This document shows positions 1 through 64,000 of a stretch of 64,000 nucleotides of DNA, in pieces. Numbering within the stretch: position 1 is the first letter of the stretch; each line of letters begins with the position of its first letter. The stretch covers positions 84,685,130 to 84,749,129 of the forward strand of contig CM059567.1 in assembly GCA_030386875.1 (NCBI GenBank). The letters are read 5' to 3'. This DNA comes from Morinoia aosen (lineage: Eukaryota > Arthropoda > Malacostraca > Amphipoda > Talitridae). A model generated the notes under the pieces. The model made no database searches. It was not told the origin of the DNA and was given only the letters and a program-made list of their open reading frames with translations. Both the position numbers and the translations under genes were made by a program.

Positions 1-228
1 CTTCATGATGTTACGAGCTGTTGCTTCTGATATTGGGGCATGATACACAGGTAAAATTCGCTTAACCTTTATGATTTCCAGCTATACGTCATACAAACAT
101 CAATGAGCGTACGCACAATGAATGGTATTAGGAATGATGCAAACTAGATAATGGAATCTAAAAAAAACTGCATACGCTAAATGACTTACATCACATAATT
201 ATACTGAATGATTCGGCTGGCCGGCCAC
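1..228 (+). repeat. Dispersed repeat, family R1, copy 1
   Basis: The first 228 bases match, with scattered differences, the reverse complement of 56,935-57,165. Shared blocks include GGGGCATGATACACAGG, CAGCTATACGT, ATACAAACATCAATGAGCG and the GGCTGGCC at the inner end. The left end runs off the window, so the full length is unknown. No coding potential is visible. It is probably part of a non-autonomous transposon or an untranslated part of a larger element; the family is not recognised. Confidence 0.75.
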
Positions 229-2985
229 CACTAAGTTTACATGAGCTACACATGAGAAATGATCTATTCTGGCCTATTTCCATCTCAGTTATTCCAGCAG
301 CACAGGACGTGGTCATGACTTCAACCCACTCATTCATGAGCTAATAGAGCTTCAGTTCAAATCACTGTCTTATGCACAGTGCAAAGAATGTCTGTTGTCA
401 ATAGCTAAATTCGCAGCTCCCGAGGATTTCCTTTCCTTGCGGACTTCTATTCACAGGCCTCCCACCTGCAAGATCAATTTATAACTCGTTACTCATGATT
501 GCGCCAATTATGTTCCCTCAAAAATATCTCAATTTTTTTTCATCACTGAATGACAATAAATTTCAACAATATTTATTTCAAAGAAAAAGTATCTTTTTTT
601 AAGAAACTGCATCCCTCACCCTCCCAGATACGTTGCATCTAAATGTTCCATTAAATGATTCCTACGATTTGGTTGGGTTTGGTGATATCCCCACTGCACA
701 AAAAAAAGGAGAATATTTACTCTATTGAAAATAAGAGAAATTTTTTGATAAGTTCAACTGTCTTTATCTTGAATACACTGTCTCATTATTTCAGATTGGT
801 ATTTTTCTTTTAGAGTGACTTTATCTCCACCACCTCCTATTTACGCCACGTACTTTCTCCGACGATCCTCAGCGTTAAACTGAACTTATTTCATTAGTTT
901 CTACCAAAATGTCTGGCAAGAGCTATTTTTCTACTTTTTGTACCGCCAATCAACAGTTTCTATGTCCACACGTCATTGCTCGAAGCTCCGCCTGTGCGTT
1001 GCTTTTGCTGTCTTATTCGTGGCTTCAGGACTTCTAAATTTCCTTTCTTGGTATAATCGTTCCTTATTGGCCCAAGCTCTTTTGCCGAGGACGCATAAAG
1101 TCCCGCCCTATACACATCTAAAACCTGCGAAACCGTTGCTATGTTTACCCTCGCAGCTTAAGTGTAGTCGCGATATGTCTATCAACCCTGCGGCGGTGTT
1201 TCTCACGGCATCGGCACTTTTCGAACGTCTCAAGTGGAGGGAGTGATTAAATTTCTCGTCCCAAGGGTCCGCCTTAGGCCTCTCGTAGATTGCTTACCCA
1301 CCACAAAAATTCCTGCTAATACCAACACACATCGCTTGAACCACCCCAGCTTATGGCCCAAATGTACACACATGTTGAAGCAACCCATCTGTACTGCTGG
1401 AACTTACTAAGATATTTCAACGAACAAATTTTTTTAAGTAAGCACAAAATTTTTTACACACAATTAAAAGATTTATTACACATAATTACAGTTTTTCCTA
1501 AATTTTCAGTTTTTATTCACAAAATTAATCATTCTTAACGGACCGCCCTCCTACAGATAAAAATTGGCCTGACAATTTTTTTTTTGAATTAGCTTTCAGC
1601 TATTTATTGAATAATGATTACTGCAGTCTGGAGCCAACATAAGACACACATGGTAAATTCTACTTAAGCACATTATATTCTAAGATTAACTCCGCAGCAA
1701 ACAGGGTATATAACAATCAAGAATCTTATTCATTACTATCAGCAACAGTATGATATATCGTGTCGTCTTCATTTAACCCATGTATCTGTGTTCCGCCGAA
1801 GTGATTTACGTTATAAATGCTTGAGTACTCACCCCTAATCACATTCACAAATTTTCACGGGCGCATTTCCTACACCGCCAGACATCCTAAAGTATCGATG
1901 ATTTTATATCTCGTAGATTTTAATTTACGTTTGCATGTTCTGTTGTACAACTTCTTGACGCTGCCATGAATGATTCGATCTTGAATCCTTTGGATTCGCT
2001 GACTGTATTTGCTTTTTATTCCATGCTTTTCTTTTGGCATTTCATAGCTTCACACACGCGTTGCTGATAGGTACTCATTTTCAGGAGGAAGTATTGCGAG
2101 TCCAATATCCAGACTCATATAAAATTTCTATACACCACATTAACTGCACGATTCCGTTCTGTAAGATGGATCATTGTGACGTTTCAAATTACTACTAAAT
2201 CATGTCAAATGCAATGTTTCACTTACATTTTGAGACGCTTATTCAAACTCAGTTTCAATCATCAGAATATTCATTTACGCTGACCCGTTGATCAGGCGGT
2301 TCGGCTTGTCATGAAGTTATGTTGCTCCGTTGATAAATACGAGTTGAAGCGTAGATAAATTTCATTCAATACAGACTCCATTCGCGATAAGGACCTGAAT
2401 CCTACGAGGTAATCCTGAAGAATCCGAGGTATACTCCTGGGCAATGCACGGTGATATCCTGTAGAATGCGTCTGAGTAGCCCTTGATGTTGACGTAGAAT
2501 TTTCTGGTAGACACGAGATGATATTCTATTTTGTCCGAGTAAATACTCTTATTTGTGCGAGAACTTCGTGGGTTAATATTTTTCGAAGAGCGTACGTCTC
2601 ATTCGAATTATATCCGACGTAATCTCTTTGAATTTTCTATTTCACGTATAAATAAAGATGCCTAAAAATGCGGCTTCGGTATTCCAATGTGATTACTTGC
2701 CTAGTAAAAAAACTTCACAGGACACTTGCATTCCAATTTCAGGAATGCCTTGCTAAGCATTGATGTTACGATGCAAATTCCCAGTTACTCAAGTTAGTTT
2801 CCATACTCAATAACATAAAAGCATTGTTACTGTTTTATTTGAGTCTCCATTATATAAAAGCATTTTTGAACACTAGTACATCCAGGCACTCTAAAATATT
2901 ATCTCCATTATTTTCGTTTCTTCTTCCATCCTCATGGTGATGCTTCGTCGCCCGGTGGTGCTATCCACTTCGCAGTATTAAGTAC
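229..2985. other. Unidentified AT-rich DNA, no supported gene
   Basis: Nothing here could be assigned. The longest open frame from an ATG is 962-1246 on the plus strand (about 94 codons). It has one hydrophobic stretch near its start, resembling a signal anchor, and lies in a locally GC-richer patch (about 930-1350). It matches no family I know and has no clear splice or promoter context, so it is not called as a gene. Confidence 0.5.
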
Positions 2986-4058
2986 CAATTACTTGAGAAG
3001 TCCTTCCTGTCTTAGCTTGTTAGCGACCGATGTGTTCAGCCACAGCTCGACCGCGAGCAGCTCCGAGGTAATTACTTGTGCCTTCGGCATTCTTCCGAAA
3101 AATGATGCAAAATTCAAGCTATACATTCGTCTTCGTCGTTTCTCACTGCAACGCTTGAATTTGTTCAATCCTTTAAATACTTCCAATACAAGTGCGATGT
3201 ATCCCCTATGTCGTGCCGTTGCTGTCTGTTCTTCGTTCTTGTAAATAATTACTTGTGTTCCATGTAGTTCTTCCTTAATTGCCCGTGCTTTCGTTTGTTT
3301 CTCGTACGAGACGTACGAGTATTACTGTTATTCAATATTCTGGCCTAATTTTGTGCTGAATACTTCCTACACTAATTTACCAAGAGAATTAATTCCTTAA
3401 GTCTGAAGAAATAAAACGTACTACTGTCTACAGAATAAGGTAAGATTTGTTCCTTCCAGAATACCGTGTTTTACGATGTTCTTTCGGAGCAAGAGAAAGA
3501 CACAAACACAGAAAAATTCACCACTACAGCAAGAATGAACACGCTTCTTTTAATCTAATGCTAAACATATTCTCCCCGTTGCGAAGAGATGAACGGTTTA
3601 AAGTTATTGATAAAATTAGCAGGCCTGAGATAACATCAGCCTAAGAACTTCTGATGAAGGTTAACTCGTTCGTTTGAGTTATTTCGTATTAATCGCGTAC
3701 GCTTTTCGAGATGCTGTTGAGGAAATAAGAGCATACTACGAAAGGTAACACAGCACTCCTCTTGAGAAACACACGAAATTAACCTAATGAAAAGCTCAGT
3801 TTCCCTTTACTTAGCAATAATAGAAATGAAATTCTAAGCATAGCGTAAGATTAGAACACTCAGGCAAGCATCTCGTTTCCCAACAAAATCTCTTGTGAGC
3901 GGGAATTCAAAGTTACACACAGCTAGGAAAACACACAACTACTCAAGGATACATCTCACTCTTGCGAGTGTAAATTACGATAACACGAAGTTAGAACACG
4001 CCTTCCTATTGAAGAATACATCTAAAATTACTCACTAAGGAAACATCCTGTAAAATTG
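2986..4058. other. Unidentified DNA beside the Ty3/gypsy fossil
   Basis: Both strands show short overlapping open frames near 2,990-3,240 and 3,450-3,640 with no recognisable domain. Because this lies downstream of the minus-strand integrase fossil, it may include that element's 3' region. No terminal repeat pair could be found, so this is an inference. Confidence 0.35.
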
Positions 4059-5790
4059 AAAAAATTCATGAACTTAATTCATTGCAGCTTATCATTGTTT
4101 TTGCCGACGATTCACCTGCACCTTGAACGCAAATTGTATTTCCGCCGCTCTTTGAACGCAGCTCGCTCGTTCACGTTGTTTTCTGTCCTCAGGTCTTCAT
4201 CTTCGCTATCAATTGTTTCATATTCGTTTCCGGTCCCTGGCTCAGCTGCGGCGTCCGACGTACCGGGGTAAGCCTCACCACGCAGGTGCGCAACCTTTAA
4301 TCTATTCAGGTGAACCCTTTCTTGACGGTCACCATACAATGCCTTGAGGGTCGCATTTGGGGCACTCTTTTCAATAATACGATACGGTCCAACCCAGTCG
4401 GTCGGCCACGCGTTTGCAGCTTCAGCTTTTCCTGTCGGATTGTGTAATAAGACGATATCGCCTGGTTGCACCTGGTTGTTTTTCACTCCTCTCTCCTTCA
4501 TTTGCAGACTTGTCGTGTGGCGCTTTTGATTTAGTCTTTACAATTTTGAACGCATTGTGGAGTCGGGCGCTATCCTCTGCACTGTAATTCTCCCCTAAAG
4601 AATAATCCATGCGAGGGGTTTTCAGCCAGTCAACAACAGGAATTTCGGCGTCCCGGCCAAAGAATAAATAGTACGGAATTTCTTCAATAACACTTTGGTA
4701 ACTTGTGTTCAGCGCCAAGCATGTCCACGAAAGTGCATCAGGCCATGATGATTGATCGTTGGCGGCAAGATGTGACAAAACCGTTTTGATGTTCTGGTTT
4801 TGCCGTTCTGTCATCCCGTTGGATTGGGGATGATATGCTGAGGTGTTGTAGTATTTTATTTTCAATTTTTCGCATACACGTCTGAATAAAGCTGACGTGA
4901 ACTCGGTGCCCCTGTCTGAGATGAGCGTTTTGGCAGGGCCGTACGTCGTCACGAATTTAGTCAACGCTTTCGTTACTTCCTCAGTTGTCTTGCTTCTGAG
5001 TGGGAAGGCTGCCACATATCTACTGGAGTGGTCAACCACGGTCAGGATGTACTTGTGGCCCTCATTCGAAACTGGCATTTCAATTAAGTCAACACCTACT
5101 CTATCCAGGGGCTTGTCAATTTCAGGGAATGAACCCATGCTGACACAAATGCGATTGTTGATCTTTCGCTTCTGACACTGCATGCACGAATCGACGTATT
5201 TGTTAACGTCGCGTGCCATGTTAATCCAGTACCCGAATTCCATGAGCTTTTTCCACGTTTTAGCACGACCTTGGTGGGCACCGATTGTGCTGTCATGTGC
5301 TAACGTTATCGCTGCTTCTCTCAGAGCGTCTGGCACAACGATCAAGTGCCTTGTTCTTCTATTAGGCTTTCGTTACATTTTTCTGTAATACAGTATTCCA
5401 TCATCGGCAAAAATTTCGGGAATCATTGCTAGACTTGGCACATTTCCCGTTTTGTCGCTCTCCAGGTAGCTTAGCACAGGCCCCCACACCTGATCCCTTA
5501 ATTGTTCTGCTCGCACATTTTCCTTCTGCAAGCTGCTTTCCGCTTCTTGTACACTGGGTGCTTCATCTAACATCGACGTGACGAACACTGTTTTAGGGGC
5601 TTCGTCGTCTTTATTTTCTTCTTCCCGCTGTTCGCGATGTTTCACGACAACGCGTCGGGCACAACGTTCTGAGCTCCAGGCCGATAAATTACCTCAAAAT
5701 CGTACTGTGAGAGTGTTAGTGGCCACCTCATAATTCTGTTGTTCTTGGTGTTTTTACCTTGAGATTTTGATTATTGTCCATGAGTTTTTT
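4059..5790 (-). mobile_element. Ty3/gypsy LTR retrotransposon fossil (3' pol part)
   Basis: The minus strand encodes the 3' part of a Ty3/gypsy-type pol. In order there are the last residues of an RNase H domain (motif of the type YRPGAQNVVPDALS), an H-H-C-C zinc-binding domain of integrase, the integrase catalytic core with its D, D and E context (DRGTEF, and YHPQSNGMTERQN), and a C-terminal region with a GPYRI motif followed by HLNRLK. The gag, protease and main reverse-transcriptase regions are not seen, and no flanking LTR pair was recognised. The copy is broken, with about three breaks in what remains, so it is a fossil. It still reads clearly at protein level, which suggests moderate rather than great age. 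Confidence 0.9.
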
Positions 5791-5797
5791 TGTGTTG

Positions 5798-5910
5798 TCT
5801 ATGTATCCCATGGAGGTGAGCCAATCCCTCAATTCCGAGAGCCTGATCTTCTTACTAATGTAAATTAGTAAAGAGGCGTGACCTTTTCTCGTGACAGGTT
5901 AATGATCGAA
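5798..5910 (+). repeat. Dispersed repeat, family R2, copy 1
   Basis: This matches 57,278-57,390 in the same orientation. Shared words are TGGAGGTG, CCTCAATTCCGAGAGCC and TTTCTCGTGACA, with differences between. It contains a short inverted AATGTAAATTAGT/ACTAATGTAAATT-like stretch. It lies just beside the gypsy fossil, while the other copy lies just upstream of the older LINE; no family is recognised. Confidence 0.7.
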
Positions 5911-8900
5911 AGTCGCATATCAAAAGAAAATAAAAAAAAATAAAATCCGAATTCATTAGTTTGTTAAAAATGTTACAAGGATTTTAAAACTGTCGTTGGT
6001 TTTTTCTAGCATGGAAACTTATTGACTTGTATTCCTTTGAAATGTCAGAAAATTACCTCAAAAAATAATATTTCCCATTTCCTTGAAAACTAAGACCAAA
6101 ATCGAAAAAGTTGCAGAGGCAAAATATGTTTCTTTTGAAAAATTACTATCATTGTGTAAATTTCAGAACAATCAACTACAAATAAAAATCGCTTGGTTGA
6201 CCCCCCCAGTGGCAGCGTCCAGGAAGCAGTGGCAGGGTCGCCAAGCTGTCTACTGTTGGTTAGGGTTGCAAACGACCTGGCGGCGCAGCAGGTCAAGCGG
6301 GTGTGTTCGGGTTTTCTGCAAAGTTAGTTAGGCGAACAGAAAAGAGCCAGCACCATATCAGCACGCAAGGTTTTTCTTGGGGAAAATTTTATCTTGTGAT
6401 TGAATAAATTTGCTGTGTTAGAATAGAGATTCATTTTTATTTTTATTTCCCAATTACATGACTTCGGGGTGGGATAAAATCGCTCGCATCGCAACACTGC
6501 CAAGAGGAATCTCTGAGTTCTCTGTAGAGGGACATTCTATGGCTCTTAATATTTAAATAGTTTTTTCTCAAGCCATGCATCAGTAGCATGCTTACTCTTA
6601 GAACTATTATAATGGACAGGTTGAAATATAACTACTGATGGCCCACTATTTTAGTGACTTCCGTTTATACGGAAATCTTGATGTGCGTTAACAATTTCAT
6701 TCAATCCAGAACACTAAACTTGAACTTATACTAGATTGATCGATTAGTTGTACAGCTTGAACGGGTAAAAAATCCCATCAATTGAGTTTTCCGTATTATT
6801 GACTGACTGAAACGAGTTCTGCTTTTTCAAAAATCGAATTATGATTAGTTTGATGAGCGTGCAACAGGTCTATCATTTTGAACCATCGAATAGAGAGGAG
6901 TTCGCTAACTCTCAAGAGTTAGATTCACCAATACTCTGAAGAGCGTTGATAACTAATAATCTTTTTCATTATCCCATAACAGTCTTGCTAGCGGATCTTT
7001 GAAGGAGTTTCAAGTCTTAATTTCAATGAATTGGAAACTGTACTTAGATTGGGTTTTGATATAATCAGGGAGTATGAATTTATTTCGGTTTCCAGTTAAA
7101 TAATCGTAATGGCCAGTTTGGGATGAAACCGATTGGTTTAGGTCTTTATCATCATCATAATTCAAAGTCTTATACATGAGATTAATTATGAAAAATTGTC
7201 AGAGATCTGCAAGGTCAAGTATTTCGAGGAATTTGAGCCTATATCGTAGGTTAATAAGAACTGAATTTCAAGTTTTTATTGTTTCAACAGTTTCTTTGTT
7301 GTGGTAAAAAGTACGTTCGTTTTATTTTTGCCCCTCATATGCCATGCTTCTATTTTATGTAAAAATGTTAAAGGGCTTCTGCGTTATATTTTTAGAGCTT
7401 TTTCAAATAATACATGTTAAGTCAACCAAGAATTTCACTTGATTTAGGTATTTGAGTACTAATAACACAAAAGTGTTCCATGAAAGCCAACTTTTTATCA
7501 ATGATAGATAATTCTGTAGAATTTGAATGAGTCCCCTCAGTCCTGAAATTACCGATTTTTGATCAGTGGAAGACAAGAATTTCGCTTATTATAGAACAAG
7601 ATATACATAGTTCCATCAACATTGATGCATATTTTATCTGCGTTTGGTCCTTCGAAAATTTTTTCTAGCTCGTCATGTATTGGTTGTGTTTGTCATCGGA
7701 TCATAGTACTCGCTAGGAATGGTTGAAAAGAGTACCACCAACAGTAACTAAGGAATTAAGTACATGTACCAATATCGTTGTTGCATATCAAAAGCAAAAA
7801 AGGTCCCAATACCGATCCATGTGCTAGTATCAAAGAGTTCACAGGGGAGTTCCCAATTATAAGACACAAGTTGCTCACTATTAGTCAGGTACGTGTGATT
7901 CAAACCATCGATGAGCAACTCACTAAGGTCGTATCATTGAAGCTTCGAAAGTAATTTACAGCTATCAACTCAGACAAAGGATTTGCAAAAGTTTAGAATC
8001 ATTTAAAAAACAATGTTTCCTACGTCAATATAGGAATCCTGGGCAATTTGTAGTAGAGAAAGTTGGAGTCAATCAATGAAGTCTACAGTTCATATCGAAA
8101 AGCTGCTGCTGCACATCCAGCTGTATAATGCATCATCCAAATGCAGTCTATTCGGCAAAAGAAAGCTGCAGCTATCATGTGATTGTAAAGATAATAGAAA
8201 CCAGAAGGTCCTGAGAAATCAGAAAATGAATGTATTTGATTAGCAGATTAGGTTGGCATGCTGGATTATTTAGCATACTTACTTAGAATTTTGTAAGTTA
8301 ATTTGGCCTCTAGTGCAAAAAAGAATGATGTTATCATGGATCTTGCCGACACAATTTCTAAGCGATAGGTTTGACATCATCAGAACAATATCCTCATCAT
8401 TTTTCTCATGGTCCTCTAAATTTCAAATGATAAAAATGAATTCAACATTTTTTTTTAATTCATATTCCAAAGTAAATGGAGAGTAATTTATCAACGCTAA
8501 CTTGTGGTCTTTTCTGCCTTATAAATTTTAAGATTAGTCGGAATCTTTGCTAGAAGTGCGTAGCGTAGAACTAATGAGTGATTTGGTTTGTGCATAACGA
8601 GGGTTCCAGAAAATGTTCGTCCACATTCATAATAAATCTTATTTGTGACTCATCGATCTTGCGTACAATTTTGCATAACTATTATGAATAATACGAAAAT
8701 TGTTAACTTAAATGAACATAAGAACTTCACTGTGAGGTGTGTCGTTGCATCTGTATTTAACGCTAGGAAATGAGCTGAGCATTTCTACGTTTGTTCACAC
8801 CACATCACTGATGTCAGGACACTATGTGAGCAGTTATGTGCGAAGATGCAAAGTCTACGAACGCAATACCAGCTTTACGCAATTCGACTGATGGAAGTCA

Positions 8901-9699
8901 TCTCAAGCAGGAAGGACAGCTCACTCAAGATACATATTTATTCTTTCAAACGTTCTCATTTCAAAGACACTTTGCCACATTTTAAAGCTCATATGACTGG
9001 TTTGAAACGCGACAAGATGATTACTCTTCTTCATGGCGAGTACTGGTCTAGCAAACGGAGTTAAGAGAAAGGCGAAAAGTAGTGCGATGTCCCATTATGG
9101 ACGAAATTGTAATGTACGTGAATGACTTAAAACCGACGAATAAATAGAAAATCTCACATTAATTTCACTCAGAATGTCAAATGCATCACTCATCCAATTT
9201 ACGTGAATCTCCATAATATTTAGGGCAGTTTTTAATGAACCATACAGCAAATCAGATGTCAAACTGAAGCTTGGTTTTTCATAGTTATGAATAAATGCAA
9301 TTTGAAGCATACTTCTAGTATGTTCACTTACTTGAGGGGAATGCGAAAAGATACAACCCCAAGAATAACTCCAGGAGCAATTTCGACAACGAAAAACGCT
9401 CATGATGAGCAGGCAGACTCCTGCACGTACAGCTTCATTGTGAGAATATGTTGAATCAAATCGGATATATTTATTTCAGTTTTTACTGCACAAACGATAT
9501 TTTAACCAACTTCAAATTATATGTACCAATGTTCAAAGTTCTAACACCATTACGATGGTATCTTCAAGGTGCAAAAACTGTCAAGTGTTGCAAAAAGACT
9601 TTGAATCTAATCCACTTTCTGAGCATTTGAAAGCAATGGTCAGACCGACAGTCTATCTGAAACTGACTGATTGTACAAAGTCTCCCACCAAAGTTGCTG
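5911..9699. other. Unidentified AT-rich DNA
   Basis: No gene or known element is supported. A GC-richer block at about 6,190-6,350 is followed by AATAAA-like signals near 6,403 and resembles the distal half of an LTR. No matching second copy, target duplication or primer-binding site was found, so it is not called. The frame at 8,846-9,064 is not recognised. The last few hundred bases may be the decayed 3' end of the mariner that follows. Confidence 0.45.
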
Positions 9700-10463
9700 T
9701 GTGCATGGTATCCCTGACTACTCTCGCGACATGCGGTCCGGCGTTGTCATGGAGGAAAAGCACATCTTTGCGATTCACCAGTGCTGGCTCCTTCTAGCGC
9801 AATGCCTGCTGCACACGTTGCAATTGTTGTGAGTATAGGTCTCCAGTGATCGTTGGCTCGTTGGTTGCAGCTAATAATGAACCACTTGACGACCTGCCCA
9901 CCAGACACACAAGAAAATGCATAGGCGGTCTTGCAGTGGGGGGGAGAGAGCAGGAAGGGAGACAGCATTTTGAGGCGACAACCAATGTCTGGAAAGCTTG
10001 GAAGTTTCGTACAGAACCCACTCTCATCACTGGTAAGCACTCGATTGAATAAGGATGCGGCACCGTGGCGAGAAAGCACCAATACGCAAGCTGCCTCCAA
10101 CAGCGTGTGCGGAACCCACTTGCTCGATCAGTTTGAACTCCATACCTAGGCGGTGTAGGTGAAGTCTGTTTCATCGGAAACGTTGAACTGTCTTGTAAGT
10201 TCACCACTCGCTAGACTACTGTCCTGTTCAATGGCAGCAATTAGGACTCCGTCATTCAAAGCCTGGGGTCGTCCACTGCGAGGCTCATCACGGAGAGACA
10301 AAACTCCCGACTTGAAATTTTGAAACCAACGCCTTGCAGTACGTTCATTCACAGCACTATCCCCAAACGTTTGACATATGCGGCGACTTGATGCAGCTGT
10401 TGATAAGCCCTCTTTGAAGTCGTAAAGCAAACAGCCCTCAACAACATCTGTGGACACTTCCAT
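9700..10463 (-). pseudogene. Mariner (D34D-type) transposase relic
   Basis: Mariner transposases bind terminal repeats and cut and paste the element at TA. The minus strand from the ATG at 10,463 encodes the N-terminal helix-turn-helix region: motifs CLLYDF, SRRICQTFGDSAVNERTARRWFQNFKSG (given here only in part by position, about residues 26-53) and DEPRSGRP. Downstream, in shifted frames, are the first catalytic region (RVLTSDES), the DLYSQQL segment and the second catalytic region (HDNAGPHVAR). The reading frame changes at least twice, there is an internal deletion just after NVSDET, and the third catalytic D and C terminus (expected PPYSPDLAPSD) are not found. The gene is therefore dead. 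The start abuts the hAT element, which probably inserted into the mariner 5' end. Confidence 0.88.
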
Positions 10464-10490
10464 CCATCTCCACTGCTCTCCGGCTTATAA

Positions 10491-10498
10491 CATGCGAC
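10491..10498 (+). repeat. Candidate decayed target-site duplication of the hAT (left)
   Basis: CATGCGAC here and CGTATGAC at 14,157-14,164 agree at 5 of 8 positions, and all three differences are transitions. hAT elements make 8-bp duplications. Accepting this pair requires four extra bases (TATA, 10,499-10,502) at the left end, so it is only a candidate. Confidence 0.35.
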
Positions 10499-11009
10499 TA
10501 TATAGAGCCCGGACATTCAGGCACTTGAAAAATAGGCATTTATGGCAATAAAATATAGGAGCTAATGGCCTGATAATTAGGCATTTATATCACTAAAATC
10601 CAGCTTTTTTAGGACCTATAAAAATATTCAAGGCAATTATGGCACAATGAAGTTCAAATTACTATGGCCAAATATTCATTCTGAATTTATTATTAATTGA
10701 AAACTATTTAATTTTGTGTAATTTAATAAACAAAAAACAGCTGACATTATCAGCAATGTGTGTTTATTTAACGAATAGCATGAATTACGTGCAATCTAGA
10801 CACGTATAAGAAGAGTATGTAAATTACTCGCACAAATTTTAAGAGAAAGACAAGATGAACTGTCAACAACTAATATTTTATATCTTAATTAACACTCTTT
10901 TTCTACTATAACCACAAACTATAGAAAAGACGTTCAATTGATGTTCGAGTAAATAACAACAAAGCAAAGCGAGTTAACAATATGCTACAACTAATAGTAT
11001 CAATTTTAT

Positions 11010-12210
11010 TTATGCTATTGCCAGATACTACAATTGCTCTCTTGAAGTTTTGACATGTAAAGTTCAATCTGCGATCGGAAAGAAAGTATTTGAGTTTTGA
11101 AAATGACTTTTAGAGTTCAACTGATGTCAAGGGCGCGTACTTGAATGCTACTACGTCATTTGGGGAGAGGTTTTTAACACATTGCTCTGTATTTCTCTCC
11201 AACACCTTCGAATACTGCCTATTTCCTTGAGGCCAGCGTTCGCCATTTTTACCTTTCCTCATTTCAGGGCGATTGACATTCCTGTTTCTCCCAGAGCTTT
11301 ACTCACACTTTTTATTGCTTCTTCAAACAATGCAAAGCGTTCATTAATGGAAGATTTCATTCTTCCATTTTTGATATGGCTCTAGGTACTTCTTTAAAAT
11401 GTGAAGAAATGTAAGTGAGATCATTTCGCCCACTGGCCTTGCCCTACCTTGTGAGAACAGGTTGTGGAGACGAATTCAGTGACTGGACGTGCGGTTAGAA
11501 TTGTTCACATCTGCTTGGTGATTTTAGACATAATATTTTACAATTTGCAATTAAACGATCAATATCTTCAAATGAAGATCTAACTTCTTCAGCAATCCTG
11601 TGAAGACCATATACCAAACATGTAACATGAACCCTGTTAGGAAAAAGCCCTTTCAATGCAGCAGCAGCCTTGTGCACGTATGGTGCAGCGTCAGTCACGA
11701 ACAGCAATACATTGTTGTACCTGACACCATCTGGCCACAACAACCCAACGATCATGTGAACAGTTGAGCGATTGTAGAGCTTTTATAGGACTCTATTTTC
11801 AGTAGGTAGATTTAAGAACAGCCATTTTCTAAAGTACCAATAATAGCATTCGCGAAGTGCCTACCTGGTCGATCTATAGTTTCATCTATTGAAATCCAAT
11901 TTTTTGGTGTTGTAATTCACATCTAATTTTCTCCATAGTTTTTCCATAGTACTTGTCAAAGTAGTACTTACGAAGAGTTGATTCGTCAGGAAACGCTCCA
12001 TCTGTGTAATTTTTGAGAAATGATTTTAGACTCTGATTGCCTAATTTCCAGAGTGCAATTTCAGCATCTATGAATGCTTTACACAAATCTTGATGAAAGA
12101 CTCGATCTCTACTGGGCGAGGACGGAGGAGAAGAAACTGCCTGTGAGGTAAATCATCTTTGAGATGATTCGCGCTGAGATTTTTTGTGACGTGCGATTTC
12201 ATGCGTTGAA
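11010..12210 (-). pseudogene. hAT transposase relic (CGGBP1-like, DUF659-type)
   Basis: The protein would cut and join hAT ends. From right to left on the minus strand one can read: the end of a BED-like zinc-finger region (ANHLKDDLPHR), a DLCKAF-IDAEIALWKLGN block, FPDESTLRKYYFDKYY, the SIDETIDRPGRHFANAIIG block (holding a catalytic D), VTDAAPYVHKAAAALKG (a second acidic site) with HVTCLVYGLHRIAEE, and finally the C-terminal dimerisation segment around YAPLTSVEL and ILSFRSQ. These blocks match the order in hAT proteins related to CGGBP1. They lie in several frames with stop codons between them, so the gene is inactive. The start is uncertain because the N-terminal zinc finger is incomplete. 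Confidence 0.82.
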
Positions 12211-13170
12211 GCACTTTGTACTTTTTAAATATTGACTATTTTGTCGTGATTCTACCCACGACACATATAAAAAATTTTGATTGTTCGAAGGAGGACGTTC
12301 CACTATTCGAATGGATCCAAAGCAGCCAGAGGAATATCGTGAGTCAATGACGGTTATCATCTCCGCGTCTATCCACTTCGTACCATCTTCGAAGAGGACA
12401 CGGAAGAAGGGTGTCAACCGACCGAAGAGGGACTCCAAGACGTCGCTACTAGAAGGTTTACTCTAAATAATGTCCGTATTATTCTGTACCTAACTTTTTT
12501 CAGATCATTTAATGCCATTATCATAAATTGATATTTCATATTGCGAAGTAATTAAAGACGATAGAGTTATGTATAACGCTCAATTATGAATCAATCCATT
12601 TTAAAGATTTAGGTTATCGTACGATGCCAACCCTGCTGAGAAGGCGCAGACGCACAGCTACTAAGCGTGAGCGAGTCAGTTAGAGAGCGGCAGCCATAGA
12701 GTACGCAACTAATAAGATTCTTTCTTTGCCCTCGGGCAGCCCTTATGGGTTCTCTGTCCAACTTACATCGTTATATTTGCCCTGTGTCACAGTGAAGTAA
12801 TCATTCCTCTAAATTAAAGTAAATGGCTGTCCGCATAACATTGCAACACCACCTCGGATCCGAAACTAAGATGAGTTCTCGTTCAAATACTTTTCCAAAA
12901 TGTGCATTTCCGGTGTCGACTTCTCTGTGCGTAGGATTTATCGTGCCACGTCCTAAGCGTTCACTGGCGTTCAATTAGGAATGTTCTTGCCTTCAGTATA
13001 TATTAAAGAGTGAATTTAAATGTAATTTAGTGCGTTAGACTTACTTTACTTTTAGAGTGATAACCTTTTGTGACGAGATTAGGGAATAAAATGTCGATGC
13101 GTTATTTTGTATAATTACCTGTTAATTAGAGAGATGGATTATCAATATCTGTGGAGAAGCATCCCACGCT

Positions 13171-13230
13171 ACCAATTTATACCAATTTATACCAATTTAT
13201 ACCAAATTATAAAAATTTATACCGATTTGC
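13171..13230 (+). repeat. 10-bp tandem repeat (ACCAATTTAT)n
   Basis: Three exact copies of ACCAATTTAT are followed by ACCAAATTAT, AAAAATTTAT and a decayed ACCGATTTG. It lies inside the hAT element. Confidence 0.9.
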
Positions 13231-13837
13231 CGTTCACTCATTAATTAAATTTGTGGATGTTGAAAAGTCCCAGTTTATCTTCGCTAACCTAAAATAAAAG
13301 AATTGTGATCTTAAATCACGACCGTCAAAAGAGAGCTAAAAGGACGAAAAGGAAATAATGAATAACATCAGAAAAGAGCTCCATAACATAGTATGACCCA
13401 ACTTGTGTTGCAGAGTTGAATTATCACTAGAAAAAACATTTTCACCAAATTCACGAACATATTGCTTAACTTTTGGCGTAAAGACTGACGCACTTTCGGT
13501 ATGGTTTTGAAGTAAATGTAAAGACAATATTTCATCTGTCGAGAAAGGTAAAGAAAGTGTTAGGTTAAAGTGAATAACATTAATTTTTTAGTATTATTAT
13601 ACTCTGAGTTTTAGTTCTGCATTATCCATTTTCCAGACATGTCGGCGAACTGGATAGGAAAAAGGAATAGCGGCAGAACAGTACACTACATGAAGAGGAC
13701 ATCTCTCGCTGCCACCCTCATGAGCGCGACCGACAAGCGAGAGGGTAGCGGTGGTTACAAGCTCCAACTGGATTGGAAAATGCAATCACAACTGAAGTAG
13801 GACACTATTGGAGAGGACACTTCTTGCAATAAAAACT

Positions 13838-13890
13838 ACATAGTTAAAAAACTACCTAGTTGGTTAGAAAACTACCTAGTTGGTTAAAAA
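13838..13890 (+). repeat. About 20-bp tandem repeat (AAACTACCTAGTTGGTTA)
   Basis: Two good copies and one partial copy of a unit built on AACTACCTAGTTGGTTA are present, inside the hAT element. Confidence 0.8.
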
Positions 13891-14164
13891 CTGAAGTGCT
13901 AAGATGAAAGTAATAACTACCTAATTAATTTTGATAGCTACATTAAACTAATTTTTTAGTAAGTTTTGACAAACCAGAGTTCTGTGTTTGTTGAAATGAC
14001 ACACAACATAGGAATTTATATCAAAATAACATGCGTTAAGGGCCGCTTCTTTGGCAGGTATGGTAAAATATAGGCACTCGTGGACATATCGGGCATTTAT
14101 GACATTATTTGACCTTTATGGCTTTTTTATCATTTATGACAAATGTCCGGGCTCTACGTATGAC

Positions 14165-15772
14165 CAAACACGGTACGCTCGTTTTTATAACGTCTGATGT
14201 TCCTACTTTCGGCTATCCGAATCTGAAAATAATTTCGACATGCATTGCATGCATATTTTAACTTCATGCAATAGCTAATAAAAAACCGACCCAACTTTTT
14301 TGCTTACCTTGTAAAAAGTGCTTCAAAATAAAAATCTTTCACTTTCTGATATGACTTTACTTCTTTTCCACGTCTATGAAAGAGCTGTATAAATTAAGAT
14401 TATCTCCCAAGGGTTTTGAGCAAGAATATGTAGCCTCTTTCACTTTCTGATCTTTGATCACTTGATTTTCTGCTCAGCAGTTAAGTATATTAGGGATCAG
14501 ACGCCTGGGCTTCATCCTCAACTAAAAATTGGCAGCGATTTTTCAGAAAAGGCAAAGAGAAAATTTCTGACGTCACGTTGCGTTTTGGGGCTGTGAGTTT
14601 TCGAGGCAGACTTGAGCGTGTTATTCGGGCTGGTCATCTCATGTTTAATTTTCCAATAAGATTTTCAGATTTTTTGAAGCCTCCCTAACCAAAACAAATA
14701 TGTTTTAAAGAGAGGAAAGATTATTTCACCATTTAGCAAGTATAGTTAAGGGAGCGGGTAATTTATACCCAAGGTGTGTTCATACGCAAAATCCTCGCGA
14801 AATAGAAACATCAAGTTATGATAAACGTTTACAAAACAAGATATAAGTTGAAGAAGGAAATAATTGGTCCTGAACAGTAGGACACGAGGGAACCGAAAAA
14901 ATGTCGTCTACGATAAAATAATAAACGAGTTGTTTCAACAATAAGAAGACCTACATTACTTTCAGCTCGGAAACTCGCACTATCCTGCTGGACATGTCAT
15001 TTCATCTGTTTCGTGATCTTTTCAAAAAATAAATCTAATCTTACGAGGTGCAATTTTATCGTGTAATCATATTTTCATAATTCTTAGAAAGGCTAAAAAT
15101 GTACTCGAGCAGTAAAATCCATAATCCAATTCTGCTACTTACAACCAAACCAACCGATAACAACTACGGAAATGTGGCGAGCGTGTTAACATCCCACCCG
15201 CCCTGGAATAGATGAACCTCCATCTACACAGTAAAGCACTGATGTCTCTGGGCATGTGTGCCTCACATGTGTGCCTCACTAAAACCATAGAGACAATAAT
15301 CGTATCCGCTTTAGAGGACATGTGCATCCGCTCGCGATTTGCCTTGACATGGTTAATTAGTGTTAAACTCTATCAGTGGCGTTTGTTATCCAATGTTTAG
15401 CTACACTGAGTTTAATTAAGTGCGAATGTGGACTCATTGGATGATGAATGCCACTCTTTGAGTTCTACTTTAATTAAGAATGTCAAGACAAAATTTGAGT
15501 AAATCCAACTGCTATAATAGTAAACTTAGGAATTGTGAATGGTCTTAGTAATGATGAAAAATTGTGAAATTAAAAAAAAAAACTAATCGAACTTGAAGCA
15601 AGGCAGCACTGTGGGGCAAGCTAAATTTTTCTCACTCTCAATGTGTTATTTTGTCTAATTTATAATTTGTTTCTTCTCGCTACACCTGATGGTTGAGTTC
15701 GGTACCATGGCTCGTCTCGGGAGATCGATTGAAACAGTTTTTCAATTTGAAGTACGAAAGATAGAGTAATTG
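14165..15772. other. Unidentified DNA
   Basis: AT-rich with no supported gene. The piece next to the hAT could be what remains of the mariner 5' end (the continuation of the host site), but no mariner terminal repeat was recognised. Confidence 0.4.
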
Positions 15773-15796
15773 AACCCGTTCTATATAGAACGGGTT
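15773..15796. repeat. Perfect 24-bp palindrome
   Basis: AACCCGTTCTATATAGAACG plus GGTT reads the same on both strands with no spacer. Possible roles are the centre of a small foldback element or a protein-binding site. No other evidence supports either. Confidence 0.9.
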
Positions 15797-18700
15797 TCTT
15801 CAGGAGTGTTTCTATTTTATATATGGTGCCTTTTGAGGCACATCACAGCTGACTCACCAGTTTGTTGAATCTTCACCTAAATATATTTTGCATTTTATAA
15901 TTAGACAAAAATATAGATTTTATAGTATTGCTGTGTTTTAGTTCAAAAATACTAAGAGCATTCCTGAACTAATGTACACGTTAAGAAATTGAAGTATTTC
16001 GTAAGGCTGAAAATTTAGAAAAGAAATGAAGGTCCTTAGTTAATAAAGATATATGGGTGCCATGATGTAAGCGGGTGCCGAATTAGGGAAAAGAGAATAG
16101 CTCTCTCAATTACCAGAGGACTTCTAAGAAAATGAAGGAGAATAAATAGAATCGTACATGCATATTTATTGTGGGAACACAGATAATCAGCGTAAATTAC
16201 AAAGTGGGGACTACGGAATCAAAGATAGTAGTGAAGAAAATAGGAAAAGTCAGGAAACTATGAAACTATAGGAGTTAGGAGAGTCCCAGAAATGGAGCGT
16301 GGGCGGGAAACAGGGATTTTCCACATCAGCTGCAAGCAAAAGACAAACCAGGTAAATCTAAAAATAATGATATTCTGCTTCCTAAGGCCGAAATAACACA
16401 AACAACAGCACTAATTAACACAAATGACAATTGACCGATAAGGCAAGTTATACAACACAATAAAAGATGGAATAATAGCAAATAATAATGGAATAATATT
16501 TAAATAGGAAGTGCAATAATTGAAATAAATAGCTTGGTTGAATTGCAAACAAAGACCGATACACATGGATTTTGATGGACAGGTAACTAAGCCTCTTCTG
16601 TATGCTTCCACTCCAACTAAAATACACATACAATTGAAGTAATGAAAATCAGAAAAATATAGTTTATCAACTGAACTACCATAAATGAAGTTCATTCGCA
16701 TAAGTTTACGAAAGTTTATTAATTAAATAACCAAGCAAGTCACGCTTACATGAACAGAATTCTATTTATATACTGTACAAACGGAACTTGGCTGAGCACA
16801 CATATATATGTAAATAATCCACTTACCTCAGCCACAGTTACTACATACCGAAATTTCTTCAGTTTTGTTAGATAATTCACTTTTAGTTAGTCAATTAATG
16901 ATTTTTGGAATTGCTGGAAAAAAAAAACAAAGAGTAGGGGTAAATACAGGTTCAAAGGCAGATGTCCTAGCGCCCCATTCTCACGCGTCACCACCAAATG
17001 ACGCTTCACGAGCAATGTATTCACAGATAGGTTGAGGTGAAACCTACATTACAGTGCACACGGTAACAATAACAACCCATGTCAATGGTTCTACAAAAGA
17101 CTGAGAAAAACGTAAACATATATTCCATAGCAAATTATTTTAAGTTTGATAATGTTTATTGATGAATGAAATAAAATAAATATAAAGATGAAAACTGTAA
17201 GGTGACACGCTATTGACATTCTCCACGCATATTGACATATGAGCTTTGAAGTTTATGAGATCATGAATGAATGTTGAAAGGGCATGTAGATAATTTATAT
17301 TCAAAACTAAAGGAACGAAATTTTAAAAATTAAAAAATATTTTTTAGTGCGAACATAATTAAATGGTACTAATATAACAGCCCCAAAGAACAGGTTTTAT
17401 ATCACACAAAAAATTTATGAAATTTCTTATATAAATGCTTGTCAATAATGTAGGGCAATGTGTCAGGTAAGGTGACAAGATGATAGTTAATAAAAAAGAA
17501 AAAAGGAATTTATATTGCAAATGCAAGTGGCTAGATTAGCAGTAGCGCAGTAATTGCTGAGCGTAAATAAAGGGTGGGACAAATCAAATGACTGCGTATT
17601 GAAAGGTTATTGATGCAAATTCAAAAATTAAAGTATAATAATACTTATAGAATTATTTATTGTTTTATTCGAATCAATGTACAATGCCGTTTGTGCGCTC
17701 ACTTTTTAAAGATGGTATCAGGAAGATGGTGGGAAAAGCCTTTTGTTTCCATACTTCTCTATTGTCTTAGTTATCCTAGTGTTAATGGAGTCATTGAATT
17801 AGGACCAGTGATGTTTCATCATTTATTACACTTGTCGAGCGTTTATATCGCAATTTCAGCACCGGAATATGTAAAATTTTAATTCTATGTATACCATGAT
17901 AAATGTTTTGTGTAGAACACCTCAGGTGTCCACTGAAAGAATCAGCCAACGAAATTTTCTGGAGGGATTAGTCAATACATTGTTGGCTCTTAAAAGTGGC
18001 AGTGTAGCTGTTTATACTGTAATTCAGAATTAATGCTAAGTATACATGAATACACTCTCCCACTCTCAAGAATAAGGCAATCTCCACGATTTTAAATTTT
18101 TTGAACTTGACTCAACGATGCAGGACAACCTTAATTGCAGGGAATTTGCATGCGTAGATATTTTACCTTTCGTTATATTGTGTTCACTACTTTTGAGCTC
18201 AGCATTTCCAGCCTGTTCCAAGCCTCATAATTGTACTAGTGTGCCTGATAACCGATGAAAGAAGCAAACGTAGTCATTTAGTATTGAGTGTCAAAAAAGG
18301 TTTATATCCTAGTAAATAGAGACGTAGAGTGTTTGCATTATTTTCGTTTAATTTTGACAATAAGATTATCAGAAAGATTTTGTTCGATCATCTACGAAAA
18401 TTTCATTGTATTCCAGTCAGATTTTCTACATGGCTTCTAGCAAATGGAAGCTATGGAAAATCGGTCGATTGCACCTCTTGAATTTCACGTCTCCTACGTT
18501 TTTTTCTCGGTAAATCACATCTTAATCTGCTGCAGCAGCGCTCCACGCTGAGATGAAGTCCATCCATCGCCAGGAGCTCGGCCATAACACATCGGCTGAA
18601 GTACGCACTGCCGTCTTCTCGTGAAAAATTAACAACTTTTTGAACGAACTATGAAACTTCGATGAAAGTCTTGCTGAAAAATGGATCATCGTCAAATGAG

Positions 18701-19285
18701 TTGTCGCTGAATGATAGCTTGGATCGAAATTTAGCTCAGGAAGAAAAGAGAAACGAACGATGCAGTTAAGCGGATGAGGTCATAAGCTTTCTTTTCGAAG
18801 AGAACGTTTACTGTTTAGCTTAACTTAACTCACTGAATGACTAATCTGACTTTAAAGTTCTACACTAATTAGCCATGTCTAAGCAAACCGTGAGTGGATT
18901 CAGTGAGCGTGTGCCCTGATGAACTCTCTCAGTAATATAATGTGTACGCTATCCAAGTTTTTAGTAATTGCGAAAAAGACTGGTAAAATACAATAAAACT
19001 CAAAAGTATGTAACTGTGTGTGATGGGTCAATTTTTACTTACAATATGAGATATGGTTAAAATGAAATTTAGTTCCTTCTCACAACTGATGCTCGAGTTT
19101 TACATTATGGCTTGTCTCAGATAACTGATTGGAACTGATTTCTGATTCCAAATTGGCAAATTTTGGCTGAAATTTATACAAAATATTCAAGTTGAAATAT
19201 TTTTTAAGCTTTTTTCGTAAACAACCACAGTTTACTATTTTTTGGTGATGGTTTTACTTTCTTTCACAAAAACACATCATAGGAA
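15797..19285. other. Unidentified DNA left of the CACTA-like element
   Basis: No gene or known element is supported. Short frames at 16,411-16,701 (minus) and 17,610-17,882 (plus) have the AT-driven composition of chance frames. A GC-richer spot near 18,530-18,620 was examined and matches nothing I recognise. Confidence 0.45.
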
Positions 19286-19309
19286 CCCAATTAAAAATCG
19301 GCGCAGTGT
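19286..19309 (+). repeat. Left terminal inverted repeat of the CACTA-like element
   Basis: It starts CCCAATTAAAAATCGGCGCA and continues GTGT. It pairs with 27,396-27,419, with one A/G difference at position 5. Confidence 0.85.
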
Positions 19310-19508
19310 TACTGCAGTGTAGGCGCAGGGTTAGTGCAGCGCTGAGTAGCGCGGCTGCGCAGAGGCTGCTCTCGGCCGCCACCTGAAGATGTCCGCCCAT
19401 TTGCGCCAGTCGCGCCAGTGCAGGGCTGCTGCACTAAACCTCCATTGAGCAGACTGCGCTGCCGCAATGCAACTAGTGGCCACCACTCGTAAGCCGTTAA
19501 AAAAATAA
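19310..19508 (+). repeat. Left subterminal repeat zone
   Basis: About 200 GC-rich bases in an AT-rich setting carry many variants of GCGCAGTG, CTGCAGTG, GCGCAGGG and GCGCCAGT in both orientations. In the CACTA family such arrays bind the element's own proteins; that role is inferred here from position and repetition. Confidence 0.7.
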
Positions 19509-19588
19509 CGCGCGCAGTCGAGGATTACTGCGGTGAACTGCTCTTAGTAATTTACTGCAGTTCACCGCAGTAACCTCGACTACGCGCG
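19509..19588. repeat. Long hairpin (arms of 33 and 32 bp)
   Basis: The left arm 19,509-19,541 and right arm 19,557-19,588 are inverted copies that differ at two places (one substitution, one single-base gap). The spacer is 15 bases. Arm core: ACTGCGGTGAACTGC. It closes the left subterminal zone and its words (GCAGT, CGCGC) recur at the right end of the element. Confidence 0.9.
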
Positions 19589-20777
19589 GTAAAAAAAATT
19601 AGGGTAGTAAAAATACTGTTTTGTTATTTTCACAACTTTACTCGTTCTTCGCTCACACTACGAAGAAAACTTGTTGTTGCATATCCTTTTTGCGTAAAAT
19701 AATCGGTCAGTATAACGTTTCGCCGTCATCATCGAAAATGAGCGTCGTCCATGTATAAAAAAATTTGCGTAGATAGCGATAATTATCGAGGCTGACTGCA
19801 AAAATGTTAGTGGGATATGAAACATACGCACATTTTTAGCCTACCTACTTAGATTGAGTTTGAAAAATAACAGGACGGAAGTTCAGTCATTTGGTTACTG
19901 GCCCTTATAAATACTTCACCATACATCGGAGTTACTCTGACTGTCAGAGCAACTATGAACTAATTCTAAATACATCCCTAATACAAACCGAAGTAATTTT
20001 TGACAGGATATTTTTATAGTTGGAGAGTGGTTAGAAAATTGTATAAAGTTGTTTGTGTTCCATGAAAATATTCAAGAGCTATTGGATTATGTATTCAAGA
20101 TTCGATAATTAAGTCACAGTATTTCCGACAGTCAGAGTAACGCCGATTTATGATATATCTGTCAATATTTTAACAACGCAGATACCTACACTAAACAATA
20201 AAATTCATTCAATGGCCCCAAAGCTACACATTTTAACAAATCTACAATTTATGCCCATTTATTTACGATGGAGGGCACAGAGTATTTCCGCAAACCTTGG
20301 TTACGAAATGGTAATATACCACGTATGGTTAGGTGAGCAGCTGTATTAGATAACTTAGAAAATATTATAATGATAGTTCAATTTCGGTAATTAGTAGTTA
20401 CTATAAAGAACCTCACATCTCTGAAGAATAAAATTTTTATGAGCCCCTACCGATGACCGGGATTAACAATATATTCGCGAATTCAAGCAAAATATTTAAC
20501 ACCGGCTATTCAATGATAAAATTCATCAATTGGATGTTTTTGATAGTAGAATTTACTTCCACGAATATGTTGTTTGGATGGGGAATGGCTTCTTTACTTA
20601 GTGCTCATGAAGTAATCATAAGTACAGATTAATCCTTGAGGCTCATTTAAATTATTTATTAACATTATTATTGGTAAGAATATTGGCATCCTACCTACAA
20701 GAGTATCAATTAAATGCATAACACATGCATCAATGGAACGTTCCAACTGCAAATAATGCTTTCGCGAAAATATCGCA
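19589..20777. other. Noncoding interior, downstream of the transposase gene
   Basis: No open frame of note is seen. It would contain the 3' untranslated region of the transposase gene. AATAAA occurs in both orientations, but none can be singled out as the used signal. Confidence 0.4.
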
Positions 20778-22967
20778 TTACTCTTGAGAATGAATCATAA
20801 CGATAGCAATGAAAAACTCATTATTAGGAATTATCATGAGCTTGGCGCGAACTTCATTTGTCGAAACTTTAATTGATTTTAAAAAGCCTTGCAGTCGGAA
20901 CACTCCTACCGCCATTGAATTCTCTGGCTCATTGAAGTATTCGCATGCAGAATAAACATCTACTCCTAGTGAATCTCCATCAATGTATTTAATAATCCCA
21001 AGTTCGCCACTCTTAAGAATAATCCCGTTATCTTTAGCACCAAGAAGTCCAGCTTTGTAACCAGTGTGACCAATGAAAATTCTTCCCTTTGAACTTTCGT
21101 TCTGAATTTCGGTCTTGTCAATTTTCTCATTTTCAAGACTCAAATGTTTCGCTAACTGTTCCAGTACTCTGTTCTTGCCTGTGAGCCTATATTTTATCAT
21201 GCCTAAATAATTTTCGAATGAGAAACATGAAATATTCCCTAAAGGCCCAAAATTTATATAATCGTCAACAAGATGGATAACACTGTGAACGTTATACGAT
21301 AAAAAACTATCACCGTAAATTTTTTTTGAGCCTTGCACAAAATTTTTGAGCATCTGTTCTACAGCTGGGATGTTATCCTTTTCACCGTCTACCAACAGTA
21401 GTCTCATAGACAAACTCAAGTAAAGAAAGTTTACATATTGAGAAGTGGGTAGTACATCTTTAAACAAAACAATGCCTACGTAAAGCAATACAAAACGAAA
21501 CTCTGTAGCTTTCCAAAATGAAACTGTGCGCATTCCTCCACTAAGTTTTCTAGAAAATTCTGAGGGAATGTGTTTTTGAAGTTCTTTTATGAATCCGTCA
21601 AGCGCAACAATTTTTTCGTCAGGCAAATGACACTTATTTTGATGCTTCTTACTAGATTTCAGCCTTAGCATGATCTTTTTTACAATCCCTAAACACACTA
21701 GGTGCATATAATCCAAGGGTACATTTGAAACCAAGCCAACGTTTAGATTTTCAAGCAATGACGTCACACCTGGTTTATGATGAGAAATATCGTACTTTGA
21801 GCGGAAGTTCTCATTGGTTCTTTTCGGTGCGTTCAAATTGGGTAATATTACATGCCCACCTGAATACTGGCCTTTTTGAACGCATCGTTCACAACTGTTA
21901 TAGCTATTATGATTGACGATACACTTCAGGTCTGCTCTAGCAACAGCATCAGCTACAATAGCATGCACTACAACAGGGTGACACTTTCCTCCTATACGGA
22001 TTCCGTTTCTCTCTAATATTTTAATGTCTGACAAAGTCTTTTCAAAAAGCGTATTGATGTGCGGCATTTTGTTGGATTGTTCATTTTCAGACAGATAAAT
22101 ACCCGCACAAATTATTTTATTCAATTTGAACACTTTTATTAGTATTGGATATGCGTGATGTTTCCTTGAATCGTTAAACAATGGAATTCCATCGATGTTA
22201 ATCAGCAATTTTATTACATTTGGAGCTTGGGTCTGAGAGTCGAGATGAGCTTTTAAAGAATTCGGCCAATTTTCAAGGTGAACGTAGCGTCCATATTGCC
22301 AGCAATCATACGAAATGCCCGAAATATCCTTAGCTGTCAAAGTTTTTGCTGTTAGTGACAGTCCAGGAAAAAATTCATGAAGATTGTGCAGTAGTTTTGT
22401 GACTGTAAGAGCAGGAACATTGGGGCAATCTACAGTCCAATTAACAATTGCAGCTTCTATTTTGTCTTCAGTGCTGAGAATTGTATCCGCCATCAGTTCC
22501 TTTGTCTGACATGAATTTGAATTGACCTTAGAACTTGCATAAGGAAGATCTTCAAGAGTATCCCTCAACGAATTTTCATCAGCAGAAGCCTCCAACTCAT
22601 TAGCTGATATTGAACCTGTAAGATCTGAAGAGGTACACTGGGCTTCATGGCTAACAAATTCATTGTTTTTCTTATTAGTAATAGCCAGAGGATTTTCAGG
22701 CGCAAAAACTTCGCACTCGTACTGCTGTGGTTTATGAATGATATTAGGTAAAGGGTCCAGTGAAGTATCGTGACGAGGAACACAGTCATGCTCAGAAGGC
22801 ACATTTTCAATCGAAGAAATATGACCATCTTGGCTTGCATGCTGATATTGACGATCGAGAGCAGTTGTTAACAAATTTTGGTTGCCAGTAGAGAGCAAGG
22901 GACCTTGTCTCCGCCGTCTCTTATGACGAGCTGACAGCGTGAGATAGGGTTTATATTTTTTCCCCAT
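20778..22967 (-). CDS. EnSpm/CACTA-type (Tnp2-like) transposase, 729 aa, intact
   Basis: One uninterrupted frame from ATG (22,967) to TGA, with no intron needed. Residues 1-165 are poorly structured and begin with a basic stretch (KKYKPYLTLSARHKRRRR, residues 3-20) that can serve as a nuclear signal. The conserved part starts near 165. The visible candidate catalytic acids are D259 in LINIDGIP, D419 in PLDYMHLVCLGIVKK and E585 in CFSFENYLGMIK, the usual D-D-E layout of Tnp2-like proteins. A zinc-binding knuckle (C349, H353, C359, C362) lies between the first two. The region around 560-592 (HSVIHL, then FENYLG) resembles the DUF4218-type end seen in plant and animal relatives. It lies inside matched terminal repeats, so it is the element's own gene. 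A domesticated host gene is the alternative, but the flanking repeats argue against it. Confidence 0.85.
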   Translation of the reverse strand: MGKKYKPYLTLSARHKRRRRQGPLLSTGNQNLLTTALDRQYQHASQDGHISSIENVPSEHDCVPRHDTSLDPLPNIIHKPQQYECEVFAPENPLAITNKKNNEFVSHEAQCTSSDLTGSISANELEASADENSLRDTLEDLPYASSKVNSNSCQTKELMADTILSTEDKIEAAIVNWTVDCPNVPALTVTKLLHNLHEFFPGLSLTAKTLTAKDISGISYDCWQYGRYVHLENWPNSLKAHLDSQTQAPNVIKLLINIDGIPLFNDSRKHHAYPILIKVFKLNKIICAGIYLSENEQSNKMPHINTLFEKTLSDIKILERNGIRIGGKCHPVVVHAIVADAVARADLKCIVNHNSYNSCERCVQKGQYSGGHVILPNLNAPKRTNENFRSKYDISHHKPGVTSLLENLNVGLVSNVPLDYMHLVCLGIVKKIMLRLKSSKKHQNKCHLPDEKIVALDGFIKELQKHIPSEFSRKLSGGMRTVSFWKATEFRFVLLYVGIVLFKDVLPTSQYVNFLYLSLSMRLLLVDGEKDNIPAVEQMLKNFVQGSKKIYGDSFLSYNVHSVIHLVDDYINFGPLGNISCFSFENYLGMIKYRLTGKNRVLEQLAKHLSLENEKIDKTEIQNESSKGRIFIGHTGYKAGLLGAKDNGIILKSGELGIIKYIDGDSLGVDVYSACEYFNEPENSMAVGVFRLQGFLKSIKVSTNEVRAKLMIIPNNEFFIAIVMIHSQE

Positions 22968-25900
22968 TTAAGATCGGTCTTAAATGTTCGGATAAACCCT
23001 AGGAAATAAATTCAATCTGAAAATATATACAAATGAAAAAATTAGACAATGTAACAAAGCACGTATGTGCAAGTGACTTAGTTTTGAATGCAATCGGCAA
23101 CATCATCAACACAAATACACTTGGTGCATAAATTAAAATAATGTGCTCTAATTTTCAACAACCTCGGTAGTAAAAAATATCTTATATTCAGCCTAAACCT
23201 CGAATCAATGACTAAAAATGTGTTAGATGTGATATTCCAAGTTAAATGAACAGGCTCAATAAACTTCACTCTTCATTCGCTGCGTTTCTAGTAAAATATA
23301 TCAAATTTCAAATGAGTTCAAAGTATTAATCGAAATCAAAATAGAATGATTTTGAAAAGCAATAGTGAGGAATACTCACATTAGGTTATTAGAAAAGACA
23401 ATGGTTGTTTACTTTGTAGAGTACTAGCAAAATGAAAAAAACTTCAATTAAACCAATTTTTATCTTTAACGGTTGATTTGAGGAGTAATAGTGACGAGAG
23501 TAATAGTAAAGGAGAACCCTTGATGAAGATCAAATCATTATTTGCAATGGTTTATATTAAGAGTAATACGGAAGTGGAACGGTGTATAAAATCTTTTTCT
23601 TTCAATAAATGAATTTCATTTTCATTGGTGTTGTGTACGATTTTCTATTCAGGAAGTAATACTTCATATTTCATACGTCGTGATGGTATTAAAATGAATC
23701 GGATATAATTACTTGCAATAACATTTTTAGAGGGGTCTCTCACATCGTATCCTCACGATCAACCAGACAATGAAGAGAATGGATTGGTTACGCATAATGA
23801 ATTAGAAAAAAATTTAAAATAACTGCTTGTATCTCTGAAAACTGTCCGTAAATAACCATAGAACACCATAAAACTTTACTGTTCAAAATTTAAAAATCCA
23901 GATTCCGAAAATGAATTATAAAATCCGAAAGATTCCAGCATAACTTTCTCAATGCCGTATCGGGAAATTTTATTTGCTACTGCATTTTATACCAGACTGC
24001 AAAAATTTGATGCAACAGCGAAAAGTTAGCCTAGAATTATTCCCTGCTCGTTTCTCGAACTTTCATCAAATGCAATAGTTTTCAAACCGTTAAGTTTGGA
24101 ATTGCTGAGCATCATCGGGACATGATCGTAACAGTTTAGAAACCTACCAGTGTGCTTAATTCATCACACAGTGTGACTGCCTGAGAATTTCCTCACATCA
24201 GGCGCAATATTGATGAGGATGAAATGCTTTTCATCGATATGTTTATTGTATTCTCCGCCTGATTTTATCATATGGTATGTATACAGCCTACAGTCTAACC
24301 AACACTGCGTGCAGTCACATATACTGCCTATGGTCTAACGCACACTGCCTGCCGACTCACGTACATTGCCTGCAGCCTCAAAGACTTCAAGCCCTATGTC
24401 GCCACGGGAAACAGCAAACGACGTGATTTTCACCGCATACGGCCTAGGAATGGCCCAAAACACGCATTTTAGCTCTGTCGACCGTGGAATCGGCTAAGAC
24501 TTCATAAAGGAAAAATTATCTACCTCATTTGGCCGATTTCAAATTATATATTAACTGATTTCAATATGCATTTTTGACTATAGAATCCGATAATCATAAC
24601 CATTTAATCGAGAAATCGAAACATTTTGAGTTATAGGTGTTTGAAGTTATTTATTTTCTATCTATTGCTAAAGGATAACAGACTTCAGAGATATTTATAG
24701 TCCTATTCTAGAATCCTAGAAAGAACGTGAGAAAAAAAATAAAATTTGGTGATACATATATTGTGCAATAATGACATCGTTTAAATTAACAATCAGCAAC
24801 TTTTTCTGAATCAATACCTTCGGGAAGGCTCAAGTAGATTCCTGGCATAGGCAGTTTCTTCAAAAATGTATTAATTACACCAGCTCCTGATTTGATTAAA
24901 TAGTTACGTTACGTAAAGTGTTGATATGTTCAACATTTTCTGATATTGTCGTTTTTCAGAAGGCCTAGTTGAAAATATTTTTTAAATTATAAACTATCAT
25001 TTTTAATAAGGCAAAAATTTTACAAACGAGTAAATTAGGCCTAGTTGTTAATATTTTTTTCGCTGTAAAAAATGGCAGGCTTAAATATTTATTCTGACAA
25101 ATAAAATGTCTAGGCCCTAACGGTATAAAAAATGAATTATTATTGACTTAAAAGTATTTGGTATGATTTAGTGGTCTGCTGTGAATATTTAGTTGCCTTT
25201 CATCTAAAATAGACAAACGTTTGCGGTATGCGCAACTGACACCAATACTGCTACGGTGTTTGAATGTTGATACCACAACTACCAAAGGACGAACGGACAA
25301 AAACATAAAAAGACGCACTATGTGCAACTAAACTGGATTCATAATGCAACGTAAACAACTCAAAAACCAACAGCCAACACAAACGAACCGGGATAAAATT
25401 TATTAGAGAAAGGTAAACGAGCGATCTTTCAGACTAAGTTAAGTTGCGCTGAACTCTGACGTCACCTTACTTCCCGCCAGCCTTTCAACGGTCGCAATGC
25501 ATGTGCTCGCGTGTACATAATTCGATGGACTCGAATGCACATACAAAGGAATGCTTTGGGAACATTCTACGATAAAAAGACAAAATATATACGAGGAAAA
25601 GGTTCTCAAACCTCCAAATGTCAATAAAATCCTAGTAATAGGATAAAAACTCAGTACATCTGACGTTAACATGATGCATGAAAAAAATACGAAAAATATG
25701 CTTACGATTCGAAGACATGGATCATGTAAACCTACACTAACAATACAAAACAGCTATAGGTCCGTATATGATGAATCAATGTTAGAGTCTGACGTAAACC
25801 GCAAAAACAACAACGACTTCCCTTCGCAAAATATCTCGCAAAAACCGAAATGTTCAATTTGTTACGACTTTTTAGCCTCTGACGACTCTATCAGTAAATT

Positions 25901-27229
25901 CTTGCTTAATCCACTTTTCAACACCTAACTTGTACGTTACTATAAAAAATCACTCATCTAAAAACTTTTTCCTTCTGTATGTTGAATTTCACTTCAGACA
26001 AACTAGCATTTCCCCTTAATCACATCAAAATCTAACCTAACCCTACACCGAGATTTCACCGGACTAACAATATCGATCGCACAACTTCTCTTCATTGACC
26101 CAAGATGACAACTGAAGTTAACCGGCGATCGGATAGGGGCTGCGGCATCGAAACTTAAAAATTTACTGCTTGTGTTCATTCGTCGTTCGTAACCAGTGTA
26201 ATCGAAGCAAAGGAAGCACAATTTGGAGTATTTAATGAAAATTTATATTGTAGATTCATGGTTGATTTTCATTTATGGTATTAAAGGGATCCATCACCGA
26301 AATGCCAGTTAAAAACTTTTAATTTATTTGAAAAAATTAAGGAATGATGACCGATGGACGACCTGGTTCACTGCCGCTGTTTATCGTACCAAGAACCCAT
26401 GTTGTCATACTACTTCCACAGTCACAATATTTTCATAACATTTTCGTTAAATTTCAATTAAAGTGTCAATATTGATAAATATGTATATCCTGAACAATTG
26501 GTAACAGCAACAAACTACCACAAGGGATTTTTTTTAAAATTGCACATTTTACCCTTAATGGAATGAGTACGTATATCAGGGCGAATGTTTTTAAAGATGT
26601 CATTAAGGGAATCAATCAATTCGTCATAATATGAAATTTTCATCATTGTATTATAAAAACTACGATCAAATAAAAGAATATGCTGAATATGATTCACTTC
26701 TTGATCCCAAGACCCTACCCTTTGAGCCATAAACGTTTAAAAGTTTTGTTTGTATAATAAATAGTTCATTACTCGTTATGAAGAATCAATGAAGTGTATA
26801 AAATAAAGTGTAACTACGATGTGTCCACATTACTTAAAATAAACCAGGAAATCATTCACAAATATTGTATTCATTTTATATGCCCTCAGGCGGTTCGTTC
26901 AATTAATGCATAACCATGTGGCGAATTTTTAGCATATTTCTTATTTTCACCACTTGGGCTACTTCGCAAAGAAGTATTGTAAATTAAATTACTTTTCTAT
27001 GTTCTATTAGTGGTGCCTGTGACAGACGCAGTGATTATTTTGGCATAGATGAAAAAATTATTTTCTGTTTTTTAATAACACACTCTCTTGCATATAAGAA
27101 TAAAAAACCATTGACAATAGAAACAAGCATGAACATGACTATATGTAATTCAAAAAGAATATAGAATATAGAATAAGTTCATTATTCTATATGTAATTCA
27201 ATATTAGAATGAACTTCAGTTGACCATTA
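22968..27229. other. Large noncoding interior, upstream of the transposase gene
   Basis: About 4.3 kb with no long open frame. It should include the transposase promoter. Short divergent frames at 25,439-25,672 (minus) and 25,671-25,928 (plus, with a CSICYDF pair of cysteines) and at 26,515-26,730 (minus) could be exons of a second element gene. CACTA elements often carry one, but none is recognisable. Confidence 0.35.
24280..24377 (+). repeat. 42-bp tandem repeat, about 2.3 copies
   Basis: The unit has the form TATACTGCCTATGGTCTAAC followed by GCACACTGCCTGC and CGACTCACG; copies differ at many places. The ACTGCCTGCAG word is similar in character to the subterminal motif of the surrounding element, so it may be an internal binding-site array (inference). 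Confidence 0.7.
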
Positions 27230-27395
27230 GCGGCTCAACGCAGTGAGTGCTGCGGTAACGCGCGTGTAGTTTTCACTGCGCTGAACTACTAGCGGCCACA
27301 ATTGATTTGCTGCAGCGACAACTACTGGAGAGAGGTGCTGCGCTGAACCTGCCCTATATCCACTTACTGCGCCGAACTGCAGTAAACCATTCGAG
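27230..27395 (-). repeat. Right subterminal repeat zone
   Basis: GC-rich island with repeated GCGCAGT, GCTGCAG, CGCAGT and AGCGGC words in both orientations, matching the character of the left zone. Confidence 0.7.
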
Positions 27396-27419
27396 ACACT
27401 GCGCCGATTTTTAACTGGG
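27396..27419 (-). repeat. Right terminal inverted repeat of the CACTA-like element
   Basis: Reading inward on the minus strand it starts CCCAGTTAAAAATCGGCGCA and continues GTGT. It pairs with 19,286-19,309. Confidence 0.85.
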
Positions 27420-28466
27420 AAAAATGCCTTATTCAAAGCTAGCTAAGACTCTCGCCGTGTACAAAGAGGGCTCTAAATAATAGAAGCAGAACTATGCCGA
27501 AATGTCCCACGGAAAGAAGCACAGAATACCTGGATGTGTTTTGATGGAATTTGATTTCATACACTTGTAAGACCTTCAAAGTGGCATGGTTTGGGAAAAA
27601 TATTACGTTCTATATTCTCTGTGCATCTTGAACCATTTCCCGAGTTGTTGAAAGGGAAAATAAATTTAATGTATTTGAAACGACACCATGATAGGAAAAT
27701 GTAAAACGCCCTTTATGCCTGAATGTATTTGAACCCTGGTTCAAGGAATTTAAATTGGCTTTTAATTAATGGTTGTATGGAGAGAGCTTCTGAATAAAAA
27801 ACAATTAGTGTCAGCAGTTATTTTACAAAGGTAGCTTCATAACTGGAGTAGGTATTTTATAATATATTGTCTAACAAACAAAATTATTCAATTAAAGAAT
27901 GCAGAATTCAACAAAAACACACGTATAAATGATGCTCATACAGCTTAGATGGACCAGCCCAAATTTGCTGGTCCACAAATTAATGGTAGACTGGCAAACT
28001 CGCCTCAACAATGAAAAGCATCTTCAGTGTTTGGGATGCTCCCGTGATGCTCTCACCCGCAACCTCTACGTGATGAGTGCAAATTTTGTTTCTACTCGCA
28101 ATCATTTCAGTGTTTTACTTCTATTTTTTATTACAAGATTTAAAAAAAAATTCTCTTGAGGCAGGTATTTAGGTAATTACCACTGCAGGAAGGAAAATTT
28201 GTGGTATGAATATGGAAAACTTCTTATTCCTGGCGACCGAGCTATGCTGAAGTGCTACTGGGGGTTGAACGTTAAAACATTTCTGAAGCAATTTTAATTT
28301 CACTAATATAAACATTCATTAAGCCACTGTTCTATACGAACGAGCAGTTAAGCCAATCCCCCTTCATCGACCTTGGTCGGCAAAACTTCATTCCCACACA
28401 TACGTAATAAAGTTCCGTTAGAAAATGAAATTATTTCATAGTTTTAACTTTATTTTTTTGATGTTC
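27420..28466. other. Unidentified DNA
   Basis: AT-rich, no gene or known repeat recognised. Confidence 0.45.
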
Positions 28467-29046
28467 TCAGCTGCTCTTATAGCATTCGAACGCAAGAACA
28501 GCTCTGACCTTCAAATTCTCAGAGAGAAATGAAGGTGAAAGCACTGCAATAAATCGAGTATTGGTTGAATTTGAAAGAAGTATTTTGCAGGTTGCATTCG
28601 AACCGTGACAAGTTCGCCTGAGGATGCAGAAGCTAGTCGGCTTGCCGAGGAGGGATGGTCCTAAGCCCCTTAAGGGACGCGAGATGATTGGTTGTTTGCT
28701 GGAAGGCTCAGCGGAAATTGCACCCAACGCAACACAATCGCTGGGAGATAAACTTGTGACGGCACGACTTAGTCAATGCTGGCGGCAATACTTTCGGAGC
28801 CCTTGCAAGAGATTTCCCCCATCTTCTTGCACGTGGGCTTTCAATGCATCTACGAGTACATGCATTTCTGGCCAAGTTTCCATAAGCCTCACATGGCAAA
28901 GGTGTTCTGGGGGCAATGCGAGGAAGTGCTCTCAACCCTTCAACTTTGACGTTTTTGACAGTGACAGCTTCCAGCGGTCGATAACTAGTTGTATCACATG
29001 ACTGGTGTTTGTTAGATGGAATAAGCCTTATATGTAAGAAATACAC
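28467..29046 (-). other. GC-rich coding-like island, identity unknown
   Basis: This block is clearly GC-richer than its surroundings and has long overlapping open frames on both strands. On the minus strand one frame (28,875 down to about 28,790, around METWPEMHVLVDALK and NLLQGLRKYC) has amino-acid composition like a real protein. Two further minus frames (28,467-28,727 and 28,708-29,046) overlap it, and a plus frame spans 28,624-29,001. I recognise no domain. It may be a processed pseudogene or a piece of an unknown element with a frameshift. Confidence 0.3.
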
Positions 29047-29614
29047 TCATTGTTCAATTTCCAGTGGTTGAATCGATTCAGTTTCACAAAAAAAATCAGG
29101 TTTTGCTAAGAATTTCCATTGGATGAAATTCTGTATCTAACGTTACACCCTCATGTACAGAATTCACAGCTAAACCATTGTGTGATAGTAATCGTCGTAT
29201 GGCGGTAATTTTAGATAGATTCCGAAGTTTTACCCACCAGGTATAAGTAACAAAATAATATTTTGTGCAATTTTCTACAACTACTTTCAAGAATAGTTAA
29301 ATTTAGATAACGTTTCCTCATTTGTTAGCAGTGCTAGCGGAAACTTCTAGTGAGCAACGTTTCTCACACCTGCTATGATCTTGTAGTTAGTTTTTTAAAT
29401 GACAGAGCTAGGGTTCGACTTCGTGTCTCCTTGCTTACTTCATGTAATGGCTCTGTCTCTCTCCTATTCAATATTATCACAAATAATAATAAATTTTACT
29501 GACACCTCAGAGGTTCTCGTTACTCACCTCTGTCGTGGGCTTGCTTTTAGACCACATCTAACTCCTGTTCAATATAAAAATATTATATAAGTGGAATTAG
29601 CTTTTGTTTTTCAG
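29047..29614. other. Unidentified DNA
   Basis: No supported gene. It ends in a good splice-acceptor-like tract (CTTTTGTTTTTCAG, ending at 29,614). Confidence 0.4.
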
Positions 29615-29797
29615 CAATTTCCGATGCTACCAATTGTTTTCACGCAGATGTTTACGTTACTGTTGTGTGCAAAAGTAGGAACACTAAAGCGTCAATGGCT
29701 ACGAGAAGAAGCTACTACCATTTTGGTAAAACACATTGAGATTATTCTCACCGAAATAACTAGTGAAATCCTAATCAACATATGCCCTTCACCATGA
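29615..29797 (+). CDS. Candidate terminal exon, unknown gene
   Basis: A strong pyrimidine tract and CAG end at 29,614. From there an open frame of 60 codons runs to TGA at 29,797. Its middle (KRQWLREEATTILVKH, then IEIILTEITSEILIN) is amphipathic and helical in character rather than AT-driven noise. No domain is recognised. If real, this is the last exon of a host gene with a long upstream intron. A chance frame after a chance acceptor is the alternative. Confidence 0.25.
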   Translation, partial: QFPMLPIVFTQMFTLLLCAKVGTLKRQWLREEATTILVKHIEIILTEITSEILINICPSP

Positions 29798-32700
29798 GCT
29801 AAAGGCGTAATTCACGTGATGAAGAATATTAATTAATTGTCGACTTTAAAAGCTGGGCTTGTGTGAGAAAAATTAAATTTATAGTGATTTATCCATGAAT
29901 CACTGCAAGCAATAGTCATGTTCTATATACATTTTAAGTAAAACAGAGATAAATGACAGGGATAGAAATTATTTATTGTCAGAGAATGAGTTGGAACCTT
30001 GTCACGACTTGGACAGGTGAAGCAAAATCTTTATTAATAGCGAGCAACTGGCGAAAATTTAGAATGTGTTGCAATGAAAATATTAAGTTAATGCATTATT
30101 TATTGAATTATTCACTGTTTATAGAATAAAAAATATACTCTTAGAATTCTTTGGGCAAGTTTCCCACCCTCGAGAAAAAACGAGGGGAAATATATCCGAA
30201 AAACACCTCACTCATTTTAGTGCTCCACGTGATGAATAATTTCGAACAGTTGGAAAAAAAATTATATTTTTACTAAATACTTACACCAAACTAAAATAAT
30301 GTATGTGTATATTCTTTCGTGAAAATAGCAGGGATTAAACCGGCAATTTCGATTTTTACATTGTTAGTTCCCAAATAAAATGTCATTACCAATCCAGATA
30401 AGCTCACAATCTCTCTAATCAAAATTTGGTGGTACAAGTTCGAGAAAATTCAACGTAATTTAGAATAGGAGCGGTCTGCAGGGCTCCGTCACCGGATTCA
30501 CCTAAGCCGCCACTCGGCCAGATTGGACGGCGTTGAGCTTCGAGAAGGTAAACCGGCGGTGAAATCTGCAATCAAAACCTGAGTGCTGGTCTTACATTGG
30601 CGCGCTATACCCGAGGCCGAGTGCTTTAATAATTACTTGATTTTGAATTGAGATTCTGACTCTTATGCTGGATTCAACACTCAAACAAAGAAAGGGAAAT
30701 AGGAAAAATTTTCTTGTTTTCTCAGAAGAAATATTGAATATTACGGGCATAATGGCAGTATTCGTTAGTAAAAATATTAAATATGAAGAGTAATCCTTGT
30801 ACACTAAAACGCCCGGTGTATCCATAAATATGTTCAGAAGTAAATAAGCAAATAAATAAATAATTAAATAAACAAATAGAAATATGTTTTCTAGTGCGTA
30901 ATTTCTCCTATGTGATTGCAATGGGAATCTCATTGAACACGTTAAATTTGAGGAGAATTTTTAGCACTTAGTATGTTGCTGAACCATCTACATTGAATAC
31001 ACAGCTTTCATACATATGGTTCATTACTGCACTGATGACGGGCTCGTGAGATAGTACTGTAAGACCCAAATTGAAAACCGAGAAAAGTATAGTGCAGCAA
31101 AAAGAAATTTTAGATCAACGTTACTTTGAAATTTGGATACCATCATTCATCATAAATAGGTTCTTCCGTCAATGCAGTTTACATTCGATTGATCCAGAGT
31201 TTCATAGTAATAAATAATGATATGTACACAGTTTTTGCTTGGTTGGTTGGTCCGTCTCTCTTTCACGCTCTTAAAGGATGCTTGTAATGACCTTATATGT
31301 GATAGTTTCACCAGTGCACAATTACAAGAACATTTTAATCGCGGGACTATTAGGATGGATATATTTGTTCGTCAGGCCCATATGGAAGGCTTTTCGAAGG
31401 AAAAAATTGAGTCCTGTAATTTTTGACGGGTCTTGTACTCTAGTTTTATTATCAATTGGCAAAATGACACACCAAAGGATTTTTTCTCTCCTCTGGGAAA
31501 GGTCTCCAAAAATTCAGATCATGAACCATTCGATGTTTATGCTTCATTGTACATGCTAGTCTTGAGCTCTACCGTCTACATTGATTTTAATGAACGAAAA
31601 AACTCATTTCTTCTAATTTTCAGCTAAATTTCAGATTCATCATTATACAAAAGATGCTATTTTTAGAACTCCTTTTCCTCTTCGCCCTCGGAATTACAAG
31701 ATAATAAAAAGAACACTTCAATGTTCATATGAACTGAAAGGAAAAATTAATTCATGAACTTCTTAATAGTAAAACAGCTTTAAAACATCAACAGTTAAGT
31801 TAAATGACATGAGAGGAACTCAACCGGACGCATAATACAATTAAAAATCATTAATTAATTAATTTGTGCATCGGCCTGATCCAGATATGGTGAGGATGGA
31901 AAATGTGAAACACAGATATTAACTACATAAATTGATACAATTTTCTGACGTGTGGTATAATGAGCAGACAAATTTTATTCTGAACCTGAATTGGTGCCTA
32001 TAGATAATGATCCTTTTTATGACAAACTAGCGTACATGGAATTTCATAAAGAGTCGGCGTTCGATAATGTTCGATAAAGCACTCGGTTAGTTTCGTCGGA
32101 TAGGTGAAGATACAGTGTAAGCGTTATCCTGCATTCTTATTTACGAACACGAAGAACAATTTCGAAGCGTAAGCATCTACGCTTGTGATCTTCACTTCGT
32201 AAACTACTTTGTGAACTGTGACTTAGATTTATGGAATTTCGTGAAAAGCGTATAGGTTTCATTCGATGTGATCATAGAATTTCTTTTAGGTAGCACTGCT
32301 ATGATGCATCTTATTGTCGTATTTTCCATGTACGCTTCGATTAGTCATATAACTAACCTGTGAAATTATGGAGTGAAGATTTGCCGTTACGTTATGGATA
32401 ATTCAAAGCTTCTCCATAGTATTCTGAACTTTGATTTCTTTCTCGTAATAAGTATATATTGTTTGTTTTAGATCGATCATTACCAAGAAACTCAATAATT
32501 TGAAACTATTATCTTATCTTGTCAAATTACTAATACATTATTGGCGTTCACTGGGGTTTACTGTGTAGGTGCACTGCGTTTTGTTTTGCTATGATGCAGA
32601 GAGCTGAAATTGTGGCCCTCGATTGGACTGTGTGCTACATCGACGTGACAATAAACGTTGGAGCGCCCTCGTTTGTCTTTCTATCGATTAGTATCAGATT

Positions 32701-33848
32701 ATTGAAAAACACTTGGTGAAGGATCTTGAAATTTGGGCCTTCATACAACATTCCATTGTAACTCGATTACCTCTTGAATTTTCGAATTCGGACATGGAGA
32801 CCTAATAGCTATACAGATCATGATAACAGACATGATGAGAGACGCTCATCAAACACAATTCTTACCGCTCCAAAAAGTAGCTTCGATGGTGACGGAGATA
32901 TACGATATTTACACATTTAGAAAATATTGCACAACTATTCATAAAATAGAGTATGAGCAATACTTGTGCTGACGCCAATAAAATATTAACACGGGCAAAT
33001 GACGCAGTAGTTAGTCTTGAATGATCTGTTTGGCTACCACTTGATTTGCGACAGCTTTTCGTGCAGCAAACTTTAATGAGTTTTTAAATGACTGATATTT
33101 TGAAGTAAATATTTTCTGTCCCTACATTTAAATGTAATCAAATAATTCATGCATAATTAAGGTAGAAAACCTATGTCTGATAGCCTTTGCCTAATTACTC
33201 GCAAACTGTAGAACTGTGGCGAGATCACGCTAAATTTAATACTGATCAAGGAAGATGTTCTAAGACGTCCTAAAGCTTCCTGCTGAAGATCGCCAAGTTA
33301 GACAGCGTGTGCGGTTGCCACAGTATCTTAAAATTAGAGTATGATGATAAATAAAAGCCACAATGTTTATCCGGGCTAGTAAAATGCTATATTTTGATCG
33401 GTAACTGTGATTCTGTTAAGGCTTTAAATTGCAAAGTGGTGAAAAAGTAGCAAGAAAGAATTGATAGGAAAGTAAAGTCTGAAAATTTGAAACAATTTTC
33501 AGTACACGACTAAATTTTGAGTGGAAGTTTTCCTGCTTATCAATAATCAGTGATTCAAATGCAGTGTTTGAATCTATCGTTTGTGCTAAAGACTATTTTA
33601 ACAGCTACCAAAACTATTCTATGAATATAATTTTGAAAATATAAAACTGTTGCACCATCCTGCTATGCAAGTTACTCATAATGTTGATATTTTTTCACAC
33701 ACGCACAGAGAGAGAGAGAGAGAAGGCAGTTTCACCTACATAATTGTGCAGAAAGGCAATCGAAAAGGGAATGCCGCAGGTACTCTGAATTACTTTGGAA
33801 CTCTTCAGTCCAGTTTGAACTAAATGGCTTTCATCGGTAGGTAGGTTC
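29798..33848. other. Unidentified AT-rich DNA
   Basis: No gene is supported. A GC-rich patch at about 30,465-30,610 was checked for tRNA or SINE promoter boxes and none was convincing. Plus-strand frames at 31,217-31,627 overlap each other and look like chance frames. A (GA)n microsatellite lies at about 33,707-33,723. Confidence 0.45.
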
Positions 33849-34735
33849 TTGTTCACCCTCAACTCCATGCCATTTGCAACAAGACATGCTTACGGTTCAG
33901 AACTTCGTCATACCAACTTCTGCCTCAGATCACAGCAGTGTTCAGCCATTGACGACGTACATAATCTTTCAAACTTTCCACAAACTAAGAATCAACTTCG
34001 CGTCCTAGGACATGGGTTGTCTTTTGCGTTGCCGCCCTGAAACAGATAAACTTTGGATATGGTCATAGATGATGCCCTGATGAGGAATTCTGACTTTCGG
34101 AGAGTTATAACTCCAAATTTAGATGAGATTGCTGTTCTGAAGTTAAACCTCTCTTAAGGTTTTTCAACTGTACTGAAGGAATAACGTGCAAATACTGGGA
34201 TTGAAGTAGTGCTAGTTGACAAAGGGAGCAAAAAATGTTGTTTTGAACTTGGTTGATTCCCATTTTAAAGTGTTATAACCTCATAAAGGCAGGGGAACAA
34301 ACGAACAGCTTGCAAAACATCCACTAAGCTCAGTTAATTCAAATTTTAATTCGGAATTTAAAGTAATAATACAATGCTACAAAATCTCCGAACGATATCT
34401 TCATACTCACCATTCACTTCTTCATTTATATGGCATTTCAAAAATACACGAGCCCAATTGGTCCTCTGCGAGACTAAAATATTCTAATAGTCGGTCTTGT
34501 CACTTATACTTTGGCTCAACACTTGGTAGATGTAAAGAATTACCGTCTACTCTTCGCATTGTGTCTCCATCCCACCTCAAAAGCAGTTGCGATTTCTGTT
34601 GTGTACAAACTTAGAATAATACTAAATGAAAATACCATTCTCAATTATAATCTTATGCGCTTGGACGTGACTCCATTATTCAGCTGTGTTCCACTTCTTG
34701 ATGTTCTGAATTTCATAAATAGAAAATAGGCTAAG
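33849..34735 (+). pseudogene. Penelope-like element relic: N-terminal region and start of RT
   Basis: Penelope-like elements copy themselves by target-primed reverse transcription with an unusual RT. Several blocks of that protein can be read in order on the plus strand, in more than one frame. They are NLSNFPQTKNQLRVLGHGLSF (by position, ending FALPP at about 34,035), VVLVDKGSK near 34,210 (family form: PADKG), an IYMAFQKYTSPIGPLR-like block near 34,430 (family: YGLPKIHKP-PLRPI), TLAQHLV at 34,510, and RLDVTPLFSCVP near 34,660, which carries the first catalytic D. Frame changes and stops show it is dead. The later RT motifs and the GIY-YIG domain are not found downstream. Confidence 0.8.
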
Positions 34736-35976
34736 GGTCTCTTCAATTTTTTAATTCACGGAGCTCCATCTTTTGACTTAATTCCGCTTCTCAGTGTAGC
34801 GCAAGCCTTCCTACTCACTCAGGTGAGAACCTTCATTACCTCTCCTAGCTGGCCGCCAGAGGGAGGGATATTTTGGGTAATTTGCTCTCATGTAGGGTTT
34901 ATCGTGTAGGTAACTTCCATTAATTAACCTGGCAATTATATTGAAATATGATTGTGTGGTTTTGCAAGGCATTCTGCCATGATTTCATTACACATTTTAT
35001 TCCATAGTCATTTCCATTTTATCTTTATGTGGCTCTTTACTTTTCCACCTTCAATTCCTTTGTTGACCTTTCTTGGTCTGTCTCTCCTCAGCCTGTTTAC
35101 AACTACCTCGCATTTCGTCAATGTCCTCTCTAGCCCAGAAATATTCATACCTTCTCTCACCTGTTTCTGGACTACGCAACACAGCAATGACGTCACAGTA
35201 GTTGTCACGATTTAGGTATAAATCTTTAAAGGAACCAGATGAAGTATAATTAGGTAGCTCCTCATATTCTTGTCACCCGAACTTTTTTCTCTTTGTGTCT
35301 TTACGTAGGAAATGTAAGCATATTATATGGTGTATGAAGAAAGACAAAGACGCAATGTTCGAAATTATTCGTGATTAGTATTTTTTTAGACTGACGTATT
35401 GAGTTTAGTATTATTTTGATATCTGTCCACATGTTTTCTTCTTGATTTTTGATTGAATTACCTTTACCTCTTCAAGGCATCCACGTCGACCTTGCTGCCT
35501 TGTTTTGCTGCTTACTAAATTGTTTTTCAATTTCTTTCTTTCTCCTTTTTATCGAATGCTCATACCGAACTTGCTGCTCAGACTTAACTCGTGTATGTGT
35601 TTCTGAATCTGGAAACAATTTAGATAGTCAAGATTTTTTAAATTCCATAAATAACTTCACTGTCACTTCGTTTTTAAATCCATTTCGTCCTTGCTACATC
35701 TTATAAGTGTTATATGCGGAAACCACTGGTACGACAGCCTTGTAACTACATTATTTGCCATTTATGATCCCTAATGTTCCTGCTCATGGACTGAATTTGC
35801 GCTCTCCTTATGAAATCATACTAGGTTTTAAACAATTTAGACTAATAATCTGTGTGTTTTTAGTTTCTCTTTTTTTTTTTTAATTTAATTCTAAGTAGGA
35901 ATGTCCTTATTTTTACCTTGATCCTGTAGTTTTTATCATTTTTATTTTTACGTTACATTTTACTTACTGTCTCTTA
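34736..35976. other. Unidentified DNA upstream of the LINE
   Basis: It may include the 5' untranslated region of the LINE that follows (a T-rich stretch at 35,860-35,885 and AT-rich leader). No ORF1-like protein of LINE type (zinc knuckles or coiled coil) was seen. The frames at 34,952-35,215 and 35,449-35,706 are unassigned. Confidence 0.4.
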
Positions 35977-37506
35977 ATGCTAATGACTGACCATGTTGAC
36001 ATTTTCGACAATATTGATCCAGATCTCAATCATTTTAATAGACTGCACCCAAACCTAAATGAAACTGAAAACTGTAAATACCTAAATATTAAAAAATTCA
36101 ATGAATCGATGAGGAAGACCTGTAACGATTTTTCTCTATTATGTTGGAACTGTAGATCCATTTATCCGAAAATAGATGAAATATCTTGTACTATCACTGA
36201 GCTGAACAGCAATTTTGATGTTCTCAGTTTCACAGAAAGTTGGCTAGACGACTCATCTAAAGACCTGCTTCAAATTCAAAACTATTATAGCCATCATTCA
36301 CTCCGTAGTAACAAACGTGGTGGTGGCATCAGTACGTACATATCTAAACATATATCTTCGAAAGTCATTTTAAGTGCAACTATGAATCGTGAACATATTG
36401 AGACTTTATTTATAGAACTAACGAAAAATGATAAACGGATTGTGCTTGGGACAGTATATAGACCCCCAACAGCTTGTAACGTCTCTTTCCTGAACGAGCT
36501 TCAAAGCATTATATCTCAGTTCAACAAGTCTCTATATAATGACATAATAATCTGCGGGGATTTCAACTACGATCTTCTACAATATGATAGCTGTGAGCAA
36601 ATCTCAAACTTCATAAATGTTTTTCGGTCTAGCTCCTTCCTTCCAATCATCACGAAACCTACACGTGTTGCTTCTGAATCGGCTACGTTACTCGATAATA
36701 TTTTTATGTTAGATCCGACTGATTTTCTTACCGGAATAATAATTTCTGACTTATCTGACCATTTCCCGGTGTTTCTCATCAAGAAAAATGTCTATAATCC
36801 TTGTTCCAGCCCACATGCTGATACTTATTCATTTCGTTGTGTAAACGAATACAACTTGGGAACAATGCGAACTGTTCTAGAAGAATTAATGCCATCATTA
36901 GACGTCTATGAACGGGAAAATAATGCGATTAACATTGATGAAGCAATACTAAATTTAACTGAAATTATAACGACCGCATATAACCAGTGTTGTCCAATAA
37001 TCACCCGCACAATTACGTCGAAAAATAGACAAAAGCCCTGGATTACTGAAGATATCGTGATCAATATAAAGAAACGTCAAGCGTACCTAGCCTTACTATA
37101 CGAAGGGCGAATATCTAAAGTAACGTATAACAAATTCAGGAATCATGTGACAAATCAAATACGAACCTCAAAACGAGACTACTTCACGCGCAAATTTACT
37201 GAATACAAAACTGATATTAAAAAAACTTGGCGCCTGCTTAATTCATGCTATAAACCGAATAATAATACTACGAAAATAATTGAGTCCGTCGTTCACGAAA
37301 ATGTAAAATACCACGAGAAAAAAGATATTGCAACTGTGTTTAACAACTTTTTTGTGAACATAGGAAAAAATATAGCCGATAGTGTCTTCAGTGAACCCAG
37401 AGACCACTTGCAATACATGGACCATGTCCGTGAACCTAACTCTTTCTTTTTCACGCCAACTAATCCCTCCGATGTAATTACGTGCATAAACAACTTGAAA
37501 AAATAA
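35977..37506 (+). pseudogene. LINE ORF2, endonuclease part (APE-type)
   Basis: The APE-type endonuclease nicks the target DNA to prime reverse transcription. Active-site landmarks are visible: N58 in CWNCRS, E87 in TESWL, YRPP at 161-164, GDFN at 194-197, TLLDNIF near 238 and SDHFPVF at 260-266. Residues 270-509 form the linker to the RT, including QKPWITEDIVINIKKRQ and the KRDYFTRKF block. The frame ends early at 37,506 because of a one-base slip in a run of A; the RT goes on in the next frame. The start ATG at 35,977 agrees with the family's usual N terminus. Confidence 0.88.
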
Positions 37507-37516
37507 ATCAAGTGGA

Positions 37517-38035
37517 TTGAAAAAATTTTCGGCTAAAGTTCTTAAGGCTATAGCTGATATAATAGCACCGTGCATATCTTATATTGTCAACCAATCCCTT
37601 TCTCAAGGTATCTTCCCCAACTCTTTCAAAATTGCGAAAGTCACCCCTATTTTTAAAAATGGTGATAAAAACTGCATTAACAATTATAGACCTATCTCTG
37701 TACGACCAATTATTAGCAAAATATTCGAGAAAATTGTGTATAAAAAAGTGTATTCGTATTTTGAACAAAAATCTTTCCTCTACGACAAACAATACGGTTT
37801 TCGTTCTAAGAAATCTACGACACAAGCTGTATTAAATCATTTGCAATACCTTTATTCTAATATAGATGAAGGAAAGCTTGTTTTCTCCGTATTTCTTGAC
37901 TTTCGAAAAGCATTCGATTGTGTGGACCATAACGTATTACTCTCGAAACTACATTGTTATGGCATTCGAGGGGCTGCCCATGATTGGTTTAGATCATACT
38001 TAGCAAATCGGAAACAATACGTTGTAATACGTTAA
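37517..38035 (+). pseudogene. LINE ORF2, reverse-transcriptase part (5' half)
   Basis: It encodes the RT fingers and palm up to motif A: FKIAKVTPIFKNGDKN, YRPISV, KIFEKIVYKKV, YGFRSKKSTTQAV and FLDFRKAFDCVDH, whose D is the first catalytic acid. It stops after QYVVIR. The expected PQGSVLGPLLF and YADD motifs that hold the other two catalytic acids are missing, which fits a deletion of about 100 codons. This copy cannot make a working enzyme. The decayed copy at 57.5-59.0 kb still shows both motifs. Confidence 0.88.
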
Positions 38036-38042
38036 GGTTTCA

Positions 38043-38784
38043 TTGTGGCATAAAGCTAATAAAATAAGCCTTGATATCGATAAAACCAAATATATTACAT
38101 TCTCATACAAGAAAAATATATCTCTCCCACGCATTCGAATTGGCGAAGGTGAAATCGAAGAAACAAACTCAAGTAAATTCCTCGGCATCATAATAGACAA
38201 ACATCTAACCTTTAAAGAGCACATCGCTCATATTAGTTCTAAATTATCAAAATCTATCGGAGTCCTAAATAAAGTTAAAAATTTCCTGCCTGAAACAGCC
38301 TTACATATGCTCTACCGAACGCTCATTTCACCATACTCGCAATACGGAATACAAACATGGCACGGAACTGATAAAAATAAAACCAACAAAATTTTTACCC
38401 TGCAAAAAAAAAACCATAAGAGCGGTAAAGAATCTAGAATATAATGCTCACACAAATGACTCATTCAAAAATTTACGAATACTTAAGCTCTCGGATCTCT
38501 ACAAAATCTCCATTTGCAATTTCATTTACAAAACATTAACAAATGAAGGCGACAATAGCCTAAAACAACTATTAACTGCGCAAACTGGTCATCACGACCA
38601 TTTAACCCGAAATAGAAGTAAATTCACGCTTCCTTATTACTCAAAGGCTCGGTCACAACACAGTATCCTTTTCGTTGGAACTAAAACTCGGAACTCAATA
38701 CCTGCGGAGATCCGTGAAAGTAATTCTTATAAGGTATTCAAAAAAAGTCTTGAGTCTCCTTCCTATAGATTACTAGTCGTGTAA
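38043..38784 (+). pseudogene. LINE ORF2, C-terminal part
   Basis: It resumes after the deletion with ISLDIDKTKYITFS, then SSKFLGIIIDKHLTFKEH and KVKNFLPETALHMLYRTLI. A frameshift in a ten-A run near 38,404 moves the rest (LEYNAHTNDSFKNLRILKL, TRNRSKFTLPYYSKARSQHS, NSIPAEIRES) to another frame, which ends with a TAA at 38,784. Homopolymer slips like this can also be assembly errors. Confidence 0.85.
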
Positions 38785-38818
38785 AATCACAGAGTCAAAC
38801 CTTGCCCCCTACATAACT

Positions 38819-39536
38819 GGTCCTAATAATGTAATTTGCCTTGGTTAATTTCGCCGATCTTCAGTCTGTTCTTGAATCGTTTGTCGAATATACTGTTAAA
38901 TCTAGTCCATATGAACTATATTGTGAAATGAAGTATCTAATTTCTAGTTAATTATCTCATTGATCAGTCTAATGCGTCTCTAGTTCAAGTGAATTAGGTT
39001 AAACATTATTGTACTCCTAAGACTAACCTTGATGGTAGGATGCCCTAGAAGTCTAAACAATTTAAACAATTTAAACAATTTATTTACCACAGGTAGAGGT
39101 AGAATGTTTCTTAAGTCTAATACAATGGTCAGAGTTGAGTATAGCTACCTGTGGGCCCGAATAAGTTCAGCGACTTCTAGGGCATCCTACCATTACATTA
39201 TTCTAGGGCGTACAATAATGTTTAACCTAATTCACTTAGCCTAGTTTCGCATTAGACTGATCAACAGGATAATGAACTCGATATTGATGTTTAATTTTAC
39301 AATATAGGTCATATGGACAATATTTAACAGTGTATTCGATAACGATTTGGGAGCAGACTGAAAATCGGCGATATTACTCATGGCAAATTGCATTATTAGG
39401 ACCAGACATGAACTTATTCGGGCCCACAGGTAGCTATACTCAAATTTGACCATTGTACTAGACTTAAGAAACATTTTATCTCTGTATCACCTGTGGTAAA
39501 TAAATTGTTTAAATTGTTTAAATTGTTTAAATTGTT
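38819..39536. repeat. Interleaved inverted repeats from the LINE 3' end (X-Y-X'-Y')
   Basis: Block X (38,819-39,052) is the distal LINE 3' UTR. Block Y (39,053-39,172) starts with three TTTAAACAA-type units and ends GTGGGCCCGAATAAGTTCA. Then X is repeated inverted (39,173-39,403) and Y inverted (39,404-39,536). The two X arms share blocks such as TAGGATGCCCTAGAAGT and GTGAATTAGGTTAAACATTA; the Y arms share AGCTACCTGTGGGCCCGAAT. Identity is high but not complete. It is best read as two X-Y units joined in opposite orientation. Confidence 0.85.
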
Positions 39537-40166
39537 CTTTGGGCGAATTAATTTGCTCGTTGATTTACATGCAAGAGTTTAAAGAGAGGGAATCGCAGTC
39601 GTGTTTTGGATCGGTTGAGGGCTCAAAATAACGCATCGTAGTCATGCCTCAAAAGTTTGATAATTTTCTGTTTGTTGGTGTCAGTTTTTTTCTATTTCAT
39701 GACGTGATGCCCAATCAGGAGCTCATAAAAATATCTCTATGTCAGATATCGCAGTCAGCAGGACACGGAAAGAGGCTCAGTGATGCTTGTATGAATCACT
39801 GGTGCGGTGTAAAAAATAAAATGAGTTGTTTTTCAATAGCGGCACTGAGGTAATTATAGTTTGAGGAGTTAAATACCTCAATTAATTTCTTAGACATTGC
39901 AGAAATTATCTAAGGTGGAATTGGTAACCAAGAGTTGATTTTGCGATTACATTCTAGCAGTAGATCACGTAGGAATGACGTTTGAGGCGCTCGTCCTCGG
40001 TATTGCGACGTTACTTGTAAAGAAACAAAGTCAGTAAACTGTAAATTTACTCATATGCATCGTTTTAAAATTGAGAAAATCAATAAACAGCGACAAAATT
40101 TTTTGATATTGTAGCCATTGCCTCTTACACTATTTTTAGGTCTGGTGACTCAACTTGCTGCGCCAC
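39537..40166. other. Unidentified DNA
   Basis: No gene or recognised repeat; the frame at 39,644-39,853 is unassigned. Confidence 0.45.
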
Positions 40167-40206
40167 CAAAAATATTAGAGACAGAGGCCTGTCTCTAATA
40201 TTTTTG
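40167..40206. repeat. Perfect hairpin, 18-bp arms
   Basis: CAAAAATATTAGAGACAG (40,167-40,184) and its exact complement (40,189-40,206) are separated by AGGC. Possible terminal remnant of a foldback element or a transcription-end structure. Confidence 0.9.
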
Positions 40207-40329
40207 CTTGGGGTTGCTCAAGATTTTATGTGAAGTTTTGGCAAAAAATTTAAAAGCGTTTCACGTTGTTAACGCTCAAGAAAACTTTACTGAAGCTTTG
40301 AAAGTTGTGTGACAGACTCTAATCAATCC

Positions 40330-40680
40330 TCTTCAGGCCAATACAGCTATTGTGAAGATGGGAATTAGCAACCCCACGGGGAAAATGCTAAGTCCCTAGG
40401 TAAAGGTTAGGTAGGCCTCCTTTTTTTTGAATGAGAATTTGGTTTTTGTTTTGTTTCGGACCATTTTTTTCGGTTCAATGCTATCTTGTTTTTGAGCCCC
40501 TAGTACTTTCTTCTTGAACTTTTGGCTCATTTCATTAACTTCTTTCCCAACACTTGGTATCTATATACCGTGTGCATAGATTCCCAAGTCCATATTAAAT
40601 GTTGCATTCCTTCTTCCTTCTTTGGAGCACTTTTGTTACGGTTAGGGAGGCTTAAAGTAACATCTAATTTAGCTTAACTA
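40330..40680 (+). repeat. Dispersed repeat, family R3, copy 1
   Basis: Parts resemble 42,765-42,890 (AATACAGCTATTG/GATACAGCTGTTG, GGGAATTAGCAACCCCA/GGGAATAAGCACTCCCA, and GGTTAGGGAGGC/GGTTAGGGGGCA). Another part (GTGCATAGATTCCC, then CATTCCTTCTTCCTT) resembles 59,560-59,760. The copies are strongly diverged. Confidence 0.5.
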
Positions 40681-41094
40681 AAATCAACCTTGGGATTGTG
40701 AGCAAAAAATAATCCTTTAGACACTTTTCCTGTACACATCATTATAAACAGGCTAGAAACCCAACTTTTTATAACTAGGAACCCTATACGTATCATACTT
40801 GGAAGTATTTCAGCTCATTAATTTAGTAGATTTAATTGTTTTGACATTTAAGTGTAAAGCTTCAGAAATTATATTGAGAAGGGGTAGGTAATTTAAAATT
40901 TAAAAACCGCTTTTCTACATGAATGATGCCTAAGGGTCTTATTTGCGCAGGGTTTAAAACCATGGAAATCGAACGCAGCTCTAACGTCACCGCGGGGCAA
41001 AGCATCGAAATTTGGCTGCCTAATTTATAACATTGTGGCCGCCTTAAAATGAATGGTTCACTGCTCTGGGCCGCTCCCAAACTTTATTCCATTA

Positions 41095-41365
41095 ACTGTA
41101 TTATATGCCATTAGCCTTAATTTACGCCATTTTCTTAATTTTAATGCTATTAACCTTTATTTTATGCCACGAACCTTAATTTTAATGCCATTAACCTTAA
41201 TATTATGCATTTAATCTTAATTTTAATTTCATTACCTCAATATTATGCCATTTTTCTTAATTTTGATGCTATGAATCTTAATTTTATGCCATAAATCTTA
41301 ATTTTAATGCCATTAACCTTAATTTCATCCCATTATTCTTTATTGATGATATTAACCCTAATTAA
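41095..41365 (+). repeat. Minisatellite, unit about 20 bp (TTAACCTTAATTTTAATGCC)
   Basis: About 12-13 imperfect copies of the unit ATGCCATTAACCTTAATTTTA, with single-base variants and small length changes. Confidence 0.88.
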
Positions 41366-42229
41366 ATAATGAAATAAATTTAGAGACTTGAGATTTGCAC
41401 TGGCTTTTACTTATTATTTACATTTATTTCGCTACTGCACTTTAACTGGAATATTGAATTTTTTGCCCTGAAACACCGCACTTACTTATTGCATTAACTG
41501 TAATATTTTTTAAATTCCAATTATCTCTCCTTCATTGGCAGTTTCCAAATAAAAATGGGGCCAGAATTTCGCATCAAATTGAAAATAACAAAAGCCGGCC
41601 GAGTGACCCGTTGCTGAGTTGCTATACAAGTCCCGTGCTCCTGGAGGTCAATCTCCCTCTCGCACCAGAATGAAAGTTGAGCAGAAATAACCGCCATACT
41701 CACAATAAGATATGGCTGACAGTACCGTCTAGCACAATGTTTATTGTTGAATGTTTTTAATGCATTGATGTACCTACAGCCATCAGAGAAATTGTGTTGA
41801 TGCGTGTACTAAGCTATTTGCTTGGTGAAGTTAATCCTAGTATTATTTTTAACATTCTCTAGCCTAATTTTTTATTTTCTGTTTAATTTCTTATTTTTGG
41901 TTTTCATTTCCCACCTGATTTCACTGCAGCTCTGTTGCTAATTATTTTTTGGGGGTCCTATGAATTGATTTAGGTTTAGTTTACATTATTTTTTACGTTT
42001 TTTTTAGTTTGAAATCATTAATTTTTCAACGATGATTCATGGTCGACCTCAATATTGACATGAGTGGTTTATGTTGTTCCTAGTACAGTCCCGAGGACAA
42101 CCATCTTTATAGCCTTTCCTAGCATTAGTTACATTCATTGATATTATTGATTTTTTTTAGCTGCCTCATGTGTGCCATTCATTTATTAAGTATTATTTTC
42201 ACTTCTAATTTAAATGATCACACAAATTC
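41366..42229. other. Unidentified AT-rich DNA
   Basis: No gene or repeat recognised. The minus-strand frame at 41,521-41,703 is unassigned. Confidence 0.45.
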
Positions 42230-42234
42230 TACTG

Positions 42235-42515
42235 GAATCTACAGTTTTTACTCTAAACATCACCAAATTTCAGTTCAAATTTATAAAATGTAAGTTCAAA
42301 TGATAAAATTCAAATTGAGATTGATTCAAATTCAGTTCATTCAACTTGAGTGAAAATTAATGTAGATCAACTTCAAATAATCAACACTAATTCAAATTGA
42401 CCAAACTTAAACTGAAATTATCCCAATTCAAATCCAAATTTATATAAACCGAATTCAAATCTATTCAAACCATCAATAAAATTAGGTAAAATTAAATTTA
42501 AAATTAAAAACTTAA
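42235..42515 (+). repeat. Degenerate low-complexity repeat (TTCAAATT-like)
   Basis: Words TTCAAATT, ATTCAAAT and TCAAATTCA recur at irregular spacing through about 280 bases, as in a decayed short tandem array. Confidence 0.65.
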
Positions 42516-42764
42516 GATAAAATTCATCTGGGCATATTGATTACTTATCAGCGTATATACTCAAACTATAACAGCCAATATTTATTTTTACAATTTAAAA
42601 TGAAAATTTATTGCAAAGTCTCATTACAATCTTTTTTCAAGAAGAAATTGAGTATGTTCAACAATCGTACATACGGAAAACATGAATTAATGCAAAAACT
42701 GAAAGTACGATGTGATATTTTTGCAGCAGTTGAACAGTAAAATTAGTAAAATAATTCGTTGTTT

Positions 42765-42890
42765 TTATATCCCTCAGGGGGATACAGCTGTTGTTTCTAT
42801 GGGAATAAGCACTCCCAAAGAAAAGGAACGCCTAACCTTGGAACGCCTTGGTTGCGGTTAGGGGGCATAAACTAATATCTTATTAAATCT
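42765..42890 (+). repeat. Dispersed repeat, family R3, copy 2
   Basis: Resembles 40,330-40,410 joined to 40,630-40,680: TACAGCTGTTG, ATGGGAATAAGCA and GCGGTTAGGGGGCATAAA. It is shorter than copy 1 because the middle part is absent. Confidence 0.5.
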
Positions 42891-43074
42891 ATGTTGTTTT
42901 ATCCCCATATCTCAGAACATAACGATTTCATAGCACCGTACAGTGTATTGTATTAGAAGATGAATGGTACTTCATGATAATGCATCTGTGAGCAATGATG
43001 ATACTATAAGAAAATCATTGCATTATTATAATTTTACGTGCATTTAATATCAATGGATAAGTGCATGAAATTAA

Positions 43075-43215
43075 TGCATTCTGTAGAAGGGTTCAAATGC
43101 CAATTTCAAAAATAAAGGGGTAATTTGACGCATTTTGTTATTAGAAATAACCCAATAAAGTCTTGATGCCAAAGCAAATTTCAACTCTTCTTGAAGCATC
43201 AAATATTGCTTATGT
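43075..43215 (-). repeat. Diverged inverted repeat, left arm
   Basis: Its reverse complement resembles 43,385-43,545. At protein level both arms give LKFALASRLYWVISNNKMRQ versus EFVLVSIMYFVISNSKMHR, which shows the likeness best. The two arms are about 170 bases apart. Confidence 0.6.
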
Positions 43216-43384
43216 TCCTTAAAAAGACTTATTAGTCGTGCTATCATTATATTTGGCTTCATAGGGTGTACCATCTCATAGAGGTTGGCTTAGTACAACG
43301 ATCGATCATACGATGCGCTGGTCACAAGAAGCCAAGATCGATCTGGGGACAGGACGACTAATAATTGTTCTTAGGGAATGCCAG

Positions 43385-43545
43385 CCACATTTGTTGTTTT
43401 AGAGGACTCGGAATTTGTATTGGTCTCAATAATGTATTTTGTCATTTCCAATAGTAAAATGCATCGTTTGTCGTTAATTTTTGAAACATATTTTCCAATC
43501 CATTTACAGGTATTCATTCTATGCATTTATGTACAGAGTAATATT
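43385..43545 (+). repeat. Diverged inverted repeat, right arm
   Basis: Partner of 43,075-43,215. The shared reading VISN-KM followed by a hydrophobic stretch raises the possibility that both come from a protein-coding element, but no domain is recognised. Confidence 0.6.
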
Positions 43546-45328
43546 AATTTATTTTTTTATAGAAATAAATTCAAATTTGTCTCGGAAATAAAAATTTCAA
43601 ACGTTACTTAGTCGTAATTTCTTATTTCAGTTTCATTTCGATTGAAATTGATTGTTATGTTAGAATAAATACACAAATAAGCACTCAATTGATTACTATA
43701 GATTAATTTGAAGTTTTATTTTGAAATAATTTTTATTTTTCGGAAGCTAACGCAAAATTAGTTTTTTATCCTCTATCCACTCCACTTAATAAAAGATCTT
43801 TGTCAGTAGCTCAAATTTACATTTGTCCCAAACAGTGCAGGAATCACTCACGAGTTGCTCGTTGGAAAGATTTAGGTAGAAAATTTATATTAAGGGGAAA
43901 TTTTCTTGCTTCTTGGTACATTCCGTTCAAAATTTCCACAATTGAGATAAAATGCGACTGAGTTATGCGCCAAACTTTAATAAAGCTGATGGCAACAGTA
44001 ACAATACCGTTTTATTGAAGGCTCTGATGCACGTGGTAAGAATGCATATGGCGTTCAGCCGCTCAACTTTGTTACGTATGACGGTATCAAAATAATGAAG
44101 CTACTCATCATGTGAATATTTTAAATTCATTTTTCCGTGTCACCAATTATTCCAGATGTTAAAAGCTGATAAAAGGGGACTCGAGAGACAAAGCGAGGCA
44201 TGAAACAAGCAAGCAAGCAAACAAGTTGAGAAGTAATAAACTGAGTATAATTGCCATGAGAAATACGTGTGCCAAATGTTGTTGACTGCAGTATTCTATT
44301 TTTAAATTATAACTGTCGTTGAAATTTAAATGACTGAGATACTAGCCAAAACCGCTCAAGTGCATTTGTGTAGTATAAAATTATTGCAGCATTCATTTCA
44401 TTGTTACTAAGAAAACTCATCATACCGCTGGTAACCATCACGCCGGTTACTGATCGTCGGTTGCAAAACTACAATTCTAAATAACATCTGGAATAATATC
44501 GTCTCAAGTCCTATATCACATCATAATACTGCCTCTGAATATTGTATTTGAGTTGCTTCAAACTACTCCAAAACTTGAACACACATATCTGGAGAACCGC
44601 GTTAAGGAATTCACGGAAGCGTCCGTCCCTGATGAAAACTGCTCATTGCGCGAAATCCTCAGCGTCTGAAATATCGCCCTGAGGACTCAGCAACATTTAG
44701 CACCACTTTCACGTTTGGAATTGTAATTATGATTGCGTGTCTAGAAGCGAGGGCAAGCACGAAGTAACAGAGCATTTTGGGACGCAGACGGTAGCCAATC
44801 GCAACGTTTGGCGGCGAGTAGTGAAGAAAATGTTCATTAGGGACACATGCAAGGACTGGACTCGGTCACTTGAATGCTCTCATCTGTGTTTAGATACTAA
44901 TTATTCCCTAAGGCAGAGAGTGTGCCCAGTCCTACAATGAATTAAACAATCACTGTCAAGACAGTGTGAAAAGAAATTGTTTGATTATGATTTGTTGTGT
45001 TACAGTTTGAACAATAATAAAGAAAATACGCTTAGCTTCATAGATCTAAAAGAAAGCATTTCAGAACTCAAAAAGATTTTTGGAGCCGAAGCTGTCCACT
45101 GTGAAAATCTGAAGATTCCATTACCAAACTTTGATCATAATTTTTAGAGATCCAGCATCGGGAGTAAAAAAAGAAATGCAAGTTGGCCTACAAGATTTTC
45201 CTAAGGAAGAACAATATTATTATCGGCGAAAGAAGCGCAGTAGAAATAAATTTACCTAACGCGTTGAAGCCGCTTCCTCAAATACCGAACTTCTCTGGCA
45301 GGCGTATAGTGGTTTACGGAAATACATA
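43546..45328. other. Unidentified AT-rich DNA left of the Tc1 element
   Basis: No supported gene. An (AAGC)n run lies at about 44,203-44,220. The frame at 44,737-44,940 has mixed composition (RRVVKKMFIRDTCKDW) but no recognised domain. Confidence 0.45.
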
Positions 45329-46929
45329 CAGGGGGGGGGGGGGGGGTTGGCAAAATAATACAACACGTTGCTTAAATCGCCAAATTCCACGTTTCTAAAC
45401 TACGTACAAATAAGAAAATTGATCTATATATAAACATTAGTATAAAAAGGTTAATAATGTGTCTAAAGCCCCATATATTCATTAGAGAAAAATAAATACG
45501 AACATGTGGAATGAATACGTCAACAAAAGTTTACAACACCCGACATTTATTTTGAGATTTTACGTTCAAGTTATTGTAGAATTATTCCAGAATGTTCTAA
45601 TACATTCCACTATTTGGCAACCAAACTTTCTTTAGCATTCGTCGCAATAACGTGTCAATTGGAACAGCAGCTCTCGTTCTGAAAGGTCGTTAGCATGGGT
45701 AAGAATAAGGACATCAACCAAGACTTTCGCGAACGTAGTATGGAGCTCCATAATGAAGTTTTGGGATATCAGAAGATATGTGCGCAACTGTGTCTTACGG
45801 CCTCTGTTGGAACCCATAATACGTAAGTGGAAATGCCGGAATACGACTCTCAACAAGCCTCGAACTTGCCGTCCTCGGAAGATTAACGACAGCGCTGTTC
45901 GAAAATTTGAACGAATATAATGCAGAGGCCTTAAGCTACTCGTAAAGAATTGAAGGATGAAATCAAGGCTTCTGGGATCGTAGCCAACAAACACACGATC
46001 ACAAGGGCGCTACGCTGTGAAGTTTTTCGCTCCCGCGATCCCCTATTAGGGCGCCTCTTCTTTAGAAACGTTACTTCAAGACCAGGCTAAAGTGCGCCAA
46101 CGATCATTTAAACAAGTCAGCAGTTTTTTTTTTAAATTCAGTACTGGGATCAGATGAAACCAAAATCGAACTATTTGAGAGAAACAGCACAAACCATGTT
46201 TGGAGGTAACAAAACGAAGAGTGTAAACCAGAGTGCACCATACCCACTGTTAAGTTTGGAGGTGGCCCAATCATGGAGTTGGGATGTTTCAGCTCATCAG
46301 GGGTAAGTAAGCTACACATCAATGAAGGAACCATGGCTGGCAGGAAATATCCTGAAATGTTGATGGAGCAACTCCGACTTTCAGCTAGTTTGTTAAAATT
46401 GTAACGCAGATGGACCTTCCAACAAGATAACAATCCAAAGCATACTGCAAACGAAATCAAGGAATGGTTGAGCATGAAGAAGATGAACATCTATGAATGG
46501 CCTAGTCAATCCCCGGACATTAATCCGGTTGAAAACTTGTGGAGGGATTTGAAATTTAAGATTCAGAAGGGAGGTCCTAATAACATCACTGAACTCAAAT
46601 AAATTTGCATTGAATAATGGAATAAGATTACGCGGAAAACTTGGAAAAGGCTGGTAGTGAACTTCTCTAAACGTTTCGAAGCCATAGTTGATAATAACGG
46701 GTTTGCAACGAAGTATTAATGCACAGTATGTATATCTTGAAATGTGTTTTAAATTTTTGTTCACGTGTTTATTATACATGCTCCTATATATTTTTATACA
46801 AAAAATTTGTGAGTTGTAGATAGATCATTAATTTCTTTAAATTGGGGCCAATTTTCGTAATTACACGTGGTTTAGAACGTAGGAATCTCGCAATTTAATC
46901 AACGTGTTGTTTTATTTAGCCCCCCACTG
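45329..46929 (+). mobile_element. Tc1-like transposon, complete ends, dead
   Basis: The ends are inverted repeats flanked by TA on both sides (45,327-45,328 and 46,930-46,931). Left: CAG, a run of 16 G, then CAAAATAATACAACACGTTG. Right, reading inward: CAGTGGGGGGCTAAATAAAA followed by CAACACGTTG. Similarity continues for about 90 bases through CTAAAC-ACGT. Length is 1,601 bp, usual for the family. The G-run at the left end seems expanded compared with the right end (6 G). Confidence 0.92.
45695..46719 (+). pseudogene. Tc1-like transposase relic (DD34E)
   Basis: Reads ATG at 45,695 (MGKNKDINQDFRERS...), then the helix-turn-helix region (TRKELKDEIKASG, residue order as in Tc1 proteins). The catalytic domain follows: LGSDETKIELFERN with the first D, QQDNNPKHTANEIKEWL with the second D, and SQSPDINPVENLWRDLK with the third acid E. 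It ends NNGFATKY and TAA at 46,719. Frameshifts and stops interrupt the N-terminal and middle parts, so no protein can be made. The catalytic block near 46,430-46,600 is the best kept. Confidence 0.92.
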
Positions 46930-46931
46930 TA

Positions 46932-47283
46932 TGTACCGACCGTCCATGTGCTATTTGCCCCGTGGAGTACATTTGTGCAACATCGGCGTCAATGTGTTAA
47001 CTATTGTTTTGGATAAAACGACTATATCGATGTTTCTTTTCAAACTTTTCAATTTGCGATATTATTCGAGTTTTTCATGTATTAATATACAAAGATAATT
47101 GCTTATCACTGTAACTAGAAAACGCTCAATTGCTTAAATTCTATAACCTGACAGTCTATGATAGAAAGCAATTCGATGTTTCACATATTATCTTAAGGGT
47201 GAAAATACAGAAGAAACACTGTCACATTGACAAAAATGGAAATCTAAAATGCCAGCTATTTCCTACCGAATAGATATATTGGC
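46932..47283. other. Unidentified DNA between Tc1 and PLE fragment
   Basis: No feature recognised. It probably contains the decayed upstream part of the Penelope-like piece that follows. Confidence 0.4.
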
Positions 47284-47526
47284 ATGCGCATAGCAGAGCA
47301 TAAGTGCATGTCCGTACGTACTGGTAGAGCTACCAACCAAACATTACATAGTAGTATCAGAGATCATGCACATTTAGCTGATCACCCAATCAATCAGAAT
47401 AACTTTGAAATTATAGGGCACAGTAGTAGACAAGATCTAAGATTATTAGAAAGCATCCTCATTCATCAGATTAAACCAACATTAAACGCAACTGATTCAT
47501 CTGTTCCTCTTCAAGTTCTTAATTAA
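47284..47526 (+). pseudogene. Penelope-like element fragment: end of GIY-YIG endonuclease
   Basis: The plus frame gives RIAEHKCMSVRTGRATNQ, SSIRDHAHLADHPINQNNF, EIIGHSSRQDLRLLESILIH and QIKPTLNATDSSVPLQVLN, then TAA. This matches the C-terminal part of the GIY-YIG nuclease of Penelope-like elements (R-T-G, I-R-D/E-H, LR-LES, KP-LN). The GIY and YIG motifs themselves and the whole RT are missing, so it is a 5'-truncated fragment, as is common for elements copied from the 3' end. The frame has no stop within 80 codons. Confidence 0.8.
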
Positions 47527-47598
47527 GTTTTGTTCACTAATATGTGTTGCTCTTATAATTCCTGATGTAAAATTTATTTTTCTTTTCCGTTTCAGATA

Positions 47599-47627
47599 CT
47601 GATGATGAGTGTAGTAGTACTCGAAAG
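47599..47627 (+). ncRNA. Possible hammerhead-ribozyme-like motif in PLE 3' region
   Basis: CTGATGA (47,599) and CGAAAG (47,622) flank a 4-bp stem GAGT/ACTC with an eight-base loop. This is the layout of a hammerhead core (CUGAUGA, stem II, GAAA), which Penelope-like elements are known to carry. One extra T stands between the core and stem II, and stems I and III were not found with certainty, so activity is doubtful. Confidence 0.3.
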
Positions 47628-49458
47628 CTTTATTTTTTAAACAAAGATGACTTCTTGAAAGATGTTTTTACCCTCCTTGATAATTCTGTTTTTATGTAGA
47701 TATATTGTAATTACAGTTCTAAAAGACTAGTGATGACAAATTTTGTACAACAAGGGTATGAAACGAAGCATCACTAGTTATCATTGCACACCAGATATTT
47801 GTATGTTCACGGCCCCAGAGACGATGAAAAATGAACGCTCTTCATGAGGTTCCCAACGTCAAAACTTCAGTCGTATTGAATAATTTAAGAGTAAAAAATC
47901 TTTTCTGTTTCGTTCTAAATGATCAGTGATTTTTAAATCTTTGTATTGCACTCAAATTTTAATTGTCAAATCTGGATCGATTGTTTTCATGAATTCATAT
48001 TTCTCTAATGATTATTGGGCTAAGTTGGAGCCTGCAAAATTCTGTCTTGCAGTAAAAACTATCGCCATCAGCTGAATTAGTCAAATGGTTTGGTAAAACG
48101 ACTGTTTGAAAAGCCTGTACTTTTTTACAAATCAGTTCACAAGATATTAAAACAGCGTAATACTCCAAATGATTTGTCAAGAGATGAATGGAAGCAAAAA
48201 TCATCCACTGACGAGATAAAATTTTGTTCGTTTCTGCATTAAACGAGTCTTCAGGCAGAAAGGCATAGGAGTTAGAACCCATTGCTAGCATCGCTCCCAA
48301 AACGAAGCAAAAGCGACTCTGAGTGATAATTCCAGCAGCCAAGTCCGGTCTCGAAGTTTGCACATTAAGTAGTTTACAGTTTGACAGAGCTAAGTAGGTT
48401 CAAATATTCGAATACTTGGGAAGACAACAAAATGCCAATGTATCTTCACTGCAACCCTTCCCAGACATGGTAACCTATTCAAAATAACATTCAACACAAA
48501 ACTCATAAAGAAAAATAAGCATTCAGGGCGCAGACGTAAGGTAGAAAACTTGGGCTGTTCGGCACAATCACAATATTAAAATAATAATAATAATAATAAA
48601 TCTAGTTCTGTAGCGAGTTTAAAGAGGCAAGTTTAAAATTGCCCTCATCTCCGGCAGGAAGAACTGGATTGTATTTTGCTCATTAAGTGGGTAGAGATTC
48701 TCATTAATGAGGTCAAGGAACTGGATGAATCTGTACAGACGTCGATCGAAACTGTAAAACGCGCAGATGTGTTTCCGGCCGCACATCTTTTGGGTGGTAT
48801 TGTGCTGTGGATCGTACCCATTCATCGAATACGTCAGGACTTCAGGATGGGCATGCGACATGGCATGCGTACAGGCTTGGGAAACCTGAGGCTTTCTGAC
48901 AGCCTCTTGCATTTTACCCAAACAGATGACCAATCCCAGTCCTTACTGCTCTGGAAATCGCCGAGGATGAAAATGTGTCCATGCTTGAATTTCAACAGTT
49001 GTAAATATATATTCTGAATTTATGAACACTCGGAAAAATATTTCCATAATTTATTCTTAAAGGAGCAGTCTCCGAACACAAAATTAGCCAACTATACTGC
49101 TGAGTAGTGAAATTCAACACCATGGTTAAGCGGCATGGTGACAAAGGGAATGAAATTCATGCTAAGAGTAACTCAGTAGATACGAAAAGTAACCAAGTTG
49201 TCGGCATTGGAGCGGCAGGATTGTCTTAAAATATTCTTCAAGTACGATCACCACTCTTAATTTACGTTATTCATCGGAAAAAATACACAATTATGATAAT
49301 AAAAGCAGAACAAATAAAAAAGACGTAGAGGTAACATTTTAAGGAAAAAAATTATTTAATACTCGATTGTGAAGCATACTCCTCTCACTCCATATATTAA
49401 TATGAAGTTATGAAAAAATGATTAATTAGATTAGGTTGCACAACACGGCAAAGCTTTA
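47628..49458. other. Unidentified DNA; two coding-like frames
   Basis: The minus frame 47,995-48,363 (about 122 codons) and the overlapping frames at 48,619-48,933 (minus) and 48,676-49,017 (plus) have protein-like composition but no domain I recognise. A short (AAT)n run lies at about 48,577-48,600. None is supported as a gene. Confidence 0.35.
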
Positions 49459-49527
49459 AAATGAAGGTTATAGCGAAGACAACAGATGTATTTTAAATCT
49501 ATTGTCTTCGCTATAACCTTCATTTTA
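49459..49527. repeat. Hairpin with about 25-bp perfect arms
   Basis: AAAATGAAGGTTATAGCGAA (+GACAA) and its complement TTGTCTTCGCTATAACCTTC (+ATTTT) flank an AT-rich loop of about 19 bases. It sits 100 bases left of the DD41D mariner. Possible small foldback element or microRNA-like hairpin; no further support. Confidence 0.88.
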
Positions 49528-49529
49528 TA

Positions 49530-49627
49530 AGTGATTAATATATATATATATGTATATATATTAATCACATATTTATATATATGTATATATATTTATTTAC
49601 GTATATATATATATATAAATATATATA
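49530..49627. repeat. AT microsatellite with palindromic GTGATTAATAT arms
   Basis: (TA)n tracts, including a palindrome with ends GTGATTAATATAT/ATATATTAATCAC at about 49,531-49,570. The mariner inserted at a TA in this tract. Confidence 0.9.
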
Positions 49628-49793
49628 CAGGGTGTTTCAAAAATACACGGCATAATTTCAGGTATGTATTTCCCACATGTAGACAATCAAAATAGTTCAT
49701 TACAACATATGTCCGGAAATGCTTCATTTCCGAGTTATGGCCTTCACAACATTGAAATTCACCGGAACGTTTTTCTTTCCGCAGGTCGTTGCC
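49628..49793 (+). repeat. Left 166-bp terminal inverted repeat of the DD41D mariner
   Basis: Starts CAGGGTGTTTCAAAAATACA and ends CGCAGGTCGTTGCC; by eye it equals the reverse complement of 50,952-51,117 at every position. Confidence 0.93.
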
Positions 49794-49882
49794 GTCAAAG
49801 GACACATTAAGAGGGCACTCTGACAGATCATTCCTAGGCGAAGGTTAAATTCAGTGTTGTGTTTGGCGTTCGACTGTGTGTC

Positions 49883-50950
49883 ATGTACACAAATCAGGAG
49901 CTGGCAGAGATGCACTTGATCTACGGTAAGGCAGACGGCAATGCTGCGCTGGCTCGTCGTTTGTACCAGGAGAGGTACCCACAGCGACAATGTCCAGATC
50001 GGAAGACATTTGTAAGTCTCCATCAGCGTCTGTGCGAGTATGGAAAATTTGACTCTCCTGGATTGGGAAGGGGACGACCAAGATCTACAACTCCAGAAGA
50101 ACAGGAGGAGATTCTGGAGATTGTGAACAGAACTCCTTCTATCAGCACACGAAGGTTAGCGTTGCAAGTGAATGTTCCCCATACGACTGTCTGGAGACTG
50201 CTGAAAGAGTATCAATTGTATCCTTACCATTTGCAACGTGTACAGGCGCTGTCACCAGCAGATTACCCTGCACGAGTTAGGTACTGTCAGTGGTTCTTGC
50301 AGCAATGTGCTGCAAATCCGAACTTTCCTGCCTTAGTATTATTTACAGATGAAGCACAGTTCACACGAGATGGCATAACAAATCTCCACAATCAGCATGT
50401 ATGGGCGTATGAAAACCCAAATGCAACTGTTGTATCTCATCACCAGGTGCGGTTCTCCCTCAACATGTGGGCCGGTATCATTGGTGATCGGTTAGTTGGA
50501 CCCCATGTACTTGTAAACAGACTTACGGGGCAGGCGTACACAAACTTCCTGGAAAACATCATACCTGATGTTTATGACGACACTCCACTGATCGATCGTC
50601 AGCATGCTCACTTCTTGCATGACGGCGCTCCTGCACACTTCAGTCGTACGGCTCGCCGGTACTTGGATCGAAGATTTCCTGATCGATGGATAGGTAGAGG
50701 TGGCCCAATTGCTTGGCCTCCACGCTCACCTGATCTGAACCCTCTCGATTTCTACTTGTGGGGCCATTTAAAATCATTGGTTTATTCGTCTCCGGTGCCT
50801 GATTTGGAATCCCTTCGGAATCGAATTGTGGCACGCTCTGAGGACATACGCAACATTCCTGGAGTGTGGGATCGTGTTCGCAGGTCAATGAGACATCGAT
50901 GTGAGGTCTGTATTCAAGCAGGAGGTGGTCATTTTGAACATCTTCTGTAA
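49883..50950 (+). CDS. DD41D mariner transposase, 355 aa, intact
   Basis: It would cut the element out and insert it at TA. The ATG at 49,883 starts MYTNQELAEMHLIYG; the open frame also extends 24 bases upstream, without an ATG. Residues 1-120 hold two helix-turn-helix units with the linker GRGRPRSTT (62-70) and the second helix TRRLALQVNVPHTTVWRLL (89-107). The catalytic domain has D156 in FTDEAQF, D247 in LHDGAPAHF and D289 in SPDLNPLDFYLWG. There are 41 residues between the last two, hence DD41D. No stop or frameshift is seen up to TAA at 50,950, which lies just before the right terminal repeat. Length 355 aa is typical. The protein may be functional. Confidence 0.94.
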   Translation: MYTNQELAEMHLIYGKADGNAALARRLYQERYPQRQCPDRKTFVSLHQRLCEYGKFDSPGLGRGRPRSTTPEEQEEILEIVNRTPSISTRRLALQVNVPHTTVWRLLKEYQLYPYHLQRVQALSPADYPARVRYCQWFLQQCAANPNFPALVLFTDEAQFTRDGITNLHNQHVWAYENPNATVVSHHQVRFSLNMWAGIIGDRLVGPHVLVNRLTGQAYTNFLENIIPDVYDDTPLIDRQHAHFLHDGAPAHFSRTARRYLDRRFPDRWIGRGGPIAWPPRSPDLNPLDFYLWGHLKSLVYSSPVPDLESLRNRIVARSEDIRNIPGVWDRVRRSMRHRCEVCIQAGGGHFEHLL

Positions 50951-50951
50951 T

Positions 50952-51117
50952 GGCAACGACCTGCGGAAAGAAAAACGTTCCGGTGAATTTCAATGTTGTG
51001 AAGGCCATAACTCGGAAATGAAGCATTTCCGGACATATGTTGTAATGAACTATTTTGATTGTCTACATGTGGGAAATACATACCTGAAATTATGCCGTGT
51101 ATTTTTGAAACACCCTG
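50952..51117 (-). repeat. Right 166-bp terminal inverted repeat of the DD41D mariner
   Basis: Partner of 49,628-49,793, followed by TA at 51,118-51,119. Confidence 0.93.
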
Positions 51118-51119
51118 TA

Positions 51120-53332
51120 TATAGTATTATACTCAATAGGGGCTTTAGTGAATCGTATTTTAGGGAGCACAAACGTTGTAAATAGTAGTTCGTTTGTTAG
51201 ATCAGAATGATGAATTTGCTTATTTTGTCAATAGGGTCAGGTTGGATCGTATGGCACTTTCACATTCGTCTATTTCATTTAAGACCAATTCCTATCTTAT
51301 CTCACCAGGTTTGAGTTCATGATTTAATTTACGCAATCAAGTCACGCGCCCTCTTTAGAAAAAAATATATTGTCGAACTTTGAATAAAATTACTTCGTTG
51401 TTAAGTATGCACAAAAAGAATTCTTACAAATGCAATATATTTATTCGTTTCATATAATATTCTTATCATATGGATTATAAATTTATCAATGGGAAATTTG
51501 AGAAAAAAAAGCAGAACATGCTTCAACACTATTACATAGCATACAATATATGCCAGATTTTCCAAGCGAAGCTGAAACATGCATGACTTCTAATGAACTA
51601 TTGGCGGCGTTCGATAACATTTGCTGGCTGAATATGCAGTCAAATTTGACCCTGCTTGTTTCGTCCAAATTTGAGCCCGATGCGCACTGCATCCTGATTG
51701 CGAGCTACGTGCTGGAAATATTTGCGGTCAACATCGAGTCCAGACATCGAGAGTGAATGAATAAAATGAGGAACTAAGTCTGGCCATAACAATTTGCCAA
51801 TTTGGCTATAATCTCACCTTTAAAAAACTGATTGCGATTTTTAGTGCAAAATTACTTCAACTGTGATGTCGAAAGTTAATCAATTGATGGTTCGGATCAA
51901 ACGTCTACTTATTATGTTTTTTCAAATTTTTCAAGTGGTCGGTTGCGAAATCAAACAAAAAATCGTGTTATGATGTTTTCAAATTTGATGTTAGTGAGAC
52001 ATTATAGAAGCTGAAATTTGTTCTCTTCAACTGCATTTATTCATAGTCGCGTTGCAACATGAGATTTATCACTGTCAAAGCCCTCGTAGCGAATATTCAT
52101 CATGGTTTCCTCATTTGATTGCATCACTGATGACTGGATTCACAGAGGCTGTAAGTGGCGGAATGAAAGCCCTGGGCAGGATAGAAAACTTTCCCCACAA
52201 TCAGGGCAGCCACTTAATTAAGTTTGATTTCATGAAGTGCTAATGACAGCCTGAGCTTTAAAGTCGTGGAAGTGGGTGTTCGAACGAATTTTACGAGACA
52301 ACTTACATAGCGAGCAGTTACAAAACAAACCTAAAAACGAAAGAACTGAAATCATCTGTGTGTATTTCCCTCTTACCAATTCCTTCTAAACTTATGCGTG
52401 CACAAAACCTGTGCATTAATCGTTCGATATACGCAAACGAGTAAGTTCACGGTTCTTAATATTTAAACAGTTACCATTTTTTTAACAAGACGTAATGCAT
52501 TCTGCGGCAGCTGCTACCAGTTTAACTAGTTTGTATTTGTGACACTTTAGACACCGTGTAATGAAAGTTTAATAAACTAACAAGCTCCTACATTTTCCCA
52601 TTTTTAATACGAACGGGTATTCGTCGGAGAAAATTTATATGACATCATCTAGATGCAAGTATAGTTTCTCTGTACTCTTGCTGCAAGGTCTAAATATCAT
52701 TTAGAAAAACTTTTTCATCGTGCGGGTTGCCTTGCTACACTGAGAAAAATATTCTCTCGTTTTAACATTCAAACACAGCATGAGCTAGAACTTATTCAGA
52801 TTACATGATACTCCTTTCACGTCAACGGGGCTTGGGCACCGATTATTGTAGGTACCACGCTGAGAAGAAAGAGGTACATGAATGTACCTTTTAGCCTATG
52901 TACGTTACATTAGCAATTGACGTTATGTCTTGAAATTATTGCTGCTCTTACACTTCGTGTAATGGAATGCATTTTTTTTGTTCTTCTTTATTCGTATTCA
53001 GGTAGCCAATGCTAAGGCAGTAGAGTTTTCAATTTTTGCTTTAATTCCGATCTCCTCTTCATATGTAATTAATTGGTTTCACCAAATGATACATATTCTT
53101 TGGCAATCTGGCAAAGTAACGTGAGAGAAATCCAAACTTGAGATTCCAAGAAAACTATTTTTTGGGTTAATTTTAGAATCATTGAAACCGTCACCAAAAG
53201 GTACTGGAATAGGGATGAACCGTATGAACATTCATTTCAAGGTATGTCGAACTTCAACCTTCCAATGCAGCTGCGATACGTATCTCAACGCTCTGCCACC
53301 GAGTGGCTACAAAAAAGAAGGTATGAGTTAAG
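51120..53332. other. Unidentified AT-rich DNA
   Basis: No gene or known repeat supported. Frames at 51,486-51,756 overlap on both strands and are unassigned. Confidence 0.45.
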
Positions 53333-53690
53333 CATCATAATTCTGCTCAAAGCCAAGCGCCACCTTGCCCAGCCTGTGCGAAGTGCAAAGAAACACGATC
53401 ATTGGAAATTACTTCGCTGGAGCGAGTGTGCCCAAAATTGCAAACCTTATGGATTTTTCAGAGACTGCTGTGCCTTGGGTTTCGACAGCTTACCCAAATT
53501 TACCAAAATCGTCGTCTGCAGAGCAGAATAGCATGCGAAAATCGAAGTTGGCCGCCCGCGATAAACGGATTTTGAATAGTCGTCCGAAAACGTAAGACAA
53601 CACTGTCGCAGAGAACCTCAAAAGTGAACACGTATCCCCAGAAGTCCGTGTCCGCCACAAGGAACATTTCCCTTCCCGTCATCAGTCCCC
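53333..53690 (+). pseudogene. Tc1-like transposase relic, N-terminal part only
   Basis: The frame around 53,395-53,595 gives TIIGNYFAGASVPKIANLMD, then FSETAVPWVSTAY and SKLAARDKRIL. This resembles the DNA-binding region of Tc1-like transposases (GMS-R-IA-LN-S-S-VSRV-TAY and LS-RDERIL). The next part (KTTLSQRTSKVNT near 53,590) fits the following helix in another frame. No catalytic domain or terminal repeats were found, so this is a decayed fragment. Confidence 0.55.
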
Positions 53691-54538
53691 GAATTTAAAT
53701 ATCCTCGAACCATCATGTTAGATGCTGCGTTTCAGAAAATACAGTGAGCTCTCAATTTCCTTCTTTGCGTCCGCAATCTCATCTGTTACGTGGGCAGTGT
53801 TATAAAATCTGAAGTGCTTCAGTGAATCGATTGATATGTGCTGTGCATGTAAAGACGCAAAAAAAATTTCAAATCAAGTGGAGATTCCCCCTACTTTCGT
53901 CAAACGCAGTGGAAATCAGAAAACAATGCAAAACTACCTCTTACTTATTGCTTATTGCTTGTATACTCTTTCGCCGTCATTACTTATGATCACTGAATAC
54001 TGATGTAACGTCATATATATTATAATTTTGAAATTTTATTACTTAAGTGTGCACAAGTACATTATTTCCTTACGGTTATGCAATTTACAATGCTTTTCGG
54101 ATCGAATATGAGTAAAAAGTTCAGCGGTGCATTCTAGCAAGGGGAGGCAGCCGCATGATTTTAGCTCAGATGTCGGAGAAACTCGATATAAAATACTATT
54201 CGAGAGGATGTTGAAAGTCAGCACCTGACGAAAATCCCTTCAAAAAAATACACCAACTTATCGAAGAATTGAAGGTAAGTATATTTTTCCATGTTCAGTT
54301 ATGTTATTGACAACTTCATGCAGGGATGAGTTGAGTTCAACTCAAGGAACAATGCTCTCAAGTAGAATAGGTAAATGAACAAGAACTAAGAAATATGAAA
54401 GACACAGTCGATCCTTTACAGCTAGCTAATATTTTGTGTCATTCCTATCTTAAAATACATAATTTACAAGGAAGTTTTCTCCTATGTCTGTAAAAATGAC
54501 GATCATATACGTACAACCTATCGATATTTGCTTTCAGT
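53691..54538. other. Unidentified DNA
   Basis: No gene recognised. It ends in an acceptor-like tract (ATATTTGCTTTCAG, ending at 54,538). Confidence 0.4.
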
Positions 54539-54724
54539 CCTTTGTTTTGGCTGCAGTCCGTCATCGACATAGTTCCCTTTGGCAAATCGGAAATAACCCT
54601 TCAAAATTCTCTCAGGCGTACTAAAGAACAAAGGCGATTGGAAAGGCGGACGCAGTGACCGTGAGAAACCGCCCATAACACCAAAATGGAGAGCCGTTGA
54701 TCCCATTGCCTGTTGCTGGCCCAT
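54539..54724. other. Exon candidate, strand uncertain
   Basis: On the plus strand, two acceptor-like sites (ending 54,538 and 54,557) precede an open frame with SVIDIVPFGKSEITLQNSL and a basic end (RRTKEQRRLERRTQ), then TGA near 54,659; CCCAT/GTAAGT at 54,724-54,725 is a consensus donor. On the minus strand the same bases give 68 codons from an ATG (MGQQQAMGSTALHFGVMGG ... FAKGNYVDDGL). Either may be real coding sequence. No family is recognised, and the two readings cannot both be coding exons. Confidence 0.25.
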
Positions 54725-56934
54725 GTAAGTCTATCGTAATTTTTAGTTTAAAGCGTGTTCATTGAAGCATTGAAAGTAACTATTACACCCCTAATGCAGT
54801 AACATTTTAACGTATGTTAGAGATGTTCACTCCACAGAATGAATGATACGTCCTCGATGTTCCCTCCGTGATGAGTGGGTGATGGTATATATCTGCTTTT
54901 TCTACTCGCAGTTCGAGATTATAGCCTGAGATTTGTGTTATGAGCTCCGAAAGGACTCTTAGACTCAAATACGAACAAAATTGCGCTTATCACTGAAAGT
55001 TTTTTATATAAATTTAAAATAAACTTCCATGTTTAGTTTCATCACTTCGGTCAATTAATTATGGCACCCACTAGTGACTGAGCCGAGGGAATGGATTAGA
55101 CCGCAAAAGTTTATCGTCATGGAAAATATGATATATATGTGGAAATTTATCTAGGTTGTGTGACACTTGAATCTTCAGCAACCATTATATAGAGGGACGA
55201 ATTTTGGTGGTATATACACAATTATATGCATGCTATATATATTTGTGCATACAAATTCAAAGTAAGAAAATGTAGTTGGTGAACATGCATAAAAATTATT
55301 GGGTAGTAAGTAGCAAAAAAAACCATCATTGAGTCACACAAGGTTAAAATGAGCATGCTGAAGCCGATATTAATTTAGTAAAGGTCGGCGTGGATACGTG
55401 AGAGGAAATGTCGACATGAAGCCTCGGGAGGCAGTAAGTAGTCGCGAACCACAGTAGTTGCAGAATTGTTCTAATGGCAGCTAAGATCTGTTTGGTAATT
55501 TCTCGGCAGTTTTAACCATCAAAAATGTGGACATGGCCCCAAAAATTTAATTCTTCAGCGACTTAAAAACTGCTCACGGTCTTGCCCTCCAATTATTGGG
55601 AATGCCCTGAAAACCGTTTGGATTTTCAATTGTGTATGTCGAGAATATGTTCAGAATGATCAAATTTTGCGAATTAAAAATGAAAATTCTTGTAAGTGTG
55701 TGTAATGTAACAAATTTGTGCTTACGTAAAAAGTTGTGTCTTGAAATATCTCAGATAATCCCAGCAGCCAGAGGGGTCGCTTCAACATGAATGCTTTATG
55801 TCGCTTCAACATGTATGTTTTTTACGCCTGTATGTTTTCTTTCAACTCAGCAATGTTAGGAAGCTGCGATAAGGTGCGAGAGCCAAACGATGTATGTTTA
55901 CAGTGTGTCTTGTTTCTGGAGGGGCCTATGTTGTGGTTATAGCAAATTTTTCATGCGAGCGAGCCTTGGGAAACTCGAGACGGTCGAAAAATGCCTACCC
56001 AAGCGCGAACAAAGTCGCCTTGTAGTCAAAGATAAATCGAGACACTCAGACCGAGAGAGTCGGCAAACCAACGGTCGGTTCGAAGGAGCTGAGCGTGAGA
56101 AGAAAAATGAGGCTAAGAAAAAATAAATAAAGACGAACTGCGGGACTACCAATGAGAAGAGATGTGGGCGGTCACTGGCAGGGTCTGAGGATTCTCATAG
56201 GCCGAAGGTGAGAGTGCACAACCCTCGAAGAAAATGCGCCAGGGCTCAAGGCGTCGAAGGAACAATGGACAGTTCGACCGGCGAAACCGTAACGTGAGGT
56301 GCAACCAAGAGACGCGGGTGTGTTCACAATAACAAGCGTGCTTAATGCAATAATAAGAAAAGTGGCTATATTGAAAATTACACTAAGTTTCACGCTATAA
56401 TGTAATCCAGAAAGTAACACATTCTCGTTTCACTTGCAGAAAATTTACGTGTTCCCGTTACCACGTTCACAAAGGGGAAATTTATCAAAACATAACCCAC
56501 CGTGGGAGTTATTGATGGAACATGGAGATGCTGCACTAGAAGGGAGGGTAAGACATGCATTTCTTAAAAAGAAAGAGTAAAGATAGAGCTGAGATAAATA
56601 TTGCGATAATTCATTGTCATTCAGTCATTGATGCGCTTAAAAAAGTAACGAGTTAAATTTTTATCTTTGACAGGCGGGACGGTTTTTTTATTCAGTCATA
56701 CATCTGAGGATTGATCAGCTCGAATGAAGGGAATCGACGTGTGAACATGCCGAAACGTAATGAGCAAGATAACGTCCTCACTAGACATTTTCTGAACAGT
56801 GCATAAGATAGGCCTTGAACTGAAGCGAGTTGCGGATGAATTCGGTGGTTGAAGTGACCTTCGCCTACTGGCTGTAGGGAGTACTTAGAGATTGTAGGCA
56901 TTATCTGTGTTATGTTTGGATGCATAAGCAATCT
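54725..56934. other. Unidentified DNA
   Basis: A GC-richer purine-rich patch (about 55,960-56,330) has short frames on both strands, none recognised. The minus frame 56,172-56,420 shows one hydrophobic stretch. No gene is supported. Confidence 0.4.
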
Positions 56935-57165
56935 GCGGTTAAAGGCTGGCCAGCCAAATTTCTGTGTAATTATGTGCAGTAGGTCATTTGACGTAGGCTA
57001 TTTGCTTTCATTAATAATTAGCATTGTTCCTAACACCAATCATTGTGTGTGCGCTCATTGATGTTTGTATCACGTATAGCTGGGAATTATAAATGTTAAG
57101 CATAGTTCACCCTGTGTATCATGCCCCACAATATTAGAAGCAATCCATCGTAATGCAACGGAGGG
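56935..57165 (-). repeat. Dispersed repeat, family R1, copy 2
   Basis: Reverse complement of the window's first 228 bases with scattered substitutions (see copy 1). The GGCTGGCC block marks the shared end at about 56,946. Confidence 0.75.
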
Positions 57166-57277
57166 CGCCCAGAAAATGCGCTGCGTAAGTGGGTCAGCGA
57201 TCCCCGGTGAGTACCTTTCCTTTTTTTAGTATATGTGCTGTAATTGCCGATATTTATTCATTAATTTGTGTTGCATA

Positions 57278-57390
57278 TGTATACTTTGGAGGTGGGCCAT
57301 TCCTCAATTCCGAGAGCCGAATCTTCCTGTTAATGAAATGTTAACAAGGAGGTGAAGGGTAACATTTCTCGTGACATGTAACACGTCTCA
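57278..57390 (+). repeat. Dispersed repeat, family R2, copy 2
   Basis: Same orientation and order of blocks as 5,798-5,910: TGGAGGTGGGCC, CCTCAATTCCGAGAGCC, TTTCTCGTGACATG. It is followed within 160 bases by the older LINE copy. Confidence 0.7.
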
Positions 57391-57544
57391 GCTCTTCTTT
57401 ACCTACATCGATTTACTAATATCAATTAGTGAAAATTAAATAAATATAAAAAATGAGTCATATTTCAGGAGGTCTCATCTTTTTACGCCAACAACAAGTC
57501 ATGGATGCAGTAACCATTACTAAGCATTGTTAAACCTAACTTAG

Positions 57545-59010
57545 GCTATAAATACTGCTTTTAACCGACGCTGTCCGATCATCATACGCACAATTACTCC
57601 AGAAAAATAAAATGCCTTGGATTTCACCGAGACATCATTATGTACACTGAAAAACGTCAAGCGTATTTAATATCATTCCACAAAGGAAAAATATCAGAAA
57701 TGGTAATTAATAGATTCGGAAATTACGTCAAAATCAATTTAAGATCTTAGAAAGATTACTTGATTTTCAAATTTTCCGAACTGAAAAATAATTTAGAAAC
57801 ATATAGCGTCGTCTCAATTCTGTTCTTAAAGCCAAACATGATGCTGCGACGATTATTCAAGCTATTGTTCAAATTCAAAACTTATCGCTGGAAAATGCAT
57901 GGCAAATCTTTTCAGCAAATTTTTTATTCAAACAGGTAAAAACATTTGCTGCTATAGTCTCAACTTGTCTAACTCATCGTTTAAACTTCATCAAGCAAAT
58001 TCAAGAAAATAATAATAATTTTTATATACCATCTAATGTCCCAGATGCTTTTGATATGAAAAAAATTTTAAAAACAAATCAAATGACTAGAAATACTTCA
58101 CAGAAGAATCGGTAAATTGCATTACTGCATGAATATCACTGATCTTTCCGGGCTTAATTAGTTATTTTCCTTATTTAGGTAATTTCTCAAACTGCCTGAA
58201 ACATTTCGTGGAATTCACAGAGCTTTGATGAAGTTTATGTTCACCAAAACGGAGCCATTACTTATCTGACATTTTTAGCAGAATGTTTGAAAAATTTTAC
58301 GTGGAAGAAAAGTTTTCCTCTATCATAAATAGTACTGCTTCCGATCGAAAAAATATCGACGAAAGGAACAGTATTTTCTCATTGCCTCTCGACTTTCGTA
58401 AATCATAATAATGCTCACAAAACATCTTTTTTTAAGCTCTAATGCGACAGCAAAAGCAGAATTGTTCATATATGATTTAAATAAATTTCCGCTGACTAAT
58501 AGTAAACATTTGGTTACTTTTACTCAGAACTTCATATTAGCCAATGCATTCCACAAGGATCAGTTATGGGCCCTCTTCTTTTTCATATATTCTTCGATGG
58601 TATATGGTTAAATGTACTTCATTTTTCACATTCATAATTTTAGCTGCTGACAATAATTTTCTTAAATTATTCTCACTTTGAACTATATACGATACAATGG
58701 GAAAAAGTATAATTGCCTAGCCAGAAAAGATTTCGATGTTGCTCAAAAAAAAGAAAATATTCATCAATGGCTATGAAACTGAGCATATCATGTTCTCCGA
58801 TACGTGAAATGTATCTCTACCACTCAGCAATATTAGTGATGGTATGATTGAGGAAATCAATTCATCAAAATTCTTAAGAATGGTCTCTGATAATAATCTA
58901 ACGTGAAAGAGAATATCTCGTATATCAGTACTGAAACACCTAAATCAATAGGAATGTTTAATAGAATAAAAAATGCAGTATCTAATGCAGAGCCAAATTT
59001 AAGACTAGAG
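57545..59010 (+). pseudogene. Second, old copy of the same LINE family (5' piece)
   Basis: Reading in shifting frames one finds, in order, PWI-ED-type and EKRQAY...KGKISEMVINRFGNYV (as KKRQAYLALLYEGRISKVTYN in the younger copy), YCFRSKK, FHKDQ-type PQGSVMGPLLFHIFFDGIW (RT motif B region, 58,555-58,610) and ILAADNNF (decayed YADD, about 58,640). EEINSSKFLRMVSDNNLT and PKSIGMFNRIKNAV follow. Many stops and frameshifts show great age. It keeps the motif B/C region that the copy at 36-39 kb has lost. Endonuclease and first RT parts are missing or too decayed to see. Confidence 0.75.
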
Positions 59011-62000
59011 TGGCCCTGGGCTCATTTGATGAGGACATATTGTTAGCTATTTAGCAGCGGATGATCCAAGGTGATTTTATGGGAGAATAGGGGTCAATGG
59101 GGGTCCATATTGCCCCCTACAATGGGGACCCCTACTGCACACGCCACGGTCTAGTAACCTAAATCCTAATATTTAAATTGGACACTTTTAGTGAGGGAAT
59201 ACTGAACGGGGACTAATTTTCTATCTATATAATAATGATACATCTCTAGGGGATAGGCTAATTATGAGATAGGTTTAGGTATACGTTATGTTTGGGTTGC
59301 TTCTGGAACACATTGGTGTTTGGGGCTAACATCTATCGTGCCCATTTTATTTCCTTCATTTTTCACGCCGTCTCCGCTGTCTCTTCTTTATCGTGTCTGT
59401 TTTTCCCTATAAGAAAGATACAATTATTAAATCAATAGAAATTTGCATTCCCAAGGATAACATATGCAAGGTATCGAGGTCAGAGTTTGGTAAGCTTCCA
59501 TTTTCTTTAAATTAGATGTATTTTTTTTTGTTATGACTTGCTTTATTCGGTTCGCTGACGTAATGTTTCTTAGCACCACTAAAGTTCTTCTTCCACTTTT
59601 ATCTTGTTTCTTAACTTCTCCTTTTCTATGCAGAGGAGATCCTGTGCTGGAACACAGCTTTCGCATAGATTCTGCGTTTACTTAACTCCATAATAAATGG
59701 GGCATTCATCCTTCCTCGCTTTGAATATCTTTGTTGTGGCAAGGAAGGCTGTTACTGACTTATAATTAATTATTTATTAATTTAAATTATTAATTAATAA
59801 GGTGTCTTCTTCTTTCTTCCTAACCTACTGCTTCTACTGGCATCTTGTGCAAGGTACGACCTTATGCACAAAGTCATCGTTTCCCACTGCCCATACTGAT
59901 TGGTCCTTACTCTTTGCTCTTGAAATCGCCTTCACAGTGGCTAGGAAGTCTTAAGCCATCTAATATATTGAAAATTATAATAATATATGTAATACATAAA
60001 CACAAAAAGGAATAAACCTAAGTTCTTCTCATCAAATTGATTCGCGCATGGAAATTCAATTGAAATATGAATTTTTATAAAAAAATCTGACAAAGCCAAC
60101 TACTTAGAAGTACATATCGTTCAAAACAGAGTGCGGATTTAGTTAGAAACATGACAATACAGACTTCTAACTGAATTTTCGTGCGCCAATTTCGCTGAGA
60201 GAGTCTCTGAAGTAACGCGGTATATTCGATCGGACGCTCATCAAAGCCCAGGCTCACAAGTCACTTCTGCTTCCTGGAAGTCCGCAATTGATTCTCAATT
60301 AATTTGAACTTTGAGAAGAGCGCTCGCCCCTGCAGTTTGATGTCATCAAAGAAATATGCATCGGTTGAACTATCTCAATGTTTGGAAAAGTATCCATGCA
60401 CACCCTGGTCTATGGTTAGACTTCGTAGAAAGGGCTTAATGCTTATGGCACATCGTTTGTGAAGACATTCACAAATGCTACAAAATGACGCAGTTCATCA
60501 GTAAACGTAATTTCTGCGTCATCTGGGTGAGACTTAACGAATTACTCAGCAGTGGCCTGAAGCTAGTATAAATACAAATCTTGTAGGAGCCTAAAGCATA
60601 TAATTTAACTTTGTAAAAACTCCGGGTTACTTTAGATGCGTGAAAGGGATAATCCGAAAATGCATTAGTTTATGCAGACGATTTCTGTAACATTATAAAA
60701 ACATTAAAAATTGGGCACTTAGAACAAAATTAAAATGTAGAATAAAATTGGTTCAATTAAATACTGAATTTGAAACAACAATATTTGAACGCAAAAACAC
60801 ATTGACTCGTCAGTTAAAAATTACACACACTGTGAGGTAAAGCAAAAAAGTCGCAGGGCCAGCGAAAATAAAAAATCTTAACGAATCATTAGCCCTAATC
60901 GAGTATACTCTTCCGTGGAATAAAATTAATTGACGCAATTTATTAGAAAGCTTATTGACTTCGACATTTAAATTCAGAAACCTGCGTAACGCACACGCTT
61001 GAGGATAACAACAGCCATGATATCTGTGTACGTACGTGCATGCAGATGTATATAGAACCAAAGAAGCGATAAACTGATCAATTACAGGAAAGAAAGTTTC
61101 TTTCAGTTGTCATATACCTTTCTACATAACGGCACGTCGAAGACGACAGTTGCATCAACGAACAAGAGCCATATACTCCGTGCCCTAAAGACCGTTGCAA
61201 CTCAGCATAAAAAGCACCAGAAAGCCAGGTCAGCAAAAAGGGGACGACGCCTCTTCAACGGCTACCTTCGTGACCGTTGATCGCTGTCTAACGTTATTGC
61301 ATAAGCGGCGGTAACTGCTCCTATTTAAGAGTGTGCTTAGAGTCAGGGGTATTCATTCCCGAGCGTGTCATCATCGTAGAAGGACCTCGTATACGCCGCC
61401 CTTGCTTGAATCTTTGAAATAGAACTCAGCCCGGCGTACTGAGTGTTATTATTGTATAATTATCATTTGTGGTTTCATATTTAGAACGACTGATTAAATA
61501 AATAACGTAAACGAGGCTACTTCGAATACAACGACGTCAACACCTATTCTTCCTCCAAGTTGCGTAAGAATTGCATATTCCTTATCATTATCATTGTGTT
61601 TGCGGGCTTCAATCATTCCCCGTCATCTTGGTAATATCAACCTAAACCAGTAAATTTGTGTGGCCACGCATAACGAGTGTTTCAATACCTGCTATAGATG
61701 TGCTTTAATTTGAATGCCGTTCTCGAAAATTATACAGAGATTGAGAAAAGAAATTTATTCAATTAGAAGAATTGTCCTGAAAACATAAAATCAACTTATT
61801 CGATCAAAAGAAAAGTAAGAGATCGTTACACAGTATTTTTTCAGAGAAGCTGAGTTTCTCTACACTCGCATGACCATAACATAATGGTTTATCAAAACTA
61901 TTTACCTACCATAATCTACTCAGAGTGAGCTTCTTATCACTGCAATCGTTGTATCTTTATTTGTAGCAGTTTCTCAGGTATAGGTCATGTATCTTCACAA

Positions 62001-62131
62001 AGAGCTTAAATTCGAGGTATTTGTTTCATCTGTATAGAATAATAGTCCATCCATTACCCCAGAATGGAACATAAACATAGATTGATAAAAATATAAAGAT
62101 CATACATACTTTATAGTCAAGATTCAACACT
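59011..62131. other. About 3.1 kb of foreign DNA splitting the old LINE
   Basis: LINE similarity stops near 59,010 and resumes at 62,132, so this stretch probably arrived later. Inside are a piece like repeat R3 (about 59,560-59,760) and a GC-richer block at about 61,110-61,545. That block has a TATTTAAG box (61,322) and AAATAAA (61,495), the make-up of a solo LTR, but its ends and target duplication are not clear. No transposase or gene is recognised, and no terminal repeats were found at the boundaries. Confidence 0.5.
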
Positions 62132-62505
62132 CATTATAGCAATGATAAACTTCGAATTAAATGCCCATACACTTAATACATTCAAATACCCAGAAAATTT
62201 TTTCTCGCAGGTTTCTATCAGTTTTACCTGTGTAATTTTATGCGAAAGTTCTTTAAATGATGGAAGCGATAAAACGCTTAAAAAAGTAAGTATTTTATCG
62301 AAATGGCCTCCACAATCATTTAACTAAACCGAAATAAATTCATACTCCCGTCCAGTAAAAAACTCGATCTCAGTACAAATTATTGCTACTTTAGTGGAAT
62401 CATGGCTTGGAATTCGATACTTCCTAACACCCGTGAAAAAAAACTACTGCGAAGTATTTAAAAAGAGTTTTGGATGTGATTTCTCATCAACGTATTGATG
62501 AGTCC
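62132..62505 (+). pseudogene. Second, old copy of the LINE family (3' piece)
   Basis: Continues the copy at 57.5-59.0 kb: INFELNAHTLNTFK (younger copy NLEYNAHTNDSFKNL), SLNDGSDKTLKK (TNEGDNSLKQL), then NKFILPSSKKLDLS (RSKFTLPYYSKARS) and AWNSILPNTRE (TRNSIPAEIRE). About 35 residues between the two pieces are missing. Order and spacing match the younger ORF2, which supports a single split copy. Confidence 0.7.
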
Positions 62506-62902
62506 ATCTGTTAAAAAATGTCTTCTCTACATTCGATGGTTAAAAATGACAGGGCTATTGTTGTGATGTGATTCTAGTCTTAAACCTATAATTGAATGCT
62601 CAGTTCTCGCTTGCTTCATTACACAATTTGGTCAAATAAGTTGATTTCATTCTTCATTCTCTCATGATGAAATTGCTATTTGATCGGTCGTGTGAACGTT
62701 CAAGTTAAGTGTTATACGTAGAAGGAAATTGTAAACTTAGCATAAGAATTCCATAAAATGCCCTAGAAGTAATTGAACTTGATCGGCCCGCAATACTCGA
62801 GATCAGTTTGTCCTTTGTGATAGTTTTAAGTAATTATTCTACTGATACATTACGAGTGTAGATAAATTTTTCCAATTATTTCAATTGTTTTTCTGTTTCA
62901 GT
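62506..62902. other. Unidentified DNA
   Basis: No feature except the splice-acceptor-like tract at its right end (TTGTTTTTCTGTTTCAG, ending 62,902). Confidence 0.4.
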
Positions 62903-63130
62903 ATTAAGTTTTCGTACCACAAACTTACGCTAAAATTCAAGTTTCATTCTTGCGTTTGGGGAACGCAATTCATGGATTCGGTAACATCATTCTCCAAGAA
63001 ACATGAGTCAGTGGAGAAACTAATTATGTTCGTAATCCAGCGGGTCATATTTAATTGCGCCCATCTTCAAAAACACTCATTCGTTAAAAACCTCCAGTCC
63101 TATCTTCCTCAAGTTTTATTATTTGACAAA
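62903..63130 (+). CDS. Candidate internal exon 1, unknown host gene
   Basis: A strong acceptor (long T-rich tract and CAG, ending 62,902) is followed by an open frame of 76 codons. It contains FMDSVTSFSKKHESVEKL, IMFVIQRVIFNCAHLQKH and SFVKNLQSYLPQVLLFDK, amphipathic and helical in character as in helical-repeat proteins. A donor-like AAA/GTTAAGT follows at 63,131. The frame would otherwise end at TAA 63,139. The phase at this donor (0) fits the acceptor of the next candidate exon. No family is recognised. Confidence 0.4.
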
Positions 63131-63736
63131 GTTAAGTAATTAATTTCTACGTATATGGACTGTGAAATGTTGGCACACACTACAACGCTGTAGTTGTGAC
63201 ATCTTGTTCCGCGTCGTAGCATGCAACGATCGCTCATCGGCTGGAAATCATCAAATTATCGATGTTAAAATGGAAGTAAGTCCATATTTGATTACCTAAA
63301 TTTTTCGCTTTATTGAAATTTTGATGTTAATGATCTCTTCACGTCTCGGTAAGCCTTTCGATTATTTTCTCGATATCTTCCAAGCCATTCATTACTTCTT
63401 AATTGATAGGAGAACTCGTATTCATTCATTCTAGGTATTTTTTAGTTATCTCTCACGCTATAATAATATTTAAATTCCAGATTTATTCTGGAATTCTGTA
63501 GTTACGGAATTCTCACATTTGGATCATGTTCCACTCTGTTCCATTTTGATAAACAACCTTGTGCTGACGCTTCCATTGGCGTAGCTCCGAGATCCTACCA
63601 CCCTTGACAAATTCTGATTGCTTGCATCATGCATTTTTTATGTTCCTGAGACTCAACCATAGGTAGGGTAGCAGAGGAGACTGTTTATTAATTATATTTG
63701 CATTACGAAAATACTTTCCCTTTGAGAAACCTGTAG
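63131..63736 (+). other. Candidate intron between the two exon candidates
   Basis: Starts GTTAAGT, ends CCTGTAG, AT-rich with T-rich tracts before the end. No other feature is seen inside. Confidence 0.35.
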
Positions 63737-63837
63737 ACCGACGAGTGGAAACTAAAGTGGCTCCTTGCGGCGAAATCCAGTAGCATTTTGCAAGCGGCGC
63801 TCCAGCATTTGTATCAGCGTAGAGACATCATGGAGAG
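63737..63837 (+). CDS. Candidate internal exon 2, unknown host gene
   Basis: Lies between CCTGTAG and the donor GAGAG/GTACGG. The 101 bases, read in the phase left by exon 1, give 33 codons with no stop: TDEWKLKWLLAAKSSSIL then QAALQHLYQRRDIME. The composition (W, K, L, Q, R) is unlike the AT-rich chance frames around. Together the two candidates would encode part of a helical protein; its identity is unknown, and the rest of the gene would lie beyond the window or in exons not seen. Confidence 0.4.
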
Positions 63838-64000
63838 GTACGGCGGAGCGAATTTTTACAATAGCCTCATACTGATTTATTTATTTATAAAACAGTACAA
63901 AGTTGTGTAGTTAAATCAATCTTTTGTTTGAAATTTTCTAAACGCAGTATTTTCAATTTTTAAACAGACATGAATAAATTGCCATTAACTACTATATATT
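63838..64000. other. Possible intron start, end of window
   Basis: Begins with a donor-like GTACGG; nothing else is seen. Confidence 0.3.

What the first reader, a model, noticed from the sequence alone, without database searches (positions are those of the whole stretch)
19286..27419. Complete 8.1-kb CACTA-like element with atypical CCCA ends
A Tnp2-like transposase gene of 729 codons with no break lies inside matched terminal repeats and GC-rich subterminal motif arrays. EnSpm/CACTA elements are best known from plants and normally begin CACTR; here both ends begin CCCA(A/G)TTAAAAATCGGC. Either the ends have changed or this is a separate animal lineage. Size, intact gene and preserved ends make it a candidate for a recently active and possibly undescribed family.
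Basis: partly seen in the sequence, partly recalled or inferred. Interest (0 to 1): 0.85.

Follow-up and report, generated by a model that had tools for sequence, protein, structure and literature searches.

The report
Young jumping gene missing one gene
This is a recently multiplied cut-and-paste transposon of a kind already known from animals, whose CCC ends are normal for that kind; the copy in the window has lost the second of two genes that longer relatives in the same genome carry.

Summary
The element is real: 8,134 bp, a 24-nt terminal repeat (23 of 24 paired), GC-rich subterminal motifs, and an unbroken 729-codon transposase gene. It belongs to a young family. At least 40 near-identical left ends lie in the 2.0-Gb host genome, 33 of 35 two-ended copies have a 2-bp target duplication, and empty sites exist. 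The CCC ends and 2-bp duplication match what DeMarco et al. 2006 described for animal CACTA-like "TRC" elements (Aedes CCCAGTCAAC; PMC1636069). The copy is not fully complete: 14 of 41 classed copies carry, just downstream of the transposase, the start of a predicted 7-exon second gene. Undisturbed, such copies measure about 11.6 kb, and the 8-kb class is an internal deletion of that form. The start of the second gene is conserved beside the transposase in three other families of this genome. The form without it looks younger and is more often intact: 18 of 27 stop-free against 3 of 14. The window copy also holds a private satellite-like unit. Verdict: new family of a known kind.

The parts
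19286..27419 (.). whole transposon copy, 8,134 bp, short class (transposase, no second gene)
19284..19285 (+). left copy of the 2-bp target site duplication (AA)
27420..27421 (+). right copy of the 2-bp target site duplication (AA)
19286..19309 (+). left terminal inverted repeat CCCAATTAAAAATCGGCGCAGTGT
   Evidence: 23 of 24 paired with the right end
27396..27419 (-). right terminal inverted repeat, begins CCCAGTT when read inwards
19286..19615 (.). left GC-rich subterminal region with ACTGCGC / ACTGCAG / GCAGTAA motifs
27210..27419 (.). right GC-rich subterminal region with the same motifs
19525..19573 (.). hairpin in the left subterminal region, core arms 19525-19541 / 19557-19573 (17 of 17 paired)
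   Evidence: one search folded 19500-19580 (z -9.6, 0 of 200 shuffles as stable)
20778..22967 (-). transposase ORF, 729 codons plus stop; D259, D340, C359-C362, H561-H565, E585
20426..20427 (.). deletion junction: longer copies carry about 3.6 kb here with the second gene (minus strand, 7 predicted exons)
24393..24495 (.). private insert in this copy, absent from 19 of 19 other fetched copies that hold the region; matches a satellite-like repeat clustered on contig C26 (match runs 24393-24497)

Best explanation
A copy of a young cut-and-paste DNA transposon family of the CACTA/EnSpm-Mirage-Chapaev clade, resembling the type called TRC in animals. Inferred mechanism: its DDE transposase binds the CCC ends and the repeated subterminal motifs, cuts the element out, and joins it to a target with a 2-bp stagger, preferring AT-rich sites with pyrimidines to the left and purines to the right. 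The full form is about 11.6 kb with two genes on one strand: the transposase, then a predicted 7-exon gene whose N-terminal part is conserved in related families of the same genome, most likely an accessory DNA-binding or regulatory protein comparable in role to plant TnpA. The window copy belongs to an 8.0-kb class that lost the second gene by one internal deletion between short A/T tracts. That class has spread more recently than the long one, moving with its own transposase and either without the second protein or with it supplied by long copies.
For: SHOWN. Ends and ORF. Copies: 40 left ends at 99-100%; 63 transposase matches, 29 spanning the protein, 21 of those stop-free. TSD: 33 of 35 two-ended copies have the same dinucleotide on both sides, shuffled pairing 0.14, binomial p about 5e-26. 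Empty sites: joined flanks of the copy at C4:35555704-35563275 match in 36 of 40 scored places over all 98 bp, 91-93% identical (one sequence); L009 sits in a tandem array whose neighbouring units show the uninterrupted site. Clade residues D, D, C(2)C, H(3)H, E invariant in 4 families of this genome, the pattern given for the clade in PMC12730594. Long form: 3.6 kb extra between element bases 1141 and 1142 in L014, L023, L025, L028, and partial remains with other breakpoints in L009, L018, L019, L020, L022. Second gene: in L025 seven exons, six GT-AG introns and agreeing phases give an uninterrupted 393-aa reading. Its start lies beside the transposase of three other families; alignment scores were reached by 0 of 2000 shuffles in 5 of 6 pairs and by 2 of 2000 in one. 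Age: star-like tree; terminal branches average 0.32% in 16 short tips and 0.54% in 9 long-type tips, p 0.015. INFERRED: binding to motifs, role of the second protein, supply in trans.
Against: Pfam Transposase_21, present in SmTRC1, does not match this protein and passes its cut-off nowhere in the genome search; only DUF4218 matches, below cut-off. No reference TRC or EnSpm protein could be aligned, so placement rests on motifs, ends and TSD. Shared substitutions in the transposase show no significant purifying selection (19 of 31 nonsynonymous, p 0.08; singletons 111 of 147, as neutral). Two of 35 copies lack a matching TSD. Of the five copies in which I read the second gene, one (L025) is uninterrupted with all splice sites; L009 is open but one donor is CT, L028 has a stop, L023 has two stops and an altered acceptor, and in L014 one exon end was not found. 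The tree is unrooted, and L018 and L019 are one insertion duplicated. Neither transcription nor movement was observed. A single-sequence structure prediction was uninformative (mean pLDDT 31.8).
Confidence: 0.88

Rival explanations
1. The 8.0-kb form is the original transposon and the 3.6-kb segment with the second gene was captured later by one lineage.
For: Copies without the second gene have most of the intact transposase genes (18 of 21 stop-free full-length ORFs).
Against: Copies with different partial remains of the segment (165-167 bp, 1,048 bp, 3,578 bp) point to repeated deletions from the long form. The short junction lies between two A/T tracts of the long form. A homologous gene start lies downstream of the transposase on the same strand in three other families at 33-48% transposase identity, so the two-gene layout is older than this family. 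Short copies have shorter terminal branches.
Confidence: 0.06
2. A separate, unknown superfamily of animal transposons with CCC ends, not CACTA-like.
For: No Pfam Transposase_21 match; ends are CCC, not CACTA or CA..TG.
Against: All clade residues are present; weak DUF4218 matches, below cut-off, around the H(3)H/E region in three families; CCC ends with 2-bp duplications are on record for animal CACTA elements.
Confidence: 0.04
3. A domesticated transposase gene kept by the host, with chance repeats around it.
For: Unbroken 729-codon ORF.
Against: Dozens of near-identical dispersed copies with the same ends, 2-bp duplications and empty sites.
Confidence: 0.01
4. The short copies are not self-sufficient: the second protein is essential and comes from intact long copies, so the short form is a partial parasite. 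(This concerns how the short form moves and is compatible with the main explanation, so its odds do not add up with the other rivals.)
For: Three long copies with a stop-free transposase remain; at least one copy has an uninterrupted second gene (L025).
Against: Nothing here tests need for the second protein; the class without it has multiplied most recently.
Confidence: 0.35

Closest known systems
TRC elements of animals (SmTRC1 of Schistosoma; Aedes and Tribolium TRC), DeMarco et al. 2006, PMC1636069 (passages and sections 6 and 8 seen)
   Same: Ends begin CCC (Aedes: CCCAGTCAAC); 2-bp direct repeats at the insertion; similar size (Aedes 9.2 kb); CACTA-like transposase; in SmTRC1 clone B4 a second spliced ORF follows the transposase ORF in one transcript.
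   Different: This protein gives no Transposase_21 match. Different terminal repeat beyond CCCA. The paper reports no detectable conservation of the other proteins, whereas the second gene's start is conserved among four families here. No sequence comparison with SmTRC1 was possible.
Spongebob / EnSpm-4N1_HM of Hydra, PMC4298943 (passages seen)
   Same: Terminal repeat CCCAGCCAACATTGAC, 2-bp TSD, filed as CACTA/TRC.
   Different: Its transposase could not be resolved in that paper because of stops and frameshifts; here 21 full-length copies have an unbroken ORF.
Plant CACTA/EnSpm (En/Spm of maize)
   Same: DDE transposase of the same clade, subterminal motifs, a second protein, internal-deletion derivatives (plant features partly recalled).
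   Different: Plant ends are CACTA (stated in PMC1636069) with usually 3-bp TSDs (recalled); here CCC and 2 bp.
Plavaka (fungi), PMC12730594 (passages, sections 15 and 16 seen)
   Same: Same broad CMCT clade; PlavakaA makes 2-bp TSDs.
   Different: Plavaka ends are TGT..ACA or CATCA..TGATG; fungal.

Membership tests
[quoted passage not shown]
   D259, D340, C359-C362, H561-H565, E585 invariant in 4 aligned families. Which residues are catalytic was assigned by me from motif order.
CMC/CMCT clade of DDE transposons | TSD of 2 to 5 bp | tested here: met
   2 bp in 33 of 35
CMC/CMCT clade of DDE transposons | CA..TG termini 'in most cases' | tested here: not met
   CCC..GGG; the source says 'in most cases' only, and TRC elements with CCC are on record
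Animal TRC type of CACTA/EnSpm | terminal repeats beginning CCC | tested here: met
Animal TRC type of CACTA/EnSpm | 2-bp direct repeats flanking the ends | tested here: met
Animal TRC type of CACTA/EnSpm | Transposase_21 domain (PF02992) | tested here: not met
   no hit at E up to 1; 33 matches in the genome at E up to 10, none over cut-off and none at the transposase places of this family (compared by eye). Only DUF4218 (PF13960) below cut-off. So I call it TRC-like, not a proven TRC member.
Animal TRC type of CACTA/EnSpm | transposase groups with SmTRC1 in a tree | not testable with these tools
   no reference TRC/EnSpm proteins held
Canonical CACTA (plant EnSpm) | CACTA core at the ends and 3-bp TSD (TSD length recalled) | tested here: not met
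   CCC ends, 2-bp TSD
Plavaka | TGT..ACA or CATCA..TGATG ends | tested here: not met
Domesticated host gene | single or low copy, no ends, no TSD | tested here: not met

The most novel reading that the evidence does not exclude
Animal TRC-like transposons share an uncharacterised second gene (start motif KKFxGIxF...VxPxxWL...WP, in this family followed by a stretch that looks coiled-coil), an ancient transposition partner. In this genome its loss produced a transposase-only derivative that has overtaken its two-gene parent within roughly the last 0.3% of divergence. That would be a natural experiment on whether the partner is dispensable or can be supplied in trans.
Probability: 0.4. Interest if true: 0.5.

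Novelty: new member of a known kind. Interest (0 to 1): 0.36.

Why it matters
Animal CACTA-like elements are, to my knowledge, much less studied than plant ones. This family has dozens of near-identical copies, intact transposases, clean 2-bp duplications, and forms with and without a second gene side by side. It could show whether these elements need a second protein, as plant En/Spm does (recalled). It also corrects the idea that CCC ends are an anomaly.

Tried and rejected
Considered and rejected: changed CACTA ends (CCC is on record for animals); a host gene; a late capture of the second gene.

My recollection that the second protein is a DUF4806 protein was tested and not supported: no hit for the spliced protein, and by eye, not by script, I saw none of the 150 DUF4806 matches in the genome inside a transposon copy. 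The termini of the 738-aa family were not reached: 38 of 40 scored matches cover the whole 2.65-kb stretch downstream of its ORF. Selection on the transposase: not significant. The two flanks of one site are not correlated. One search had a script error (both flanks read from one locus for 16 copies) and is superseded. In one search the search strings recovered exons A, B, D, E, G in 5 of 5 copies, C in 2 of 5 and F in 0 of 5; one search repeated this with better strings.

Rows dropped before counts: one of 36 copies in the TSD count (C5:39844115, right end not found by exact match). In one search, 41 of the 63 rows were classed; of the other 22, 21 do not reach residue 729 and one short piece (C9:5473367, residues 656-729) does reach it and lies in a long copy. 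'Short' there means no first exon of the second gene within 1.2 kb in the capped list; four of the 27 have the spacing of the other, 167-bp deletion type. In one search loci L027 and L035 are the same copy (counted once). L018 and L019 appear to be one insertion duplicated with its flank; only L018 is in the TSD count, both are in the tree.

Literature: that I found no paper on this second gene or on this terminal repeat rests only on searches in the held open-access library, of which five papers were opened, in passages or named sections, none whole.

Full report
OBSERVATION. The window holds a 24-nt inverted repeat at 19286-19309 and 27396-27419, 23 of 24 paired. A single open frame of at least 100 codons, 729 codons long, lies on the minus strand at 20778-22967. 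The terminal regions are GC-rich (0.54 and 0.52 against 0.35) and carry repeated ACTGCGC, ACTGCAG and GCAGTAA words beyond chance. The left subterminal region also folds into a strong hairpin.

FAMILY IN THE SAME GENOME. The window lies in a 2.0-Gb assembly of 29 contigs with no name. The left 201 bp occur in 40 scored places of 72 candidates at 99-100%, the right 200 bp in 40 of 133. The pattern CCCARTTAAAAATCGGCG with up to 2 mismatches occurs 520 times against 114 for the reversed control. The transposase has 63 listed matches; 29 span the whole protein and 21 of these are stop-free. Pairing the 40 left ends with the nearest right ends within 40 kb gave 27 elements: 9 of 8,021-8,036 bp, 5 of 11,610-11,694 bp, the window copy of 8,134 bp, and 12 of other lengths.

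TARGET SITE. Of 36 copies with both ends sought, one was dropped (right end not found); 33 of the other 35 are flanked by an identical dinucleotide, against 0.14 in shuffled pairings. L027 and L022 are the exceptions. Most duplications are TA, AA, AT or TT (24 of 33). Pooled flanks show pyrimidines to the left and purines to the right, although the two sides of one site are not correlated. Empty sites: the joined flanks of the copy at C4:35555704-35563275 match over the whole 98 bp in 36 of 40 scored places (122 candidates), 91-93% identical (sequence of one). Copy L009 lies in a tandem array whose neighbouring units give the uninterrupted site, with the element flanked by TA on both sides.

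THE LONG FORM AND THE SECOND GENE. Projecting 20 fetched copies on the window copy showed that L014, L023, L025 and L028 carry about 3.6 kb between element bases 1141 and 1142 (window 20426/20427). L009 has nearly all of this segment, L020 its first 1,048 bp and L018, L019 and L022 its first 165-167 bp, with differing deletions. The breakpoints differ, so I take the long form as the parent and the 8.0-kb class as one deletion of it; the short junction lies between A/T tracts of the long form. The extra segment, on the same strand as the transposase and just downstream of it, can be read as seven exons. In L025 all six introns are GT-AG, the phases agree and the 393-codon reading is uninterrupted. 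In L009 the reading is open but one donor is CT; L028 has one stop; L023 two stops and an altered acceptor; in L014 one exon end was not found. The 108 exon matches in the genome have 89-99% identity (105 scored of 2,299 candidates). This is a prediction; no RNA data were available.

CONSERVATION OF THE SECOND GENE. Three other transposase families of this genome, with 48%, 34% and 33% identity to this one, have the start of a homologous gene downstream on the same strand. The six pairwise alignment scores were equalled by 0 of 2000 shuffles in five cases and by 2 of 2000 in one. A more distant family (L039) has a different downstream reading frame. The spliced protein matches no Pfam family, and my recollection of DUF4806 was not supported.

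WHICH FORM IS WINNING. Of 41 transposase copies classed, 27 lack and 14 have the first exon of the second gene; 18 of 27 and 3 of 14 are full-length and stop-free (Fisher p 0.009). Four of the 27 have the spacing of the 167-bp deletion type. An unrooted tree of shared DNA is star-like, with the copies holding all or part of the segment on one branch (support 0.94). Terminal branches are 0.13-0.56% (mean 0.32%, 16 tips) in short copies and 0.26-0.88% (mean 0.54%, 9 tips) in the others, p 0.015. Variants found in one copy only are as nonsynonymous as neutral (111 of 147), shared variants slightly less (19 of 31, p 0.08). I read this as recent bursts from few source copies; the years are not calibrated.

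PRIVATE SATELLITE UNIT. The window copy has a 103-bp segment at 24393-24495. It is identical or nearly so to a satellite-like repeat with most of its 40 best places on contig C26 and others on C12, C11 and C22. In 19 of 20 other copies about 4 bp stand there; L020 lacks the region. Filler DNA captured during break or gap repair is the likeliest cause (inference).

MECHANISM. Shown: ends, duplication length, empty sites, copies, conserved residue pattern D259, D340, C359-C362, H561-H565, E585. Inferred from the clade: cut-and-paste by a DDE transposase bound to ends and subterminal motifs, 2-bp staggered strand transfer, and internal deletions by interrupted gap repair. The role of the second protein is inferred from its position, its conservation and the analogy to plant TnpA (recalled).

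COMPARISON. DeMarco et al. 2006 (PMC1636069; passages, sections 6 and 8 seen) described animal CACTA-like TRC elements whose repeats begin CCC (Aedes CCCAGTCAAC, Tribolium CCCTAGTAGC...), with 2-bp direct repeats (in SmTRC1 in 7 of 14 copies), and in SmTRC1 a second spliced ORF after the transposase ORF. A Hydra element with CCCAGCCAACATTGAC ends and 2-bp duplications was filed there too (PMC4298943, passages). A 2025 survey (PMC12730594, passages and sections 15 and 16) gives the residues of the clade. Daphnia CACTA elements were classed by their terminal repeats with reference to DeMarco et al. (PMC2884549, passages). So the ends are normal for an animal element. One TRC feature, the Transposase_21 match, is not met, and no tree with reference proteins could be made; I therefore call it TRC-like.

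VERDICT. A real, young, multi-copy family of a known kind; the window copy is an internally deleted version that keeps the transposase, with a private satellite insert. The most interesting part is the conserved second gene and its loss in the class that spread most recently.

Noticed in passing
window 24393-24497: A private unit of a satellite-like repeat inside this transposon copy; most of the 40 best places of the repeat are on contig C26, others on C12, C11 and C22, with neighbouring partial units at about 119-bp spacing.
   Followed up: partly
L037, L038, L085 (G000:C20:48137600-48142800 and C25:45272900-45275600): Another abundant TRC-like family with a 738-aa open frame; 38 of 40 scored matches cover its whole 2.65-kb downstream stretch at 97-100%. 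Its ends were not reached.
   Followed up: partly
G000 genome-wide: 150 scored DUF4806 matches, all over the Pfam cut-off, many with identical scores, suggesting that this domain is carried by repeats here.
   Followed up: no
G000, e.g. C19:32041279 and C17:15634114: Further CACTA-like lineages with open frames of 873 and 943 aa that match Transposase_21 weakly, below cut-off.
   Followed up: no
L039 (G000:C4:66495000-66497900): Distant 796-aa CACTA-like transposase whose N-terminus looks like C2H2 zinc fingers (recalled pattern), followed by a different downstream reading frame.
   Followed up: no
window 49838-50947: 370-codon open frame that looks like a mariner/Tc1-type transposase (recognised from memory).
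   Followed up: no
window 35899-38781 and 4115-5372: Open frames that look like a LINE endonuclease/reverse transcriptase and a retroelement integrase (recognised from memory).
   Followed up: no
L018 and L019 (C21:74.87 Mb and 74.56 Mb): Copies with 99.7% identical 600-bp left flanks in opposite orientation 0.3 Mb apart: a recent segmental duplication or an assembly effect.
   Followed up: no
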